This document shows, in pieces, positions 1 to 64,000 of a stretch of 64,000 bases of DNA. The stretch's first letter is position 1. Each line of letters starts with the position of its first letter. The DNA is taken from the NCBI GenBank assembly GCA_030614915.1, contig JAUXAG010000004.1, positions 62,001 to 126,000 of the forward strand, read 5' to 3'. Below the pieces are notes generated by a model. It ran no database searches and had not been told where the DNA came from. It was given only the letters and a program-made list of their open reading frames with translations. Both the position numbers and the translations under genes were made by a program. This DNA is from Actinomycetes bacterium (GTDB lineage: Bacteria; Planctomycetota; Phycisphaerae; JAACET01).

Positions 1-1
1 C

Positions 2-565
2 GTGGCGATTATGGGGCCCAGCGGTTGCGGCAAGAGTACGTTGCTGCACGTGCTGGGACTGATGAGCTCGGCCAGCGGAGGAGAATTCAAGGCGTGGGGA
101 GAGGACGTGGGGCGGATGAGCCAAGGACAGCGGACGCAATTGCGGCGAGAAAAGATAGCCTTTGTTTTTCAACGATTCAATTTGCTCGGCGTGCTGTCGG
201 CCTGGAACAATGTGGCCATGGCCTTGAAGATTCGGGGTGAACATCGAGACCATCAAGTGAGCGAGGCCCTGGAAGAAGTGGGGCTGGCAGAAAAGGTGCG
301 GTTCAAGCCGGGACAACTGAGCGTGGGTCAGCAGCAGCGGGTGGCTATCGCCCGAGCGTTGGTGTGCAAGCCTGCGGTTCTGCTGGCCGATGAGCCGACG
401 GGGAGCCTGGACTCGGAGAACTCGCGGATAGTGCTGCGACTGATGCGGCGGCTGCACGACAGCCGGGCTGAACAGACCACGATATTGATTACCCATAATC
501 CGCTGATAGTCGATTGTGCCGACCGGGTGCTGGAGATGATCGATGGGCGAATAAGAAAGGCTTGA
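2..565 (+). CDS. ABC transporter ATP-binding protein, LolD/MacB type (5' end missing)
   Basis: The reading frame is open at the left edge, so the N-terminus is missing; 187 residues are visible. Walker A (GPSGCGKST) is at visible residues 5-13, the Q-loop Gln at 57, the signature LSVGQ at 106-110 (second Gly of LSGGQ replaced by Val), Walker B (VLLADE) at 126-131 and the H-loop His at 165. The ADEPTGSLD stretch after Walker B is typical of LolD/MacB/FtsE-type ATPases, which pair with FtsX-like permeases in lipoprotein release or efflux. The partner permease is not in the window and would lie upstream. The last codons (Lys-Ala-stop) are made by the start of a dispersed repeat (GGCTTGAGGC), so the natural C-terminus may have been altered. 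Family is certain; substrate is not. Confidence 0.9.
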   Translation: MAIMGPSGCGKSTLLHVLGLMSSASGGEFKAWGEDVGRMSQGQRTQLRREKIAFVFQRFNLLGVLSAWNNVAMALKIRGEHRDHQVSEALEEVGLAEKVRFKPGQLSVGQQQRVAIARALVCKPAVLLADEPTGSLDSENSRIVLRLMRRLHDSRAEQTTILITHNPLIVDCADRVLEMIDGRIRKA

Positions 566-708
566 GGCCTGCTCGTGCTTCGCAGCGAAGCGCCGCTTTC
601 ATCCTTCGCAGTAGCTGCTACGGAGAACGGATCGCAGAGTAGTAAGGCTTGAGGCGAATAATACAGAAATTAGCCACAGATGAACACAGATTACACAGAT
701 GAAGAAAT
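559..708. repeat. Dispersed composite intergenic repeat, copy 1
   Basis: This stretch joins three repeat types seen elsewhere. They are GGCTTGAGGC-ctGCTCGTGCTTC, the core CTGCTACGGAGAACGGATCG followed by CAGAGTAGTAAGGC at 615-648, and AATACAGAAA plus a TAGCCACAGATGAACACAG-like run at about 658-700. The core and flanks recur almost unchanged near 52075-52205. The repeat abuts the stop of the ABC ATPase and runs into the annotated start of the next gene. Confidence 0.85.
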
Positions 709-1537
709 AGAAATTGGCCAGGGGCGTAAAGAGATTGCGGATTATAAATTTAATGCTGCGGTTCCATCGCAAAGACTATTGAACCGGTTTTGGAAAGTGC
801 TGATCGGCAAGCCTGAAGCGGATGATGAACGGATTAATCTTCGAGGATGGTTTGGGTTTTTTCTGGGTTATATGATCCTGCTGGCAGCAGCGGTGCTGGT
901 GGGTTTGCAGTTGGTGAGGGACGGGGTGAGTATGGAGTGGGGGACGGCCCTGTGGGTGGTGGGGGGAATGATGTTCTATCTGTCGCTGTGCTGCAGTTTC
1001 TGTCCGCTGCCGACGACGTGGCTGATTTTGGCGGTGGGCTCAGGGACGGCGTTGGGAGAGTTGATCGGGCCGGAATGGGCCGGGGCCCTGGACGGTGCGC
1101 TAGGAGGATTTGGGAAAGTTGCGGTGGTGGCTTTGCTGGGGGGATTGGCCACGACTATGGCTAACCTGAATGAATACCACATATTCACTTTTCTGCTGCG
1201 GTACAAAAATATCGGGAAGGTGCGGCAGAGCCGGCTGCACGAATGGGCGGGAAAGTGGTTTAACAAAGGGGCGTTCGTCCTGCTGGCGACGTTTTGCTTT
1301 GTGCCGATTCCGGTGGACGTGGTTCGCTGGCTGGCGATCAGTCATCGGTATCCTCGGAGAAGGTTTTTTGCGGCGAACATGCTGGGACGGGGCAGTAGAT
1401 ACGCGTTGATGGCCCTGTTCAGTAATACGATGGGATTGGGGCTGTGGAGCATTCTGCTGATTCAGGCCGTGCTGGTGGTGATTGCAATCACGCGGGTGCT
1501 GACAAAAGTGCGGGCGAAAAGGAAGGCGAACAAGTGA
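680..1537 (+). CDS. Multi-pass membrane protein, DedA/VTT (SNARE-associated)-like
   Basis: The longest frame gives 285 residues with about five hydrophobic segments. The region around residues 190-240 (a Gly-Lys-Trp-Phe-Asn-Lys-Gly, then Phe-Val-Pro-Ile-Pro, then Arg-Arg-Arg-Phe-Phe and Gly-Arg-Gly-Ser-Arg) resembles the VTT/DedA domain, whose members are lipid scramblases or transporters of the inner membrane. The start is doubtful. The ATG at 680 has no Shine-Dalgarno sequence, and the first eight codons (MNTDYTDE) are the translation of the dispersed cacagat repeat. The next in-frame start candidate is a TTG at about 779, within LLNRFWKVL, which removes the repeat-coded residues. Either the repeat inserted over the old start or it now supplies one. 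Confidence 0.6.
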   Translation: MNTDYTDEEIEIGQGRKEIADYKFNAAVPSQRLLNRFWKVLIGKPEADDERINLRGWFGFFLGYMILLAAAVLVGLQLVRDGVSMEWGTALWVVGGMMFYLSLCCSFCPLPTTWLILAVGSGTALGELIGPEWAGALDGALGGFGKVAVVALLGGLATTMANLNEYHIFTFLLRYKNIGKVRQSRLHEWAGKWFNKGAFVLLATFCFVPIPVDVVRWLAISHRYPRRRFFAANMLGRGSRYALMALFSNTMGLGLWSILLIQAVLVVIAITRVLTKVRAKRKANK

Positions 1538-1598
1538 GAGTAGAGATGCGTAGTTAAGAGTAATGGGCCTTGCCCCTTAGCTAACAGGAGCATACATT

Positions 1599-2060
1599 AT
1601 GACAATAAAAAACCTTATTATCATACTGGTAATCCCTGTCATTGTGCTTGCGGTCGTTCTGGCCTTTCTCGTTCCGGCTGTTCAAAGGGCAAGATTAGAG
1701 GCGAATCGGTCTATTTCGTGGACGAGAATCAAAGGCATCGACAGCGCTTGTTATCTGTACAGTCAGAAGAACAACGGCCAGTGGCCGGATAGTCTTGAGG
1801 TACTGGTGGAGCAAGATTATCTGCCAGCGATAGCACTGGTGAATCCGAACCGGCCGGAGCTGAAGGTGGGCTATGTCTACATCAAGCCGACAAGGCCAGT
1901 GGACGAGCTGCCTAATATAATGCTGTTTTACGAAGCCTATGAGGAGTGGGGCGACGGTGTTCAAACCAGCGCGGGGTTCATAACAGACGAAGCAGAATTC
2001 AAGAAGCTACTGGCAGAAGCGGAGAAATATGCAGCCACTGAAAGTGATGACGATTTTTGA
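1599..2060 (+). CDS. Membrane-anchored pilin/pseudopilin-like protein
   Basis: This 153-residue protein has one N-terminal hydrophobic helix (residues 4-28) ending in LVPAVQRAR, followed by a soluble domain. The block from RLEANRS to the SQKNNGQWPDSL segment resembles the post-helix part of the pseudopilin at 45051-45869 ([13 protein letters not shown]... [12 protein letters not shown]), so the two are probably related. It lacks the GFTLIE prepilin peptidase site, so it may stay as a simple membrane anchor. An AGGAG at 1586-1590, eight bases before the ATG, fixes the start. The next gene follows 27 bases downstream and is probably co-transcribed. Function is unknown. Confidence 0.6.
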   Translation: MTIKNLIIILVIPVIVLAVVLAFLVPAVQRARLEANRSISWTRIKGIDSACYLYSQKNNGQWPDSLEVLVEQDYLPAIALVNPNRPELKVGYVYIKPTRPVDELPNIMLFYEAYEEWGDGVQTSAGFITDEAEFKKLLAEAEKYAATESDDDF

Positions 2061-2087
2061 TTCGGTGTTGCTGCAATGGAGGAATTG

Positions 2088-2924
2088 ATGGTAAATAAAG
2101 AGATTATCAAGTTGGTAATGTGTGGGATGCTGGCTGTTGTGGGCCTGGGGATGCCGGCGGGCGGGGCGGAGGCGACGGAGGAGAGGTGCGAAAAGAACAT
2201 CCGAGAAGGAGTGGATCCAAAGATATTGGAAGTGCTTGATAAACTCGAAAAGCTGGGTCAGACGATCAAGGACCTGCAGGCGGATCTGGCACTGGAAAAA
2301 CTGGAAACACTGGTAGACGACCGGATTACAAAAGAGGGGAAACTATACTATCAACAAGAGAAAAAGCAGATACGCTTTCGAATAAGCTTTGAAAAGAAAC
2401 GATACGACGGACCCTGGTATGCGGATCGAGAGGACTTTGTATTTGCCGACGGTTGGCTGACACATCGGCAGGAACAGGGCAAACGCGAAGATCGTCAACA
2501 GATCACGCGTCCGGGGCAGCAGAGCAAAGACCTGATGCAGATTGGTAAGAGTCCTTTGCCGATACTGATAGGACAAAAGACAGAAGAGGTGCTGAAAAAG
2601 TTCGAGGTGTCGCTGATCGAGGCGAACGAAAAGACGGATCCGGCCAAGATAAAAACGGTGCATTTGAAATTGGTGCCGCGGAAGGGTACGGAGCTGGCGA
2701 TGTCGCATACACGGCTGGAGTTCTGGCTGAGAGAGGGGGACTATTTGCCGGTGCGCTCGCAGTGGGAGAACGACTCGGGAGATATCTTCACGGCAGATAT
2801 GAGCAAACTGCGGGTTAATAAGAAAATGAACAAGAAAGTTTTCAAGCTGCCCAAGCTGCCGAGCGGGTATGAGACGAAGGACCATCCGTTACCGGAAGAA
2901 CCGGAAGATGGCGGCAAAGAATAG
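2088..2924 (+). CDS. Exported protein with LolA-like domain
   Basis: The product has 278 residues from the preferred start. An ATG at 2076 is in frame, but GGAGG at 2078-2082 lies five bases before the ATG at 2088. That start also places the positive residues and the hydrophobic stretch (IIKLVMCGMLAVVGLGM) as a normal signal peptide, cut near AGGAEA. The mature part has an early coiled-coil-like helix (DKLEKLGQTIKDLQADLALEKLE), then a beta-rich region with a repeated pattern of charged strands (YYQQEKKQIRFRISF; TRLEFWLREGDYLPVRSQW). This resembles the half-barrel LolA/LolB-like proteins common in Planctomycetota. A periplasmic lipid- or peptide-binding role is an inference. It is convergent with the glycosyltransferase at 2963, and I see no terminator in the 38 bases between. 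Confidence 0.6.
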   Translation: MVNKEIIKLVMCGMLAVVGLGMPAGGAEATEERCEKNIREGVDPKILEVLDKLEKLGQTIKDLQADLALEKLETLVDDRITKEGKLYYQQEKKQIRFRISFEKKRYDGPWYADREDFVFADGWLTHRQEQGKREDRQQITRPGQQSKDLMQIGKSPLPILIGQKTEEVLKKFEVSLIEANEKTDPAKIKTVHLKLVPRKGTELAMSHTRLEFWLREGDYLPVRSQWENDSGDIFTADMSKLRVNKKMNKKVFKLPKLPSGYETKDHPLPEEPEDGGKE

Positions 2925-2962
2925 AACGTCTGGCGATAAGGCATATGGCGCTGGTGGTGTGA

Positions 2963-4636
2963 TTAGTGGGCGGGTAGTCGGGCGGTTTCAGCCGAAGACT
3001 CGCAGGAAGCCTTCAGGGTTCCAGGCAATGGTTCGGCAGGCAGGGTGACGGTGCGGGGGAGCTTGGGCTTGGCAAGCTGCTTGGCTGCGGCGCGGGCAGT
3101 ATAGAGGCTGCGCAGAGTGGCAATTCCGACGTAGAAGTAACCGGCCATGAACAGCAGCAAGAAGGGGATGGAAATGGTAATCTGGCGGTAACGGACCAGA
3201 CTGCCAACGATACAGGCTACCAAATAGAGCCCGAAAAGAAGCTCGATAAAAGGCAGGAGTTTGAACTTGCGTCCAGGGCGGGCAGTCCTTGTTTTCCAAA
3301 TGGTATCGTGGGGGCTGGACAGGCCGAACTTGGGAGTGCTGATAAACTCGTTCTTTTTGCCGAGCAGACCCTCGAGGACGGCCTTGACGTTGCTCAAACC
3401 TATGCCAATGCCCACAGACATGAGAACGGGCAGGAACTTGACCTTGTGCGTCCAGGAACCGTAAATCTCTCTCTGGCTGTAAAGGTAGAAAATGACAACG
3501 GAGGTAGTGCCCAGATTAAAGACGGCCAAGTCAAAGAGGATTTGAGTGGGTGCCCCGTTGGCAAAGGGATTGAGCTTGATAAGGAAAATGGGGAACAAGA
3601 ACAAGCTCAGCAGGGCCATGCATGGATACAGGACCCAGTTGGTGAGCTGGAAAAAGGCTTCGAGCTTGACCTTGAAGGGCAGAGGCGCACGCAGAACGGC
3701 GGGGAGCATCTTCTTGGCGGTCTGGACGGCACCTTTGGTCCAGCGGAATTGCTGGATTTTGAACGAGTTCATATCCGGCGGGAGCTCGGCGGGAGAGATT
3801 ACCTCTGGCAAGTAGACAAACTTCCAGCCGCGGAGCTGGGCGCGATATGAGAGGTCGAGGTCCTCAGTGAGGGTGTCCCAGTGCCAGCCGCCGGCGTCAT
3901 GGATGCAGTTTTTTCTCCAGATACCGGCGGTGCCGTTGAAGCTCATAAAGCGTCCGGAACGATTACGGGCGATGTGCTCGATAATGAAGTGGCCGTCGAG
4001 CATCATAGCCTGGACCTTGGTCAGCAGGGAGGTGTCGCGGTTAATGTGTCCCCAGCGGGTCTGGACGAGGCCGACCTTGGGGTCGGTAAAGTATTGAATA
4101 GTGCGGCGCAGGAAATCGGGCTCGGGCAGAAAGTCGGCGTCGAAAATGGCGATGAACTCACCGCTGGCGTGGGGCAAAGCGTAGGCCAAGTTGCCGGCTT
4201 TGAATCCCTGACGGTCGGGGCGATGCAAATAGGAGATGTTGTGGCCAGCCCGGACCATGCGACGTACACAGGCGAGAATAAGCTCAGAGGTGTCGTCAGT
4301 GGAGTCGTCGAGGATCTGAATCTGCAACTTATCGCGAGGATATTCGATGGCGCAGGCAGCTTCGATGACTCGCTGGACGACATACCTCTCGTTGAACATG
4401 GGAAGCTGAACAGTGACGGGGGGGAGCTTGTGGAAATGACTGGCAGGTTTGGGATGCTTATGGTGGTGCCGATAATAGACAAAGACCAGAAGGTAACGGT
4501 GGAATCCGTAAAGTAGTACCGCGGCCAGCAAGAGCATATAAATGCTCATAAGAAGCTGTTGGAAGAAGTGGGGGGTAGCGAATAAGGCCGAGAGCCAAAT
4601 GAAGATAACGGCCAATGGTGGTGTGGTCAGTGCCAT
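2963..4636 (-). CDS. Processive family 2 glycosyltransferase (cellulose/mannan synthase-like)
   Basis: A 557-residue inner-membrane beta-glycosyltransferase. Two N-terminal membrane segments (about 8-55) precede a GT2 catalytic domain with LDDSTDD (Asp 110/111), DAD at 166-168, TED at 257-259 and the QQFRW motif at 295-299. These are the D,D,D,QxxRW signature of processive synthases such as CesA, CslA and BcsA. Three or four further membrane segments follow (about 325-500). A polysaccharide made from a nucleotide sugar is expected; the sugar cannot be read from sequence. It lies 26 bases after rplQ on the same strand, so it may be read from the ribosomal alpha operon. No good Shine-Dalgarno sequence precedes the ATG. 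Confidence 0.88.
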   Translation of the reverse strand: MALTTPPLAVIFIWLSALFATPHFFQQLLMSIYMLLLAAVLLYGFHRYLLVFVYYRHHHKHPKPASHFHKLPPVTVQLPMFNERYVVQRVIEAACAIEYPRDKLQIQILDDSTDDTSELILACVRRMVRAGHNISYLHRPDRQGFKAGNLAYALPHASGEFIAIFDADFLPEPDFLRRTIQYFTDPKVGLVQTRWGHINRDTSLLTKVQAMMLDGHFIIEHIARNRSGRFMSFNGTAGIWRKNCIHDAGGWHWDTLTEDLDLSYRAQLRGWKFVYLPEVISPAELPPDMNSFKIQQFRWTKGAVQTAKKMLPAVLRAPLPFKVKLEAFFQLTNWVLYPCMALLSLFLFPIFLIKLNPFANGAPTQILFDLAVFNLGTTSVVIFYLYSQREIYGSWTHKVKFLPVLMSVGIGIGLSNVKAVLEGLLGKKNEFISTPKFGLSSPHDTIWKTRTARPGRKFKLLPFIELLFGLYLVACIVGSLVRYRQITISIPFLLLFMAGYFYVGIATLRSLYTARAAAKQLAKPKLPRTVTLPAEPLPGTLKASCESSAETARLPAH

Positions 4637-4662
4637 AATCGCAGCCAGAATTGTTTAGCAAA

Positions 4663-5265
4663 CTACTCCTGCGTTTGGTCAGCCTGTTTCTGTTTGGTCG
4701 AAGAATCCGACTCGGGGCTCGGGGCGGTGGGGGTTTGGGAGTGATGCCGGTCGGCAGATTGATCATCGGCATGGGCAGGGGTCGCTACCGGAGGTACATC
4801 CGAAGGTCTTGCGGAGGTCGGCTTAGTGTGTGTGGACTTGGTGATCCGCCGAGCCCGGACTCCGGTAGAGGCTATAGCTTGATCGACGAACTGCAAGATG
4901 GCTTTGGCAGAGCCATCGCCGAGCCGGCGCCGGGCCAAACGGACAATTCGGGTGTAACCGCCGGGGCGGTCGGCGAAGCGTGGGCCCAATACCTTAAAGA
5001 GCTTGGTGATAATGGTCTTGTGCTCGGCGTCTTCATCGGCAATTCGGCGTTCGTTTAGCAAGGTAATGGCCCGGCGGCGAGCAGTGAGGGTATCACGCTT
5101 GGCCAAAGTAATAAGCTTTTCTGCAAAGGCCTTGACCTCCTTGGCCTTGGGCAAGGTGGTAACAATACTCTCGTGCTCGATGAGATTGGAAACCAAAGAA
5201 CGCCGTAAAGCACGACGGTGGGCGCTGGTCCTGTTCAACTTACGATGAGCAACACGATGTCGCAT
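4663..5265 (-). CDS. rplQ: 50S ribosomal protein L17 with C-terminal extension
   Basis: L17 of the large subunit, 200 residues from the MRHRVAHRKL start, which is the usual N-terminus. An upstream in-frame codon at 5298 would add 11 non-conserved residues, and AGAGG lies just before 5265. Residues 1 to about 128 form the normal L17 fold. The last 70 residues are a low-complexity Thr/Pro/Ser/Asp/Gln tail absent from most L17 proteins. It is the last ribosomal gene of the alpha cluster (rpsM-rpsK-rpsD-rpoA-rplQ). Confidence 0.95.
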   Translation of the reverse strand: MRHRVAHRKLNRTSAHRRALRRSLVSNLIEHESIVTTLPKAKEVKAFAEKLITLAKRDTLTARRRAITLLNERRIADEDAEHKTIITKLFKVLGPRFADRPGGYTRIVRLARRRLGDGSAKAILQFVDQAIASTGVRARRITKSTHTKPTSARPSDVPPVATPAHADDQSADRHHSQTPTAPSPESDSSTKQKQADQTQE

Positions 5266-5333
5266 CAGGGGAACCTCTTTTTTTACTACCAAGACCATTC
5301 CGCAAGCAGCGGTGTGGGAGGAGTCTTTTGCTT

Positions 5334-6362
5334 CTATTGCTCCGACTCGGTGCCGAGAGGAACAGTCTCGAGCTCCTCGGGGGTCATAGCCAAGGAAAGG
5401 CCCAGGTCGGCGAGCTTGCGTTTTACCTCGCGGAGGCTGGTTTTGCCGAAGCTGCGTACCTTGAGCAGATCAGTATCGTTAAGGACAATCAACTCTCCAA
5501 CGGTGCGGATTTTGGCGGCTTGAAGGCAATTGGTGGCCCGGACGCCCATTTCCAACTCGCTGACCGGTTTGGCCAAAAGGGCCTGCCGCCTGGCGAGAAT
5601 TTGCGCGGCCTTTTCCTCGACAGTTTCCTCAATGGGTGCGGCCAATTCGTGGCCTAACTCGAAATACTGGACAAAAGGATTCAAGTGCTTGCGGAGTATT
5701 TTTCCGCCCTCGACGAGGGCCAACTCGGGTGAGATCGTGCTGTCGGTCCAGATTTCCAGCTTGAGACGATCGTAGTTGGTCCGCTGTCCGACACGGGTGT
5801 TCTCGATGCTGTACCGGACGCGTTTGACGGGGGAGAAAAGCGAATCCACAGGGATAATGCCAATCTCCTGCTCGAGGTCGGTATTCTCTGAGGCAGGCAG
5901 GTAGCCGCGGCCGCAGCGGACCTCCATGGTCATGTTGAAAGCGACGCCGTCTTTGGCTATGGTGGCAATAAGGTGGTCAGGATTGAAAATCTCCAGAGCG
6001 GGGTCGGCCTCGACCATCGCGGCAGTCAAGGGTCCCTTCTTTTTGCCGGAAAGCTTCATGAGCTTGGGCTGGTCGGCGTGCGATTTGACCACGATGTTCT
6101 TGACATTGAGGATAATATCGGTAACGTCCTCGAGGACACCGGGGATGGTGGTGAACTCGTTGGGGACGCCATCGATTTTGACCCAAGTGACGGCACTGCC
6201 CTCAATACTGCTGAGGAGAATGCGTCGCAAACTATTGCCCACCGTGATGCCAAAGCCACGTTCAAAAGGCTCAACAACAAACAAGCCGTAAGTATCATTG
6301 GCTGTGTCCGTGTCGAGGCGGACCATGGTGGGAAGTTCCAATCCTCGCCATCTGATTTGCAT
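5334..6362 (-). CDS. rpoA: RNA polymerase alpha subunit
   Basis: Scaffold subunit of RNA polymerase, 342 residues. The N-terminal dimerisation domain carries GFGITVGNSLRRILLSSIEG at about 36-55. The C-terminal domain, which contacts UP elements and activators, starts near residue 255 with LEMGVRATNCLQ and contains VGELIVLNDTDLLKVRSFGK. The ATG is preceded by GGAGG seven bases upstream. Classic rpsD-rpoA-rplQ order. Confidence 0.98.
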   Translation of the reverse strand: MQIRWRGLELPTMVRLDTDTANDTYGLFVVEPFERGFGITVGNSLRRILLSSIEGSAVTWVKIDGVPNEFTTIPGVLEDVTDIILNVKNIVVKSHADQPKLMKLSGKKKGPLTAAMVEADPALEIFNPDHLIATIAKDGVAFNMTMEVRCGRGYLPASENTDLEQEIGIIPVDSLFSPVKRVRYSIENTRVGQRTNYDRLKLEIWTDSTISPELALVEGGKILRKHLNPFVQYFELGHELAAPIEETVEEKAAQILARRQALLAKPVSELEMGVRATNCLQAAKIRTVGELIVLNDTDLLKVRSFGKTSLREVKRKLADLGLSLAMTPEELETVPLGTESEQ

Positions 6363-6380
6363 ACCAAAGCCTCCATATAA

Positions 6381-7013
6381 TTACATGGAACACAACTCAA
6401 CAATGAGATGTTCTTCCACAGGAATCTGGACGTCATCGCGTGTAGGCATGGCCAAGACGGTAATCTGCGGAGCAGCTTCGTCCAAGGACAGCCAGGCCGG
6501 CAGAGGACGCCCCTTGTTGATCTGCACTTGTTCAGTAACCTGCTTGGCAGATTTTTCAGCCGGCTTTACCGTGATCTTATCTGGGGGCTTGACCAGATAG
6601 CTGGGGATGTCGACCTTGCGGGCGTTGACGTAAATGTGGCCATGATTGACCAACTGACGGGCGGCCCGCCTGGAGACGGCAAAACCGCTCTTGAAGACGA
6701 CATTGTCCAAACGGCGCTCCAAAAGACTCAACAAGGCTGCGCCGGTGTTGCGTTTCTGCCTGGCGGCCCGGGCGAAATATCCGCGGAACTGACGTTCGAG
6801 AACACCATAATAGCGTTTTAGCTTCTGCTTCTCACGCAAACGTACTCCGTAGGATGAGCCTCGACCGCGTCTCCAGCCGTGGACGCCGGGGGGACTATTG
6901 CGTCCCTGCCGCTCAATGGGACACTTAGCGGTGTCACAACGGGTTCCCTTGAGGAAGAGTTTTATACCCTCGCGGCGGCAGAGACGACATTGAGGACCAA
7001 GGTTTCTAGCCAT
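6381..7013 (-). CDS. rpsD: 30S ribosomal protein S4 (zinc-binding form)
   Basis: Primary 16S rRNA-binding protein of 210 residues. Cys 9, 12, 26 and 31 form a C-x2-C-x13-C-x4-C zinc site, the C+ form of S4. The S4 RNA-binding domain (RLDNVVFKSGFAVSRRAARQ, then NHGHIYVNARKVDIPSYLV) is intact. It lies between rpsK and rpoA. Confidence 0.97.
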   Translation of the reverse strand: MARNLGPQCRLCRREGIKLFLKGTRCDTAKCPIERQGRNSPPGVHGWRRGRGSSYGVRLREKQKLKRYYGVLERQFRGYFARAARQKRNTGAALLSLLERRLDNVVFKSGFAVSRRAARQLVNHGHIYVNARKVDIPSYLVKPPDKITVKPAEKSAKQVTEQVQINKGRPLPAWLSLDEAAPQITVLAMPTRDDVQIPVEEHLIVELCSM

Positions 7014-7108
7014 ATCTTAGGGAACTCCAGAATTATGAAATCGCCCAGGCGGCGGTCAGGACAATATAGTGTTTATTGGTTATTATCATTGGCTATTGGT
7101 TATTGGTC

Positions 7109-7501
7109 TTAGACACGGCGTTTTTTCTTGGGTCGGCAGCCGTTGTGTGGCAGAGGGGTGATGTCCTCGATGGTCTGTATGCGCAGGCCGGCAGCCTGCA
7201 AAGCACTGACGGCTGACTCCCTTCCGGAACCGGGGCCTTTGACCCGGACTTCGACCTCGGCGATACCGTACTTTTTTGCTTCGTTGGCGCATTTTTCGGC
7301 AGCCCGCTGTGCGGCGAAAGGCGTACTCTTGCGTGCTCCTTTGAAACCAACGGTGCCGGCAGAACTCCAGCAAATAGTGTCACCGTTGACGTCGGTGATG
7401 GTAATAATGGTATTGTTGAAGGTGGCCGCAATGTGAGCTATACCTCTGGAGACCGAACGGCGAGTACGGCGTCTGCCGGACCTGGGTTTTCCTTTAGCCA
7501 T
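7109..7501 (-). CDS. rpsK: 30S ribosomal protein S11
   Basis: S11 of the platform of the small subunit, 130 residues starting [12 protein letters not shown]. The ATG at 7501 is preferred over the in-frame candidates at 7507 and 7525 because AAAGG lies nine bases upstream and the family begins here. Conserved [15 protein letters not shown] and the C-terminal [15 protein letters not shown] are present. The 95-base spacer to rpsD contains a short attgg/ttatt-type repeat (7073-7107). Confidence 0.97.
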
Positions 7502-7572
7502 AAGCATTGGCCTTTCTGTGATCAATCCCCGCGACCGGCGGCAAGAAACCGCAGGCCAGGGGGGGAGTAAGT

Positions 7573-7956
7573 TTAATGACGCCCCTTAACGCTTTTCTTT
7601 CCGGCGACGGTTTTTTTGGGTCCCTTTCGAGTGCGGGCGTTGCTTTGAGTATTCTGGCCGCGAACCGGTAGGCCACGGCGGTGGCGAATGCCGCGATAGC
7701 AGCCGATGTCTCGCAAGCGAGCGATGTTCTGAGAAACCTGTCGGCGAAGCTGGCCCTCAACGACGTAAGAGCGATCCAAGACGCCAGCAATGCGTGAGAT
7801 TTCGTCTTCGGAGAGGTCTTTGCCGCGGGCGTCGGTGTTAATCTGTGCTTCCTTGAGGATTTGCTTGGCCGAGAAAGGCCCGACCCCAAAGATATAGGTC
7901 AGGCCGATGATAATCCGCTTATCATTGGGGACATCAACACCGACAATACGAGGCAT
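7573..7956 (-). CDS. rpsM: 30S ribosomal protein S13
   Basis: S13 of the small-subunit head, which contacts the P-site tRNA and bridges to L5; 127 residues. It starts [14 protein letters not shown] and ends in the basic tail [16 protein letters not shown]. The conserved [20 protein letters not shown] is intact. It is followed by rpsK. Confidence 0.97.
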
Positions 7957-7992
7957 AAAGAGCTCCCGGCCTAAGGGCCTAGCTGGAGAAGG

Positions 7993-8109
7993 TTATTTTC
8001 CCTGCCGCTGCTTGTGCCGAGGGTCCGAACAAATGACCCGCAGAACGCCCTTGCGGCGGACGATTTTGCAATTCTCACAGATACGCTTGACTGAACTACG
8101 AACCTTCAT
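7993..8109 (-). CDS. rpmJ: 50S ribosomal protein L36 (zinc ribbon)
   Basis: A 38-residue ORF starting [15 protein letters not shown], found by reading the gap between infA and rpsM. Cys 11, 14 and 27 and His 32 form the L36 zinc ribbon, so this is the C+ form. It ends RHKQRQGK. The position after infA is the usual one. Confidence 0.96.
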
Positions 8110-8168
8110 GATAGCGTTTCCCCAATCAAAATGCCACGGCTGTTCCGGGCTATCAGGGTTTAACTTAA

Positions 8169-8384
8169 CTACTTCCTCAAGACAATCCGTCCTCTGGTGA
8201 GGTCATACGGGGAAAGCTCGACGGTTACTTCGTCTCCGGGCAGGATGCGAATAAAATGCATCCTCATCTTTCCGGAGACGTGAGCCAAGACCATATGGCC
8301 GTTGGGCAACTGGACGTTGAACCTGGCGTTTGGCAGGGCCTGCTTGACAACCGCATCGACGCGAATGGGCTCCTGTTTGGCCAT
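8169..8384 (-). CDS. infA: Translation initiation factor IF-1
   Basis: A 71-residue OB-fold protein that occupies the ribosomal A site during initiation. It starts [10 protein letters not shown] at the ATG whose A is shared with the map stop (TGATG), with GAGG seven bases upstream. The core VHVSGKMR-like segment ([20 protein letters not shown]) and the end [13 protein letters not shown] are typical. Confidence 0.97.
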
Positions 8385-9175
8385 CAACAAACCTCACTTA
8401 GATCACGTAGGGGGGTCAAGACCTCCGGGCCATCCTCGGTGATGGCGACGGTGTGCTCAAAATGGGCACAGAGCTTGGAATCGGCGGTGCGGACGGTCCA
8501 GCCGTCATTGAGAGTCTTGACCTTTTTGCTTCCGGCATTGACCATGGGCTCGATGGCTATGACCAAACCGGGCTCCAAGACGAAATCTCCGCCATTGGGG
8601 TCCACGAAGTTTGGTACCCGGGGGTCTTCGTGCATATCGAGCCCGATACCGTGGCCGACAAAGTCCTGGACAATAGCGAAACCGGCCTGCTTGACGAAAG
8701 AATCCATGATTTCGGCCACCTCAAACCAGCGTCGATGGGGCTGACAGTTCTCAACAGCCAAGTTCAAGATGTCCCTGGTGGTCTGGACGAGGCGTTTGGC
8801 CTGGGGGCTGACGTTTCCGATCATAAGGGTAATGGCGGCATCGCCACAATAGCCATCCAAGCGGACGCCGAAATCAATGCTCAAGATGTCCCCGTCCAGG
8901 AGGGGCTGGTCATCGGGGATGCCGTGGACGAGGATATCATTGCGACTGGCACAAATAGCGGCTGGGAAGGCGGCCTTGCCACGGGGATTGGGCACGCCGG
9001 TAAACAATGGCTGAGCCCCGGCCCGGCGGGTCATCTCGACGGCCAAGGCGTCCAACTCGGCGGTGGTAACTCCCGGAGCGGCCTTGCAAGCCAAGCACTC
9101 GAGGACCTGGACCACGAGCCCACAGGCCTGTCGCATCAGGGCTAACTCCCGGGCAGATTTTAGAATAATAGACAT
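8384..9175 (-). CDS. map: Methionine aminopeptidase, type I
   Basis: Removes the N-terminal Met from nascent proteins; 263 residues. The five metal ligands are in place: Asp in SIDFGV, Asp in CGDAA, His in GHGIG, Glu in AIEPM and Glu in HFEHT. It lacks the N-terminal zinc-finger extension, so it is the short type Ia form. Its stop codon overlaps the infA start by one base, and it follows adk in the spc cluster. Confidence 0.97.
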
Positions 9176-9184
9176 AAGCAGCCT

Positions 9185-9853
9185 CTATGGCTCATCAGTA
9201 GAACTAAAAGTCTTGGTCAAAACTTGCTGGGCCTGGCAGTATACCCATTCGATGTCTTTGTTGCCATCGAGGCGAACGAATCGGCCAGCGGCAGCATAAT
9301 ACTCCAGCAAGGGCTCAGTCAAGCGGCGATACTCCTGCAGGCGAGTACGAATTACCTGGGGCTGGTCGTCGGGCCTGGCCTGCAGGTCGGCCCCATCACG
9401 GTCACACTTTCCGCTCTCGGCCGGCGGCATGGTCTGGAGGTGATAGGTGGCATCGCAAAGGGGACAAACGCGACGTCCGGCCAAACGTGAAATTATAACC
9501 TGCTCGCCGGCATCGAGATAAATGACCATGTCGATGGGGGCCTGGACCTCGGCGAGCCGGCCATTGAGGGCCTGGGCCTGGGGCAGGGTTCGCGGGAAGC
9601 CGTCGAGTATAAAGCCAGCGGCACAATCGGGCTGGGTCAGCCTGGAAATCATGACCTGGACAATGAGATCGTCGGGGACCAGTTGGCCGGAGTTCATGTA
9701 TTTCTGCACGGCTGGGCCTAAGTCGGATCCCTGGCGGATTTGGGCGCGAAGAATGTCGCCACTGGCCAAGTGGGGCACAGACAAGCGGTCAGTCAAGCGG
9801 TCAGCCAAGGTGCCCTTGCCGGCACCGGGAGGTCCCAAAAGAATCAACCTCAT
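9185..9853 (-). CDS. adk: Adenylate kinase with zinc-type LID
   Basis: Interconverts ATP + AMP and 2 ADP; 222 residues. The P-loop GPPGAGKGT is at 7-15. The LID carries Cys 130, 133 and 150 and Asp 153, the metal site known from Bacillus-type adenylate kinases. The NMP-binding DGFPRT is at 84-89. The start overlaps the secY stop by one base, so translation is probably coupled. Confidence 0.97.
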   Translation of the reverse strand: MRLILLGPPGAGKGTLADRLTDRLSVPHLASGDILRAQIRQGSDLGPAVQKYMNSGQLVPDDLIVQVMISRLTQPDCAAGFILDGFPRTLPQAQALNGRLAEVQAPIDMVIYLDAGEQVIISRLAGRRVCPLCDATYHLQTMPPAESGKCDRDGADLQARPDDQPQVIRTRLQEYRRLTEPLLEYYAAAGRFVRLDGNKDIEWVYCQAQQVLTKTFSSTDEP

Positions 9854-11220
9854 CAGTAAGCTCCCCTTATTCTGCCGGCGGAGTCGCCGAGGAAACCTTC
9901 GTAGTTTCTCATGATCAGACTGGCTTCAATACGATTGACCAAATCCAGGGCTACGGAAATAACAATCAACAAAGCAGTACCGCCCAAAAAGGCGGAAATA
10001 CTCCAGGAAATGTTCAGGACCTGAGCCATCACCGTGGGCAGAACGGCGATAACACACAAAAAGGCAGCCCCGACATAAGTGATTCGTTCCATGACCTGCT
10101 CAAGGTAATCGGCAGTGCGGCGTCCAGGTCGCAGGCCGGGGATGAAAGAGCCGTAGTCGCGGAGGTTTTTGGCCATTTCCTTGGGCTGAAACTGGACCGT
10201 GGTCCAGAAATAGGCAAAGAAATAAATCAAAGCGATATACATAAGATTGTAGAGATAACGATGGTTTGGTCCAAAATCGTCGGCCAAGAAGCTGAGAACG
10301 CTATTTCTCCAATACCCAGCGAGGCCCTCAAAGATCATGCCAGGAAACATCATCAAGCTCACGGCAAAGATAATGGGTATGACGCCGGCGTGATTGACCC
10401 GCAAAGGCAGATAGTGCCTTTGGCCACCATAGGTTCTGCGTCCGCGAGTAACCTTGGCCTGCTGAATGGGAATTCGTCGCTGGCCTTGAGTGATAAGGAT
10501 AGCCCCGGCGACGACAAAGACAAAAGACAAAACAATAAAGACAAGCTTGGCGACGCCAATTTTGCCGGGCTCGGCGGTCATACTGGGGTCCCAGTTTCTG
10601 AATATTTCGCCGACAGCAGCGGGTAATCTGGTGACGATGCCGGCCATGATAATCAGGCTGATGCCGTTGCCGATGCCGTAGGCGTCAATTTGCTCCCCGA
10701 GCCACATCATGAAAATGGTTCCGCCGACCATGGCAAGCACAGCGACAAAAGTGTCGAAGAGGGCGAATTCCGGCACGAGCAGGCCCTTATTACCAAGGTA
10801 CCTAACCCACATAAAGGCCTGCAAGAGGCAAATAGCTATGGTGAGATAACGAGTGTACTCGTTGATTTTTCGCCGTCCGAGCTCACCTTCCTGCTGGAGC
10901 TTTTGGAGGGCAGGAATGACCGAGCCGAGCAACTGGAGGATAATGGAGGCGGAGATGTAGGGCATGATACCCAAGCCGAAGAGGGTGGACCGCGTGAGAG
11001 AGCCTCCGGTGAAGACCGAGAAATACTCGAGCATCTGCCCGAAAGCGCCACCACCTTCGGCGGTAGCCTCCATGGTCTGGGCAAAAATGGCTTGGTTGAC
11101 GCCAGGCAGGGGGACGGCGAAACCGATGCGATAAATGCAGAGCAAGCTGAAAGTAAAGAGAATTTTCCGGCGCAACTCAGGAATACGAAAGATGTTGACA
11201 AAGGTTGAGAAGAAAGGCAT
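9853..11220 (-). CDS. secY: Protein translocase subunit SecY
   Basis: Ten-helix channel protein of the Sec translocon, 455 residues. Recognisable parts are the N-terminal RRKILFTFSLLCIYRIG, the plug region with ALGIMPYISASI-like FGLGIMPYISASI, GNGISLIIMAGI in the mid region, and the cytosolic loops RVNHAGVIPIIFA and FIPGLRPGRRTADYLE that contact SecA and the ribosome. It lies between rplO and adk as usual. Confidence 0.98.
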   Translation of the reverse strand: MPFFSTFVNIFRIPELRRKILFTFSLLCIYRIGFAVPLPGVNQAIFAQTMEATAEGGGAFGQMLEYFSVFTGGSLTRSTLFGLGIMPYISASIILQLLGSVIPALQKLQQEGELGRRKINEYTRYLTIAICLLQAFMWVRYLGNKGLLVPEFALFDTFVAVLAMVGGTIFMMWLGEQIDAYGIGNGISLIIMAGIVTRLPAAVGEIFRNWDPSMTAEPGKIGVAKLVFIVLSFVFVVAGAILITQGQRRIPIQQAKVTRGRRTYGGQRHYLPLRVNHAGVIPIIFAVSLMMFPGMIFEGLAGYWRNSVLSFLADDFGPNHRYLYNLMYIALIYFFAYFWTTVQFQPKEMAKNLRDYGSFIPGLRPGRRTADYLEQVMERITYVGAAFLCVIAVLPTVMAQVLNISWSISAFLGGTALLIVISVALDLVNRIEASLIMRNYEGFLGDSAGRIRGAY

Positions 11221-11240
11221 TTTTCGAATTCACCCAAAAA

Positions 11241-11687
11241 CTACGAGATAATTTGTGCCTGGCCGCCAGCTTCAGTAATTTTTTTAGCGGCTGAGGCTGA
11301 AAACTTATTGGCCAGGACGGTCAGTTTTTTTTTCAACTGCCCGTCGCCAAGAATTTTGACCAGTGCTGAGGGTTTTTTAGTCAAACCGGCCTGGTGAAGG
11401 GCCTGGACATCGACAGTAGAACCGTCATCGAAGACATTGAGCTGCTCAAGGTGCACAAGGTCGTAGCGGAGGGTATAACGTGCATTGTTGAAACCCCGCT
11501 TGGGGAGTCGGCGATAAAAGGGCTTGGCTCCGCCTTCGGCCAAGAGTCTGCCTCCGCTTCCGGCGCGGGCCCCGGCGCCCTTGTGTCCCCGGCCGCAAGT
11601 TTTGCCGCGACCCGAACCACTACCACGCCCGCGGCGGGTTCGAGAGCGGTGCTTGCCAACTGCTTTGGTAACCTCGTGTATCATCAT
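11241..11687 (-). CDS. rplO: 50S ribosomal protein L15
   Basis: L15 of 148 residues. The basic glycine-rich start (GRGSGSGRGKTCGRGHKGAGAR) and EGGAKPFYRRLPKRGF are typical. The first ATG overlaps the rpsE stop (ATGA). rpmD (L30), which normally sits between rpsE and rplO, is absent. Confidence 0.96.
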   Translation of the reverse strand: MMIHEVTKAVGKHRSRTRRGRGSGSGRGKTCGRGHKGAGARAGSGGRLLAEGGAKPFYRRLPKRGFNNARYTLRYDLVHLEQLNVFDDGSTVDVQALHQAGLTKKPSALVKILGDGQLKKKLTVLANKFSASAAKKITEAGGQAQIIS

Positions 11688-12202
11688 GAGTCTAAGGTAA
11701 CTCCTCGAAGCTCTTGTACCTGCTGAGGGGAGCGTAATTTCGACAAGCCATCAAAAGTGGCCTTGACGACGTTCTTGGGGGAAGTGGAGCCCTGGACCTT
11801 GGTGAGGACATCCTGAATGCCAGCCAACTCCAGGACGGCCCGGGCGCTGGCCCCGGCGATAACACCGGTACCTTCGCGTGCGGGCAGGAGGACTACGGAT
11901 GAGGCTCCAAAACGGCCGATGATCTTGTGGGGTATGGTATTGCCGGAGAGGGTAACGGTCTTTAAGCTTTTGCGTGCTTCCTTCATGGCCTTTTCCACAG
12001 CCAAGGGTACTTCATTGGCTTTGCCATATCCCCAACCAACGTGTCCAGCACGGTCGCCGACAACGACCAAGGCGGCAAAAGAAAACCGTCTTCCACCCTT
12101 GACCACGGTGGCACAGCGGTAGATTTTCACTACCGACTCGTCATAGGGGCTGGGCTCACGATCATCAGTTCTGGTTCTGGTTCTGGTTCTGGCTCTGGCC
12201 AC
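11684..12202 (-). CDS. rpsE: 30S ribosomal protein S5
   Basis: S5 of 172 residues, involved in decoding accuracy. The start is a GTG with GGAGG seven bases upstream. The N-terminus is a run of Arg-Thr dipeptides encoded by a tandem hexanucleotide (AGAACC type). The S5 double-stranded RNA-binding domain (VVVGDRAGHVGWGYGKANEV) and C-terminal domain (PAREGTGVIAGASARAVLELAG) are intact. Confidence 0.96.
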   Translation of the reverse strand: MARARTRTRTRTDDREPSPYDESVVKIYRCATVVKGGRRFSFAALVVVGDRAGHVGWGYGKANEVPLAVEKAMKEARKSLKTVTLSGNTIPHKIIGRFGASSVVLLPAREGTGVIAGASARAVLELAGIQDVLTKVQGSTSPKNVVKATFDGLSKLRSPQQVQELRGVTLDS

Positions 12203-12223
12203 GAAAGTTCCTCCGGGACTAAA

Positions 12224-12598
12224 CTAGAATTTCAAACCGGCGTCTCTGGCGGCGTCGGCCAAGGCCTTGACCCGGCCATGGTAGCGGTAACTGCCACGGT
12301 CAAAACAGACCTGGTTCACACCGTTGGCTAAGGCTTGGGCAGCGATAGCCTTACCGACAAGCTGGGCGGCAGCTTTATTCGAAGCCCGGCCATCGGGCAA
12401 GGCCTTGGCCAGGGCTGACTGTTTGGTACCAGCGGCAGCGAGGGTGCGTCCGGCAGAGTCGTCAATGAGCTGGGCATAAATGTGGCGGTTGGAACGGAAT
12501 ACGGACAAACGGGGCCGCTGGGCAGTGCCCTGGACCTTGGCGCGGGTCCGTCGCTTACACTTTCGCCGACGTATAGCTATCACCTTTACAAACCGCAT
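12224..12598 (-). CDS. rplR: 50S ribosomal protein L18
   Basis: L18, which binds 5S rRNA; 124 residues from the ATG at 12598 ([13 protein letters not shown]). The same frame stays open to 12724, but those codons lie in a palindromic repeat and do not resemble L18. The family core [20 protein letters not shown] and the end [18 protein letters not shown] are clear. The Shine-Dalgarno signal is weak, perhaps because the repeat has replaced the normal spacer. Confidence 0.93.
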
Positions 12599-12657
12599 AA
12601 CAGTGGAACCTATCCGAGAAACATAACTCCAACAAGAATCATACCATCGAAAACCTG

Positions 12658-12704
12658 GATTACCGCCAAAGCGGTGATAAGCCCGCTTCCGCGGGAATGA
12701 CAGC
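12658..12704. repeat. Double palindromic repeat between rplF and rplR
   Basis: Two adjacent hairpins: ATTACCGC-CAAA-GCGGTGAT (12659-12678) and CCCGC-TTCC-GCGGG (about 12682-12695), ending GAATGACAG. It starts directly at the rplF stop. A similar double unit lies at 38345-38393, and single units lie at 23721, 34787, 51936 and 52263. This is a dispersed REP-like element lodged inside the spc operon. Confidence 0.85.
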
Positions 12705-13259
12705 CTAAACGGGTCCGGTGGCAAAGGCCTTGCCGACCTTGCGGCGGATGACCTCGCCCTCGTAACGCATACCCTTCTGATGGTAAGGGTCAGCCGGCCT
12801 TACCAAACGAACCTGAGCGGCGAAATCATTGACGATCTGCTTGTCCGGGCCGGAAAAGACTATCCGCTGAGCCGAGGGCACTTCCAGCTGCACACCGTCG
12901 GGAATCTGTAAAGTAGCCGGACGAGCGAAGCCTACGTTGAGGACGAGATTGCGTCCCTGGAGGACGGCTCCGTAACCGATACCTTCAATAAGGACGACCC
13001 TTTCAAAGCCCTTGGTAACTCCGGTAACCATGTTGGCCAACAGAGCCCGAGTGAGGCCGTGGAGAGAACGGCTGAACTTGGAGTCATCGCGGCGGGTAAC
13101 GAGAAGAACTTTGGCCTCCTGGTCGAGCTTGACAGTTACCTGGGGATGATGCTCGAAATTCAAAGTACCCTTGGGGCCGGAAACGCTGACTTGGCGCTTG
13201 GCGATTTTTACCTGAACGTTATCAGGCAGGGAGACAGGTTGTTTTCCGACACGACTCAT
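12705..13259 (-). CDS. rplF: 50S ribosomal protein L6
   Basis: L6 of 184 residues, near the factor-binding site. It starts [17 protein letters not shown]. The duplicated L6 fold is complete, with the second repeat ending in the conserved [22 protein letters not shown]-like segment. It is preceded by rpsH. Confidence 0.97.
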
Positions 13260-13282
13260 AGAAGACTCCCGAGGAGACTAAT

Positions 13283-13681
13283 CTAGTGGACGGTGGCCAA
13301 CAGCTCGCCGCCAACATTGGCCTTTCGACACTGGCGGTCCGACATAATGCCCCGGCTGGTAGAAAGCACGGCGATGCCCAAGCCATTGAGCACCCTGGGC
13401 AACTGGCTAACGGGCTTATAGACTCTCAGGCCAGGACGAGACTCGCGTTTGATGGTGTTAATGATGGGCTGGCCCTCAGGTCCGTATTTCAGATAGACCC
13501 TTACAATTCCCTGCTTGTTGTCCTCGATAAACTTGAAGTCCTCGATAAATCCTTCTTCCTTGAGGACCCGGGCGATACCGGCGCAGGTTTTGGAGCCGGA
13601 CACATCAACCTGAGGTCTGGAAACGCGGAGGGCATTTCTGATCCTGGTGAGCATATCAGCAATGGGGTCTGTAAGGCTCAT
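13283..13681 (-). CDS. rpsH: 30S ribosomal protein S8
   Basis: S8 of 132 residues, a primary 16S rRNA binder and, in E. coli, the spc-operon repressor. The ATG at 13681 (MSLTDPIADMLTRIRNA) has GGAG six bases upstream; an upstream TTG at 13693 is less likely. The C-terminal STSRGIMSDRQCRKANVGGE is typical. Confidence 0.97.
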   Translation of the reverse strand: MSLTDPIADMLTRIRNALRVSRPQVDVSGSKTCAGIARVLKEEGFIEDFKFIEDNKQGIVRVYLKYGPEGQPIINTIKRESRPGLRVYKPVSQLPRVLNGLGIAVLSTSRGIMSDRQCRKANVGGELLATVH

Positions 13682-13717
13682 CACGAGCTCCAAAATTAAT
13701 GAAGAGGCGGGGCAAGA

Positions 13718-13903
13718 CTACCAACTAGCCTTTTTCACGCCGGGAATCTTGCCCTCAGCGGCCAGGTTGCGGAAACAAATACGACAAATTTTGAACTTTC
13801 GGTAAACAGCTCTAGGGCGACCACAGAGGGCACAACGGGTGTAGGCCCGAGTAGAGAACTTTGGTTTTCGAGCACACTTGGCAATCTGTCCCTTAGTGGC
13901 CAT
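13718..13903 (-). CDS. rpsN: 30S ribosomal protein S14, zinc-type
   Basis: Short S14 of 61 residues. Cys 24, 27, 40 and 43 form the C-x2-C-x12-C-x2-C zinc site of the type Z form. Upstream is rplE and downstream rpsH. Confidence 0.97.
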
Positions 13904-13910
13904 GGATTAA

Positions 13911-14453
13911 TTACTCCGTACGAAAAGGCATACCCAAGAGGGTCAAAAGCCTCCGGGCCTGTTGGTCAGATTCGGCAGTGGTAACAAAGGTGATGTTCAT
14001 GCCCTGCTGGAATTCGGTTTTGGCGGCGTCAATCTCGGGAAAGACGGCCTGCTCGGTGAGGCCCATATTGTAATTGCCCCGGCCGTCAAAGCTTTTGGGA
14101 TTGAGGCCGCGAAAGTCCCGCATACGGGGGATAGCGGCGTTTATGAGGCGATCGACGAACTCGTACATTCTGCGGCCCCGGAGGGTGACTTTCAGGCCAA
14201 TCTCGTTGCCCTCGCGCAGCTTGAAGTTTGCAACGGATTTTGTAGCCTTGCAGACCAAAGGCTTTTGGCCGGTAATCAGAGCCAACTCGGCAGCGGCAGT
14301 TTCAAGTCTCTTTTTGTCGAGAAGAGCTCTGCCGACTCCCATGGAAACAATCACCTTTTTCAAAGCGGGGACGGCCATGACCGTAGAACAACTAAACTCC
14401 TGGCGCAGAGCGGGCCAGATCTGAGTTTTGTATCTTTCCAAAAGCCTAGCCAT
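13911..14453 (-). CDS. rplE: 50S ribosomal protein L5
   Basis: L5 of 180 residues, which binds 5S rRNA and bridges to S13. MSVGVGRA-like [35 protein letters not shown] and the C-terminal [15 protein letters not shown] are characteristic. The stop is seven bases from the rpsN start. Confidence 0.97.
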
Positions 14454-14466
14454 AACGATTCACCAC

Positions 14467-14814
14467 CTACTGCTTTGTTTTTGCGGAGACTACACCTAAG
14501 GAAGTCCCTGCCTGGGGATGATTTCCACGGGCGACGCGGTGCTTGAGGCCGTCGGCTTGTTTCTGGAAGCCGACGCGAGTAGCTCGGCCGGAGACAATGG
14601 GTTGAACGTTGGAAATATGAATAGCAGCTTCCTTTTCCAGCCGACCTCCCTGAGGATTCTTGCGGCTGCGCCTTACGTGTCGGTAGACGCGGTTTACGCC
14701 TTCAACCAGGACACGGTCGGTTTTGGGCAGAACGCGGAGGATACGGCCCTGCTTGCCCTTGTCGTCGCCACAGATAACCATGACGATATCACCTTTTTTT
14801 ACGTGGGCAGGCAT
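14467..14814 (-). CDS. rplX: 50S ribosomal protein L24
   Basis: L24, an assembly initiator of the large subunit; 115 residues. The KOW motif [20 protein letters not shown] is near residues 8-27, followed by [14 protein letters not shown]. The stop is 13 bases before the rplE start. Confidence 0.97.
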
Positions 14815-14818
14815 AAGA

Positions 14819-15205
14819 TCAAACCACCTCAGAAGCCAAAGAAATAATTTTCATGAATTTTTTTTCTCTCAATTCTCTTCCGACAGCCCCAAAGATTCGA
14901 GTGCCGCGAGGATTTCCATCCGGGTCGATGATCACCCCGGCGTTGTGGTCGAAACGCACATAACTGCCGTCGAGCCTGCGAGTGCGGTGCTTGGTGCGAA
15001 CGATAACACAGCGGACCATGTCTCCGGATTTGACTTCTCCGCCGGGAATAGCCTTTTTTACGGCACAAACTATAACATCACCGAGCCCTGCGGTTCGACG
15101 GGTGTATTTTCCGCGAGCAGTGGAGCCGCGAAGGACCTTAATACACTGGGCGACCTTAGCCCCGGAGTTGTCGGCAATAGTTATTCTGGTCTGCATCTGA
15201 ATCAC
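14819..15205 (-). CDS. rplN: 50S ribosomal protein L14
   Basis: L14 of 128 residues. I prefer the GTG at 15205 over the ATG at 15196 because GAGG lies seven bases before it and the family starts MIQxQT. Recognised by [12 protein letters not shown] and [15 protein letters not shown]. The spacer upstream towards rpsQ contains an inserted 188-bp element. Confidence 0.96.
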
Positions 15206-15236
15206 AGTAAAACCTCAAGAACACGGCAATTGGTGT

Positions 15237-15424
15237 CTAGAAGCCATCCCAAAACCCCAATTTCTGCTGCGAACGGCCCTTTTCACGCAGTGATGCTACG
15301 CATTGTCGCCTGTCTGCGTCGCTCAAACTCAATATATTCTCCAAATATGCATCGTTTTCGCTTCTTGCCAGCCGCCAAAATTGCTCGTTCTCGCTACGAA
15401 AGCAGGTTTTGGGATGACTTCTAG
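15237..15424. mobile_element. MITE-like element with terminal inverted repeats between rpsQ and rplN
   Basis: A 188-bp segment bounded by 20-bp inverted repeats: CTAGAAGCCATCCCAAAACC at 15237-15256 and its complement with one mismatch at 15405-15424. The palindromy continues inwards imperfectly (AATTTCTGCTGCGAACG against CGTTCTCGCTACGAAAGC). It has no transposase and only shadow ORFs. The right end touches the rpsQ stop codon. A normal rpsQ-rplN spacer is a few tens of bases, so this is an insertion; the mobilising enzyme is not in the window. Confidence 0.75.
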
Positions 15425-15706
15425 CTACTCCACAGCCTCGGGTCGATTGATCAACTTGAAGACTCGCCAACTCTTGGTCTTGCTGATGGGCCGACACTGA
15501 GCGATCAGGACGGTATCGCCGCGCTGGACGGAGCCGTTGGGGTCGTGCACCTGAAAACTAGTGGACCGACGGATGTATTTACCGTAGCGAGGGTGCTTGA
15601 AAAGTCGAGTGACGGCAACGGTGACGGTTTTGTCAGCCTTGGCGGAGACTACCGTGCCCAGTAGGGTGCGAACTCTGCCTCGTCTTTGTTGGGCGGTATC
15701 AGTCAT
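15425..15706 (-). CDS. rpsQ: 30S ribosomal protein S17
   Basis: S17 of 93 residues from the ATG at 15706 (MTDTAQQRRGRVRTLLGTVVS). The frame upstream to a TTG at 15730 adds residues not seen in the family. SAKADKTVTVAVTRLFKHPRYGKYIRRS is the OB-fold core. The stop abuts the MITE-like element. Confidence 0.96.
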   Translation of the reverse strand: MTDTAQQRRGRVRTLLGTVVSAKADKTVTVAVTRLFKHPRYGKYIRRSTSFQVHDPNGSVQRGDTVLIAQCRPISKTKSWRVFKLINRPEAVE

Positions 15707-15741
15707 AAGAGTGACGACTCCAAGGTACAAATCAAAGTTTC

Positions 15742-15951
15742 TTACTCGGCAGGCGAGGGACTCTGGCGAGCCCGCTGGGCCATTACAGTTTTTATTCGAG
15801 CGATGTCGCGTTTGGCTTGTCCCAACAAGCTGGGGTTCTCGAGCTTTTCGGTAACAGCCTGGGCGCGAATATCAAAGGAGTGGCGTTCGAGACGTTCCAA
15901 CTCGGCGGCCAATTCCTCGTCGGAGAGGGCTCTGATCTCGGCAATTTTCAT
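15742..15951 (-). CDS. rpmC: 50S ribosomal protein L29
   Basis: A two-helix protein at the peptide exit tunnel, 69 residues (MKIAEIRALSDEELAAELE, then LENPSLLGQAKRDIARIKTV). The normal neighbours rplP and rpsQ flank it. Confidence 0.96.
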   Translation of the reverse strand: MKIAEIRALSDEELAAELERLERHSFDIRAQAVTEKLENPSLLGQAKRDIARIKTVMAQRARQSPSPAE

Positions 15952-15970
15952 TGGCTACTCCGCGGCTAAC

Positions 15971-16390
15971 CTACAAGGTATGACGCCGATGAAGGAAGCG
16001 ACATCGTACAGGCATTTTGTGGGCAACTCGTCTTAGGGCCCGCTTGGCCAAGTCCTCGGGGACACCGGCGATTTCGAACATAACGCTGCCGGGCTTTACA
16101 CAAGCGACCCAGGTGTCAGGCTCGCCCTTGCCTTTGCCCATTCGGGTTTCCAAGGGCTTGGAAGAAACCGACTTGTGGGGGAAAATTCGGACATAAACAC
16201 GACCCTCACGATGTAAAAAGTGAGTGGCGGCGACTCTACCGGCCTCGATCTGCTGGGTGGTAATCCAGCCGGTGCCCAAGGACTGCAGGCCGTACTCGCC
16301 AAAGGCTACGGTGTTGCCCTTGGTGGCGTTGCCCTTGATCTTGCCGCGCTGGGACTTCCGGAACTTAACTCTCTTGGGCATCAGGGCCAT
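15971..16390 (-). CDS. rplP: 50S ribosomal protein L16
   Basis: L16 of 139 residues ([20 protein letters not shown]). The ATG at 16390 overlaps the rpsC stop by one base, and AGGAGG lies seven bases upstream, so it is preferred over the ATG at 16381. The segment with GRVYVRIFPHKSVSSKPLETRMGKG is conserved. Confidence 0.97.
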   Translation of the reverse strand: MALMPKRVKFRKSQRGKIKGNATKGNTVAFGEYGLQSLGTGWITTQQIEAGRVAATHFLHREGRVYVRIFPHKSVSSKPLETRMGKGKGEPDTWVACVKPGSVMFEIAGVPEDLAKRALRRVAHKMPVRCRFLHRRHTL

Positions 16391-17049
16391 TATGCTTCCT
16401 CCTGGTCAGCTTCACCAAGAAGGCCCTTGTATATCCAAACCTTTACGCCAATAGTTCCGTAAGTGGTGCGCGAGGTGGCCACGCCATAATCCACGTCGGC
16501 CCGTAAGGTGTGCAAAGGAATACTGCCGAAGATCAGCTTTTCAGAGCGAGCGATCTCGGCTCCGGACAAACGTCCGGAACAAATTACCTTAATGCCCAAG
16601 GCACCGGCAGACATGGCGCCCTCGCAGCGTTGTCGCATAGCTCTACGGAACGAGGCCCGGCGTTTGAGCTGCTCGGCAATACCATCAGCAACAAGCTGGG
16701 CATCGATATCGGGCTTTCTGACCTCGACGACATTGATGCTGACGACTCGGTGAGTTAGATCCTCCAGTTCGCCTTTGACCCTGTCGATCTCAGCTCCGCG
16801 GGCCCCGATAACCACGCCGGGCCTGGCGGTGTAAATAGTGACCTTGACTTCCTCACGGGTGCGTTCGATCTGGACGGAAGAAATGGCGGCATAAGGCATC
16901 CGGCGGTTCAAGCTGGAGTCGAGATAGCCCCTGATCTTCTGGTCCTCGATGAGGAATTGTCCGTAACTGGCCTTGGGGGCATACCAGCGAGATTTCCAGT
17001 CCTTAGTGATTCCCGTTCGAAAACCGATTGGCGAAACCTTTTGACCCAT
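16390..17049 (-). CDS. rpsC: 30S ribosomal protein S3
   Basis: S3 of 219 residues at the mRNA entry site. The ATG at 17049 ([18 protein letters not shown]) has GGAG six bases upstream and fits the family; an ATG four codons earlier lacks a signal. The KH domain ([20 protein letters not shown]) and the C-terminal domain ([25 protein letters not shown]) are complete. Confidence 0.97.
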
Positions 17050-17083
17050 ATCAAACTCCATGATCCAGGAGAAAACTCGGCGT

Positions 17084-17428
17084 TCACTCAGAACGAGCGG
17101 TTCGCTCCTCCACTACCAAGGTAATGTGACTAGTGCGTTTGCGAATAAGATGATAACGTCCCCGATCCTTGGCTCGACCTCGTTTGATGGTCGGCCCCTG
17201 GTCAACCCTGGCATCCTTGATGAACAAATCCTCGGTGTCGGCGGCGGCTTCGTCGGCACTGGCAATGGCAGCCCGGAGGATTTTGTCGACAAAGACAGCG
17301 GCCCGCTTGTTGGTGAACTTCAAGAGGTCGAGGGCCTGGGCGGCATTCATGCCGCGGACCAAGTCAACGACGAGCCTGGCCTTTCTGGGGGCGATGCGGG
17401 CGAATCTATGTGACGATTTCCAAGCCAT
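17084..17428 (-). CDS. rplV: 50S ribosomal protein L22
   Basis: L22, which lines the exit tunnel; 114 residues from the ATG at 17428 ([19 protein letters not shown]). AAGGTG five bases upstream supports this start over 17452. The C-terminal [22 protein letters not shown] is the usual hook. Confidence 0.96.
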
Positions 17429-17482
17429 CAAACACCTTTTTACTAAAAACACTCCGGCCGGCTAGCCTAAGCCAGCGAGGCT

Positions 17483-17767
17483 TCAGGACACGTTAGTTCT
17501 ACTCCTGCTGGAAGAGCTGTGTCCGCGAAAAGTTCGAGTGATACTGAACTCGCCGAGCTTGTGGCCGACCATGTCCTCGGAGATCAACACTTTATTGAAG
17601 ATCTTGCCGTTGTGTATCAGGAAGGTCTGGCCAACAAACTCCGGAACAATGGTACTCCTGCGGGACCAGGTTTTGATAGGGTCCCAAACGTTGGCCTCCT
17701 TCTGGCGGATGACCTTGCGCAAGAGCTTTTCGTCGTAATAAGGTCCTTTTTTTAGCGAGCGTCCCAT
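17483..17767 (-). CDS. rpsS: 30S ribosomal protein S19
   Basis: S19 of the small-subunit head, 94 residues ([16 protein letters not shown]). [23 protein letters not shown] and [18 protein letters not shown] are intact. It lies between rplB and rplV. Confidence 0.97.
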
Positions 17768-17789
17768 AAGGGCTTTCCTTTAGAGGTAA

Positions 17790-18641
17790 CTAAACAACGG
17801 CAAGCCCATATCTTTTGGACTTTCGGCGACGAATAATCCTTTTTGAAGAAGGCTTTCGCCGGGAACGGGTTCTTCCGCCTTTGGCTAACTTTCCAGTAGG
17901 CGAACAAGGATGACGTCCACCACCGGAGCGGCCCTCTCCTCCGCCCATAGGATGAGCGACGGGGTTCATGGCCACGCCGCGAACGTGTGGGCGGCGACCA
18001 CGATGCCTGTTTCGTCCGGCCTTGCCGATACGAACATTCTGATGATCCAAGTTTCCGAGCTGACCAATAGTGGCCCGGCACTCCAAACGAACCATTCGCA
18101 ACTCACCGGAAGGCAAGACCAAATGGGCCCAGTGACCATCCTTGGCGGCCAAGCGGGCGACGCCGCCAGCGGTGCGTACCAACTGGCCTCCACGTCCGGG
18201 AGTCATTTCGATGTTATGTATTTCCATTCCCGAAGGAATAGCGGCCAAGGGCATGGCATTTCCGAGCTTGGGTTCGACGTGGGAACCGGAGAGGACCTCG
18301 TCGCCAAGCTGTAAGCCCAGAGGAGCCAAAATATAGCGTTTCTCACCGTCGGCATAGTGCAAGAGAGCAATATGGCAGGAACGGTTAGGGTCGTATTCAA
18401 TAGAGGCGACCCTGGCTGGCACGGTGTCCTTGTCACGTTTGAAATCGATAAGGCGATAAAGACGTTTGTTTCCACCGCCGCGATGTCGAGAGGTAATTTT
18501 GCCGGAATGGTTGCGTCCGCCGGTCTTTTTGAGAGGCCGCAATAAAGACTTGGCGGGCTTGGTGCTGGTCAACTCAAGGTAATCGTTGACGCTGGACTTT
18601 CGTCGCCCGGCAGAGGTGGGTTTGTATTGCTTGACCGGCAT
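17790..18641 (-). CDS. rplB: 50S ribosomal protein L2
   Basis: L2 of 283 residues, near the peptidyl-transferase centre. [36 protein letters not shown] and the catalytic-loop region [20 protein letters not shown], which holds the conserved histidine, are present. Confidence 0.98.
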
Positions 18642-18669
18642 GAGAAACTACTCCCGAGTGGGGCTCCTG

Positions 18670-18948
18670 CTAGAAGAGGTCAATGTGGAAATCAGGGTCG
18701 AGGACAACTACGGCCCTTTTCCAGTGACTAGTAAGGCCCCTTTTGAATCGGGTTCGGCGAGGCTTGCCCTTGCGGTTGGCGGTGCGAACCTCGCGGACCT
18801 TTACGTTATATATATGCTCGATGGCATTCTTAATCTCGAACTTATTGGCCTCAGGATGGACCTGAAAAGGATAAGCGTTCAGGGTAGCTGAGGTGCGGGT
18901 GCCCTTTTCGGTGACCAAGGGACGAATAACCACCTGGTGCCAATCCAT
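18670..18948 (-). CDS. rplW: 50S ribosomal protein L23
   Basis: L23 at the exit tunnel and docking site for trigger factor and SRP; 92 residues (VVIRPLVTEKGTR, then FEIKNAIEHIYNVKVREVRTAN). The start overlaps the rplD stop by one base (TGATG). Confidence 0.97.
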   Translation of the reverse strand: MDWHQVVIRPLVTEKGTRTSATLNAYPFQVHPEANKFEIKNAIEHIYNVKVREVRTANRKGKPRRTRFKRGLTSHWKRAVVVLDPDFHIDLF

Positions 18949-19577
18949 CAGGAAATCTCCTTGCGGTGAGCCAGCAATTCGATGGCTTCGCGTGTGCAGA
19001 GCATCTTTTGCTTGGAACAGATGTCCAAGGCGTTGAGCTGCTCGACAACAGTAACATCCAAACCGGGTATGTTTCGGCTGGACTTCAGGACGTTGGGGTC
19101 ATGGCCAGCTAAAGTAAGCAGGCAAGAACGGTCGAGCTTGAGGGCTGCGAGCAGGGCGACCATGTCCTTTGTGCGGGGCTGATCAATGCTGAGCTGGTCA
19201 ATAACCATCAGGTCCTGGTCCTGGAGCTTTGCCAAGATAGCGGAGTTTCTGGCCAGGCGCCGAGCCTTTGCGGGCAAGCGCTGATGAAAAGGTCTGGCCA
19301 GTTTGGCAAAAGTCCGGCCGCCGCCGCGACGGATGGGATTGCGACGGGGCCCCACACGGGCATTGCCGGTGCCCTTCTGGCGGAAGAGCTTTTTGGTGGA
19401 GCCGGCGATCATGCCGCGGGACTTTGTGCGAGCTGAGCCCTGGCGGCGATTTGTGCGGTAGGTCATCAAGGCCTGCTTGAGCAAGGGCAGACGGACTTGG
19501 GATCCGAAGACGGCCTCGTCCACAGATATGGTGTCAACCTGTTCGCCGTGCTTATTGTAAACGGTTAACTCTATCAT
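18948..19577 (-). CDS. rplD: 50S ribosomal protein L4
   Basis: L4 of 209 residues. The exit-tunnel loop holds KLFRQKGTGNARVGPRRNPIRRGG, and the C-terminal helical part ends EAIELLAHRKEIS. It overlaps rplC by four bases (ATGA). In E. coli L4 represses the S10 operon; whether it does here cannot be seen. Confidence 0.97.
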   Translation of the reverse strand: MIELTVYNKHGEQVDTISVDEAVFGSQVRLPLLKQALMTYRTNRRQGSARTKSRGMIAGSTKKLFRQKGTGNARVGPRRNPIRRGGGRTFAKLARPFHQRLPAKARRLARNSAILAKLQDQDLMVIDQLSIDQPRTKDMVALLAALKLDRSCLLTLAGHDPNVLKSSRNIPGLDVTVVEQLNALDICSKQKMLCTREAIELLAHRKEIS

Positions 19578-20281
19578 TGGTTTCTGGCTCGCTCGACAAC
19601 AATGTAGGCTCCGTTGGGTCCGGGAACGGAGCCGCAGACCAAGAGGATATTATTTTCGGGGTCAATTTTCAGGAGTCGATGATTCTTACTGGTAACGCGT
19701 TCGGAGCCCATGCGTCCGGCCATCTTCTTTCCTCTCTTGACAGTCTGGCCGGTGCCGGCATTGCCGCTGCCGCCGATGCCGCCTGGTGCGCGGTGCTTTC
19801 GTTCGGTTCCGTGAGAAGCGGGAAAACCCTTAAAGCCGTGGCGTTTCATAACGCCGGCAAAACCCTTGCCCTTGGTCAGGCCGACAATATCGACGCGTTG
19901 GACATCGTTGAAAGTCTCCACGGTGAGGACGTCTCCGGCGTTGACCTGCGGGTCGGGCTGCGTGTGGACCTCACGAACAAACTTCATGGGCTGGGCATCA
20001 ACTTTGGCGGCATGTCCAACAGCGGCCAGAGCAGCACCGCGACGACGGTTGTAGGTCCTGGTGAGCCCTTCGGAGCCGTCCGGGCGTTTGCGCTTGCGGA
20101 CGCCAGGGGTCTTGAGAGGGTCAAGGCCGATTTGAACGGCCCAGTAACCGTCGGACTCAGGAGTCTTCAACTGCAGGACCGTACAAGGGCCAGCCTGTAT
20201 GACTGTAACCGGGGTGATAACACCCTGCTGGTCATACACTTGAGTCATACCGATCTTTTTTCCGAGCAAAGCGGGTAACAT
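19574..20281 (-). CDS. rplC: 50S ribosomal protein L3
   Basis: L3 of 235 residues. It starts MLPALLGKKIGMTQVYD. The central GFAGVMKRHGFKGFPASHGT and RGKKMAGRMGSERVTSKN, which approach the peptidyl-transferase centre, are intact. Confidence 0.97.
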   Translation of the reverse strand: MLPALLGKKIGMTQVYDQQGVITPVTVIQAGPCTVLQLKTPESDGYWAVQIGLDPLKTPGVRKRKRPDGSEGLTRTYNRRRGAALAAVGHAAKVDAQPMKFVREVHTQPDPQVNAGDVLTVETFNDVQRVDIVGLTKGKGFAGVMKRHGFKGFPASHGTERKHRAPGGIGGSGNAGTGQTVKRGKKMAGRMGSERVTSKNHRLLKIDPENNILLVCGSVPGPNGAYIVVERARNQ

Positions 20282-20315
20282 AACTAGCCCTAAATAAAGG
20301 GCCTGAGCACAAGAC

Positions 20316-20624
20316 TCAGGCCTTGATCTTTACAAAAACGCCGGCCGGGACGACCAGCTTGTTTAGAGCCTCAATGGTCCTGGCAGTAGGATTGGCGATG
20401 TCAATAATGCGTTTATGGGTGCGGATTTCAAACTGCTCCCGGGATTTTTTGTCAATGTGGGGCGAGCGAAGCACGGTGTATCTCTCGATCCTGGTGGGCA
20501 GGGGAATCGGGCCGTATACCAAGGCATTGGTCCTGCGAGCGTGATCAACAATTTCGCTGGCAGAGGCGTCCAAGGCCTTATGGTCGTAGGCCTCCATTCT
20601 GATTCTTATACGCTCAGTGGGCAT
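20316..20624 (-). CDS. rpsJ: 30S ribosomal protein S10
   Basis: S10 (NusE), 102 residues, also a transcription antitermination partner of NusB and Nus[38 protein letters not shown] and [12 protein letters not shown] are conserved. It is the first gene of the S10 cluster, with a promoter-like site upstream at 20691-20718. Confidence 0.97.
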
Positions 20625-20690
20625 GTTTTCGTCAACTCCTGCCTTTACATAGTGTTACGGCAATAGCCCTTATATTTCTAAAGACCAGTA

Positions 20691-20718
20691 ATGATAACAG
20701 CAAAGGGGAATCCGTCAA
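20691..20718 (-). promoter_or_regulatory. Putative sigma-70 promoter for the S10 cluster
   Basis: On the minus strand TTGACG (20713-20718) is separated by 16 bases from TATCAT (20691-20696); each matches consensus at five of six positions. It sits in the 185-base fusA-rpsJ gap, about 70 bases before the rpsJ start. Confidence 0.55.
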
Positions 20719-20809
20719 GGAAAAAGCCCCTGCAGAAGAAATATTTTGGTTTGGGGGCGATTTTTCTGGTCATCTTCACTCCAAAGCAGCCAAAAAGATA
20801 TAAAAGCAG

Positions 20810-22888
20810 CTAATAGGAGAGCTCCAAGATGTCCCTGGCCAGGGCCTGGGGCATAATTCGGTAGGCCAAGGGTTCCATGGTGTATGTGGCCCGGCCCTGG
20901 GTGAGGCCGCGAATGGCGGTGGCATATCCGAACATGTTGGCCAAAGGGACCTGGGCATCAATTATTCGGGTCCGGCCGCGAATCTCCGTGTGGGTGATCA
21001 TTGCCCGGCGAGAATTGAGGTCGGCCTGGACCACTCCGAAATAGGTGTCGGGCACGACCACCTGCAGGGACATAATTGGTTCGAGCAAAGCAGGCTTTGC
21101 CTTGGAGAGAGCGTCGATGAAGGCCTTGGCGGCGGCCATCTCAAAGGCAACCGGTGAAGAATCGACCTCATGCTCCTTGCCGTCGAGGAGAGTGACCTTG
21201 ACGTCAGAGACGGGGAAATCGCCCAAGGGCCCGGAAGTGCGGGCATCTAAGACGCCCTGCCTAACGGCAGGTATGTACTGGGCAGAGATGACGCCGCCTT
21301 TGATGCTGGACTCAAAAACGACCTGCTCATCAGGATGCTGGTGCTGGAAAGGCTCGACCCGCAGGGTAACGACGGCAAATTGCCCGCGGCCTCCGGTCTG
21401 TCGAACAAAGCGGGCCTCGGCCTCGGCGGCGGCGGTGATCGTCTCACGATAGGCGACGAGGGGATTTCCCACGCGGACGGGAACCTTGAGGTCCTCGCGG
21501 AGCTTGCGGTGCAAGACCTGTAGATGTAACTCGCCCATGCCGGACATGATGGTCTGAGAAGTCTGCTGGTCATAATGATAAGTAAAAGTGGGGTCCTCGC
21601 GAGCCAATAGAGCCAAGGCCTGGCCCAGTCGGGCGCGGTCAGCAGAAGCCACAGGCTCAACGGACATGGAAATAACGGTTTCGGGGAACTCGATTTTTTC
21701 CAAGACAATTGGGGCCTTTTGGTCGGCAAGAGTATCGCCGGTCAGGGAGTGCCTGAGTCCGACGACGGCACAGATATCCCCGGCCTGGGCCTGGTCCAAA
21801 AGGAGGCGTTGGCCGGCATGCATTCGCCAGATGCGGGAGACTATCTCCCGCTTGTCGCGGAGTGGATTGTAGAGGCGGGAGCCGATCTTGAGGGTTCCGG
21901 AATAGATTCGCAGGAAATAGAGGTCGCCATGAGTATCGGCCTGGATTTTGAAAACCAAAGCGGCCAAGGGAGCCTTTGGATCAGGCGGGCGGGATAAAAT
22001 TTTGTCGTGATGTTTGGGGTGATAACCCTGTACGGGGGGCAAATCCACAGGTGCGGGCAAATAGGCATTCACGGCATCGAGGAGGGGCTGAATGCCCTTG
22101 TACTTCAAGGCGGATCCGCAAAGCACGGGCTGTATGGCACAAGCAATGGTGGCCCGGCGGATGGCAGCGGCCAAGATGTCGGCGGGGATGTGGTGGTCGT
22201 GGACGTAAAGGTGCATGAGCTGCTCGTCGGCCTCGGCGACCTTTTCGAGTAAGTCATGCTGCAGCCGGCGGGCCTTATCGAGTAAATCAGCGGGGATGTC
22301 GGTGAGCTCAAAGGAGGCTCCGAGCTTTTTTTCATCAAAGACCATAGCCTGCATGGAGAGCAAATCAATCACGCCCACAAAGCCAGCGTCCTGTCCGAGA
22401 GGCAACTGCAAGACGACCGGGTTGGCCTCGAGCATGGAAAACATCTGCTGGACGACGCGGTCAAAGTCGGCGCCGACGCGGTCGAGCTTATTGACAAAAC
22501 AAATGCGAGGGACATGATAGCGGTTGGCCTGACGCCAAACGGTTTCCGACTGAGCCTCGACACCACCGACGCCACAAAAGACCATCACGGCACCGTCAAG
22601 GACGCGGAGCGATCGCTCGACCTCGGCGGTGAAGTCAACGTGTCCTGGGGTGTCGATGAGATTGATGGTGTGGTCTTTCCAGGGGAGCGTAGTGGCGGCG
22701 GCAGTGATGGTGATGCCGCGGGCCTGCTCCTCGGGCAGATAGTCCATGACCGCGGTACCGTCGTGGACCTCGCCCATTTTGTAGGTCTTGCCACTATAAT
22801 AGAGGACACGCTCAGTGACGGTGGTTTTGCCGGCATCAATATGGGCCATGATACCGATGTTGCGGATTTTTTTGAGGTCCTCAGCCAT
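20810..22888 (-). CDS. fusA: Elongation factor G, spdEFG/mtEFG1-like
   Basis: Ribosomal translocase GTPase, 692 residues. G1 AHIDAGKTT, switch [11 protein letters not shown] and G4 NKLD are intact, and all five EF-G domains are present. Details depart from ordinary EF-G. Switch I reads [15 protein letters not shown] instead of MDWMxQExERGITI, and [16 protein letters not shown] and [10 protein letters not shown] replace GSAFKNKGVQ and AGDIAAA. These features, from memory, fit the spdEFG group of spirochaetes, planctomycetes and delta-proteobacteria, related to mitochondrial EF-G1, where translocation and recycling can be split between paralogues. tuf does not follow it as in E. coli. Confidence 0.95.
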
Positions 22889-23170
22889 GGCGAGTCAACC
22901 AGAAACATAGGTTCAACGAATAGGCTATAGATTCGCCCGCGGAGTGGTTAGAAACTCCTGCGGGCGTGGTCATCTTTGGTTGACCATCGGCTCGGTAGAG
23001 AGCCGAGTGGCAAAATGACACGTAAAGTAAAAACGTCTGCTGAGGCAGACTAGGGTCTCGAAGCTATCGGGCCTTGATTAGTTATCGGTCAGACGCGGCA
23101 TGAACCTTGGCCGTAAAGCAAGTTTTTCGCAGGCATGGCCCGCCCAAAAGAGACGAGGGGAGGGGGGCGG
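22889..23170 (-). other. fusA-rpsG spacer with three hairpins
   Basis: No gene is seen in these 282 bases. Three inverted repeats are visible: CGCCCGCGGAG/CTCC-T-GCGGGCG (22936-22968), CGGCTC/GAGCCG (about 22988-23005) and GTCTGC/GGCAGAC (about 23035-23050). None is followed by a T-run on the minus strand, so they may be processing, attenuation or repeat structures rather than intrinsic terminators. Confidence 0.5.
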
Positions 23171-23650
23171 CTATCTCCAGGCAAAATGGGCAAAGGCCCT
23201 GTTGGCCTCGGCCATGCGGTGCATGTTCTCGCGACTGGTGATGGCGGCGCCTTCCTTGCGGTAAGCAGCGGAAAGCTCCTCAGCCAAGGCGGCGGCAGTG
23301 GGTCGTCCAGACTTGTCTCGGACGGCCTGGATAATCCATCGAAAAGCCAAGGCCTGCTGGCGTTTGGCCTGAATCTGCATGGGCACCTGATAATTGGAGC
23401 CACCGACGCGGCGGGAACGCACCTCAATGCTGGGTTTGACGTTGGCTATGGCGTTCTCGAAGACCTCCAAGGGAGAAGCATCCTTGACTCTCTGGCTGAT
23501 GATGTCCAAAGCTCGATAAAACAATCGCTGAGCGACGGATTTTTTTCCGTCCCACATGAGGCAGTTTATGAACTTGCTGGCCAACTTCGAGGCGCAACGG
23601 GGATCGGGCTTTAGCTGTTGAGCAGAAGCTGTCCATTTTTTATAGGCCAT
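23171..23650 (-). CDS. rpsG: 30S ribosomal protein S7
   Basis: S7 of 159 residues, organiser of the small-subunit head. [39 protein letters not shown] and [20 protein letters not shown] are typical. It follows rpsL. Confidence 0.97.
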
Positions 23651-23720
23651 GAGATATTCCTTCGCAAATCTTCCTAATAAATAACCGTACGTGAGTACGC
23701 ATCACAGACGGAATGGCCTG

Positions 23721-23744
23721 GATTCCCGCTTTCGCGGGAATGAC
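23721..23744. repeat. Palindromic repeat between rpsL and rpsG
   Basis: ATTCCCGC-TTTC-GCGGGAAT (22-41 of this decade) followed by GAC, an eight-base perfect stem with a four-base loop. It belongs to the same dispersed family as the units near 12682, 34787, 51936 and 52263. Confidence 0.85.
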
Positions 23745-23765
23745 AACAAAAAAGCTGGTGCTTTT

Positions 23766-24137
23766 TTATTTTCCTTTCTTTGTTCCATAACAACTGCGAC
23801 TCTGCTTTCTGCCGTCGACACCAAGGGTGTCGAGGACGCCTCGAACAATGTGATAGCGAACACCAGGCAGGTCGCGAACGCGCCCGCCGCGGACCAAGAC
23901 AATGGAGTGCTCCTGAAGATTGTGGTCCTCACCAGGAATATAGGCAGTAATCTCGCGACCATTCGTCAGACGGACGCGGGCGATCTTGCGCAAAGCGGAG
24001 TTGGGCTTCTTGGGAGACATGGTGCGGACACTAAGGCAGACCCCACGTCGCTGGGGGCATCCCTCCAGGTCCACGGTCTTCCTCTTGGAGGTTACCTTCC
24101 GGCGTGCGCGTCTGATGAGTTGATTGGTGGTGGGCAT
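23766..24137 (-). CDS. rpsL: 30S ribosomal protein S12 with Arg at position 88
   Basis: S12 of the decoding centre, 123 residues. Lys 43 in [11 protein letters not shown] is conserved. Position 88, normally Lys in [13 protein letters not shown], is Arg (codon CGC). Lys-to-Arg at 43 or 88 is a classic streptomycin-resistance substitution in other bacteria, so this ribosome may be naturally less sensitive. rpoC lies upstream and rpsG downstream. Confidence 0.97.
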
Positions 24138-24152
24138 AAAGAATACTCCGTG

Positions 24153-27100
24153 TTAGACCTTGCTGACGGCATCGGCCAAGGCCTGCTCGGCGGCCTCTTT
24201 GGGGACCCGAACTTCGCGGGGCTCGGGTGGCTCGGCGAGGTGCTTTACACTCATGTCCATATAAGGCTTGAAAGCAGTGCCAGCAGGGATGAGATGTCCC
24301 ATGATAACATTTTCCTTGAGGCCCCGCAAGGGGTCCTCTCTTCCGGCCAGGGCAGCTTCGGTGAGCACGCGGGTAGTCTCCTGGAAACTGGCGGCAGAGA
24401 CAAAAGACTCACTGCGTAAGGAGGCCTTGGTAATACCCAGCAAAAGAGCGGTAGCGGTGGCGGGCTTGGCCTTGCGTCCCTTGGCCGGCTGATGGTCTTC
24501 CTCGGCAAGGGTCTGATTGATCTGGTTCAACTCACTAGTCAAAATGATCTGGTCGGCCTGGAGCTGACTGTCGCCGGGATCGACAATTCTGACACTTTTG
24601 GCTAAGCGCTCATTTTCGAAGCGGAAGTGGAACCTGTCGATCTCAGCTCCGGGCAGGAAGGAGGAGTCACCGACAGATTCAATTTTGACCTTGCGAAGCA
24701 TCTGGGCCAAAATGACCTCGGGGTGCTTATCGTTAATCTTGACGTCCTGACTTCGATAGACGTTCTGTACCTCCCTCAAGAGGTACTGCTGGAGTGCGTC
24801 TTCGCCCTGGATTCTCAAGATATCGTGGGGGACACGGGGGCCATCGGTCAGGGCGATTCCGGCCTCGACGTAGTCACCAGTGTGAACCTGGAGGTGCTTG
24901 TTGTGGGCGACGTGGTGCTCCTTTTCCATACCACTGGCCGAGCGAATGATGATGGTCATCTTTCCGCGTCGTCTGTCGGAACGAATTTCGACATTGCCGG
25001 AGATTTCGGCCAAGACGGTAGGGTCCTTTGGCTTTCGGGCTTCAAAGATTTCGGTGACCCGCGGCAGGCCGCCGGTAATGTCCTGAGTGCCAGCGATATC
25101 TCTCGGCTGGCGAGCCAACAAGTGTCCGGGCTCGATCTGCTGTCCCTCCTCGACCTCGATTCGAGCCTTTGCGGGCAAGTAATGGAAGCTTTGAATCTGG
25201 CCTTGCTGGTCCTCAATGATGATCCGTGGATGCTTCTCTCCCTTGTGCTCGACAACGACCATACGTCCGGGCACACCCTTGCGGTCGGCTTCAATCCTGA
25301 CGGTTTCTCCTTCCTCAATGTCCTCAAAACGGACGATGCCTCCGGCCTCGGCCAAGATGGAGACACGGTGTGGGTCCCAGGTGGCCAGGCGAGTGCGAGG
25401 TTCAATCTTCTGTCCATCCTTGACCCTCAAATAGGCCCCGTAAGGAACCCCGTAAGACTCGATCTCACGGTCCTTAGCATCGAGGACGGCGATCTCGCCA
25501 TTGTGCTTGAGGACGACCAAGACTTTATCGCCTTCCTGATCTTTGGCGGGCATGGGATTGAGGTCGCCAAACTTGACCGTTCCTTTCCGTGTACTTTGTA
25601 CCTCGGAAGTAACAAGCTCTCGGCTGGCCACACCGCCGGTATGGAAGGTTCGCATAGTCAACTGGGTTCCGGGCTCACCGATGGACTGAGCGGCCATGAT
25701 TCCGACGGCGAGGCCCTCCTCGACGAGCCGGCCGGTGGACAAATCCACGCCGTAACATCTGGCGCAAACACCAGTGGGAGACTCGCAAGTCAAGGGGGAA
25801 CGAACGCGAATAGACTCCAAACCCAACTGCTCAATCTGCTCAGCGATGGGTTTGGTAATAATGTCGTTCTCAGCGACCACGACCTGGTCAGTAACGGGAT
25901 TGACGATAGTATCGCGGGCCACGCGGCCGACAATGGAAGTTCTTAGTGGGACTTCCAACTCGTCGCCCTTGTACAAGGCGCTCTTGCTCAATCCGTTAAC
26001 CGTTCCACAATCCGGCTCGCAGACAACGACGTTTTGAGCGACGTCGGCGAGTTTACGGGTCAGATATCCGGAATCGGCAGTCTTCAGGGCGGTGTCGGCC
26101 AGACCCTTTCTAGCCCCGTGAGTGGAACTGAAGTAATCGAGGACGGAGAGTCCCTCTCGGAAATTGGAGCGAATAGGGGTTTCGATGATCTCTCCGGAAG
26201 GCTTGGACATAAGGCCCCTCATCCCGGCCAACTGGCGGATCTGATCGACGGAACCTCTGGCCCCGGAACCACTCATCAAGTAAATGGGATTGAGATAGGG
26301 CTGGCCATCACGAGTGTCGTTTTTCAACTGTTCCATCATGGCGGCGGTAACTTCCTCTCGAGCCCGTACCCAAACGTCCAAGATCTGATTGTGTCGTTCG
26401 CCCTCGGTAATGATTCCGCGGCGAAATCCCTGCTCAATTCTGTCGACCTGCTTCTGGGCCTGGTCAATAATCTGGGGCTTTTTGGCAGGGACGCTCAAGT
26501 CGGTTATGGCGATGCTGAGTCCGGCGCGGGTGCTCCAACAGAAACCGATGTCTTTAATGGAATCGAGCAGATCAATAGTGGCGGCGCGTCCCAGAGCCCG
26601 GTGACAATCACTGACCACGCGACTGACGCCGCTTTGTCCGAGAGGATAATTGTAGAAAGGCATTCCTTCAGGGAGGATGTCGTTAAAGATGCATCGGCCT
26701 ACGGTGGTGGTTATCTTTTGGGGATTGGGCTCGGAGCGGTCCTCGAAAACGAGTTCCTGGCCGGGAGGCAATTGGAGAACAATTTCAGCGTGGATGTCGA
26801 CCTTTCCCAACTCATAAGCAGTAATGGCCTGGTTAATGGAGGTAAAGAGCTGTCCTTTGCCCCGGTCGGAAGGATGGGCACAAGTAAGGAAATAGACGCC
26901 CAGAATGATGTCCTGACTGGGAGAAACGATGGGCTCTCCGTTGGAAGGTGAAAAGATATTGTAAACGGACATCATCAGGACGTGGGCCTCGACCTGGGCC
27001 TCGATGCTGAGGGGCAGATGGACGGCCATCTGGTCGCCGTCAAAGTCGGCATTGAAGCCCCTGCAGACCAAGGGATGGATTTCAATGGCGTTTCCTTCAA

Positions 27101-28409
27101 TCAAGACGGGCTGAAAGGCCTGGATGCCCATCCGGTGGAGAGTGGGGGCGCGGTTGAGGAGGACGGGATGCTGAGTGATGACCTCCTCAAGGATGTCCCA
27201 GACCTCCTCGTCCTTGCGTTCGAGCATTTTTTTGGCGGACTTGATGGTGTCAGCCAAACCTCGTTCCTTGAGTAGACGGATAATGAAGGGCTGGTACAAC
27301 TCGAGGGCGATTTTTTTGGGCAGGCCACACTCGTAGAGCTTCAACTCTGGTCCGACCACAATGACTGAACGGGCAGAGTAATCAACGCGTTTGCCGAGGA
27401 GGTTTTCGCGGAAGCGTCCCTGCTTTCCCTTAATCATATCGGCAAGCGATTTGAGGGGCCGATTGGACGAGCCGACGACGGGCCGACGACAACGACCGTT
27501 GTCAAAGAGAGAGTCAACGGCCTGCTGAAGCATGCGCTTTTCGTTGCGAATGATGACCTCAGGGGCATTGAGGTCCAAAAGTTTCTTGAGCCTGTTGTTG
27601 CGGTTAATGATGCGTCGATAAAGGTCGTTCAAGTCACTGGTGGCGAAATTTCCGCTTTCGAGCAAGACCAAAGGGCGAAGATCCGGGGGGATGACCGGAA
27701 TTCCCTCGACAACCATCCACTCGGGATGGTTTTCGGAGTTTTTGAGGGCTTGGACGGTGGCCAAGCGTTTGGTGAGGTCAATAACCCTCTGCTTTGAACC
27801 AGTTTTGTCAAGGTCCTGGCGAAGCTGCACAGCAAGGGCGTGCAAGTCCAAGTTGAGCAGGATGTCGCGGATGGCCTCGGCGCCCATAGCAGCTTTGAAG
27901 GTTTCGCCGTACTTATCTACGGCGGCGCGATGGTCCTCCTCGGAGAGGACCTGTTTTAGCTTAAGGGGGGTATCTCCGGGATCGGTGACTACGTAATCCT
28001 GGAAATAGATGATCTTCTCGAGGTCGGAATTTTTCATGCCCAGCAGTGAAGCCAACCTGGAGGGGGTGGCTTTGAAAAACCATATATGGACGACGGGGGC
28101 GGCGAGATTGATGTGGCCCATACGTTTGCGGCGGACTCGCGAATGGGTGACCTTGACACCACAGCGGTCACAAATGATGCCCTTGTGCTTAGTGCCCTTG
28201 AATTTTCCGCAGGCACATTCCCAATCGCGTTCTGGACCGAAGATTCGTTCGCAGAACAAGCCATCCTTTTCGGGCCTGTAGGTGCGGTAATTGATGGTTT
28301 CGGGCTTTTTTACTTCGCCGAAAGACCAGGCCCGAATGTCAACCGGGCTGGCCAAACGGATACACACCGAACCATAATCGTTGATACGGTCGTAAATGGC
28401 TTCTACCAT
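24153..28409 (-). CDS. rpoC: RNA polymerase beta' subunit
   Basis: Catalytic subunit, 1418 residues. The N-terminal zinc ribbon has [20 protein letters not shown]. The catalytic loop [16 protein letters not shown] binds Mg through three Asp. The second zinc site is near [13 protein letters not shown], and the bridge/trigger helix region includes [20 protein letters not shown]. Length is near that of proteobacterial beta', with no visible large insertion. Confidence 0.98.
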
Positions 28410-28479
28410 CGCTGGAATTTCCTTTCGCCAAACGGCGGATAAGGGTGCGGGCTGCTCGCGGAGATCGAAGAGGGTATTT

Positions 28480-31400
28480 TCAGCTAATCCTCTTCTTCTC
28501 CAACTGAATGTTCAGACTCAAGCCTCTGATTTCATTACAAAGGACATCAAAACTAATAGGTGTACCAGCTTCTAACGTGTTGGTGCCCTTGACCATGGAT
28601 TCATATATTTTGGTGCGTCCTTCAACATCGTCGCTCTTGACGGTGAGTAGCTCCTGGAGGAAATAAGAAGCGCCGTAGGCTTCGAGACCCCAGACTTCCA
28701 TTTCTCCGAAGCGTTGGCCACCGGTACGAGCCTTTCCGCCCAGGGGCTGCTGGGTAATCAGAGAATAAGGCCCGGTGGAGCGAGCGTGGACCTTGTCGTC
28801 GACCAGATGGTGCAACTTCATCATATAGATGTAACCAACCGTAACATTCTGCTCGAAAGGCTCACCGGTGCGACCGTCGTAGAGGGTGATCTTTCCGTTG
28901 GGGGGGAGTCCGGCTTCGGTGAGGCAGTGACGTACCTCTTCTTCAGTGGCCCCGTCAAAGACAGGACAAATGGCCTGGAAACCAAGCAGGCTTGCGGCCC
29001 AACCGAGGTGGGTTTCGAGGAGCTGTCCAAGATTCATACGACTGGGAACGCCCAAGGGATTGAGGAGGATGTCTATGGGGGTGCCATCGGCCATGAAGGG
29101 CATGTCCTCCTCGGGGCCGATGCGGGCGATGACGCCTTTGTTTCCGTGGCGACCGGCAATTTTATCGCCGACGGACAACTGCCGGTTGGTAGCCACATAG
29201 ACCTTGACCATTTCCAGGACGCCAGCAGGCAATTCATCGCCGCGTTTCATCTGAGCCAAGCGGCTGTTGCGTTCGGCCCGAATTTCCTCAAGCTGGGGCC
29301 ATAATTCATTGTAGACGTCCTGGCCGGCCTTCCGCTTGGAGGAGGTGCCCTTGATCCAGTCCACGGAAAAGGTGTCAAGCTGCTCAAGGAGGATCTCAAG
29401 AGAATCGGATTGGCCGACCTTCTGCCTGGTAGCAGGGTCAACCATGAGCGAACCAGTGGCTGCGTTGATTTTCTCGCAGGTGTCCCTGAAGAAGTTGACC
29501 ATGCGGGTATTGTAAGATTCCCGGACGGCTTTCATCTGCCGAGAGTGCTCCTGCTTCTGCTGGTCGGTCATGTGAGCGCGTCGAGAAAAATGCTTGGCCC
29601 CGATGACGATGCCCTCTTCTCCTGCGGGCAACTCCAGAGAGTCATTTTTTACGTCCTCTCCAGCCCGGCCGAAAATGGCGTGCAAGAGCTTTTCCTCAGG
29701 GGAGAGTTCGGTCTTGGACTTGGGAGAAACCTTGCCGACAAGGATATCACCGGGCTTGACGCGGGTACCGACGCAGACAATGCCGTCTTGGTCCAGGTTG
29801 GCCAGGGCCTTTTCGGAAACGTTGGGTATGTCGCGAGTGAACTCTTCGCGTCCGAGTTTGGTTTCGCGGACTTCGACCTCAAAGTCATCAATATGAATGC
29901 TGGTGAAGGTGTCTTGCTTAACCAACTTTTCGGAAACAACAATGGCGTCCTCGAAGTTATATCCGTCGAAGGTCAAGAAGGCGACGAGGATATTTCTGCC
30001 CAAGGCCAATTCGCCGTCAACGGTGGCGGCCCCGTCAGCAATGACCTGACCTTTTTTTACGCGCTGCCCCTCGATAACGCAGGGCTTTTGGTTGAGGCAG
30101 GTTCGTTCATTGAGGCCGACAAACTTGCGGAGGTCGTACTGGTCCGCATCTTCCATGAGGATAGAGTCGGCATCGACATAGGCTACGCGTCCGGCCTTGG
30201 CGGTGCGAATGACCATGCCGGAGTTTTCGGCGACGGCCCGCTCGACACCGGTGGCTACGACGGGGACTTCACAGGTTAAGAGGGGGACGGCCTGTCGCTG
30301 CATGTTAGAGCCCATCAAGGCCCGGTTGGCATCGTCGTGCTCCAGGAAAGGAATCAAGGCGGCGGAAATGCCGACGGTCTGCTTGGGGGAGACGTCAACG
30401 AAGGCCACCTGGTCAGAGTTTATCTGTCCGACCTCGCTGCGAATGCGGGCGATGACCTCTCCGGGGCGAACACGCTTGTTGGGCACATCCAAGACGTCAG
30501 GGGGTGCGAGCATGGTGGCCATTTCTTCGTCGGCTCGCAAATAGCGGATTTCGCCGTTAACTTTGCCGTTGGAAACTACACGGTAGGGAGTAATCAAAAA
30601 GCCATATTCATCAATAGTGGCGTAGAGACTCAAAGAAGCAATCAGTCCGATGTTGGTGCCCTCGGGGGTTTCGATGGGACAAATGCGTCCATAGTGGGAG
30701 ATGTGGACGTCGCGGACCTCGAATCCGGCCCTCTTGCGGTTTAGTCCCCCGGGTCCCAGGGCCGAGAGGCGACGCTCATGATTGAGCTGGCTAAGAGGAT
30801 TTGTCTGGTCAACGACCTGGGACAACTCGCCGCGGCCGAAGAAGAAGTCAATGGCTGAGGAGACGCTCTTGGAATTGACCAGCTCGGAAATGCGACCAAG
30901 CTCATCAGGATTTGCCAGACTCATGCGTTCCTGAACGGTTCGGCGGAGCTTTAGAAAACCCTTGCGGAGTTCCTCGGTGGCTAATTCGTCAATGGTTCTC
31001 AGGCGTCGATTGCCGAGGTGGTCAATGTCGTCGACCTGGAAGGCCAAGTCGCCACTGCGAAGCCCGAGGATGTACTTGAGGCAATTGAGGAAGTCCTCGG
31101 CCCGGAGAGTCATCATATCCTCGGGGGTATCCTGCTCAAATTTGCGGTTGATACGGAATCTGCCGACGCGGCCGAGGCGGTAGCGATTGCTGTCAAAGAA
31201 TTTGTCCTTCAAAAGCTGCTTGGCCTTTTCGAGCTGAGGAGGATTGCCGGGGCGAATCCTCTGGTAGATTCTGAGCAGTGCCTCCTCGTGAGTAGTGGTG
31301 GGATCCTCGGCCAAAGTGCTGAGCAAGAGAGAATCACTGATGCGGTCGACGACGAGTACTTTTTTTATGCCGGCCTCGCGGAGCAGGGGAGCGGAATCGC

Positions 31401-32157
31401 CAATCTGAGTCCCGACCTTGAGAAGGACCTCGTCAGAAGCGGGGTCTACGACGGTCTGGGCGAGGTACATGGTGGGCTCAAGGTCATCAATAGTGAGGGT
31501 TTTGGTGTCGTAGAACTGGGAAACGATGGCGGAGGAGTCGGCAAAATCAGTACTGAGGGCCCGGAGGAACATGGTGGCGGGCATCTTGCTGGATTGATCG
31601 ATGCGGACCATCAGGACGTCTTTTTTGGTGACATTGATCTCAATCCAGGAGCCGCGTTCGGGAATAATTCGGCAGGCGTGGAAGAGGCGGTCGCCCTCGG
31701 ACGAGTCGACGATGAAGTCGACTCCGGGGGAGCGGTGCAACTGGGAGACGATGACCCGCTGAGCACCGTTGATGATGAACTCTCCGCCGCCCATCATGAC
31801 GGGTATTTCACCAAGGTAGATGGGCTCTTCCTTGATGTCGCCGGTATCCTTGCGCAGCAAACGGCAATGTATGCGCAAGGGCATACCGTAAGTCAGGCGC
31901 AAGTCCTGACAGCGTTGGGGCGTGTAGCGAGGTTTGCCCAGCTCGTAATAGCAATACTCAAGAGACAACTGCCCGTCGTAGCTTTGGATGGGAAAGATCT
32001 CGCGGAGGAGGCCTTCCAAGCCTTGGTGTTTTCTGCGGGTGGGGAGGGTATCGGCCTGCAGAAAGCGGGCATAAGTGCGGCGCTGGATGTCCACGAGGTC
32101 GGGCAGGGGCATGGCGTCGCCGATCTTGGAAAAGTTGCGAACTTGAGTCAGTTGCAT
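28480..32157 (-). CDS. rpoB: RNA polymerase beta subunit
   Basis: 1225 residues. Landmarks are [21 protein letters not shown], the rifampicin pocket ([20 protein letters not shown] and LSALGPGG), [16 protein letters not shown], and the C-terminal [20 protein letters not shown]. Asp 516, Ser 522, His 526, Arg 529 and Ser 531 (E. coli numbering) are retained; Phe 514 is Val. It lies 70 bases upstream of rpoC and is co-transcribed with it. Confidence 0.98.
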
Positions 32158-32270
32158 ATGATAACTCCCGGCGAAGTAGGAAGAAGAGCTAAACCATTCG
32201 GCTTGAGGCTAAATTCTTTCGCCTCTCTTTGTGTCTTCGTCCCTTTGTTGCAGCTCTAGGGCCTAGAGAA

Positions 32271-32687
32271 CTACTTTATCTCAACCTCTGCACCGCTGGC
32301 CTCGAGCTCTTTCTTTAGGGCCTCGGCGTCTTCCTTACTGAGACCTTCCTTAACGGTGGTCGGGGCCTTCTCGACGAGTTCCTTGGCCTCTTTAAGGCCC
32401 AGTCCGCTGGCGGCGCGAGCAACCTTGATGACCTGGATTTTCTTGTCACCAATAGCCTTGAGCACAACGTCAAAAGCGGTTTGCTCCTCCTCGACGGGAG
32501 CGGCTTCGGCGGCTGCGGGTCCTGCGGCGACGGCAACGGCAGCGGCGGCCGGGGCAATGCCGTGGACCTCTTCGAGGTAATCACCGAGCTCCTGAGCCTG
32601 CAACAAAGACAGATCGACTATCTTGTCGCCAATTTGCTTGATCTTCGTAGACCACTCGCGAGTGGTTTCTTTTTCTTCTTCAGCCAT
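32271..32687 (-). CDS. rplL: 50S ribosomal protein L7/L12
   Basis: Stalk protein that recruits translational GTPases; 138 residues from the ATG at 32687 ([11 protein letters not shown]). GGAGG lies 11 bases before that ATG, while the in-frame ATG at 32717 has no signal. The N-terminal dimerisation part, an Ala-rich hinge and the C-terminal domain ([20 protein letters not shown]) are present. The N-terminus is longer and more charged than usual. Confidence 0.95.
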
Positions 32688-32758
32688 TTGTGCACTAACC
32701 TCCGTTTCATTTGTCATTGGTCATAGTTTCGACAGGCTCACTACAAGTCAGCTATTAT

Positions 32759-33469
32759 TCATTTACCATCGGGTATGTCTTTGGGAGTCCCTTCTTCCTT
32801 TGCAGGTCGTGGGGGTTGTGTTGGTTCATCCGAGGCAGAGCTTTCGGGTTTGGGGGTCTCTTCGGTCTGGACGTTTTGTTCTTCTTCTTTCTCTTTTGTC
32901 GCAGGTTCGGGGGGTTGGTCCTGCTGGGCGAGCTTTTCAGTAAGGGTCTTGATGGAACCGGCAATTCGACTGCCCAGAAAGCTAAGGGTCGAGGCAATGC
33001 GTCCTGCGGGACTGACGATGAGGCCGGCTAGCTGAGCGAGAAGCTCAGACCTGTTGGGCATGGCTGCGAGTTTGCGGACCTGCTCGGCGGAAAAGAGCCG
33101 GCCTTCGAGAAAGGCCCCACGGATGCGAAAGACGTCAACCTTCCTGGACCAATCCACGAGCTCCCGGGCGATGTCCACCACGGATTCACCGCCATAACAG
33201 ATGGCGCTGGGGGCATCGAGGAGCTGGGCGGCAGGAGCCAAATCCAACTGGGCCAGGGCCAAGCGGGCAACAGAATTCTTAACCACGGTCATTTTTATGT
33301 TCTTGGAGGTGAGGGAGGCTCGCAACTGATTGGAAACAATGGCATCGAGGCCTATTGGACAAACGACTACAAAGGCCTGCAATCCCTGCCAGTTATCAAC
33401 AAGCTCTTTGACCAAGAGAGTCTTGATGCGGGCTGGGGCCTTGGCTCCGACTGTTGCTTGGGCGATCAT
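32759..33469 (-). CDS. rplJ: 50S ribosomal protein L10 with acidic tail
   Basis: Stalk base protein, 236 residues against about 165-175 in most bacteria. The L10 domain and the L12-binding helix are complete to about residue 178. A Lys/Glu/Pro/Thr-rich low-complexity tail of about 60 residues follows, like the tail on L17 here. The leader upstream contains a cacagat-type repeat where L10 autoregulatory RNA often sits. Confidence 0.93.
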   Translation of the reverse strand: MIAQATVGAKAPARIKTLLVKELVDNWQGLQAFVVVCPIGLDAIVSNQLRASLTSKNIKMTVVKNSVARLALAQLDLAPAAQLLDAPSAICYGGESVVDIARELVDWSRKVDVFRIRGAFLEGRLFSAEQVRKLAAMPNRSELLAQLAGLIVSPAGRIASTLSFLGSRIAGSIKTLTEKLAQQDQPPEPATKEKEEEQNVQTEETPKPESSASDEPTQPPRPAKEEGTPKDIPDGK

Positions 33470-33487
33470 TTTTTGTTCCGCTACTAT

Positions 33488-33534
33488 TAATTAGCCACAG
33501 ATTTCACAGATGAACACAGATTGCAAGAAATACC
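33488..33534. repeat. cacagat-type dispersed repeat between rplA and rplJ
   Basis: TTAGCCACAGATTTCACAGATGAACACAGATTG followed by AAGAAATAC, made of degenerate nine-base units. Close relatives are at about 672-700 and 60367-60420. It fills nearly all of the rplA-rplJ spacer. Confidence 0.85.
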
Positions 33535-33539
33535 ATTTC

Positions 33540-34220
33540 TCATGAAACACTCACGGGAACGGCTGGGCTCATAGAGCCGGAGAGAACCATCTTCTGAATG
33601 AAGGTTCCCTTGGTCGAGCTGGGCCGTAATCTGCGAATGTTCTGCAGAAAAAACTCTATGTTGCTGACGAGGTCTTCCTCGGGGAAGCTGAGCTTGCCCA
33701 CGACACTGTGGACATTGCCACCGGCATCGTTGCGGAATTCGACCTTACCGGCGGAATAGTCCTTGACGGCCTGGACGAAATCGGCGGTGACGGTTCCGGC
33801 CTTGGGTGAAGGCATCTTTCCCTGGGGCCCGAGTATGCGGCCGAGGCGAGAGACCTTGCTCATTAGCTGAGGAACAGCAATGGCGATATCGAAGTCCATC
33901 CAACCGTCCTGGACCTTTTTTATGAGCTCGTCGGCGCCGGCCTCAATGGCTCCGGCTTTCTTGGCCTGCTCAACGACGTCGTCAGGACAAAAGACAATGA
34001 CCCTCCTGGTCTTTCCGATGCCCTTGGGGAAAGAGAGCGAGCCTCGAATCATCTGGTCGGCCTGCTTGGGATCGATGCCCAGACGAAGCACGCAGTCAAC
34101 GGTCTGGTCGAACTTGGTATCGGCAAAGGTTTTGAGCTTGGCGACGGCATCGCGAATGCCGACGGCCTCGGAAGGACGCTTCTGGTCCAAAGCTCGGTAA
34201 CGCTTACTCCTGCGGCACAC
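33540..34220 (-). CDS. rplA: 50S ribosomal protein L1
   Basis: L1 of 226 residues, which gates E-site tRNA exit. The start is a GTG giving [14 protein letters not shown], matching the family's MxKRSKRYxAL. [19 protein letters not shown] and the C-terminal [16 protein letters not shown] are typical. The gene follows rplK. Confidence 0.96.
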
Positions 34221-34250
34221 TGTAATAAGAAACTCCTTTCGAGAAGGCAG

Positions 34251-34676
34251 CTAGTCAACGATCTCCAGGCCCATGCTGCGAGCGGTTCCGGCAATAATCC
34301 TGGCGGCGTGTTCGGGGGTGAAGGCGTTGAGGTCTTTCATTTTGGTCCCGGCGATCTCCTGGACCTGGGCATTAGTGACCTGTCCAACGGTTTCCTTTCC
34401 GGCAAGACCGGAGCCCTTAGCCAGGCCGGCCGCCTGCTTGAGTAAGACGGCGGCAGGGGGACTCTTGAGGACAAAAGTAAAGGTCCGGTCGGCGTAGATG
34501 GTTATCTCGGCAGGAACGAGCATGCCGTTGTAGTGGCGAGTCTGCTCATTGAACTGCTGAACAAACTGGCCGATATTGACACCGTGCTGCCCGAGAGCGG
34601 GCCCGATAGGCGGAGCAGGGGTGGCCTGGCCGCCGGGGGCCTGTAATTTAATCTTCGCTGTAATTTCCTTGGCCAT
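34251..34676 (-). CDS. rplK: 50S ribosomal protein L11
   Basis: L11 of 141 residues in the GTPase-associated centre. The proline-rich N-terminal loop [22 protein letters not shown] and the rRNA-binding C-terminal domain ([28 protein letters not shown], in part) are complete. Confidence 0.97.
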
Positions 34677-34681
34677 ATGAC

Positions 34682-34808
34682 ATCCAAATCAAATATCAAA
34701 ATGCAAAATGACAAAGCAAAAATCAAACTGTTAAATAGTCCCAGACACCCAGCAAGTTGTTTTGAACTTTTTGAATTTTGATATATCATCCCCGCCTTCG
34801 CGAGGACA
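34682..34808. repeat. AT-rich and palindromic repeats between nusG and rplK
   Basis: AATCAAATATCAAAATGCAA-type sequence (34685-34730), which recurs at 58246-58285, is followed by the palindrome ATCCCCGC-CTTC-GCGAGGA(T) at 34788-34807. The rplK-nusG spacer is thereby about 158 bases. Confidence 0.75.
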
Positions 34809-34834
34809 AGCTTTGCTATTTACATTTTTGTTTT

Positions 34835-35386
34835 TCATGTTGGTTCTAGTTGCCAGTATTCCAGCTCCAAGGGAGTGGCCCGGCCGAAAATAGTAACTAT
34901 AACACGGACGAGGCCCTTGTCGGGCAAGATGTCGTCAACGGTGCCTTCAAAGTTCTCAAAGGGTCCTTCGCGGATCTTAACCTGATTGCCCTTTTTGAAA
35001 TCGATGTTCAAGGAGGGTATATCTTCGGGCTTTTCAGCCTGGGTCAACATTTTATCCACATCACTGTCGCGCATAGGTGTGGGCTTGCCCAAGGCACCAA
35101 TGAAATCACCGACGCCGACGGTCTCCTTAATGGTAAACCAAGGCTTTTCTGGTATGCTTCCGTCCTCTTCGAGGGCCATTTCCACGAAGACATATCCGGG
35201 ATAGAGCTTGCGTTGCTGGACTCTCTGCTGGCCACCCTTAATACGTTTTATACGTTCGCTGGGAACCAGGATTCTGCCGACATAGTCTTCGATCCCTTCG
35301 ATTTTGACCTTTTTCTCAAGGGTCTCGCGAACGGAGTCCTCTTTGTTCGAGGCAACCCTGAGTACCAACCAGCTTTTGTCTGCCAT
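34835..35386 (-). CDS. nusG: Transcription termination/antitermination factor NusG
   Basis: Housekeeping NusG, 183 residues. The NGN domain starts SWLVLRVASNKEDSVRETL and holds QQRKLYPGYVFVEM; the C-terminal KOW domain contains VKIREGPFENFEGTVDDI. It pairs with secE as in most bacteria. A divergent paralogue is at 47255. Confidence 0.97.
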   Translation of the reverse strand: MADKSWLVLRVASNKEDSVRETLEKKVKIEGIEDYVGRILVPSERIKRIKGGQQRVQQRKLYPGYVFVEMALEEDGSIPEKPWFTIKETVGVGDFIGALGKPTPMRDSDVDKMLTQAEKPEDIPSLNIDFKKGNQVKIREGPFENFEGTVDDILPDKGLVRVIVTIFGRATPLELEYWQLEPT

Positions 35387-35425
35387 AAGGACTTTCCCAC
35401 GAGCCGGGCTAACGCCCGGACAAGA

Positions 35426-35806
35426 CTAAAACTGCTGGACGCCGAGGAACTTCATCAACCTCATGAAAAACAAATCCACCAAGAAGAGGACGAGGCCCAT
35501 AAGGAGCAAAGTGACAATAACCACCTTGGTGGAACCGATGATTTCCTTTTTGCTGGACCAGGAGACTTTTTTCATTTCGCCTTCGGTGGCGATCATGAAA
35601 TCGGCGGGCCTTTTACTGTTGACCACTCGGAGGAGAACATAGAAACAGGCGAGCATGAGAATCAAAGGAATAATGGCCCGGAATAAGCGAAGCTCTGAGG
35701 GCAATTCACTCCAGGTGTACCAGGCGCCGATGACAACGAGTATGCCTACGCCCCCAACGGTTCCTAACCTGGTCCAGCGCCCCTGGGTTTTTCTGTAAAT
35801 CTGCAT
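35426..35806 (-). CDS. secE: Protein translocase subunit SecE
   Basis: 126 residues with three predicted membrane helices (about 16-32, 44-62 and 96-115). The conserved SecE amphipathic segment EGEMKKVSWSSKKEIIGSTK precedes the last helix. The three-helix form resembles that of gamma-proteobacteria. It is followed by nusG. Confidence 0.93.
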   Translation of the reverse strand: MQIYRKTQGRWTRLGTVGGVGILVVIGAWYTWSELPSELRLFRAIIPLILMLACFYVLLRVVNSKRPADFMIATEGEMKKVSWSSKKEIIGSTKVVIVTLLLMGLVLFLVDLFFMRLMKFLGVQQF

Positions 35807-35860
35807 GAGATCCCTAACAGGAAGGCATTATCTGTATTACTTATTCCAAGCGTCAAACAG

Positions 35861-35934
35861 CAGGCCAGGAGGGATTCGAACCCCCAACCCCCGCGTTTGG
35901 AGCGCGGTGCTCTGCCAATTAGAGCTACTGGCCT
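35861..35934 (-). tRNA. trnW: tRNA-Trp (CCA)
   Basis: 74 bases on the minus strand. A perfect seven-base acceptor stem (AGGCCAG/CTGGCCT) has discriminator G. The anticodon arm is CCGCG-CTCCAAA-CGCGG with anticodon CCA; the T-loop is TTCGAAT. CCA is not encoded. It lies between rpmG and secE, as in many bacteria. Confidence 0.97.
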
Positions 35935-36116
35935 GTCGGGGTCCGAATCGCGTGCCCAAACAATAAGGGCGGTTCGGGCAAATCCAACGAGTCATCAGGC
36001 ATGTTCCTAGGCGTTCTTCCAAACAGCAAAACAGCCGAGCAAGCGAACAGGAGTACTGAGCTCTCGGGCCCGACGTAGCAGCGACCGGCCCTGGGGTAAC
36101 GAGACAAGAGTCTGGG

Positions 36117-36281
36117 TTACTTTTTTCGGCTGATCTTGTGAAGGGTCCTCTTTCGCAACCTGGGACAATACTTGAGCAAATTCAACTTCTTTGTACCGGC
36201 TTTTACCTGGGTTCTGTAATTCAGATCCCCAGTTTCGCTGCATTTCAACCAGAGCCATTCCCTTGCTGGGCCTTTAGCCAT
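36117..36281 (-). CDS. rpmG: 50S ribosomal protein L33
   Basis: 54 residues starting [20 protein letters not shown], with GAGGTG upstream of the ATG at 36281; a longer frame to 36350 lacks support. [20 protein letters not shown] is typical. Only Cys 14 and Cys 39 of the usual two zinc pairs remain, so the site is probably lost. Confidence 0.94.
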
Positions 36282-36394
36282 TTTGGCACCTCTACACAAG
36301 CCGGTCTGAAGAACCCAAGAGCTACTGGGCCTAAAAAACTTTCGAGACAATACACGCGGTGATTATACATCCAGCCGTAGGTTGTGATTCATGA

Positions 36395-37612
36395 CTACTC
36401 AATCACCTTTACGACCACACCGGCGCCGACGGTGCGTCCACCCTCACGAACGGCAAAGCGCAGGCCGTCCTCCATGGCAATGGGTGAGCCAATCTGGACC
36501 TCCATAACAATGTTATCGCCGGGCAGGCACATCTCAGCTTCCTTGCCACTTTCAGAAACCAACTTTACAACAGAGCCGGTTACATCAGTGGTGCGGAAAT
36601 AGAACTGGGGCCTGTAACCGGGGAAAAACGGGCTGTGCCGTCCACCTTCCTCTTTGGTCAGGACGTAGACCTGGGCCTGGAACTTGGTATGGGGGGTGAT
36701 ACTGCCGGGTTTGGCGAGGACCTGTCCTCTCCTGAGCTCCTTTTTTTCGACGCCGCGGAGCAGGCAGCCGACGTTGTCACCGGCCTGGCCCTCATTGAGG
36801 GTTTTATTGAACATCTCGACGCCGGTAACAACCGTCTTGCGGGACTCGGCGGCCAAACCAACGATTTCAACGTTATCCCCGACCTTTACCATGCCTCGCT
36901 CGATGCGTCCGGTACCTACGGTACCGCGGCCTTTGATGCTGAATACATCTTCGATGGGCAAAAGGAAAGGCAAGTCCGTCTGGCGGGCAGGCTCGGGGAT
37001 GTAATTATCCAAGGCCTCAATCAACTCCTTGATGGGCTTTTCGGCTTCCTCGTCGCCCTTCATGGCTCCCAGGGCATTGCCCTTGATGACGGGAACGTCG
37101 TCGCCGGGGAATTCGTACTTGCTGAGGAGCTCGCGGACTTCGAGCTCGACAAGCTCGATGAGCTCCGGATCATCAACCAAATCGATTTTGTTGAGGAAGA
37201 CTACTAAGGCTGGCACGTTAACCTGCCTGGCCAAGAGGACGTGCTCGCGGGTCTGCATCATCGGCCCGTCGGCAGCGGAGACGACGAGGATGGCACCATC
37301 CATCTGGGCGGCGCCGGTAATCATGTTCTTGATATAGTCGGCGTGTCCGGGGCAGTCGATATGAGCGTAGTGCCGATTGGCGGAGGAATACTCCACGTGG
37401 GCAACGGCGATGGTTAGAATCTTAGTGGCATCCCTTCGTCCGTCCTTTTCCGAGGCCTTTGCTATCTGGTCGTAGGTGCGGACGTTGGCTAAGCCCTGCT
37501 TGGCCAATACCGAGGTAATGGCCGCAGTCAAGGTTGTTTTGCCATGATCAACGTGTCCAATGGTCCCGACATTAACGTGGGGCTTGGTACGCTCAAAAAC
37601 CTCCTTTGCCAT
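36395..37612 (-). CDS. tuf: Elongation factor Tu with atypical switch I
   Basis: 405 residues; delivers aminoacyl-tRNA. P-loop GHVDHGKT (19-26), [12 protein letters not shown] and NKID are intact, and domains II and III are normal ([34 protein letters not shown] in part). Switch I is unusual: residues 56-75 read [20 protein letters not shown], where nearly all bacteria have (K/R)xRGITIxxxHVEY. The Mg-coordinating Thr (67) is kept. From memory, Planctomycetota EF-Tu share this form. It is the first protein gene of the leftward block. Confidence 0.97.
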
Positions 37613-37745
37613 GTGACACCAACCTTCCTTTGCTCAGAAGTATTCTTACGGACAGCGAACCCACAAAGCGCTTGGGGCAGTCTGCGGGCGAGACATTACG
37701 ATATTCACGACTCAGCAACAGCAGCACGTCCAGCCGAGAGGCAAG

Positions 37746-37817
37746 AGCTGCTGATGGGGGTCGAACCCATGACCCCGTCCTTACCAAGGACGTGCTCTAC
37801 CACTGAGCTACAGCAGC
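37746..37817 (-). tRNA. trnT: tRNA-Thr (GGT)
   Basis: 72 bases on the minus strand. Acceptor GCTGCTG/CAGCAGC is perfect; the anticodon arm CGTCC-TTGGTAA-GGACG gives anticodon GGT; the T-arm is ATGGG-TTCGACC-CCCAT. CCA is not encoded. It is the first gene of the leftward block, about 130 bases before tuf. Confidence 0.97.
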
Positions 37818-37954
37818 GCAGAGAGACATATTCGAGCCGCCCTGGGGGCCTTGAGACCCAACCCCGTACCGCGATCAAGCGGTAACTATATTACGATAAT
37901 CAACAGGACAGCAAGCCACATGAGCCGTAACTGTCCTGTACACCTAGCTGTATA

Positions 37955-37983
37955 TATACACCTTTGCCACGCCTGGCTGACAA
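37955..37983 (-). promoter_or_regulatory. Putative downstream promoter of the tRNA-Thr/tuf unit
   Basis: Minus strand TTGTCA (37978-37983), 17 bases, TGTATA (37955-37960); an alternative TATATA lies two bases further with a 19-base spacer. It sits about 140 bases before tRNA-Thr. Confidence 0.4.
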
Positions 37984-38003
37984 AGAGCGATGCTGAATTT
38001 GGT

Positions 38004-38033
38004 ACTGTATGATATCTGCGATACTAGTGTCAA
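38004..38033 (-). promoter_or_regulatory. Putative upstream promoter of the tRNA-Thr/tuf unit
   Basis: Minus strand TTGACA, a perfect -35, at 38028-38033, with an 18-base spacer to TACAGT (four of six) at 38004-38009. An A/T-rich stretch just upstream (38034-38055) could act as an UP element, as expected for a stable-RNA/tuf promoter. Confidence 0.5.
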
Positions 38034-38344
38034 TAAAAAATTTACGAAAATTTTTTTCCCAGGCTTAGCCCGCCCCCAATAATCTAGCACTCCATTGGTT
38101 ACTAATCGACTGTAAATCCAAGTATTATCAAAAAAACTCGGTTAATCGATTAAATAGACAAAAACAGGGGGGAAATGCCGCGAGCTGCCGATTTTTCGGC
38201 AGGTATTCCGGACTAGCCGATGGGACAACGATGTTTATGAGTGATGCTTTGCGGGTTCGCACGTGGATATAATACACAGAACTACACAATTCATATGCAC
38301 TTATGGATAAATACCCCCGAGAGCCGGTCTTGGGACAACTTGAG
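38034..38344. other. Intergenic DNA between the tuf unit and fdhA
   Basis: No gene is seen. The first 130 bases are A/T-rich with a run of T (38050-38057) and atcgatta-type sequence. The rest is mixed composition, with short stop-interrupted frames on both strands. Confidence 0.5.
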
Positions 38345-38393
38345 ATTACTGCTAAAGCAGTGATAAGGCCGCGTCGTCCCGATTTATCGGGAC
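38345..38393. repeat. Double palindromic repeat downstream of fdhA
   Basis: ATTACTGC-TAAA-GCAGTGAT (38345-38364) followed by GTCCCGAT-TT-ATCGGGAC (38376-38393). The pair has the same architecture as the unit at 12658-12704 and lies 30 bases beyond the fdhA stop, so it could also limit transcription. Confidence 0.75.
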
Positions 38394-38422
38394 ACCTCGC
38401 AAAATCTCGTGAAATATCCGGG

Positions 38423-41119
38423 CTAGGCGGGCTGGATGCTGACGGCGCAGACCTTGAACTCGGGGATCTTGGCGATGGGGTCGAGGGCGGCGATGGTCAG
38501 GCGATTGGCGGGGGCTTCTCGATAGTGAAAAGCTAAAAAGACCGTGGCGGGGGCAACGCGGTCGGTCAGGCGGGCGGCGATCTCGATCTGCCCCCGGCGT
38601 GAGGCGACGCGGACGTTTTGGCCGTCGGCGATGGCCAGACGATCGGCATCGGCGGGGTTGATTTCAATAGCTCCGACGGAAACCAGTTCGTCGAGGACTT
38701 CGGAGCGGCGGCTCATGGTGCCGGTGTGGAAGTGCTCAAGTATTCGGCCGGTGCTCAGAAGGAAGGGATAGTCCTGGTCGGGAAGTTCCTTGGCAGGGAT
38801 GAACTCGACGGGGTGGAATTTGCCCAGGCCTCTAGTAAATCGGCCCTTGTGGAGGTAGGGGGTGCCGGGATGATCGGCGTCGGGGCAGGGCCATTGCAGG
38901 GATTGGTGGGTGAGACGGTCGTAGGTGATTCCGCCATAGATGGGGGTGAGCGAAGCGATTTCGTCCTGTATCTGCGAGACGTGGTCGTAGGAGACTGGAT
39001 AGCCCATGCGGCGGGCGAGATCGCAGAGGATGTCCCAGTCGAGGCGAGATTGGCCGGGAGGCTCCAGGCCGGCTCGGAGCATTTGGACGCGGCGCTCGGT
39101 GTTGGTGAAGGTCCCGTCCTTCTCGGCAAAAGCAGTTGCGGGCAGGACGACGTCGGCCAGCTGGGCGGTCTCGGAGAGGAAGATGTCCTGGACGACGAGG
39201 AAGTCGAGGTTTTTGAGGGCTTTTTCGACGTGGTTGACGTCGGGGTCCGATAACATGGGGTTTTCGCCCATGATGTAGATGGCTTTGAGTTTGCCTTGGG
39301 CGGCGGCGTTGATGATTTCGACGACGGTGAGGCCTGGCTTTGGCGAGAGCTTGGCGGCCCAGGCTTTTTCGAACTTGGCCTGGAGGTCGGGATTGTCAAC
39401 TTTCTGGTATCCGGGATAGACGTTGGGCAGGGCGGCCAGGTCGCAGGCGCCCTGGACGTTGTTTTGTCCGCGGAGGGGATTGACTCCGGCGCCGGGTTTG
39501 CCGAGGTTGCCGGTGAGCATGGCCAAGTTGGCCAGGGAGAGGACGTTGTCGGTGCCGGTGGTGTGCTGAGTGATGCCCATGGAGTAGACGATGGAAGCGG
39601 CTGGGGCCTGGGCATAGATGCGGGCGGCGCGGATGATGTCGGCAGCAGGGACGGAAGTAATCTTCTCGGCGAACTCGGGAGTGTAGGGCTCGACGGCTTT
39701 GCAGAGCTGGTCGAAGTCCTCGGTGCGTTCGGCAATGAACTGTTTGTCGGCGAGGTCCTCGGCAAGGATGACGTTCATCATGGCGTTGATGAGGGCTACG
39801 TCGGTGCCGCCTTTTTGCTGCATGTGGATAGTGGAGAATTCGGTGAGCTCGATGGCACGTGGGTCGGCGACAATGAGCGGGGCGTTTCGCTGAACGGCGG
39901 CGCGCTTGATGGCTGAGCCGATGATGGGATGGCACTCGGTGGTGTTTGAGCCGATGACGAAGATGCAGTCGGTGACTTCGAAGTCCTCAATGGAATTGGT
40001 CATGGCTCCAGAGCCGAAGGCCCGAGCCAGGCCGACAACGGTGGAGGCGTGGCAGAGGCGGGCGCAGTGGTCAACGTTGTTGGTGCCGATCACAGCCCGG
40101 ATGAATTTCTGGAAGATGTAGTTCTCTTCGTTGGTGCACTTAGCCGAGGCCAATCCGGCGATGGCGTCCGGGCCGAACTGATTTTTGATGGTCAAAAGTC
40201 GCTGAGCAACGAGATCGAGGGCCTGGTCCCAGGTTGCAGGGACAAGTTTTCCGTCGCGGCGGATGAGCGGGGCAGTGAGGCGTTCGGCGTGGGAGATAAA
40301 ATCGATGCCGAAGCGTCCCTTGACACACAAAAGGCCCTTGTTGATGCCCAGGTCAGGATGAGAAGTGATCTGGACAACTCGATTCTTGCGGATGTTCATG
40401 AGAATGGTACAGCCGCAGCCACAGTAGGGACAGATGGTGGGGACGGTTTCGAGTTCCCATTCTCGTCCGGCACCTTCGGCGGCGGCATAGGACATGGCCC
40501 CTGTGGGACAGACGTCGATGCAGTTTCCGCATTCAGTGCAAACGGATTGCTCGCGGGATTGTCCAGGGGGCAGGGAGATGCGGGTGTCAAATCCTCGGCC
40601 GAGGTAATCAATGGCTTCGCTGATCTGAAGATTCTGGCAGATTTGGACGCATCGGCCACAAAGGATACACTTGCTGCGGTCGTAGACGATGGCTGGGCCG
40701 TCCTGGACGGGCTCGATGGGAATGGGGTCAACGGGAAAGCTAGGCTGCTTTACGCCCAGTTGGTAGGCGTACTTTTGGAGGTCGCATTTGCCGGCCTTAT
40801 CGCAGGTCAAACAGTCGTGCGGATGGTCGGAGAGCAAGAGCTCAATGACCATGCGGCGGGTCTGGCGGAGCTTTTCAGTGTCGGTACGAACGACCATTCC
40901 CGCAGCGGCAGGATGGGAACAGGAAGGCACAAGGGATCCGGCAGCTTCGAGCTCGACGAGACAAAGCCGACAGGAACTGGTGGGGGGTAAGCCCCAAGCA
41001 GGGTCGTAGCAAAGGTGGGGGATGTCGATACCGGCATTGAGGGCGGCCTGGAGTATGGTAGTACCTTCCGGTACGTTGACTTGGGTGTTGTCGATGGTAA
41101 GTGAGATTTCTTGGGGCAT
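38423..41119 (-). CDS. fdhA: Formate dehydrogenase catalytic subunit (Cys form, NAD(P)-linked type)
   Basis: Molybdenum/tungsten bis-MGD formate dehydrogenase, 898 residues. A NuoG-like N-terminus binds [2Fe-2S] (Cys 37, 50, 53, 67), then a His-Cys3 [4Fe-4S] (His 99 or 101, Cys 103, 106, 112). Two ferredoxin-type [4Fe-4S] follow (Cys 151-161 and 194-204), then the proximal cluster (Cys 230, 233, 237, 265). The active-site Cys 356-His 357 (CARLCHAST) replaces selenocysteine. PLRGQNNVQGACDLAALPN and GTMSRRSEVLDEL are formate-dehydrogenase signatures. There is no signal peptide, so it is cytoplasmic. It is the last gene of the nuoE-type/nuoF-gltD/fdhA operon. Formate oxidation or CO2 reduction both remain possible. 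Confidence 0.93.
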   Translation of the reverse strand: MPQEISLTIDNTQVNVPEGTTILQAALNAGIDIPHLCYDPAWGLPPTSSCRLCLVELEAAGSLVPSCSHPAAAGMVVRTDTEKLRQTRRMVIELLLSDHPHDCLTCDKAGKCDLQKYAYQLGVKQPSFPVDPIPIEPVQDGPAIVYDRSKCILCGRCVQICQNLQISEAIDYLGRGFDTRISLPPGQSREQSVCTECGNCIDVCPTGAMSYAAAEGAGREWELETVPTICPYCGCGCTILMNIRKNRVVQITSHPDLGINKGLLCVKGRFGIDFISHAERLTAPLIRRDGKLVPATWDQALDLVAQRLLTIKNQFGPDAIAGLASAKCTNEENYIFQKFIRAVIGTNNVDHCARLCHASTVVGLARAFGSGAMTNSIEDFEVTDCIFVIGSNTTECHPIIGSAIKRAAVQRNAPLIVADPRAIELTEFSTIHMQQKGGTDVALINAMMNVILAEDLADKQFIAERTEDFDQLCKAVEPYTPEFAEKITSVPAADIIRAARIYAQAPAASIVYSMGITQHTTGTDNVLSLANLAMLTGNLGKPGAGVNPLRGQNNVQGACDLAALPNVYPGYQKVDNPDLQAKFEKAWAAKLSPKPGLTVVEIINAAAQGKLKAIYIMGENPMLSDPDVNHVEKALKNLDFLVVQDIFLSETAQLADVVLPATAFAEKDGTFTNTERRVQMLRAGLEPPGQSRLDWDILCDLARRMGYPVSYDHVSQIQDEIASLTPIYGGITYDRLTHQSLQWPCPDADHPGTPYLHKGRFTRGLGKFHPVEFIPAKELPDQDYPFLLSTGRILEHFHTGTMSRRSEVLDELVSVGAIEINPADADRLAIADGQNVRVASRRGQIEIAARLTDRVAPATVFLAFHYREAPANRLTIAALDPIAKIPEFKVCAVSIQPA

Positions 41120-41142
41120 ATCTTATAACCTTGGCTAAATAA

Positions 41143-44100
41143 TCACTCCAGGTCGCAGCGGAGACAGCGGCGGGCCTCGGCGCAAGCGGCCTGTAGAGAA
41201 TAGCCCTTGAGGACCTCTTCGAAGTTTCCGCGGCGTTTGGCGGGTGAGAGGGCGCGAACGGGGCGGCGGGGCATCTCGGCCTGCTCTTCGTCGGGTTTGG
41301 CGCGGGAGGCGAAGCCGGTGTCGGGCGGAAGCTCGCCTTTGCCTCCGAGAAAGACGTCGATGGCCTGGGCGGCGCGCTGGCCGGCGGCAATAGCCTGGAT
41401 AATGGTGGCCGGTCCGGTGACGGCGTCTCCGCCAGCGAAAACGTCGCCCTGCCCCGAGCGCTGGGTGAGGGGGTGTACATCAATCCAACCCCGGGAGACA
41501 GCGAGTTTGCCGTCGGTGGCGGCGAAGCTGAGCTCGGGGCCTTGGCCAATGGCTACGATTACGTGGTCGGTTTCGATAAGGACTTCGCTGTCGGGTTTGG
41601 GAATGGGGCGGCGGCGTCCGGATTCGTCGGCGTCGGCGAGTATCATCTCGGTACATTTTACGGCCCGGACATGAGAGTCGCCCTGGATCTCGATGGGGGC
41701 AACGAGGAAGTGCATGTCGATGCCTTCGGCGAGGGCTTCTTCGATCTCCTCACGAATGGCGGGCATCTCCTCGCGGCTGCGGCGGTACAAGAGGGTTACG
41801 CGGTCTGCACCAAGTCTAAGAGCGGCACGAGCAGAATCGATGGCGGCGTTCCCACCGCCGATGACGGCGACCCGGCCGGAGATGTCCTTGATTTGGCCGA
41901 GATTTGCCTGGCGGAGGAAGGCCAAGGCGTCGTGGACACCGTCGGTCTGTTCGCCGGGGATGGCGAGGGTGCGGCTTTTGTGGGCCCCGACGGCAAGGAA
42001 GATGGCATTGAAGCCGGCGTCGCGGAGCTCCTGGAGGGATTCGATTCTTCGAGAAGTTTCGATTTTCACGCCGGCGCGGCAGATGTAGTCAATGTCTCGC
42101 TGGAGGGCTTCGGGCGGCAGGCGATAAGAAGGGATGCCGGTGGCCAAGACTCCGCCGACGACGTCGAGGGCTTCGAACACCTTTACATCCCGGCCCATGA
42201 GGGCAAGGAAATAGGCAGCGGTCAAGCCAGCGGGGCCGGAGCCGATGACGGCGACTCGGCCCTGACGAGGGCCTTGCCAAACGGGTGGATTGGCGGGGCG
42301 CTTCTCTCTGTCGGCGACAAATCGCTTGAGATGGCGGACGGCGATGGGTGAATCGAGGTCCCCGCGACGGCAAAAAATCTCGCAGGGGTGATCGCAGGCC
42401 CGGCCGCAAACCGAAGGAAATGGATTTCTCCTGCGGATAATATCGAGGGCCTGGGCGAATCGGCCCTCGGCGATGAGGGCGACGTATTCGGGGACATTTA
42501 CGTGGGCTGGGCAGGCACTGGTACAGACGGTGGTAACCAGGGCTGGGCAGGCGTTTGCGGGGCAGCGCTTTTCGATGATATGAGCTTCATACTCGTCGCG
42601 GAAATAGCGGATGGTGGAGAGGACGGGATTGGGCGCGGTCTGGCCCAGGCCGCATAAGGAGGTCTCGGCGATCATTCGGCCGAGTTGGACGAGGCGGTCG
42701 ATGTCGGCCAACTCGCCCTGCCCCTCAGTGATGCGGGTGAGGATTTCCAACATTCGCCTGGTGCCGACGCGGCAGGGGACACATTTGCCGCAGGATTCCT
42801 TCTGCACGAAATCAGTGAAGAATCGAGCGATGTCGACCATGCAGGTGGCCTGGTCCATGACGATGAGGCCTCCGGAGCCCATGATGGCCCCGATCTGCTT
42901 GACGGAGTCGTAATCGAGAGGGATGTCGAGGTACTGAGCGGGGACGCATCCGCCGGAAGGCCCGCCGATCTGGGCGGCCTTGAACTTTCTTCCGCGAGGA
43001 ATGCCACCGCCGATGTCAAAGATGATTCGGCGTAAGGTGGTGCCCATGGGGACTTCGACGAGGCCGGTGTTGTTGACCTTTCCAGCCAAGGCGAAGATTT
43101 TTGTTCCCTTGGAGCCCTCTGTGCCGACGGCGCGATAAGCGTCTCTACCTTTGAGAACAATCAGTGGTATGTTCGCAAGGGTTTCTACGTTATTAATGTT
43201 TGTTGGTTTGCCGCGAAATCCGCAGGTAGCGGGGAAGGGCGGGCGCGGGCGGGGCATGCCTCTGGCCCCTTCAAGAGAGGCGATCAAGGCAGTTTCCTCA
43301 CCACAAACAAAGGCGCCTGCGCCTTTATGAATGGTGATGTCAAAGTCGAATCCGCTATTGAGAATGTTCATTCCCAAAAGACCAATCTGGCGGACGTGCT
43401 GTAAGGCGATGTCGGTATTGCGGACTGCCAAGGGATACTCAGCTCGGACGTAAATAATGCCGTGTGAGGCCCCAATGGCATAGGCGGCAATAATCATGCC
43501 CTCGAGAATCGCGTGAGGGGTTCCTTCCAACAGGCTACGGTCCATAAAAGCGCCGGGGTCGCCCTCGTCAGCATTGCAGATGATGTACTTCGGCTGGCCG
43601 GGGGCGGTCCGGGTGAACTGCCATTTCTTTCCAGTGGAGAATCCGGCTCCGCCGCGGCCCCGCAAACCCGAGGCCAAGACCTCATCAATGACCTGATCAG
43701 GGGTCATGCGCTGCAGGGCCTTGACCGCGGCGGCATAGCCATCTCGGGCGATGTAGTCCTCGATGTCCACCGGATCGAGAACACCGTTGAGGCGGAAGAC
43801 GGCCCGCTGTTGCTTGGCGTAGAAGGGTACCTTATGGTCGCGGGAGATTTTCCTGCCCGTGGCGGGGTCTACGTAGAGCAATCTTCGGACCAATTTACCC
43901 TGAATGATGGTCTTTTCGACGATTTCGGGAACGTCCTCTATCTGCACACTGGGATAGAAGATTTTCTGAGGAAGGATTACGACAATGGGGCCTTTTTCGC
44001 AGAAGCCATGGCAGCCGGTGCGTTTGAGACGAACCTTGCCGTCCAAGCCGCGACGTTGAAGCTCGTCTTCAAAGGCTTTTTGAACATCAGGTGAAGCGAA

Positions 44101-44214
44101 GGCGGTACAGCCGGTCCCTCCGCAAAGAGTGATCAAGGTTTTGCGCGGGTCGAGGGCAACTTTTAGCTGCCTGTGCCATCGGTGGAAGTCGTCAATGGAA
44201 GTTAATCTCTCCAC
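41143..44214 (-). CDS. NuoF/HndC-GltD fusion flavoprotein (NADH- and NAD(P)H-binding electron-transfer subunit)
   Basis: 1023 residues with three modules. Residues 1 to about 115 are a thioredoxin-like [2Fe-2S] domain (GGTGCTAF; GCHGFCEKGP). About 130-565 is NuoF/HndC: NAD/FMN-binding LRGRGGAGFSTGKKW, CNADEGDPGAFMDR and the [4Fe-4S] ligands ESCGKCVPCRVG ... TSLCGLG. About 570-1023 is a GltD/NfnB-like oxidoreductase with the Cys-rich N-terminal cluster region (VCGRACDHPCEIFCRRGD), an FAD site (VIGSGPAGLTAAYFLALMG) and a pyridine-nucleotide site (VAVIGGGNAAIDSARAALRLG). The fusion puts two nucleotide sites and two flavins on one chain, resembling the large subunits of bifurcating hydrogenases and of Sporomusa-type Nfn. 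Its start overlaps the nuoE-like stop by one base. Confidence 0.9.
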   Translation of the reverse strand: MERLTSIDDFHRWHRQLKVALDPRKTLITLCGGTGCTAFASPDVQKAFEDELQRRGLDGKVRLKRTGCHGFCEKGPIVVILPQKIFYPSVQIEDVPEIVEKTIIQGKLVRRLLYVDPATGRKISRDHKVPFYAKQQRAVFRLNGVLDPVDIEDYIARDGYAAAVKALQRMTPDQVIDEVLASGLRGRGGAGFSTGKKWQFTRTAPGQPKYIICNADEGDPGAFMDRSLLEGTPHAILEGMIIAAYAIGASHGIIYVRAEYPLAVRNTDIALQHVRQIGLLGMNILNSGFDFDITIHKGAGAFVCGEETALIASLEGARGMPRPRPPFPATCGFRGKPTNINNVETLANIPLIVLKGRDAYRAVGTEGSKGTKIFALAGKVNNTGLVEVPMGTTLRRIIFDIGGGIPRGRKFKAAQIGGPSGGCVPAQYLDIPLDYDSVKQIGAIMGSGGLIVMDQATCMVDIARFFTDFVQKESCGKCVPCRVGTRRMLEILTRITEGQGELADIDRLVQLGRMIAETSLCGLGQTAPNPVLSTIRYFRDEYEAHIIEKRCPANACPALVTTVCTSACPAHVNVPEYVALIAEGRFAQALDIIRRRNPFPSVCGRACDHPCEIFCRRGDLDSPIAVRHLKRFVADREKRPANPPVWQGPRQGRVAVIGSGPAGLTAAYFLALMGRDVKVFEALDVVGGVLATGIPSYRLPPEALQRDIDYICRAGVKIETSRRIESLQELRDAGFNAIFLAVGAHKSRTLAIPGEQTDGVHDALAFLRQANLGQIKDISGRVAVIGGGNAAIDSARAALRLGADRVTLLYRRSREEMPAIREEIEEALAEGIDMHFLVAPIEIQGDSHVRAVKCTEMILADADESGRRRPIPKPDSEVLIETDHVIVAIGQGPELSFAATDGKLAVSRGWIDVHPLTQRSGQGDVFAGGDAVTGPATIIQAIAAGQRAAQAIDVFLGGKGELPPDTGFASRAKPDEEQAEMPRRPVRALSPAKRRGNFEEVLKGYSLQAACAEARRCLRCDLE

Positions 44215-44741
44215 TATTGCCTCTCTTGGGATATAGATCCTTCGGCCTTGATGCTTTTGAGGACACTGTCGATGCGTCGGGGAGTGGCCTTTCCAATGTA
44301 GGTGGAGTCAACCATTACAACCGGTGAAAGAGCACAAGCACCGAGACAGGCCACAGTTTCAAAAGTAAACATCATATCTTCAGTGGTCTGGCCGTCATCG
44401 ATACCCAAGTTTTTGCGGATGGCATTGATAACCATTCTTCCGCCCCGAACATAGCAAGCGGTTCCGCGACAACAGCGGATGGTGTGCCGGCCGCGGGGAG
44501 AGGTATAGAACTGGGCGTAGAAGCTGACTACGCCGTAGATTCGACTGAGAGGTATTCTGGTGCGGCGACTGATCTGGACAAGTGCGGGGGCGGGTAAGTA
44601 GCCGAAGTGGTCCTGGAGTTGCTGGAGTAGGCCAATAAGGTTGCCGTCGGGGCAGGGTTTGAGCTCGTCAAGGAGGGCCTGTATCTGATCGTGGGAAGGT
44701 TCGGCGGCAGGCGAAACGGGGAGGGTGTTGGTTTGATCCAT
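44214..44741 (-). CDS. NuoE/HndA-like [2Fe-2S] subunit
   Basis: 175 residues. The N-terminal helical domain (GLLQQLQDHFGYLPAPALVQIS) is followed by a thioredoxin-like fold binding [2Fe-2S] through Cys 91, 96, 132 and 136 (CCRGTACYVRG; VACLGACALSP). It is the partner of NuoF-type subunits in NADH-linked hydrogenases, formate dehydrogenases and complex I. It is the first gene of the operon; a promoter-like site is at 44814-44842. Confidence 0.92.
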   Translation of the reverse strand: MDQTNTLPVSPAAEPSHDQIQALLDELKPCPDGNLIGLLQQLQDHFGYLPAPALVQISRRTRIPLSRIYGVVSFYAQFYTSPRGRHTIRCCRGTACYVRGGRMVINAIRKNLGIDDGQTTEDMMFTFETVACLGACALSPVVMVDSTYIGKATPRRIDSVLKSIKAEGSISQERQ

Positions 44742-44813
44742 GCCTTCGATGCCTCAAACAAACCGCATTTTCATAGGGTAGCTTACAGCGTGGGCCGACG
44801 CTTGGCCAGAAGA

Positions 44814-44842
44814 ATTACAGACCGTCGCGGCAGGAGATTCAA
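44814..44842 (-). promoter_or_regulatory. Putative promoter of the formate dehydrogenase operon
   Basis: Minus strand TTGAAT (44837-44842), 17-base spacer, TGTAAT (44814-44819), the latter five of six. It lies about 75 bases before the nuoE-type start. Confidence 0.45.
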
Positions 44843-44925
44843 GGTTTGGCCAAGGGCGGGGCTGGAGTGGAAGGATGCCCGCAAGTGGAAGCAGTAATAA
44901 TTTTGTGGGCGAGATAATCATCAGC

Positions 44926-44968
44926 AAAGAGGCGGCCGGCCCGGGTGAACGGGGCAAACCGCCTCTTT
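44926..44968 (-). terminator. Hairpin after the pseudopilin gene
   Basis: AAAGAGGCGG (44926-44935) and CCGCCTCTTT (44959-44968) form a ten-base perfect stem with a 23-base loop, about 80 bases past the pseudopilin stop. The T-tract is short, so efficiency is uncertain. It separates the pseudopilin gene from the fdh operon. Confidence 0.5.
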
Positions 44969-45050
44969 CTCAAACATCTAAGAGCGCCCGCTGCAGGTGC
45001 ATTGGCCGGCACTGGTCCATGCTGACGGCTGGCTATCGAACTGGCCAGCC

Positions 45051-45869
45051 CTACCAGGCCACGTTCGCCGAACTACTAATCAGATAGGTGTCGTCGGTAG
45101 TGGTATTATCACTGTAGATGTTGTCACCCAACTCGCCGTCGGAGTAGCCGACTATGCACTTATCCTTCATGGTGCCGGTGGTTTCGCTATAGGCCACCAC
45201 GGAACCGTGTGCTCCTCCAAGAACGTTCTGCATAGCCGGGAGCATGGGATGGTTGCCGCCGGCAAAGTCGGTGTATGCGCCGGCGTCGTTGAGTTCGCCG
45301 CGGTCGCCAAAGACGGGCCAGTTTCCTGTAACATCGGGGCCGGGCTTATAGTTGCCCCGCTTACGCGTGACAGTTGCGCTAGGATCCTCAGCAGCAGTAG
45401 GACGGGCACCGTCGATATCCTGGTAGGCGTAGTGGAGATACTTTTCCACGGCCGCATCTTTGTTACCGGGATAATCACCGCCGATACCGATAAAGGCCCA
45501 CTGATCTTCGGCCTCTCGGCCGCCAATGGTGGGACAGAGAAACAGCTTGAGAGGCAGATAGTTCAAGTGAGCCATCAAGGCCCAGCTGTCCTCGGGAGTA
45601 ATGTCGTCCCTGCTGCTGTCATACGGTCTCCACTCACCAAGATTAGCGGGGTCCTCTATGTGCTCCCAACCGATGGGATATCTGTCCTTGTGGGCGTTGG
45701 AATACAGATAGGCGCTATTATCGGCGCCTTTAAGCCTAGTGCCACAAATGGCGCGGTTGGCCTGCTCTTTGGCCCTTTGCACGGCGGGGACGAGGATGGC
45801 TACTAAGAGGGCAATAATAGCCACGACAACCAACAGTTCGATAAGCGTAAAACCTTTGGGCCTTTTCAT
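45051..45869 (-). CDS. Type II secretion/pilin-like major pseudopilin
   Basis: 272 residues. The prepilin leader MKRPKG is followed by [20 protein letters not shown], the class III signal cut after Gly and N-methylated on Phe. The C-terminal globular domain (about 60-272) has a conserved CGTRLKG... start and Gly/Asp-rich loops, as in the numerous pseudopilin-like proteins of Planctomycetota and related phyla. AAGGAGG five bases before the ATG is a very strong ribosome-binding site, suggesting high expression. No other pilus gene is nearby. Its partner structure and cargo are unknown. Confidence 0.85.
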
Positions 45870-46387
45870 AGGGTCCTCCTTTCGGAGACTCCAGTCAAGC
45901 CAACCGGTAACAGGCCGCCCGGACCAACGGAAAGACGTGAAGAATTATTTCGGCCAGAACTTCAGAAGTCCAGCGAAGTGGTCCCGGAACAAGCGACCGT
46001 AGTGAGGGTCGACTACACTGAGAAAGCCTCCACAAAAGATATAAAGAAAAACGAAACAAAAAAACTTACACAAACACGCGTATGCAAAAACCTCCTGTTG
46101 TGCCCGCTGCAACGGCCCGGCCAGCAACAACCGGAAGGGTTCGGAACAAAGCGCGAAAGGGCACGCCTCCGGTCGAGTTCCGCAAGTCAGGGTACGGTTT
46201 TAGAGGATGACAGCCAGGCAGGAATATAATAAGAAAGAATGATAGCTGCCCGAATCTAACTAGGCTCTCGCCTCCGTAAACAACCGTCCTTTAATATACT
46301 ATCAGTTATGCGGGGCAGAGACAAGAAAATTTTTTCCTTTTCTTGAAAGAATTTGAGCTCCTGGGCGTGGCCCGTGGGTGGCCGTGG
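45870..46387. other. Long intergenic region upstream of the pseudopilin gene
   Basis: No convincing gene. On the minus strand a promoter-like TTGTCT, 17 bases, TAGTAT lies near 46300-46330, which would give the pseudopilin mRNA a leader of about 430 bases. The leader contains a purine/pyrimidine-biased segment (46040-46080) and CAACAGGAGG at about 46095. I recognise no known riboswitch. Confidence 0.35.
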
Positions 46388-46396
46388 TGGTATAAT
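46388..46396 (+). promoter_or_regulatory. Extended -10 promoter candidate for argA
   Basis: TGG-TATAAT, a perfect -10 with the TGn extension, 127 bases before the argA start. No good -35 is present, as is common for extended -10 promoters. Confidence 0.45.
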
Positions 46397-46522
46397 CGCC
46401 GGTGAGCCAGGCGTTTACGGCATGTAAGGTCTTGTTGTTACGTCGGTTACGGTTTAGGGCGGGTATTCGAGCGGCGACGGCGTCTGGAAACCACTACGAG
46501 GGGCCTTTTTTGGGAGTTTCTC

Positions 46523-46975
46523 ATGGAAATCAGGCCGGCCCGGATGGGCGACATCCCGGCGATGGCTGAGCTGATAAACTACCATGCCGAACGAGGGCGT
46601 ATGCTGCACCGGTCCCGGGCCTACCTCTACGAACGGGTACGGAACTTCTGGGTTTGCCAAATGGACAGCTGGATAGTCGGCTGCTGTGCCCTGGAGCCGG
46701 TCTGGACCGATCTGGGGGAACTGAAAAGCCTGGCGGTGCAGGAGGATCTGCGAGGACAGGGGATAGGCAGAGCCCTAATCGAGGGGTGCCTGGAGGCGGG
46801 CCGACGCATAGACATAAAACGGGTGTTCTGCTTGACCCGTGAGGCAGCCTTCTTCGAGAATTTCGGCTTTGCCCGTCTCGAACGTAATAAACTGCCGCAT
46901 AAGGTCTGGAGCGATTGCGTCAACTGCCCGGTAAAAGACAACTGCGACGAGATTGCTCTGCTGCTGGATCTTTAG
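46523..46975 (+). CDS. argA: N-acetylglutamate synthase, short GNAT type
   Basis: 150-residue GNAT acetyltransferase, first step of arginine synthesis (acetyl-CoA + glutamate). The acetyl-CoA loop is LRGQGIGRALIEG. The C-terminal LPHKVWSDCVNCPVKDNCDE, with three Cys, is the hallmark of the short ArgA proteins (the kind fused to ArgH in some bacteria). It stands alone, without other arg genes in the window. A ribosome-binding GGGAG precedes the ATG. Confidence 0.82.
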   Translation: MEIRPARMGDIPAMAELINYHAERGRMLHRSRAYLYERVRNFWVCQMDSWIVGCCALEPVWTDLGELKSLAVQEDLRGQGIGRALIEGCLEAGRRIDIKRVFCLTREAAFFENFGFARLERNKLPHKVWSDCVNCPVKDNCDEIALLLDL

Positions 46976-47008
46976 GTGGCCATATAAGTGATTATTTGAC
47001 TGTGTGTT

Positions 47009-47043
47009 AAAAAAATATAGCGCCGCCTTTTGGGGCGGCGCTA
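47009..47043 (-). terminator. Strong leftward intrinsic terminator
   Basis: TAGCGCCGCC (47018-47027) and GGCGGCGCTA (47034-47043) form a perfect ten-base stem with a six-base loop. On the minus strand it is followed by TATTTTTTT. On the plus strand no T-run follows, so it points leftwards, although no leftward gene precedes it. It could still act weakly at the end of argA. Confidence 0.7.
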
Positions 47044-47138
47044 GAGGAGTATAGAAGAAGACGCCGGCCAGACCTTCCGGGGTCAATGCGGGCGGGCTTT
47101 CGACCGATGGTTACCTCTATGAAGCCCGCTCGGCGGCC
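47009..47138 (-). ncRNA. Candidate small RNA ending at the orphan terminator
   Basis: A promoter-like TTGCCT-17-TACACT (47145-47173, minus strand) lies just upstream, giving a transcript of about 130 bases ending at the terminator. It could fold a GCGGGCTT/AAGCCCGC stem (about 47092-47128) plus the terminal hairpin. No ORF of note and no known RNA family is recognised. Confidence 0.3.
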
Positions 47139-47144
47139 AATGAA

Positions 47145-47173
47145 AGTGTACAATAAAATCACGTAAAAGGCAA
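47145..47173 (-). promoter_or_regulatory. Candidate leftward promoter upstream of the orphan terminator
   Basis: Minus strand TTGCCT (47168-47173), 17-base spacer, TACACT (47145-47150), each four of six to consensus. Confidence 0.3.
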
Positions 47174-47254
47174 ATCGCAGGGGGCGGAGATTGGGCAAAA
47201 AATTATGAGCAAGCGAGGAGGACGTAGCGTCCCTGAAGCAAGGATAAGAATGGT

Positions 47255-47806
47255 ATGGTGCTAAAACCCCAAGACAATCCACCGGTGGTGTATCCGGAAG
47301 GCGCGTTGATAGAAGAGATAGAGGGCAGATGGTGGGTGGCTCACACCAAAGCCCGCAACGAAAAGTCGCTGGCCTGGGACCTGCTGAAAAGAGGGACATC
47401 GTACTTTCTGCCGATGGTGGAGAAGGTGCGGGGCGGAGGCGGACGTAAAGTCAAAAGCATCCTGGTGCTGTTTGCAGGGTATTTGTTCTTCTGCGGCAGC
47501 GAGGACGAACGCTATGGGGCAATGACGACTAATCGTATAGCCTCGACCATAGAGGTGGCGGATCAAGACAGACTAATCAGAGAGCTAAGCAGTATTCAAA
47601 CGGCTATGAGTGGGCCAAAACAATTGGATCCCTTCCCTTATCTGCAGGCAGGGCAAAGATGCGTGGTGACATCCGGGCCGTTGAAGGGTATCGAAGGGCT
47701 GCTGGTGCAGCGGAAAAACGTGGACCGCCTGGTGCTGCAAGTACAGGTTCTGGGTCAAGCGGTGTCCACTGAAATCGATGCCAGTCTATTGGAGATAATC
47801 GATTAG
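47255..47806 (+). CDS. Specialised NusG paralogue (RfaH/UpxY/LoaP-like antiterminator)
   Basis: 183 residues. The NGN domain starts WWVAHTKARNEKSLAWDLLKRG and includes FLPMVEKVR and LFAGYLFFCG, matching NusG-family NGN motifs. The C-terminal KOW part is GQRCVVTSGPLKGIEGLLV. It differs strongly from the housekeeping NusG at 34835. Such paralogues usually sit at the head of the polysaccharide or secondary-metabolite operon they antiterminate, but here the next genes are convergent. Its target is therefore unclear. The start is preceded by AAGGA ten bases upstream. Confidence 0.85.
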   Translation: MVLKPQDNPPVVYPEGALIEEIEGRWWVAHTKARNEKSLAWDLLKRGTSYFLPMVEKVRGGGGRKVKSILVLFAGYLFFCGSEDERYGAMTTNRIASTIEVADQDRLIRELSSIQTAMSGPKQLDPFPYLQAGQRCVVTSGPLKGIEGLLVQRKNVDRLVLQVQVLGQAVSTEIDASLLEIID

Positions 47807-47829
47807 AGAAGAAACTCCGGGTAAAGAGA

Positions 47830-47896
47830 GGCACAGAGGCACAAAGTAAGAAAGGCACGAAGTAAGACAAGGAAGACCGCCGGTGAAACCGGCGGA
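47830..47896. repeat. cacgaag-type repeat and hairpin between convergent genes
   Basis: AGGCACAGAGGCACAAAGTA-type sequence is followed by a perfect hairpin CCGCCGG-TGAAA-CCGGCGG at 47878-47896. The hairpin lies between the ends of the NusG paralogue and the phosphatase and may serve as a bidirectional terminator, though T-runs are lacking. Confidence 0.6.
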
Positions 47897-47901
47897 GAGG
47901 T

Positions 47902-49197
47902 TCATCTGGGCAAGAACTGATAATAGAAGGCCTGCTGTTGAGATATGGGCGGCAGGGATGCTGGGGGCTTATCGGGGAGGTTCTCCACGACCACGTTGGC
48001 CGGGCTAGCCGAAGCGGGGCCAGGCCTGGCGACGGTAAAACTATCGATGATTTCACCGTCGGGCTGCTTGACGAGGACGGCGACGCTGTCCGGGGCGACA
48101 GTGAAAAGACAATAATGATGAACGGATATGCCGATGCCGTGGGCCAAGAGAGGGCTGGGCTTGGCGGAATAGAGGGGGGCACCACCTCCGCCACTGACGA
48201 TGTGCTGAATGACGGAACCGTTTGGGCTGCGAATGGGACAGATGCGCTCGTAAAGATGAGAATGGCCGGCGAGCACGAAATCGACACGGGCTTCCTGCAA
48301 GAGCGGTAAGACGTCGTCATGGCCCCAGTGGCTTCTGTTGCCGGCAATGTTGAATATGGGCTCGTGGAGCATGACAAATAGCCAGGCCTGTGGGCGGCGA
48401 AGTCGCAATTCGGTCAGATGGTTCTTGAGCCAATGTAGCTGGGCTCGGTGCTCGGCGTTTTTCAGATTGCTGTCGAGGATGATGAAGGTAGCCGAGCCAC
48501 AGTCAAAACTATAGTAGAGTTCGTTGCCGGGCAGTTCGAAGAGGGCCCGATATAGAGGGCCTTGAGACTCGTGGTTGCCACGAGCGGGCCAGAGTGGCGT
48601 ATCGAGCAAGAGCTGGACGGCAGGATTGAAAAACTGGTGGGCCCACTGGTCAAATATGCGACCGTCAGTCACATAATCTCCGGAAGAGAGGACAAAGAGT
48701 GGTTTTTCGGCGGCAATGGCGTCGGCAACTTTTCGGTGATCGTCCGGAGCGGTGCGATGATCGCCATAAAGGGCAAAAGTGAAGTTTTGTTCGGGCGACG
48801 AGCTGAGAGTACGGAAATTTCCGCTTAGCTGCTCATCGCCGGAACGGATGGAATAGGTATAAGAGGTGTAGGGGGCCAGTCCGTCGGCCTGGACAAGGTA
48901 GAGGAAGGCCCGGACGTAGGGGATGGGCTTGAGAGTGGGGCGAAATTGCCTGGAAAAGGTTTCGGTCTGGATAGTAACCGTGGCGGGTAGATCGCTGCTG
49001 GTGCTGAGCCAAACAATCGCGGCCCGGTCAGAACCAACAGAGTTGAGGTAAGGACCGGCGAGAAAAACGGAGGGCGGGGCAGGGGCGTCGGCTGAGTCGG
49101 TGGCGGCGTTGTGGGTGTAAATAAGTACGGCGGACAGGGCCAGCAAGAAAATACAAAGCAACAGCCAACGAACTCGAGCGGCCTGCGGTGAATTCAT
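47902..49197 (-). CDS. Purple-acid-phosphatase-like metallophosphoesterase, exported
   Basis: 431 residues. An N-terminal hydrophobic segment (11-27) exports or anchors it. A fibronectin-like purple acid phosphatase N-domain (about 45-135) is followed by the calcineurin-type catalytic domain. Its metal motifs are YGDHR, SGDYVTDG, RGNHES, MLHEP and AGHSHLYER. It probably hydrolyses phosphomonoesters or diesters outside the cytoplasm. It follows the PAP2 gene by 43 bases on the same strand, so the two are likely co-transcribed. Confidence 0.88.
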   Translation of the reverse strand: MNSPQAARVRWLLLCIFLLALSAVLIYTHNAATDSADAPAPPSVFLAGPYLNSVGSDRAAIVWLSTSSDLPATVTIQTETFSRQFRPTLKPIPYVRAFLYLVQADGLAPYTSYTYSIRSGDEQLSGNFRTLSSSPEQNFTFALYGDHRTAPDDHRKVADAIAAEKPLFVLSSGDYVTDGRIFDQWAHQFFNPAVQLLLDTPLWPARGNHESQGPLYRALFELPGNELYYSFDCGSATFIILDSNLKNAEHRAQLHWLKNHLTELRLRRPQAWLFVMLHEPIFNIAGNRSHWGHDDVLPLLQEARVDFVLAGHSHLYERICPIRSPNGSVIQHIVSGGGGAPLYSAKPSPLLAHGIGISVHHYCLFTVAPDSVAVLVKQPDGEIIDSFTVARPGPASASPANVVVENLPDKPPASLPPISQQQAFYYQFLPR

Positions 49198-49240
49198 CCA
49201 AGTCTACTCCAAAGAAGCGGATCGGATAAAAGCAGAGAGG

Positions 49241-49945
49241 TTATGTTTTCCGCCAGTTCCAGACGGCACGGGCGACAAGAAGTCCGATGAAAACGGAAGC
49301 AACGACATCGGAGAGCCAATGGGCCCCAAAGATGATGCGATGAGCTCCGCAACCGATGGCCAGGGCATAGAAGATCCATCGGGCCGGCGGATACAGCGCT
49401 GCCAAACCGACGGCAAAGGCAAAGGCTGTGGCGGTGTGGGCTGAGGGAAAAGACTGCTTTTGCGAAGCCCGCAGTGGCTCCGTGACAACGATCTTCTGCT
49501 GCTTGGGGAGAGGACGTTCGAGAGAAGGAGGTTGAGGATTTTGGCCGAGGAAAAAACCCAGGCTCAGGACGGTGTCATAGCCGCTGGTGTGGCGTGGCCT
49601 GACACGATGGACAACAAGCCTGATGGGGTAGACAAAGGCCAGCGGCAAAAGAATGCAAATTATCAGGCGAAGCAGCTTGGAGCGTCGAGGTTTGTCCAGA
49701 ACGAAGATAAGCAGGCAGGCAACGACGATGGCGACCCCCTGGCCGAATTCTTTGAAAGACTCGAAGGTGCGGACGACATCGCCGGACATGCCATCGACGT
49801 TGGCCCGACGGACCAACTGGAGTATCGGCCGATCCAGGCAAAAGGAAATAATCATGGAGACAAGAATAAGGATGGCCCAAAAGAGCCAAGGTCGGCGAAC
49901 ATTGCGCTTCAGGGCGGAGGGCAAATTGGTTATACTTTCAGGCAT
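49241..49945 (-). CDS. PAP2-family membrane phosphatase
   Basis: 234 residues, about five or six membrane segments. The three acid-phosphatase motifs are present: HRVRPRH (K/RxxxxxxRP type), SFPSAHTA and a final RIIFGAHWLSDV with the catalytic His. Members dephosphorylate undecaprenyl or phosphatidyl phosphates on the periplasmic face. The start ATG shares the palindrome CATG with the start of the divergent GT39 gene. Confidence 0.9.
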   Translation of the reverse strand: MPESITNLPSALKRNVRRPWLFWAILILVSMIISFCLDRPILQLVRRANVDGMSGDVVRTFESFKEFGQGVAIVVACLLIFVLDKPRRSKLLRLIICILLPLAFVYPIRLVVHRVRPRHTSGYDTVLSLGFFLGQNPQPPSLERPLPKQQKIVVTEPLRASQKQSFPSAHTATAFAFAVGLAALYPPARWIFYALAIGCGAHRIIFGAHWLSDVVASVFIGLLVARAVWNWRKT

Positions 49946-51893
49946 GAGAAGTTTCCATTTGGCAAGTCATAAACAAAAGGCCAACCATTATCTTTTGCTG
50001 GCCGTGGTGCTGGGGGCGGCGGGGCTGGTATATCTGCTGGGCAATGACAGAATTGCCCTGTGGGACCGGGACGAGCCACGCTTTTCCCAAGCCGGGCGGG
50101 AGATGACCCGGGGCGAAGATTTCATCGTTCCCTATTTTAACGGCGACTACCGTTTTGACAAGCCCATTCTGATTTACTGGCTGATGACGGTGAACAACTG
50201 GCTATTGGGGGTGGGGGATTTTGCGGCCCGATTGGGGTCTTCAGTAAGTGGGGTGCTGGCCTGTGGGTTGATGTACCTGGTTGGTCGGAGGCTGTTCAAT
50301 CGGCAGGTGGGGCTTATGGGAGCGGCGATTTTGGCGAGCTTCCCACTGTTCATGGTAGAAAGCAAGCTGGCTACGGCAGACGCTCTGCTGGCGGTGTTTA
50401 TGGTGGCTGCCCTGGGCCTGTGGCTGGGCATGCAAGGGGGGCAAAGGCGGTGGTATTGGGCGGTGTTGCTGGGGTTGGCGTTGGGGCTGGGGACACTGAC
50501 GAAGGGCCCGGTAATCTGGCTGTTCATCTGGGCGGGTTCGATGGCTACGCTGCTGCTGGAGCTGCGACGGGGTCGTCGGTGGGGTATCTGGCTGGTGGCA
50601 GCAAGCGTTGTGGGGCTGGCGGGGATGTGCTGGTGGTCGGGGCCGCCAAAGACCGTGCAGACGGGCGCGGAAATAGCGGAGCTTTTGGCTTGGCTGGGCG
50701 GAGGGTTTCTAATAATCGGCTTGCCCATAGCAGGAACGATTAGCCTGGGGGGTAATGAACGGAAAGGGGCCGGCTGGAGGAGACTGTTCAAAAGCTATGG
50801 GCTGGTGCTGCTGGGAATGGTAGTGGCGGGGGCGGTATTTTTGCCGTGGGGACTGGCGGCGGTGATTCGGACAAACGGAGCGTACTGGAGCGAAGGGGTG
50901 GGCAGGCACGTGGTGGAGCGCACTGCGCAAAGTCTTGAGGGGCATTGGGGGCCGCCGGGATATTACCTGGCGAGCTGGATAGTGTGCGCATTTCCGTGGA
51001 GCGTGCTTGGGCCTGTGGCTATCTGGCAGGGGTGGCGGATAAGCAAACGGGATCGGCGAGTGGCGGGGCTTCTGGGTTGGGTAATCGGCCCCTGGCTGGT
51101 GTTGGAAGTGGTGCAAACGAAATTGGTGCATTACGTGCTGGGATGCTATCCGGCCATGGCCCTTCTGATCGCGGTAGCGCTGTATCAGTGGCGGAACAAA
51201 CTGAGCAAAATAATGGTCGGTAAAAAGCTGGGGAGGATTGCTCTGTCAGGGTTGTGGATCATCGGGCTGGTGGTGGCGGTAGGAATGACAATAGCAGTGG
51301 GCGTTTTAGCATTAGGGCCCATAGCAGAGCTTGGTGAGGGAGTATCGGGCAGATATAGGCTAGTGCTTGGGGCAGGCTTGGCTGGGTTAGTAGTCATAGC
51401 CACGGCGCTGGCGGTGCGGGGGAGTCTGAAGAAAGGCTGGGGCCGAGCTGGTGTGGTGAGTGGATTCGTGGGAGTGATGATCTGCGGGGCAATTGCCGGG
51501 GGCTGGGTGGCGCCGCGTATCGGCAGTTACCGGATTAGTCGCAGGGCAGCAGAGGCGGCCAGGGAGATAAGTCCAGGAGGGACGCGGTTTGTGCTGTTCG
51601 GGTTCGATGAGCCGAGTGTTATCTGGTACCTGGGTGCAGATAAGCCGGTGCTGATAGTCAACAGTGTCGAACAATTGGCTGAGATTTGGGCAAAAGAAGA
51701 AAAAGTCTGTGCAATCATCAGCAAAAAAAAGATGGAGAGGTTGAAAGTTTCAGGATTTGAGCCGAGCGACGTCGGCAGATGGGTCGAGGGGGTTTATCTG
51801 GGCAAATGGCGGAGAGAAGAACTGTGGGTGGGGGTGAATAAAGAAGGCTTGAGGCAGAGAATACAGAAAGAAATACAGAGTATTAGACGCTGA
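49944..51893 (+). CDS. ArnT-like family 39 glycosyltransferase
   Basis: 649 residues with about 11-12 membrane segments. The first periplasmic loop has DRDEPRFSQAGREM and KPILIYWLM, the GT39/ArnT-type catalytic region that uses lipid-linked sugars (the Asp-Glu pair acts in catalysis). The target may be a lipid or glycan. The ATG at 49944 is taken as start, but a TTG at 49926 with GGAGG five bases upstream is a good rival. The last 17 residues (from KEGLRQRIQ) are the translation of intergenic repeat sequence, so the original C-terminus seems to have been replaced. Confidence 0.88.
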   Translation: MRSFHLASHKQKANHYLLLAVVLGAAGLVYLLGNDRIALWDRDEPRFSQAGREMTRGEDFIVPYFNGDYRFDKPILIYWLMTVNNWLLGVGDFAARLGSSVSGVLACGLMYLVGRRLFNRQVGLMGAAILASFPLFMVESKLATADALLAVFMVAALGLWLGMQGGQRRWYWAVLLGLALGLGTLTKGPVIWLFIWAGSMATLLLELRRGRRWGIWLVAASVVGLAGMCWWSGPPKTVQTGAEIAELLAWLGGGFLIIGLPIAGTISLGGNERKGAGWRRLFKSYGLVLLGMVVAGAVFLPWGLAAVIRTNGAYWSEGVGRHVVERTAQSLEGHWGPPGYYLASWIVCAFPWSVLGPVAIWQGWRISKRDRRVAGLLGWVIGPWLVLEVVQTKLVHYVLGCYPAMALLIAVALYQWRNKLSKIMVGKKLGRIALSGLWIIGLVVAVGMTIAVGVLALGPIAELGEGVSGRYRLVLGAGLAGLVVIATALAVRGSLKKGWGRAGVVSGFVGVMICGAIAGGWVAPRIGSYRISRRAAEAAREISPGGTRFVLFGFDEPSVIWYLGADKPVLIVNSVEQLAEIWAKEEKVCAIISKKKMERLKVSGFEPSDVGRWVEGVYLGKWRREELWVGVNKEGLRQRIQKEIQSIRR

Positions 51894-52345
51894 TTGCGCA
51901 GATTGCGCAGATAATACAGAAAGAAATACAGAAAGATGGACCCCTGCCTCCGCAGGGGTGACAGAAAAGAGACCCCCAGGATAAACCTGGGGGCTAAACG
52001 AGGAAACCCCGGGTAACGCGTAGCGTCCTTCGGAAACCCGGGGCTAAATATGGGTGGGGGTGAATAGTAAAGAAGGCCTGAGGCGTGCTCGTGCTTCCAG
52101 CCTTCGCAGTGCCTACTCCGCCGAAGTGGCTACGAAGGCTGGAAGCTGCTACGGAGAACGGATCGCAGAGTAGTAAGGCCTGGGACTTGAGGCGGATAAT
52201 ACAGAAAGAAATACAGAGTACTCACCACGAAGGCACGAAGTAGGAAAGAAGGATAAAAAGATGGATCCCCGCCTTCGCGGGGATGACAATAAGGTGGGGC
52301 AAGTGGTCAGTCCGGGCTGGCGAGCCTACTTCGCCGAAGTAGCTT
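51842..52345. repeat. Cluster of dispersed repeats after the GT39 gene
   Basis: About 500 bases made almost only of repeats. In order: GGCTTGAGGC/AATACAGAAAGAAATACAGA units; gcgcagatt units (51893-51915); palindrome ACCCCTGC-CTCC-GCAGGGGT (51940-51959); hairpin CCCCCAGG-ATAAA-CCTGGGGG (51973-51993); hairpin CCCCGGGT/ACCCGGGG enclosing AACGCGTAGCGTCCTTCGGA (about 52006-52044); composite repeat copy 2 (52075-52205); cacgaag units; and palindrome ATCCCCGC-CTTC-GCGGGGAT (52265-52284). No gene is seen here. Confidence 0.85.
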
Positions 52346-52348
52346 CGG

Positions 52349-53155
52349 CTACGAAGGCTGAAGGGTGAGGATTTGGTTGGCGGCGGTGAGGGCTTGGGAA
52401 AGGAACTCGGCGGGGTCGGTTACAGGCGAGTTGGCCATGGTCGCTTCAAGAGTCAGATAGCCGTTGTAAGTTTGCCAAGGAAAGGCTCGGACGAAGGCGG
52501 AGAAGTCAATTACACCTTGGCCGGGAATCAGATGGTCGTCGGATTGGCCGAGGTTGTCGTGGATGTGAGTGGTCAGCAGACGGTGGCCCCAGCGCCGCAG
52601 GAGGTTGAAGGTTTGGCCGGGGATGAGCTGGTCGTGGCCGGAATCGTAACATAAGCCGACGGTCGAGGCAGGGAATTGGCTGAGAATCCACTCGAGCGGA
52701 GCAATACTGTCTAAAGTGTTCTCGACGGCTAGGAGGATGTTGGCACTGACGGCGGCCTCTATCAGCTCGGTGAAACTGCGCCGGCCCAGGGCAGAAAGCT
52801 GCGGCGGAGCTTCTCCGCGATGAGCATGGATGATAACAACAGGGATTTGCAGCTCGAGGGCGTCATTGATGGCGAGCTTGAGGCGATCGAGGGCTTTGGT
52901 TCTAAGGGAATTGTCCGGGCTGGATAAATCAGTAGTCAACTCAAAGGGGGCATGGAGAGATCCGAGAACCAGGCCGTGGACGTCTCGGGCGGCGCGGAGG
53001 AACTGCTTGTAATAGTCGGGCATGGGAGCAGTGCCGGGGTCGCCGGCTCCCCAGACGGTAATGGCCTTGAAGCCGGAGCGAATAATGAGCTCGAAGACCT
53101 GCTCGGGGGGCAAGTCAGGATTGAAATAACTGCAAATGGCGGGTTCAGGGAACAT
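52349..53155 (-). CDS. Sugar phosphate isomerase/epimerase-like TIM barrel
   Basis: 268 residues of the xylose-isomerase-like/AP endonuclease 2 superfamily. Metal-binding landmarks are IIHAHRGE, LLAVENTLD, CYDSGHD, THIHDN and the C-terminal LTLEATM. Substrate is unknown. It follows pyrC by 32 bases on the same strand and is probably read with it, but nothing shows a pyrimidine role. Confidence 0.82.
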   Translation of the reverse strand: MFPEPAICSYFNPDLPPEQVFELIIRSGFKAITVWGAGDPGTAPMPDYYKQFLRAARDVHGLVLGSLHAPFELTTDLSSPDNSLRTKALDRLKLAINDALELQIPVVIIHAHRGEAPPQLSALGRRSFTELIEAAVSANILLAVENTLDSIAPLEWILSQFPASTVGLCYDSGHDQLIPGQTFNLLRRWGHRLLTTHIHDNLGQSDDHLIPGQGVIDFSAFVRAFPWQTYNGYLTLEATMANSPVTDPAEFLSQALTAANQILTLQPS

Positions 53156-53187
53156 GGAAGTTATGGCCTTCAGTTACGAAGTCCGAA

Positions 53188-54510
53188 TCAATAGCGAATG
53201 ACGTCCTTGGGGAGTTGGCCAGTAGTGGCCAGGGAATCGAGGTAACGAATTCGTCCGGCGACGATGGTGGCGACGGCCTTGCCGGTGAGGGTTCGGCCGA
53301 TGAAGGGGCAGTTACGGCTGAGGCTGTGAAAGGCTTCGGGGCGGACGAGCCATGTTCGGCGAGGGTCGATGAGGGTCAGGTCGGCAGGGCAGCCGGGGGC
53401 GATGCGGGGCCTCTCGAGGCCGAGGACGGCGGCAGGGTTTGTGGTGAGCTTTTGTATCAGCTGTGGCCAGGTAAGCAGGCCAGGGACGATGAGCTCAGTG
53501 ATGTAAACGGCCAGGGCGGTCTCCAAACCAATCATGCCGGCGGGGGCGGCGGCGAAATCGCGGGCTTTGTCGGCAGGAGTGTGGGGTGCGTGGTCGCAGG
53601 CCAAGCAGTCGATGGTGCCGTCGGCCAGAGCAGTCTTGAGGGCGGCAACGTCGGCGGCACTGCGCAAAGGTGGGCGGACTTTGTAAAGAGGATCGAGCCC
53701 GCGACAAAGCTCGTCGGTCAGGGATAAGTGGTGGGGGGTGGCTTCGGTGGTGATGCTCAGACCTTCTGATTCCAGCAGGGAGAGAACTCGCACGGTGTCG
53801 GCAGATGAGACATGAGCGAGGTGGTAGCGGCAGGACGCGTCGGCAGCAGCGAGCAATTCGACGTCTCGAACGAAGGCTTCGGCCTCGGTTTGGCCGGATG
53901 AGCCGGACAGGCCGGTGGCGTCGGCGACAGGGCCGGCGTTGAGGTCGCCGCGTCCGTTGGCGGGGTCTTCGCAGTGCTGAATTATGGCGAGGTTCAAGGC
54001 GGCGGCCTGGTCGATAGCCTGCTGCATTAGTTGACGGTCGGATAGGTAGTCGCCGTCGTCGCTGAAGGCGAGGGCGCCGGCTTGGGCCATGGCGGGCAAG
54101 TCGGCGAGTTGTCGGCCCTGCCGGCCAATGGTAACGGCTCCGACGACATATAGGCGGCAGAGGTCGGTCTGCTGAGCGTGGTCGGCGACGAAACGGACCA
54201 TCTCGGCAGTGTCGATGCAGGGAGTGGTGTTAGGCATGGCAGCGACGGCGGTAAATCCGCCGCAGACGGCGGCCCGCGAACCGCTGAGGATGGTCTCGGC
54301 CTGCTCGCGGCCGGGCTGGCGGAAGTGGACGTGGATGTCAATCAGGCCGGGAGTTATCAGCAGGCCCTGGGCATCGATGGTGATGTCTGCTGTGCTGGGG
54401 ACTTGGCCAAGGGCGGCTATTCGGTCGTCCTCGATGAACAGGTCTGCAGGGACAGCGGGGCTGCCAGCGGGGTCGATAGTTCGGCCGTTTTTGATTAGTA
54501 CTGAATTCAA
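53188..54510 (-). CDS. pyrC: Dihydroorotase, class I
   Basis: Third step of pyrimidine synthesis; 440 residues. Zinc ligands are HVHFRQPG (about residues 59-66), QHCED, AHVSS and the catalytic ACDHAPH. The DDG segment between them places it in class I (Aquifex/Bacillus type), which often partners with aspartate transcarbamylase. The start is a TTG: an in-frame TAG lies six bases upstream and no ATG is near. It follows pyrB by 36 bases. Confidence 0.95.
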   Translation of the reverse strand: MNSVLIKNGRTIDPAGSPAVPADLFIEDDRIAALGQVPSTADITIDAQGLLITPGLIDIHVHFRQPGREQAETILSGSRAAVCGGFTAVAAMPNTTPCIDTAEMVRFVADHAQQTDLCRLYVVGAVTIGRQGRQLADLPAMAQAGALAFSDDGDYLSDRQLMQQAIDQAAALNLAIIQHCEDPANGRGDLNAGPVADATGLSGSSGQTEAEAFVRDVELLAAADASCRYHLAHVSSADTVRVLSLLESEGLSITTEATPHHLSLTDELCRGLDPLYKVRPPLRSAADVAALKTALADGTIDCLACDHAPHTPADKARDFAAAPAGMIGLETALAVYITELIVPGLLTWPQLIQKLTTNPAAVLGLERPRIAPGCPADLTLIDPRRTWLVRPEAFHSLSRNCPFIGRTLTGKAVATIVAGRIRYLDSLATTGQLPKDVIRY

Positions 54511-54546
54511 TAGCTAAACTCAGTGTGGTCGTAGAGAGCTAAACGC

Positions 54547-55593
54547 TCAGTGATCAAGAATGTCCTTGTCTACGGCGAACATGTGAGCAATGAGGGCGGC
54601 CCGGATCCACATGCCGTTCTCGGCTTGGTCGAAATAGACGGCCCGGGGATCAGAATCGATGGCGGTTTGAATCTCTCGGCGACGGGGCAAAGGATGCAGG
54701 ATGTAACAGTGGGGCTTGAGGGTTTTGAGGTGCTGAGCCTGCAGGCCGAGGCGGCTGTAGTCCATGGAAATCTTGGCGCCCTGGTCCCATTCGTCCTGGA
54801 TGCGGGTCATGTATATGGCGTCGACTTCGGCAAGGTGGGCGTGAATGTCGCTAGTTTCAATAAAGGCAGTGGAGTTTTGGCGGAGGTGAGCTTTGATATC
54901 TTCGGCCATGGCCAGGTCGTCGGGTGCAGCAAAGATCAATTCGACGCCTGGATAGTTGGTGAGCAGATAGGCGAGGGAGCGGGCGGTTCGGCCTCGCTTG
55001 AGGTCGCCGACGAGCATAATTTTTTTGTGGTCGAGACCGCCGACGTCGGCGAAGCAGCGGTGGAGGGTGTAAAGGTCGAGCAGGGCCTGGGTGGGGTGCT
55101 GGTCGGTTCCGGAGCCGGCGTTGATGATGGGTTTTCGGCCGGGCCAAGATAGCATCTGAAAGGCCATTTTTTCGCAGAAGCCGGCTTCGGACTGGCGCAT
55201 GATGACAAGATCGTGATAAATGGAAAAGATTCGCAGGGCGTCCTGCCGGGTTTCGCCCTTGACTTCGGAAGAAGTGCTGGGGTCGCGGACGTCTGCAGTG
55301 CTCATGCCCAGGATGTGACAGGCGGCGGCAAACGACAGAAAGGTGCGGGTGGAAGGCTGAGTGAAGTAGAGCATGGCCCGGCGGTCGGGCAGGAGGGCGC
55401 GGAGAAAGAGCCGGCCTTGGCTGGTGTGGCTGAGGGTGCGGACGGCGTCGGCCAATCGGAAGAGGTCCTCCAAGAGAGGTCGATCAAACTGCTGGGCATA
55501 GACCAGGGCCAAGAGGCGGTTGTTCTCGATGAAATATTGACAGCGTTGGCTGACTCGCAGAGCTAGGAATTCGTCGAGACTGACAGTGGACAT
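54547..55593 (-). CDS. pyrB: Aspartate carbamoyltransferase
   Basis: Second step of pyrimidine synthesis; 348 residues. Carbamoyl-phosphate motif PSTRTF (near 80), HPTQALLDLYTL and HPLPRR are present. It is about 40 residues longer than E. coli PyrB, mostly at the N-terminus (residues 1-40), which fits the class with such extensions. No pyrI is nearby. The promoter is at 55647-55675. Confidence 0.95.
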   Translation of the reverse strand: MSTVSLDEFLALRVSQRCQYFIENNRLLALVYAQQFDRPLLEDLFRLADAVRTLSHTSQGRLFLRALLPDRRAMLYFTQPSTRTFLSFAAACHILGMSTADVRDPSTSSEVKGETRQDALRIFSIYHDLVIMRQSEAGFCEKMAFQMLSWPGRKPIINAGSGTDQHPTQALLDLYTLHRCFADVGGLDHKKIMLVGDLKRGRTARSLAYLLTNYPGVELIFAAPDDLAMAEDIKAHLRQNSTAFIETSDIHAHLAEVDAIYMTRIQDEWDQGAKISMDYSRLGLQAQHLKTLKPHCYILHPLPRRREIQTAIDSDPRAVYFDQAENGMWIRAALIAHMFAVDKDILDH

Positions 55594-55646
55594 GGGCTCA
55601 CCCGGAACTCGGCATATTCTCTGCCGTAGGTTACGCTGACAGATCT

Positions 55647-55675
55647 AATATAACAGGTCATCAGAATTTGGGCAA
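55647..55675 (-). promoter_or_regulatory. Promoter of the pyrB-pyrC operon
   Basis: Minus strand TTGCCC (55670-55675), 17-base spacer, TATATT (55647-55652) with a TGT extension just upstream of the -10. It lies about 55 bases before pyrB; the short leader shows no attenuator. Confidence 0.6.
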
Positions 55676-55697
55676 GTGCAAGCCGTGGTCAAAAAGC

Positions 55698-55727
55698 TTG
55701 CCAACGCGTACCGGATTCTGCTATATT
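55698..55727 (+). promoter_or_regulatory. Promoter of tRNA-Ala
   Basis: TTGCCA (55698-55703), 18-base spacer, TATATT (55722-55727), placing the start about eight bases before the mature tRNA. It is divergent from the pyrB promoter. Confidence 0.65.
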
Positions 55728-55741
55728 GGTCAATGCAGAAT

Positions 55742-55812
55742 GGGGACGTGGTGTAACGGGAGCACGCCGCGGTCGCATCGCGGAAATGGGGGTTCGATTC
55801 CCCTCGTCTCCA
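55742..55812 (+). tRNA. trnA: tRNA-Ala (CGC)
   Basis: 71 bases. Acceptor GGGGACG pairs with CGTCTCC and includes the G3-U70 wobble that identifies alanine tRNAs. The anticodon arm CCGCG-GTCGCAT-CGCGG gives CGC. Discriminator A; CCA is not encoded. Loop positions 32 and 38 (G and T) are unusual. Confidence 0.93.
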
Positions 55813-55845
55813 GTCTTCGTTCACCGTGAGGCGGCGGACTACTCT

Positions 55846-56376
55846 TCACAATGCGGCGGCGGCGCTTTTGTCGGCGTAGGCGGCGAGGACTTGGCCGAAA
55901 TAGACGCGGTGGTAATCACCCTGGGGGTAGCATTCGCTCTTGACGGTGTCGGAGAGCATTTGAGGGAGGATGTCGGACGAGCCGAGGACCTTGCACTCGT
56001 AGTTGATGGGACAGGCCTGGATGACGCCGGAGGCGACCTTTCGGGCGGAGTCGACGGCGAGGCTGAGCTTGGCGAGCTTGTCCTGATCCCGGCCGGAATG
56101 CGTGCCACAATAGGTGACGGCGTCGGTGAGGTCGGGGCTGGGGACGTTGACGGTGAAATCGCCAGCCTCTTCGATGAGCTGATAGGTGAAACGGCTGGGC
56201 CGAACCAGGACGGTCCAGGTGGGCTTGCCCCAGGTGACGCCGAGAGAGCCCCAGCCGATGGCCATGGCGTTGGTGGGCTTGTCGGGCGAGCCGGCGGCGA
56301 GCAACAGGCCAGTAGAGCCGAGGATTTTGTTGACTTGTTGGAAGTAGTCGTCGTAGGCGATTTCTTGCTTGGGCAT
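55846..56376 (-). CDS. Flavin reductase-like FMN-binding protein
   Basis: 176 residues of the flavin reductase-like split-barrel family. The N-terminal segment (GLLLAAGSPDKPTNAMAIGWGSLGVTW) and RPSRFTYQLIEEAGDFTVNVP match the FMN-binding fold. It ends HRVYFGQVLAAYADKS. Anaerobes use such proteins as FMN-dependent reductases or flavoredoxins. AAGGAG lies eight bases before the ATG. It stands alone, convergent with tRNA-Ala. Confidence 0.85.
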   Translation of the reverse strand: MPKQEIAYDDYFQQVNKILGSTGLLLAAGSPDKPTNAMAIGWGSLGVTWGKPTWTVLVRPSRFTYQLIEEAGDFTVNVPSPDLTDAVTYCGTHSGRDQDKLAKLSLAVDSARKVASGVIQACPINYECKVLGSSDILPQMLSDTVKSECYPQGDYHRVYFGQVLAAYADKSAAAAL

Positions 56377-56513
56377 TTTGAAGGCTCCTTGTGGATTGAA
56401 CGAGAAACTGGACTATGGTGGTAATCTACTAAACTTTGAAGGATTTTTGTAATAAAATCGGGGTAGAATCGACTAGTAATACGGGGGCAGCTGTCCGAAA
56501 GGGTGCCCAGGTA

Positions 56514-57032
56514 ATGACAGACTGGGAAAGAATTGTCGGCCGACATGGTGCGGCGGTGTGGCAGACGGCGTACAGGCTGCTGGGCAATCGCGAAGAGGCA
56601 GCGGACTGCTATGGGCAGACGTTCCTGGCGGCGATAGAGCTGTCGCGGCGTCAGAAAGTGCGGAATTACGGCGGGTTGCTGAGGTGGTTGTGCACGTGCC
56701 GAGCTATGGATCGGCTGCGACAGCGGGGTAGGCAAGCGGGGCGAGAAGAGGGCTTGGCTGATTGGTCAAACGTGGCTAGTACGAACCCTGGGCCAGTAGA
56801 AGAGGCGCAGGCAGCGGAGTTGTCCGAGCGATTGCGAGGGGCGCTGGCGGGATTGCCGAGCCGAGAAGCGGAGGTCTTCTGTATGCGGTACTTGAGTGAG
56901 TTGAGCTATCGGGATATCGGCCGGCAGTTGGGACTAAAGACTTCAGCAGTGGGCATGCTGCTGCACAGGGCGCGGGGACGGTTGCGGGAAATGCTAGGTC
57001 AGCCTGATGGGGCTGGGGATGCGGAGATTTAG
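56514..57032 (+). CDS. ECF-type sigma factor
   Basis: 172 residues from the ATG at 56514 (MTDWERIVGRHG); the frame is open upstream to a TTG at 56436, but those residues are not sigma-like. Region 2 is about 8-80 (WQTAYRLLGNREEAADCYGQTFL), and region 4 is about 115-165 (LPSREAEVFCMRYLSELSYRDI with a helix-turn-helix GLKTSAVGMLLHRAR). The next gene starts two bases after its stop and encodes its likely membrane-bound regulator. Confidence 0.88.
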   Translation: MTDWERIVGRHGAAVWQTAYRLLGNREEAADCYGQTFLAAIELSRRQKVRNYGGLLRWLCTCRAMDRLRQRGRQAGREEGLADWSNVASTNPGPVEEAQAAELSERLRGALAGLPSREAEVFCMRYLSELSYRDIGRQLGLKTSAVGMLLHRARGRLREMLGQPDGAGDAEI

Positions 57033-57034
57033 AG

Positions 57035-58240
57035 ATGAATATTGAACGGAATAATCCTGGCCAGGATAAAGAGAGGGTTGTGGACGAAGCTGTTCGGGCG
57101 ATTCGAGAGGTCCGTGTTCCCGAAGGTCCGCCGGGGGAAGTTGTAGAAAGAGTACTGGCAGCGGGCAATCAAGAACAAAGCAAATTTGAAAAAGGGAGGT
57201 TTAATAAGATGAATCGGATAATGAAAATAGCAGCGGGGATTCTGATTGTGGTGGGCATAGGAGGCCTAATCGCCGTATTAAACCCAGGCAGTGGGGGAAG
57301 CGGCGTGGCCTTTGGCGCTGTCGCCCAGCAGTTTCGCAATGCCCGCACCGTTACTTATACAATAATCACCGATACAGCGAGTGAAGTTATACCGACTATG
57401 CGGATGGAGGTCTCATACAAACCACCGGCATACTTCCGAATGACGGCGCCGGGCGGTGTCGTCTCGATTATGGACGGTACGCAAAAAAAAGGGATTCTGA
57501 TCATCCACTCAGAAAAGCAGTTCAGGGAAATGGATTTCTCCGATTTGCCACAGGACAAACCCGAGATCGATTCTCTTGAAATGTGGAGAACGCTTCCTGA
57601 CCGGGCGGACGAGGTGCTCGGGGAAAAGGAAATGGACGGCCGAAAGGTCCAAGGGTTCCGTGTGAGCGAAAACGGCATGATCGGCACTTTCTGGATTGAC
57701 ACTAAGACAGGGGATTTGACTCGCGTGGAAATGGAATTCCCGAACGCTCCCGGCAGTCATGCGGTTATGACTGATTTCCGGTTTGATCTGGAACTGGAAG
57801 ACTCGCTCTTTAGTCTGACGCCGCCAGAAGGATATACGCAGGGCTCCCAGATTGACACGTCCCCTATCAGCCAGGACGATCTGATCAAATTTCTGCGATG
57901 GTGGTCAACGCATAATCGGGATGGCCTGTTTCCTCCCAGCCTTGATCCTGCAAAAATGGCAGAGGCAGTTATGGAGATGAACCGAGCTGGCAAGTTGTTA
58001 AAGGATCAGGAGACCTCGAAGGACAAAACACAAAGCGAAGCCATGCAAGCAACACGGGGGCTGATGTTTGCGATGCAGATGAAGCTCGAAAGCGACTGGC
58101 ACTACGCTGGCAAGGGAGTGAAGCTCGGCGACGCCGATACAGCCATCTTCTGGTACAAACAAGAAGGCTCGCAAACGTATCAGGTGATCTACGGGGATTT
58201 GAGTATTAAGGAGTTGGCGGAGGGGGATTTGCCGAGATAG
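57035..58240 (+). CDS. Putative anti-sigma factor: membrane protein with LolA-like periplasmic domain
   Basis: 401 residues. A short cytoplasmic part (1-60, with VDEAVRAIREVRVPEGPPGEVVERVLAA) is followed by one membrane helix (about 64-84) and a large outer domain. That domain (about 95-270: YTIITDTASEV, MEVSYKPPAYFRMTAPGG, WIDTKTGDLTRVEMEF, FSLTPPEGYT) resembles LolA/LolB-like lipoprotein-binding folds. It is translationally adjacent to the ECF sigma gene, so an anti-sigma role sensing envelope lipid or lipoprotein state is inferred. No zinc-binding anti-sigma motif (HxxxCxxC) is present. Confidence 0.7.
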   Translation: MNIERNNPGQDKERVVDEAVRAIREVRVPEGPPGEVVERVLAAGNQEQSKFEKGRFNKMNRIMKIAAGILIVVGIGGLIAVLNPGSGGSGVAFGAVAQQFRNARTVTYTIITDTASEVIPTMRMEVSYKPPAYFRMTAPGGVVSIMDGTQKKGILIIHSEKQFREMDFSDLPQDKPEIDSLEMWRTLPDRADEVLGEKEMDGRKVQGFRVSENGMIGTFWIDTKTGDLTRVEMEFPNAPGSHAVMTDFRFDLELEDSLFSLTPPEGYTQGSQIDTSPISQDDLIKFLRWWSTHNRDGLFPPSLDPAKMAEAVMEMNRAGKLLKDQETSKDKTQSEAMQATRGLMFAMQMKLESDWHYAGKGVKLGDADTAIFWYKQEGSQTYQVIYGDLSIKELAEGDLPR

Positions 58241-58447
58241 TGGAAGAAATATCAAAAATCAAAATGCAAATAGCAAAATTACAGAGCAATGCGTAGCATC
58301 CTGTGGAAATTCAAAAATAAGAAAGACGAAGAATACTAAGAAATACAGAAAAAAATTAGACGCTGATTCCGCAGATTACGCTGATGAATGCAGAGAATAC
58401 AGAGCCCCCCGGCGCAGAGCCGGGATAAACCTGGGGGCTAAACAAAG
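58241..58447. repeat. Dispersed repeats after the anti-sigma gene
   Basis: Contains ATCAAAAATCAAAATGCAAA-type sequence (also at 34685), AATGCGTAGCATCC (related to the gcgtagcgtcc repeat), AAGAAATACAGAAAA, cgcagatta units (58350-58385) and AGCCCCCCGGCGCAGAGCCG/CTGGGGGCTAAA hairpins. No gene. Confidence 0.8.
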
Positions 58448-58543
58448 AGCCCCCCGGTGGGCCCCCCAATCGCGAACTATCGCGATTGGGGACCCCTAAA
58501 ACCTGGGGCTAAATACGCCCAGACGTAACTGGGGGGCTTTTTT
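58448..58543 (+). terminator. Nested hairpin with T-run
   Basis: The outer stem AGCCCCCC (58448-58455)/GGGGGGCT (58531-58538) encloses a perfect 12-base stem CCCCAATCGCGA-ACTA-TCGCGATTGGGG (58464-58491). TTTTTT follows at 58538-58543. It probably ends the ECF/anti-sigma transcript, but is itself built from the repeat family. Confidence 0.5.
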
Positions 58544-58562
58544 ATCGCCAGGAATAACAAAA

Positions 58563-59621
58563 CTAGTTCGGTAGGGGGGTGAGAAGGTAGTCGTTGAAGC
58601 CGGTGGAGGTGTGGAAGGTGGGGGCGTGGGGAGAGCCGGTGATCAGCAGGGCTTCGGTGTGGGGGATTTTGTTGATGAGCTGGAGGGCTTCGGCGACGGG
58701 GAGTACGGAGCAGGCAGTGGCCAAGGCGTCGGCGTCAGCGGCCGTGGGGGCAATGATGGTAACCGAAGGGGTCTGGCTGACAGGCTGGCCGGTGCGGGGA
58801 TCGAGAATCTGAGAATAGGAACGGCCCTGGATGGCGAAGGTCCGCTGGTAGTTGCCGGAGGTGGCAACGGCGGCATCAGTGAGGGCGATGATGGCGAGAT
58901 AAGGGCCGCCCATGGGATCAGTTGCGGGCTTGAAAGGGTCCTGGATGCCGATGTTCCAAGCGGGCCGGGCGGGCGGCTGACCGAAACAGACGACATCTCC
59001 GCCGAGGTCAACCAGGGCGGCTTGGGCGCCGGCTTGGCGAATGGCGTCTAAAGCGAGGTCGGCAGCGTAACCCTTGACAATAGCGTCGAGAGTAATGCTC
59101 ATGTGGGGTTGGCTAAAGGTGATGGTGGAGGCTTTAGGGTCGAGGGTGATGTTGCGGTAGCCGACGGCCTTGAGGGCGGTGGCGATTTGGTCTGAGGTGG
59201 GGAGGGTGTCGCGTTGAGCTGCGGTTCGCCAGAGGTTCATTAATGGGCCAACAGTAATGTCAAAGGCCCCGTCGGTCAGACGAGAATAATAAAAGGATCG
59301 TTCAAAAACAGTGTACATTTGGGCTGAGAGGTCCCTGGGCGAGCCAGGTTTTAGGTTGGACAACTGGGAGATTTCGCTGTGGGGCTGATAGGTGCTGGCT
59401 AAAGCTTCGATGGCCTGAATCTTGGCCAACGCTGCATCGGCGGCGGCTTGTGCAGGGCTTTGATCGGTCCGGGTAGCCAGGACCATGCGGCAATAGGTGC
59501 CCATGAGCTGATAGGTAAAAGTTGAGGAGGTTTCTTTCCGGCGGTCTGATATGAGAACAACGGCGGCAATTAGGGCAACGAGCAGGAGTATAATCAGAAT
59601 GGTAATGAGCGAACGGGACAT
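58563..59621 (-). CDS. apbE: FAD:protein FMN transferase ApbE
   Basis: 352 residues. An N-terminal membrane helix (6-25) anchors it outside; there is no lipobox Cys. Family motifs are TYQLMGTYCRM, STYQPHSEISQLS, DGAFDITVGPL, GDVVCFG, TSGNYQR and DPRTGQP, with the Mg-binding TAADADALATACSVL. It attaches FMN through a phosphoester to Thr of partner proteins such as RnfG/NqrC or FMN-binding flavoproteins. No target gene is in the window. Confidence 0.92.
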   Translation of the reverse strand: MSRSLITILIILLLVALIAAVVLISDRRKETSSTFTYQLMGTYCRMVLATRTDQSPAQAAADAALAKIQAIEALASTYQPHSEISQLSNLKPGSPRDLSAQMYTVFERSFYYSRLTDGAFDITVGPLMNLWRTAAQRDTLPTSDQIATALKAVGYRNITLDPKASTITFSQPHMSITLDAIVKGYAADLALDAIRQAGAQAALVDLGGDVVCFGQPPARPAWNIGIQDPFKPATDPMGGPYLAIIALTDAAVATSGNYQRTFAIQGRSYSQILDPRTGQPVSQTPSVTIIAPTAADADALATACSVLPVAEALQLINKIPHTEALLITGSPHAPTFHTSTGFNDYLLTPLPN

Positions 59622-59752
59622 AGACTGCTCAACAAGAAAAGGAAAATATCCGATATCGACAATAACAGGGATTCACAAGGAAATTAGTACAGGGGCTCAG
59701 GCGAGCGGTCAAGGAAAATGCCCGGGCGGGGTGAAGGGTTGGGGAAGTTCAC

Positions 59753-59781
59753 TTGACAGGGCCAGGCGAGACTGGTAAAAG
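59753..59781 (+). promoter_or_regulatory. Promoter of the STAS-domain gene
   Basis: TTGACA (59753-59758), a perfect -35, with a 17-base spacer and TAAAAG (59776-59781, four of six), about 65 bases before the start. Confidence 0.6.
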
Positions 59782-59846
59782 AACTGGAGGTCAGGAAAGA
59801 CAAGTCCGGCAAAGCCCGCAGCGATAGAATCAGGAGGATTGGTCAG

Positions 59847-60185
59847 ATGCCGATTCAACAGTGGTCAGATCAGATAGTAGTGGTGGACCTGACGGACGAT
59901 CCGCAATTTACGGACGAACTGAACAGCCTGACGGATCAACTGGAACGGGATCCGCCGAAGGATGTGGTTCTGGATATGCAGGGGGTTACTTATGTCAATT
60001 CTTCGAATATCGCCAAGCTGCTGCGGGTGCGCAAGGCGGTGATAGCCCAGGACCGACGGATGTTCCTGACGGGGATAAGCACTCAAGTGTGGGGGATACT
60101 GCTGGTGACGGGTCTGGATAAGATTTTCGACGTAGCGGACGATACGGCCAGCGCCCTGACGTCGCTGCAGATGAATCGAAAGTAG
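59847..60185 (+). CDS. STAS-domain anti-sigma factor antagonist
   Basis: 112 residues, a lone STAS domain. The phosphorylation loop reads DMQGVTYVNSSNIAKLLRV, with Ser 52/53 as candidate phospho-sites for an RsbW/SpoIIAB-type kinase. AGGAGG is nine bases before the ATG. No kinase or phosphatase partner is nearby, so which switch it serves is unknown. Confidence 0.88.
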   Translation: MPIQQWSDQIVVVDLTDDPQFTDELNSLTDQLERDPPKDVVLDMQGVTYVNSSNIAKLLRVRKAVIAQDRRMFLTGISTQVWGILLVTGLDKIFDVADDTASALTSLQMNRK

Positions 60186-60430
60186 GAAGAGAGGCTTGAG
60201 GAAGAAAGAGAAAGAGCTCACCACGAAGGCACGAAGAACACGAAGTAAGAAAGAAGGGGCAACGCATAGCGTCCTTCGGAAGGCACAAAGGCAGAAAGGA
60301 AGAAAGACGCAGAAAGAAATACAGAAATTAGACGGTGATTGCGCTGATTACGCAGAAAGAAAGATAATTAGCCACAGATTTCACTGATGAACACAGATGA
60401 TACAGAAAGAAATACAGAAACATAATTGGG
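60186..60430. repeat. Dispersed repeats after the STAS gene
   Basis: GAGGCTTGAGG, CACCACGAAGGCACGAAGAA (60220-60245), GGCAACGCATAGCGTCCTTC (60257-60280), AAGAAATACAGAAATTAGAC, gcgctgattacgcag units and TTAGCCACAGATTTCACTGA (60368-60400). This is the densest mix of the repeat types found in the window. No gene. Confidence 0.85.
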
Positions 60431-60480
60431 CTCAGATAAAAACGGGGTGGGGTTTGGGGGCAAGCTAATAAATTATTCAG

Positions 60481-61701
60481 CTAGTGGGAGTCGAACTCGA
60501 AAGGCCTTTGGGCGAAGGAGAGCCAGCGGTGTTTGCCGACACTGATGAGCAAGCCTGCGGCGATCAGAGAGGCGCAGAGACTTGAGCCGCCATAACTGAC
60601 AAAGGGCAAGGTCATACCGGTAACGGGGAGCAGGCCGAGGGTCATGGCAATGTTGATGACGGTCTGGGTGGCCAACATGGCTACGATACCGACGGCGAGC
60701 AGACGGCCAAAGGGGTCGTAGTTGGTCTGAGCAATTCTCAATCCACAAGCAAACAAGATCAGATAAAGCGATAAAACGGCTGAGGTGCCGACCAGGCCGA
60801 ACTGGGCAGCGATGACGGCAAAGATGAAATCAGTGTGGTCATGAATCAGCAAATCATGCTCGATGAGCTCGGCGCGTCGGAAGGGCTGACCGTATAGGCC
60901 GCCGGAGCCTATGGCAATAAGGGAGCGGTTTAGCTGATAGCCGGAAGTGGCCCTAACGGATTGCTGGCCCTGTTTTAGCCAGCCGAGGATGCGGCTCTGC
61001 TGGTAAGGGGTCATTTTCAACCAGAGCACGGGCAGGGATAAGAGCCCAAGCAAAAAGACAGCAGCAATGTGCCTTTTGCGAGCACCGGCGGCAAAGAGGA
61101 CGACAATCAAGGTGGGCAAGAACAACAGGCTGGTTCCCAGGTCGGGCTCGATAACGATTAAGAACATAGGGACGAGGGCAAAGGCGAAAGGCAGGAGAAA
61201 TCCCACGAAGGTACGGTGACTTTTTCGGAAGCGCAGGTACCAGGCCAAGGCCAGGATGAAAGCTATTTTTGCCAACTCGGAGGGCTGGCCGAGGCGGACG
61301 GGTCCGATGACAAGCCAGCGGTGAACCCTGGCTTCGGAGGAAGGTGGGAGCAGGCGAACGACAATGAGCAAAATAACAGCGGCCCCAAAGAAGAAATAAG
61401 AATATCGGCCAATCCTGCGGTAGTCGAAGACAACAAGGAAAAAAAACAACAGCAGTCCGAAAAGCAAAAAGGTCAACTGCAGGAGATATCTGTTGGCGAG
61501 GATCAGCTTCCAGGGCTGGGAACTGGGGAATGGCTGAGGCGAGGGATGATCGGCGAGGTAAATGGCCAGTATTCCAATGGCGGCCAAGGCGAGCAGGGAG
61601 AGAAAGATGGGCCAGGAAAAACGGCTAAAGAGCTTGTTCAGCAGGTTCTGAAGGCGGCGAGAAGGGCTGAGGGTAACATTGGAAAAGACTGCTGGGGACA
61701 T
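60481..61701 (-). CDS. rodA: Rod-shape peptidoglycan polymerase RodA (SEDS family)
   Basis: 406 residues, about ten membrane segments. SEDS motifs: HRWLVIGPVRLGQPSELAKI, IEPDLGTSLLFLP with the catalytic Asp, RSLIAIGSGGLYGQ, HTDFIFAVIAAQFGLVG, and TLPFVSYGGSSL. SEDS proteins polymerise glycan strands from lipid II with a class B PBP. The mrdA-type PBP2 two genes upstream identifies it as RodA rather than FtsW. Confidence 0.9.
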   Translation of the reverse strand: MSPAVFSNVTLSPSRRLQNLLNKLFSRFSWPIFLSLLALAAIGILAIYLADHPSPQPFPSSQPWKLILANRYLLQLTFLLFGLLLFFFLVVFDYRRIGRYSYFFFGAAVILLIVVRLLPPSSEARVHRWLVIGPVRLGQPSELAKIAFILALAWYLRFRKSHRTFVGFLLPFAFALVPMFLIVIEPDLGTSLLFLPTLIVVLFAAGARKRHIAAVFLLGLLSLPVLWLKMTPYQQSRILGWLKQGQQSVRATSGYQLNRSLIAIGSGGLYGQPFRRAELIEHDLLIHDHTDFIFAVIAAQFGLVGTSAVLSLYLILFACGLRIAQTNYDPFGRLLAVGIVAMLATQTVINIAMTLGLLPVTGMTLPFVSYGGSSLCASLIAAGLLISVGKHRWLSFAQRPFEFDSH

Positions 61702-61731
61702 TTTCTTTGGCCGTGGGCTAAGGTTCGAGCT

Positions 61732-62493
61732 CTAGAGAAAGGCGGCGGCGATAATGGCCCGATTGGGCTTGCGTGGTGGAACCAAGAGCCACACAGAATC
61801 ACCGATAGAAAAGGACTGGGTCAAACGGACCGGCACTACGGTTTTGAGGACGAGCGGACGGCCGTCATATTCAAAGGTAACGACAATCAGACGAGAAAAG
61901 GCGCCTTGAGCAGAGGTTCGGACCTCGACGAGAGTGCCGAGCTGAGCAGGGGCGTTGCAGATGACATTGAGCAAGGCACGATAGCGAAGGGCGGCGATGA
62001 GCCCGAGCAAGCCAGCGATGACAAGGAAGATAATCTGGACACCCAGCCGCGAGGCCAAGGAGCGGTCGTCGGATTCGGGGCAAAAGAAATCAGAGGGGTT
62101 GGCCGGGTCGTAACGGAGGTCGAGCTTGCTGTGAATTTGCAGCGGGTTGTCCAGATGCATAAACAAGCTGCGGAGCCTTTCTCCGACTATGGGCTTAGCG
62201 TCGGGAGTGGGGCGAAATTCGAAGGTTACGTATTCGCTGGGTCCGCCACGCTCCTTGCGAGGCAGACGTTTGGATATTTCGGTGACTACGGCGGTGGCAG
62301 AGCGGCCGATGCCCTTTAGCCTGCGAATCCGGGCCCACTGGCCAAAGGGAGCCCGAGCAGTATATGCACAACCGAGGATAATGATCAGGCAGGTGAGCAA
62401 GAGCATGGAGACCGGTTTGGCGGCCAGGGCCCGAAAGCGCAGAGGCCTGCTAAGCGGACGAGGTGGTGGAAGGGGTTTTTCAGAAGCAGTCAT
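61732..62493 (-). CDS. Membrane protein with two DUF3592-like repeats
   Basis: 253 residues with two membrane helices (about 28-46 and 150-168). Two similar beta-rich domains follow them: ATAVVTEISKR... YVTFEFRPTPDAKPIVGER and GTLVEVRTSAQ... VTFEYDGRPLVLKT, each ending in a DLRYDP- or SVWLLV-like strand, as in DUF3592 proteins. GGAG lies eight bases before the ATG. It sits between mrdA and rodA on the same strand, which suggests but does not prove a role in cell-wall elongation. Confidence 0.6.
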   Translation of the reverse strand: MTASEKPLPPPRPLSRPLRFRALAAKPVSMLLLTCLIIILGCAYTARAPFGQWARIRRLKGIGRSATAVVTEISKRLPRKERGGPSEYVTFEFRPTPDAKPIVGERLRSLFMHLDNPLQIHSKLDLRYDPANPSDFFCPESDDRSLASRLGVQIIFLVIAGLLGLIAALRYRALLNVICNAPAQLGTLVEVRTSAQGAFSRLIVVTFEYDGRPLVLKTVVPVRLTQSFSIGDSVWLLVPPRKPNRAIIAAAFL

Positions 62494-62510
62494 ATATTTC
62501 TCCGAGATAA

Positions 62511-64000
62511 TTAGGGCGGCGAAGCAGATCGAAGGGAGAGGTCAGCCGAAGAGACAGTCTTGATGTAGCCGTGGTCGATGCAGAGCTGAAGCAACTCAGC
62601 AGCCCTGGGTCCGGCGACCTTGGCGCCGGAATCGCCGTGCTCGATGACGACGGCAAAGGCGATCTGGGGTTTATCAACTGGAGCAAAGCCGGCAAACCAG
62701 CATCGCCAATCATCCGTGATATTTCGGTTATATTCGGCGGTTCCGGTTTTTCCGGCAATTCTCAGGCCGCCCAGGTCGGTGTCGTGTAGTTCACTGATTC
62801 GATAGGCGGTGCCCCCGCTCTCATGGACCACGGCCTCCATGGCGTCAATAACGAGCTTGATGTGTTCGGGGTTGACTTCGAGGTCTATTGAGCCGGCGTC
62901 TTGGGCCTGGTCAACAGTCAGACTTGGTGGGACATAGACGCCTCGGCGGGCAATGGTGGCCATCATGTTGGCGACTTGCAGGGGAGTAACGGCGATCTTG
63001 CCCTGACCGATAGCCATCTGGCGAAGTTCGGCGGCGAGCAGTCGTCTCAAAGGCCCGCCATGGCTTTGGATGCCGCCTGGAATCATGCCGGGATGTTCCC
63101 GAGGCAGGTGTAGATTGGTCGGTCGAGTGAGCCCGATGTTGACAAACCAGGCAACCAAATCCCAACTGAGTAATTCAGCGACGGTGGCACAACAAACGTT
63201 GCAGGAGCGTTTGATGGCGTCATAGGGATCGACGGAGCCGTGCGGGTGATTGCCGCAACTGGGCTGGGCAAATCCGTCCTGGTCCGTGGGACAATGATAA
63301 ACGGTCCGGGGGGTGATTACGGGCGGCTCGGGTTCGGTATCGGCACTGCGAAGACGGGGGGAGAGCCCGGCGAGGATGACGGCGGGCTTGACAATGGAGC
63401 CGGGGGGATAGATGGCCTCGACGCAGCGGTTCATCCAGGGGTAATCACCCTTGACGTGGAAGGGTGGTTTGGAATCGGCTCGCCCGAGCAGGGGCGTGGA
63501 GGCCAGGGCGAGGACTTGGCCGGTGGCGATATCAATGACCACGGCGGCAGCGGGAGCAGCGGGAGAATCAGGAGAATCGGGAGAAGGTTTGGCCATGGCC
63601 TTTTCGAGGTCGGCCTGGAGGTCGATGTCGATGGTCAAGTGAAGGTCTCGGCCTTTTTCTGGGGGGAGGTTTGAGCCGGGGACCAGATTTCCGAGGCGGT
63701 CCTTTTGCTGCAATCCGCGGGAGCCACGCAGGACACTCCAATCGTAGCCTCGTTCGACTCCGCTGCGGCCGATGATGTCGCCTTCGGGCGCATATCTGCG
63801 GCGGGGATCATTGAGGTGAGCTTCGGCGGGGCCCTTTGCGAGGGCTTCCAAGTCGTCCTTGTTGACCTGGCCGATAGAGCCAATGAGCTGGGCAGCCACG
63901 TAGCCGCGGGGATAAATGCGGCGAGTGGTAGGAATCAGAGTAAGCCATTCTGGGCAGCCCAGGTCGTTCTGAATTCGTCTGGCAGTGTCGTTGGGCAGGT
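62511..64000 (-). CDS. mrdA: Penicillin-binding protein 2 (transpeptidase), N-terminus beyond window
   Basis: At least 496 codons; the frame is open through the right edge, so the GTG at 63899 is not the start. The visible part begins inside the N-terminal pedestal (RRIYPRGYVAAQLIG). The transpeptidase active site has SIVK (SxxK), SCN (SxN) and KTGTAE. The segment CGNHPHGSVDPYDAIKRSCN retains Asp, His and Cys at positions like the metal site described in E. coli PBP2. With rodA downstream it forms the elongasome polymerase-transpeptidase pair. Confidence 0.93.
   Translation of the reverse strand, partial: LPNDTARRIQNDLGCPEWLTLIPTTRRIYPRGYVAAQLIGSIGQVNKDDLEALAKGPAEAHLNDPRRRYAPEGDIIGRSGVERGYDWSVLRGSRGLQQKDRLGNLVPGSNLPPEKGRDLHLTIDIDLQADLEKAMAKPSPDSPDSPAAPAAAVVIDIATGQVLALASTPLLGRADSKPPFHVKGDYPWMNRCVEAIYPPGSIVKPAVILAGLSPRLRSADTEPEPPVITPRTVYHCPTDQDGFAQPSCGNHPHGSVDPYDAIKRSCNVCCATVAELLSWDLVAWFVNIGLTRPTNLHLPREHPGMIPGGIQSHGGPLRRLLAAELRQMAIGQGKIAVTPLQVANMMATIARRGVYVPPSLTVDQAQDAGSIDLEVNPEHIKLVIDAMEAVVHESGGTAYRISELHDTDLGGLRIAGKTGTAEYNRNITDDWRCWFAGFAPVDKPQIAFAVVIEHGDSGAKVAGPRAAELLQLCIDHGYIKTVSSADLSLRSASPP

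Follow-up and report, generated by a model that had tools for sequence, protein, structure and literature searches.

The window, a stretch of 64,000 nucleotides on a 166-kb contig of a 2.56-Mb draft genome (36 contigs), carries S10/spc genes on its minus strand, with rpsC, rplP, rpmC, rpsQ, rplN, rplX and rplE around the site analyzed here (NCBIfam). The rplB of the window shows 68–73% identity to the four nearest named genomes, which belong to the Planctomycetota, 65% to a KSB1 genome, and lower values to nearly all others, which makes a planctomycete the most likely host. A sequence titled Actinomycetota (L120, JAACET010000045.1) contains an rplB that is 87% identical to that of the window and groups with the Planctomycetota; its label looks wrong. 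The region between rpsQ and rplN was resolved into the following features (positions within the window).

14819 to 15205, minus strand: rplN (50S ribosomal protein L14, TIGR01067), GTG start, ribosome-binding site outside the element
15238 to 15239: target-site duplication TA on the rplN side, outer bases variable among complete copies
15240 to 15421, minus strand (operon sense): MITE proper, 182 bp, GAAGTCATCCCAAAACC...GGTTTTGGGATGGCTTC
15240 to 15256, plus strand: terminal inverted repeat GAAGCCATCCCAAAACC, same ends on the IS5-family elements L149 and L250
15266 to 15395 (approximate limits), minus strand: structured hairpin core enclosed by the two terminal repeats, one of its arms being 21 bp longer through an insertion relative to the 165-nt form
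15405 to 15421, minus strand: terminal inverted repeat GAAGTCATCCCAAAACC
15422 to 15423: target-site duplication TA on the rpsQ side, outer bases variable among complete copies
15425 to 15730, minus strand: rpsQ (30S ribosomal protein S17, TIGR03635), stop codon TAG at 15425 to 15427, 1 nt before the element

Ends, copies and empty sites of the element

The terminal repeats of the element correspond to TAGAAGYCATCCCAAAACC. A preliminary description of the site had reported 20-bp terminal inverted repeats with a single mismatch, and this was confirmed: CTAGAAGCCATCCCAAAACC (15237–15256, plus strand) and CTAGAAGTCATCCCAAAACC (15405–15424, minus strand) differ at one base, and matches to these ends occur at this site only within the window, with 0.01 expected by chance. 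The same description gave the element an extent of 188 bp. In nearly all of 24 complete copies the pattern TA-GAAG...CTTC-TA is constant and the outermost bases vary; a 4-bp duplication of CTAG was therefore rejected in favor of a TA duplication, which places the element proper at 15240–15421. The 188 bp are thus a 182-bp element with TA on both sides, plus an outermost C and G that belong to the target sequence. In relation to the reported position at the rpsQ stop codon, the element starts 1 nt after TAG in the mRNA. The target before insertion reads Y-TA-R in 17 of the 24 complete copies (four genomes). In three copies (L254, L255 and L257) both arms of the terminal repeat differ in step from the other copies (e.g., CCC/GGG to TTC/GAA), and in L255 the TA duplication has become TG...CA with pairing retained.

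The same genome (G000) contains roughly ten complete copies along with several fragments, so that the search for further copies with the same ends was successful. The complete copies measure 165, 186, 198 and 219 bp, shortened copies 59–102 bp, and single-end fragments are present in addition. Six further long copies show 75–87% identity in whole-query matches, and the aligned cores of copies are up to 98% identical. The copy next to rpsQ differs from the 165-nt form by a 21-bp insertion in one arm. The earlier statement that the element is palindromic throughout consequently applies to the family, which forms one full-length hairpin, more than to this copy, in which the palindrome is less perfect.

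The element is absent from the rpsQ–rplN spacer of both genomes of the same genus (35 nt in G001 and 25 nt in G002) and from all other members of the class that were compared, with spacers ranging from a 4-nt overlap to 104 nt. The empty site of G001 (...GGAGTAGCCGGGCCCGAATTG...) can be aligned by hand without gaps over 21 columns to the present sequence minus the element and one TA (...GGAGTAGCTAGACACCAATTG...). Conservation at this site without copies elsewhere is excluded by the empty sites and the genomic copies, and the insertion would postdate the split of this species from its sequenced genus relatives. Overall, the element is shorter than 500 bp, encodes no transposase gene, and has terminal inverted repeats, a TA duplication, dispersed copies and an empty site.

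The hairpin core and its ends

The plus strand of the element folds at −55.5 kcal/mol (z = −4.4, none of 200 shuffled sequences as low) and the mRNA-sense (minus) strand at −67.3 kcal/mol (z = −4.4), the latter being stronger since the mismatch in the terminal repeats becomes a G-U pair. A full-length hairpin is predicted for 20 copies from four genomes (G000, G001, G002 and G020) that were collected by BLAST or end pattern without use of structure, and 18 of its 54 pairs are changed on both sides. The core of this set without the terminal repeats (alignment A1) contains 13 doubly changed pairs out of 33 and has a covariation of 0.235, compared with 0.112 for shuffled and at most 0.07 for slid alignments; most of these double changes separate three rows of G020 from the rest and may represent few evolutionary events. 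These two tests are the cleaner ones. In alignment A2, which includes two additional elements picked after looking at the folds, 22 out of 59 pairs are doubly changed (covariation 0.222, 0.111 shuffled). Alignment A5 (32 elements) displays 58 doubly changed pairs out of 61 (covariation 0.645, 0.196 shuffled, at most 0.21 slid), and the core alone reaches 0.614 (0.173 shuffled), but these figures are partly ascertained as many members were collected with a covariance model (R1) that rewards pairing. Rfam contains no match at the site up to E = 1 and none in 12 homologous loci up to E = 0.1.

The core comprises about 110 nt (CUGGCAAGG-GCG...GGCGUAU...AUACGUCGAG...GCGACGCAGCCAG), and the hairpin CUGGCAAGG...GACGCAGCCAG is homologous between MITEs with unrelated ends (L282–L310, L312–L330 and L365–L378), a common module that goes beyond what the preliminary description had seen. 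The ends among the collected elements include TAGAAGYCATCCCAAAACC, TAACAGCCTGTGGATAAAGT, TAAGCGGGTTCGGTGAAATT, CAGCAGCCCGTTGAAGAAGT and GTGGTGTGATTCAGAAAT, whereas the interiors share sequence, including the unpaired internal-loop bases CAAGG and GACGCAG, and the same layout of bulges. At E ≤ 1e-3, a BLASTN comparison restricted to the interiors linked 45 pairs whose ends are dissimilar, against none for shuffled queries; the 45 take in some pairs with ends merely out of register. The elements L294 and L302, for example, are 83% identical over 88 nt while their ends agree at 3 of 18 positions. Several end types with related cores coexist within single genomes (G001, G020 and, with the larger variant, G000). 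This larger variant is a second hairpin repeat of G000 of more than 150 nt with a related core (L365–L371, on contigs C35, C27, C15, C22 and C9); it begins near AAGGCACTCTAACAAAACCTGACGCGGCCGCGACGCC, and some of its copies contain an extra inserted hairpin (CACCCCCAATCGC...GCGATTGGGG).

The pairing could be nothing but the product of inverted duplications that gave rise to palindromes repeatedly, in which case the structure would not be under selection. Perfect palindromes arise easily, and the ends covary because each element carries its own inverted repeat. The shared unpaired loops and bulge layout are not accounted for in this way, and neither are cores that are homologous by BLASTN between elements with unrelated ends and that contain the double changes within the homologous part; repeated palindrome formation alone is regarded as unlikely. 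Covariation and conserved loops together indicate selection on a single-stranded form, either RNA or DNA, and the sequence comparison suggests that the core is under selection as a folded single strand, as RNA or as DNA during transposition. Judged from these alignments, the core appears to be a module more lasting than the ends it carries.

Of 392 genomes sampled from the phylum, 40 contain matches to model R1 at E ≤ 1e-5, in most cases several per genome. Model R2 detects the present element as the only match of the window (15238–15423, 135 bits, E = 5e-30) and has 29 matches in its own genome, 32 in G001, 44 in G020, 38 in G035 and 42 in G055, and none in G042, G058 and G471. Other loci led to 30 genomes, of which five contain matches, namely G002 and four genomes with labels outside the phylum (Myxococcales, Desulfobacterales, Omnitrophota and Rhodobiaceae). 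In the Omnitrophota genome of L087, three hairpin elements (L319, L324 and L329) are 128 nt long; their core is a shortened one, and their ends are of kinds such as TAACAGTCTGTTGAAAAAGCC.

Operon context and IS5-family partners

The genes rpsQ and rplN and the ribosome-binding site of rplN are all intact. The insertion adds 184 nt between the two genes, and about 32 nt separate the end of the element from the GTG start codon of rplN, and the ribosome-binding region is not part of the hairpin. Neither a promoter- or terminator-like site nor a terminator-like T run was found in the element, and a role as promoter or intrinsic terminator was rejected on these grounds. On both strands, several reading frames of the element are open over long stretches; a coding function was rejected as variable sites are spread evenly over the codon positions (18/14/15) and the frame is broken in some copies. 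The insertion may be tolerated because it leaves the two reading frames and the rplN ribosome-binding site untouched and introduces no sequence resembling an intrinsic terminator. The element would be co-transcribed with the operon and would form a stable stem-loop spacer in its mRNA, possibly a substrate of RNase III or RNase E as reported for NEMIS and ERIC. By analogy with these repeats, an effect on mRNA processing or stability, as proposed in the preliminary description, is plausible.

A stronger claim would be that the operon has domesticated the hairpin in this position as a regulatory RNA, in the role of a processing site, transcript stabilizer or partial terminator. The predicted stability of the mRNA-sense hairpin is in line with this, as are published passages reporting that ERIC and NEMIS insertions alter mRNA stability through RNase E or RNase III (PMC2229807, PMC10969869). 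Among the genomes compared, however, the hairpin occupies this site in the present species only and is absent from G001 and G002, equivalent copies adjoin unrelated genes, and the missing T run speaks against termination. A domesticated regulator is accordingly regarded as distinctly unlikely.

Six of the ten complete copies in the genome touch the stop codon of an open reading frame of at least 100 amino acids. With the stop codon itself as target, TA followed by the first G of the element restores TAG. Among non-disrupting Y-TA-R sites of the window, 18% touch a stop codon, giving P of about 0.004 for six out of ten, a value based on crude gene calls and a small sample. The stop-codon contacts probably result largely from selection against insertions within genes combined with the Y-TA-R preference. 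Copies that abut stop codons are frequent among L001, L004, L005, L006, L009, L013, L014 and L016.

The proposed search for a transposase that uses these ends led to the IS5 family in other Planctomycetota, and to a relic only in the own genome. A pattern scan of public genomes identified an 836-bp element with the same ends in another planctomycete (L149, 359–1194), whose overlapping frames match PF13340, PF01609 and NF033580. A second element (L250) of 834 bp in G058, a relative within the class, has the ends TAGAAGCTATCCCAAAACC and encodes an intact 259-amino-acid transposase (NF033580, E = 1e-59); both elements thus combine TAGAAGYYATCCCAAAACC ends with IS5 transposases. Most hairpins of G055 have ends of the TTTCAAAAC type, and an IS5 element of the same genome, with disrupted reading frames, has the same variant ends, a pattern to be expected where ends track the transposase of their host genome; two of seven hairpins in this genome carry other end variants. 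No intact PF13340 transposase was found in G000, G001, G002 or G020, so that current mobility is unproven. In G000, which has no PF13340 hit, the IS5 (DDE) family is represented only by a truncated relic with related ends, and an autonomous partner within the same genome is lacking; this relic (L272, contig C29, about 500–855) contains an internal TAG and the end TAGAACCCATTTCATAACC. The similarity of the MITE to L149 and L250 is confined to the terminal repeats; a transposase remnant inside the MITE was rejected for this reason, and such homology does not demonstrate which IS, if any, the MITE descends from. The sequence evidence indicates that the element is most probably a type II MITE (sharing the ends only) that is mobilized by IS5 transposases. 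Mobilization would have occurred in trans, by an IS5 transposase that was since lost from the genome or was missed, and the core may be the persistent unit whose ends are exchanged to match resident IS5-like transposases.

An origin from a Tc1/mariner-like IS630 element, a family that also duplicates TA and to which a published passage attributes the pneumococcal RUP (IS630-Spn1, PMC2229807), is very unlikely: elements with these ends encode IS5-family transposases and the target is Y-TA-R, and this origin was rejected as the own genome contains no DDE_3 transposase (PF13358). MITEs and other repeats can lead to assembly errors, and the genome is a draft, but an artefactual joining of a repeat into the operon is just as improbable, given a copy that is identical to no other and carries a private 21-bp insertion, flanks that run on into the conserved S10/spc order on both sides, and an exact TA duplication. 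An ancient, vertically inherited and non-mobile structured RNA of the operon, for which the conserved internal structure might be cited, is next to impossible and already refuted by the empty site within the genus, the TA duplication and the multiple genomic copies.

The copies, the empty sites and the matching IS5 ends bear out the original proposal of a mobile element between rpsQ and rplN. With a probability of about 0.88, the site represents a non-autonomous MITE that was inserted in trans by an IS5-family (NF033580-type) transposase at C-TA-G, 1 nt past the rpsQ stop codon, later than the split within the genus.

Relation to known repeats and significance

Several known bacterial repeats resemble the element in part, and the comparisons below draw on passages of the cited publications. 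The ERIC (IRU, RU-1) repeats of enterobacteria are 127 bp long, with TA termini and a transcript stem-loop that changes mRNA stability (PMC2229807). They share with the present element the short, non-coding and intergenic nature, the TA termini and the long stem-loop, but are described from other hosts and with a terminal repeat of 7 bp compared with 17–20 bp in the present element; for the present family, an autonomous IS5 element whose ends match was found. The Correia (NEMIS) elements of Neisseria are MITEs with terminal inverted repeats of about 24 bp, a TA duplication and a co-transcribed hairpin that is cut by RNase III (PMC2229807, PMC10969869). The likeness extends to the repeats, the duplication and the hairpin, which is a predicted fold in the present case; some Correia subtypes are described as carrying promoters and an IHF site, whereas no promoter-like site was found here. 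The RUP elements of the pneumococcus are non-autonomous, have ends in common with the mobilizing IS630-Spn1 and target TA (PMC2229807); they differ in the transposase family (IS630 instead of IS5), and the passage describing them reports no conserved structured core. For the MITEs QMITE of Coxiella and Chunjie of Geobacter, variants of different size and numerous partial copies are described (PMC10969869). The present family resembles them in both respects and is set apart by their descriptions as one-genome families. REP and REPIN sequences, associated with RAYT transposases, are palindromic repeats thought to be mobilized in trans. REPs are described as 20–40 bp long with a GTAG or CGTC tag at one end (PMC3733652), in contrast to the 160–190 bp, long terminal inverted repeats, TA duplication and DDE-type IS5 partners of the present element.

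The best reading is an ERIC/NEMIS-like, IS5-mobilized MITE in which the conserved unit is a structured core that is combined with many kinds of ends, while the passages on the closest published elements emphasize the ends and the folding of the whole element. A search of the open-licence literature on MITEs in ribosomal-protein operons, on MITEs in Planctomycetes and on covarying cores yielded no description of the present family, nor of any cross-phylum MITE family in which the core covaries and the ends change. The broader proposal, to which we give an even chance of being right, is that the rpsQ–rplN copy belongs to a very widespread and apparently undescribed MITE superfamily in which the conserved unit is the core of about 110 nt, maintained by compensatory change, and the ends are many and unrelated.

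A MITE within the S10/spc operon represents a natural experiment, a tolerated hairpin spacer between neighboring ribosomal-protein genes. In a phylum for which genetic data are scarce, it allows polarity and coupling in the operon to be tested, as well as processing by RNases. The core and its ends are considered more important than the operon insertion. MITEs are usually seen as transposon ends with meaningless filler between them; here the filler is conserved and covarying and the ends change. The conserved core points to a function of the folded strand, and its model finds such elements across phyla. If true, the combination of a folded core with the ends of resident IS5-like elements would constitute modular persistence of a non-autonomous element.
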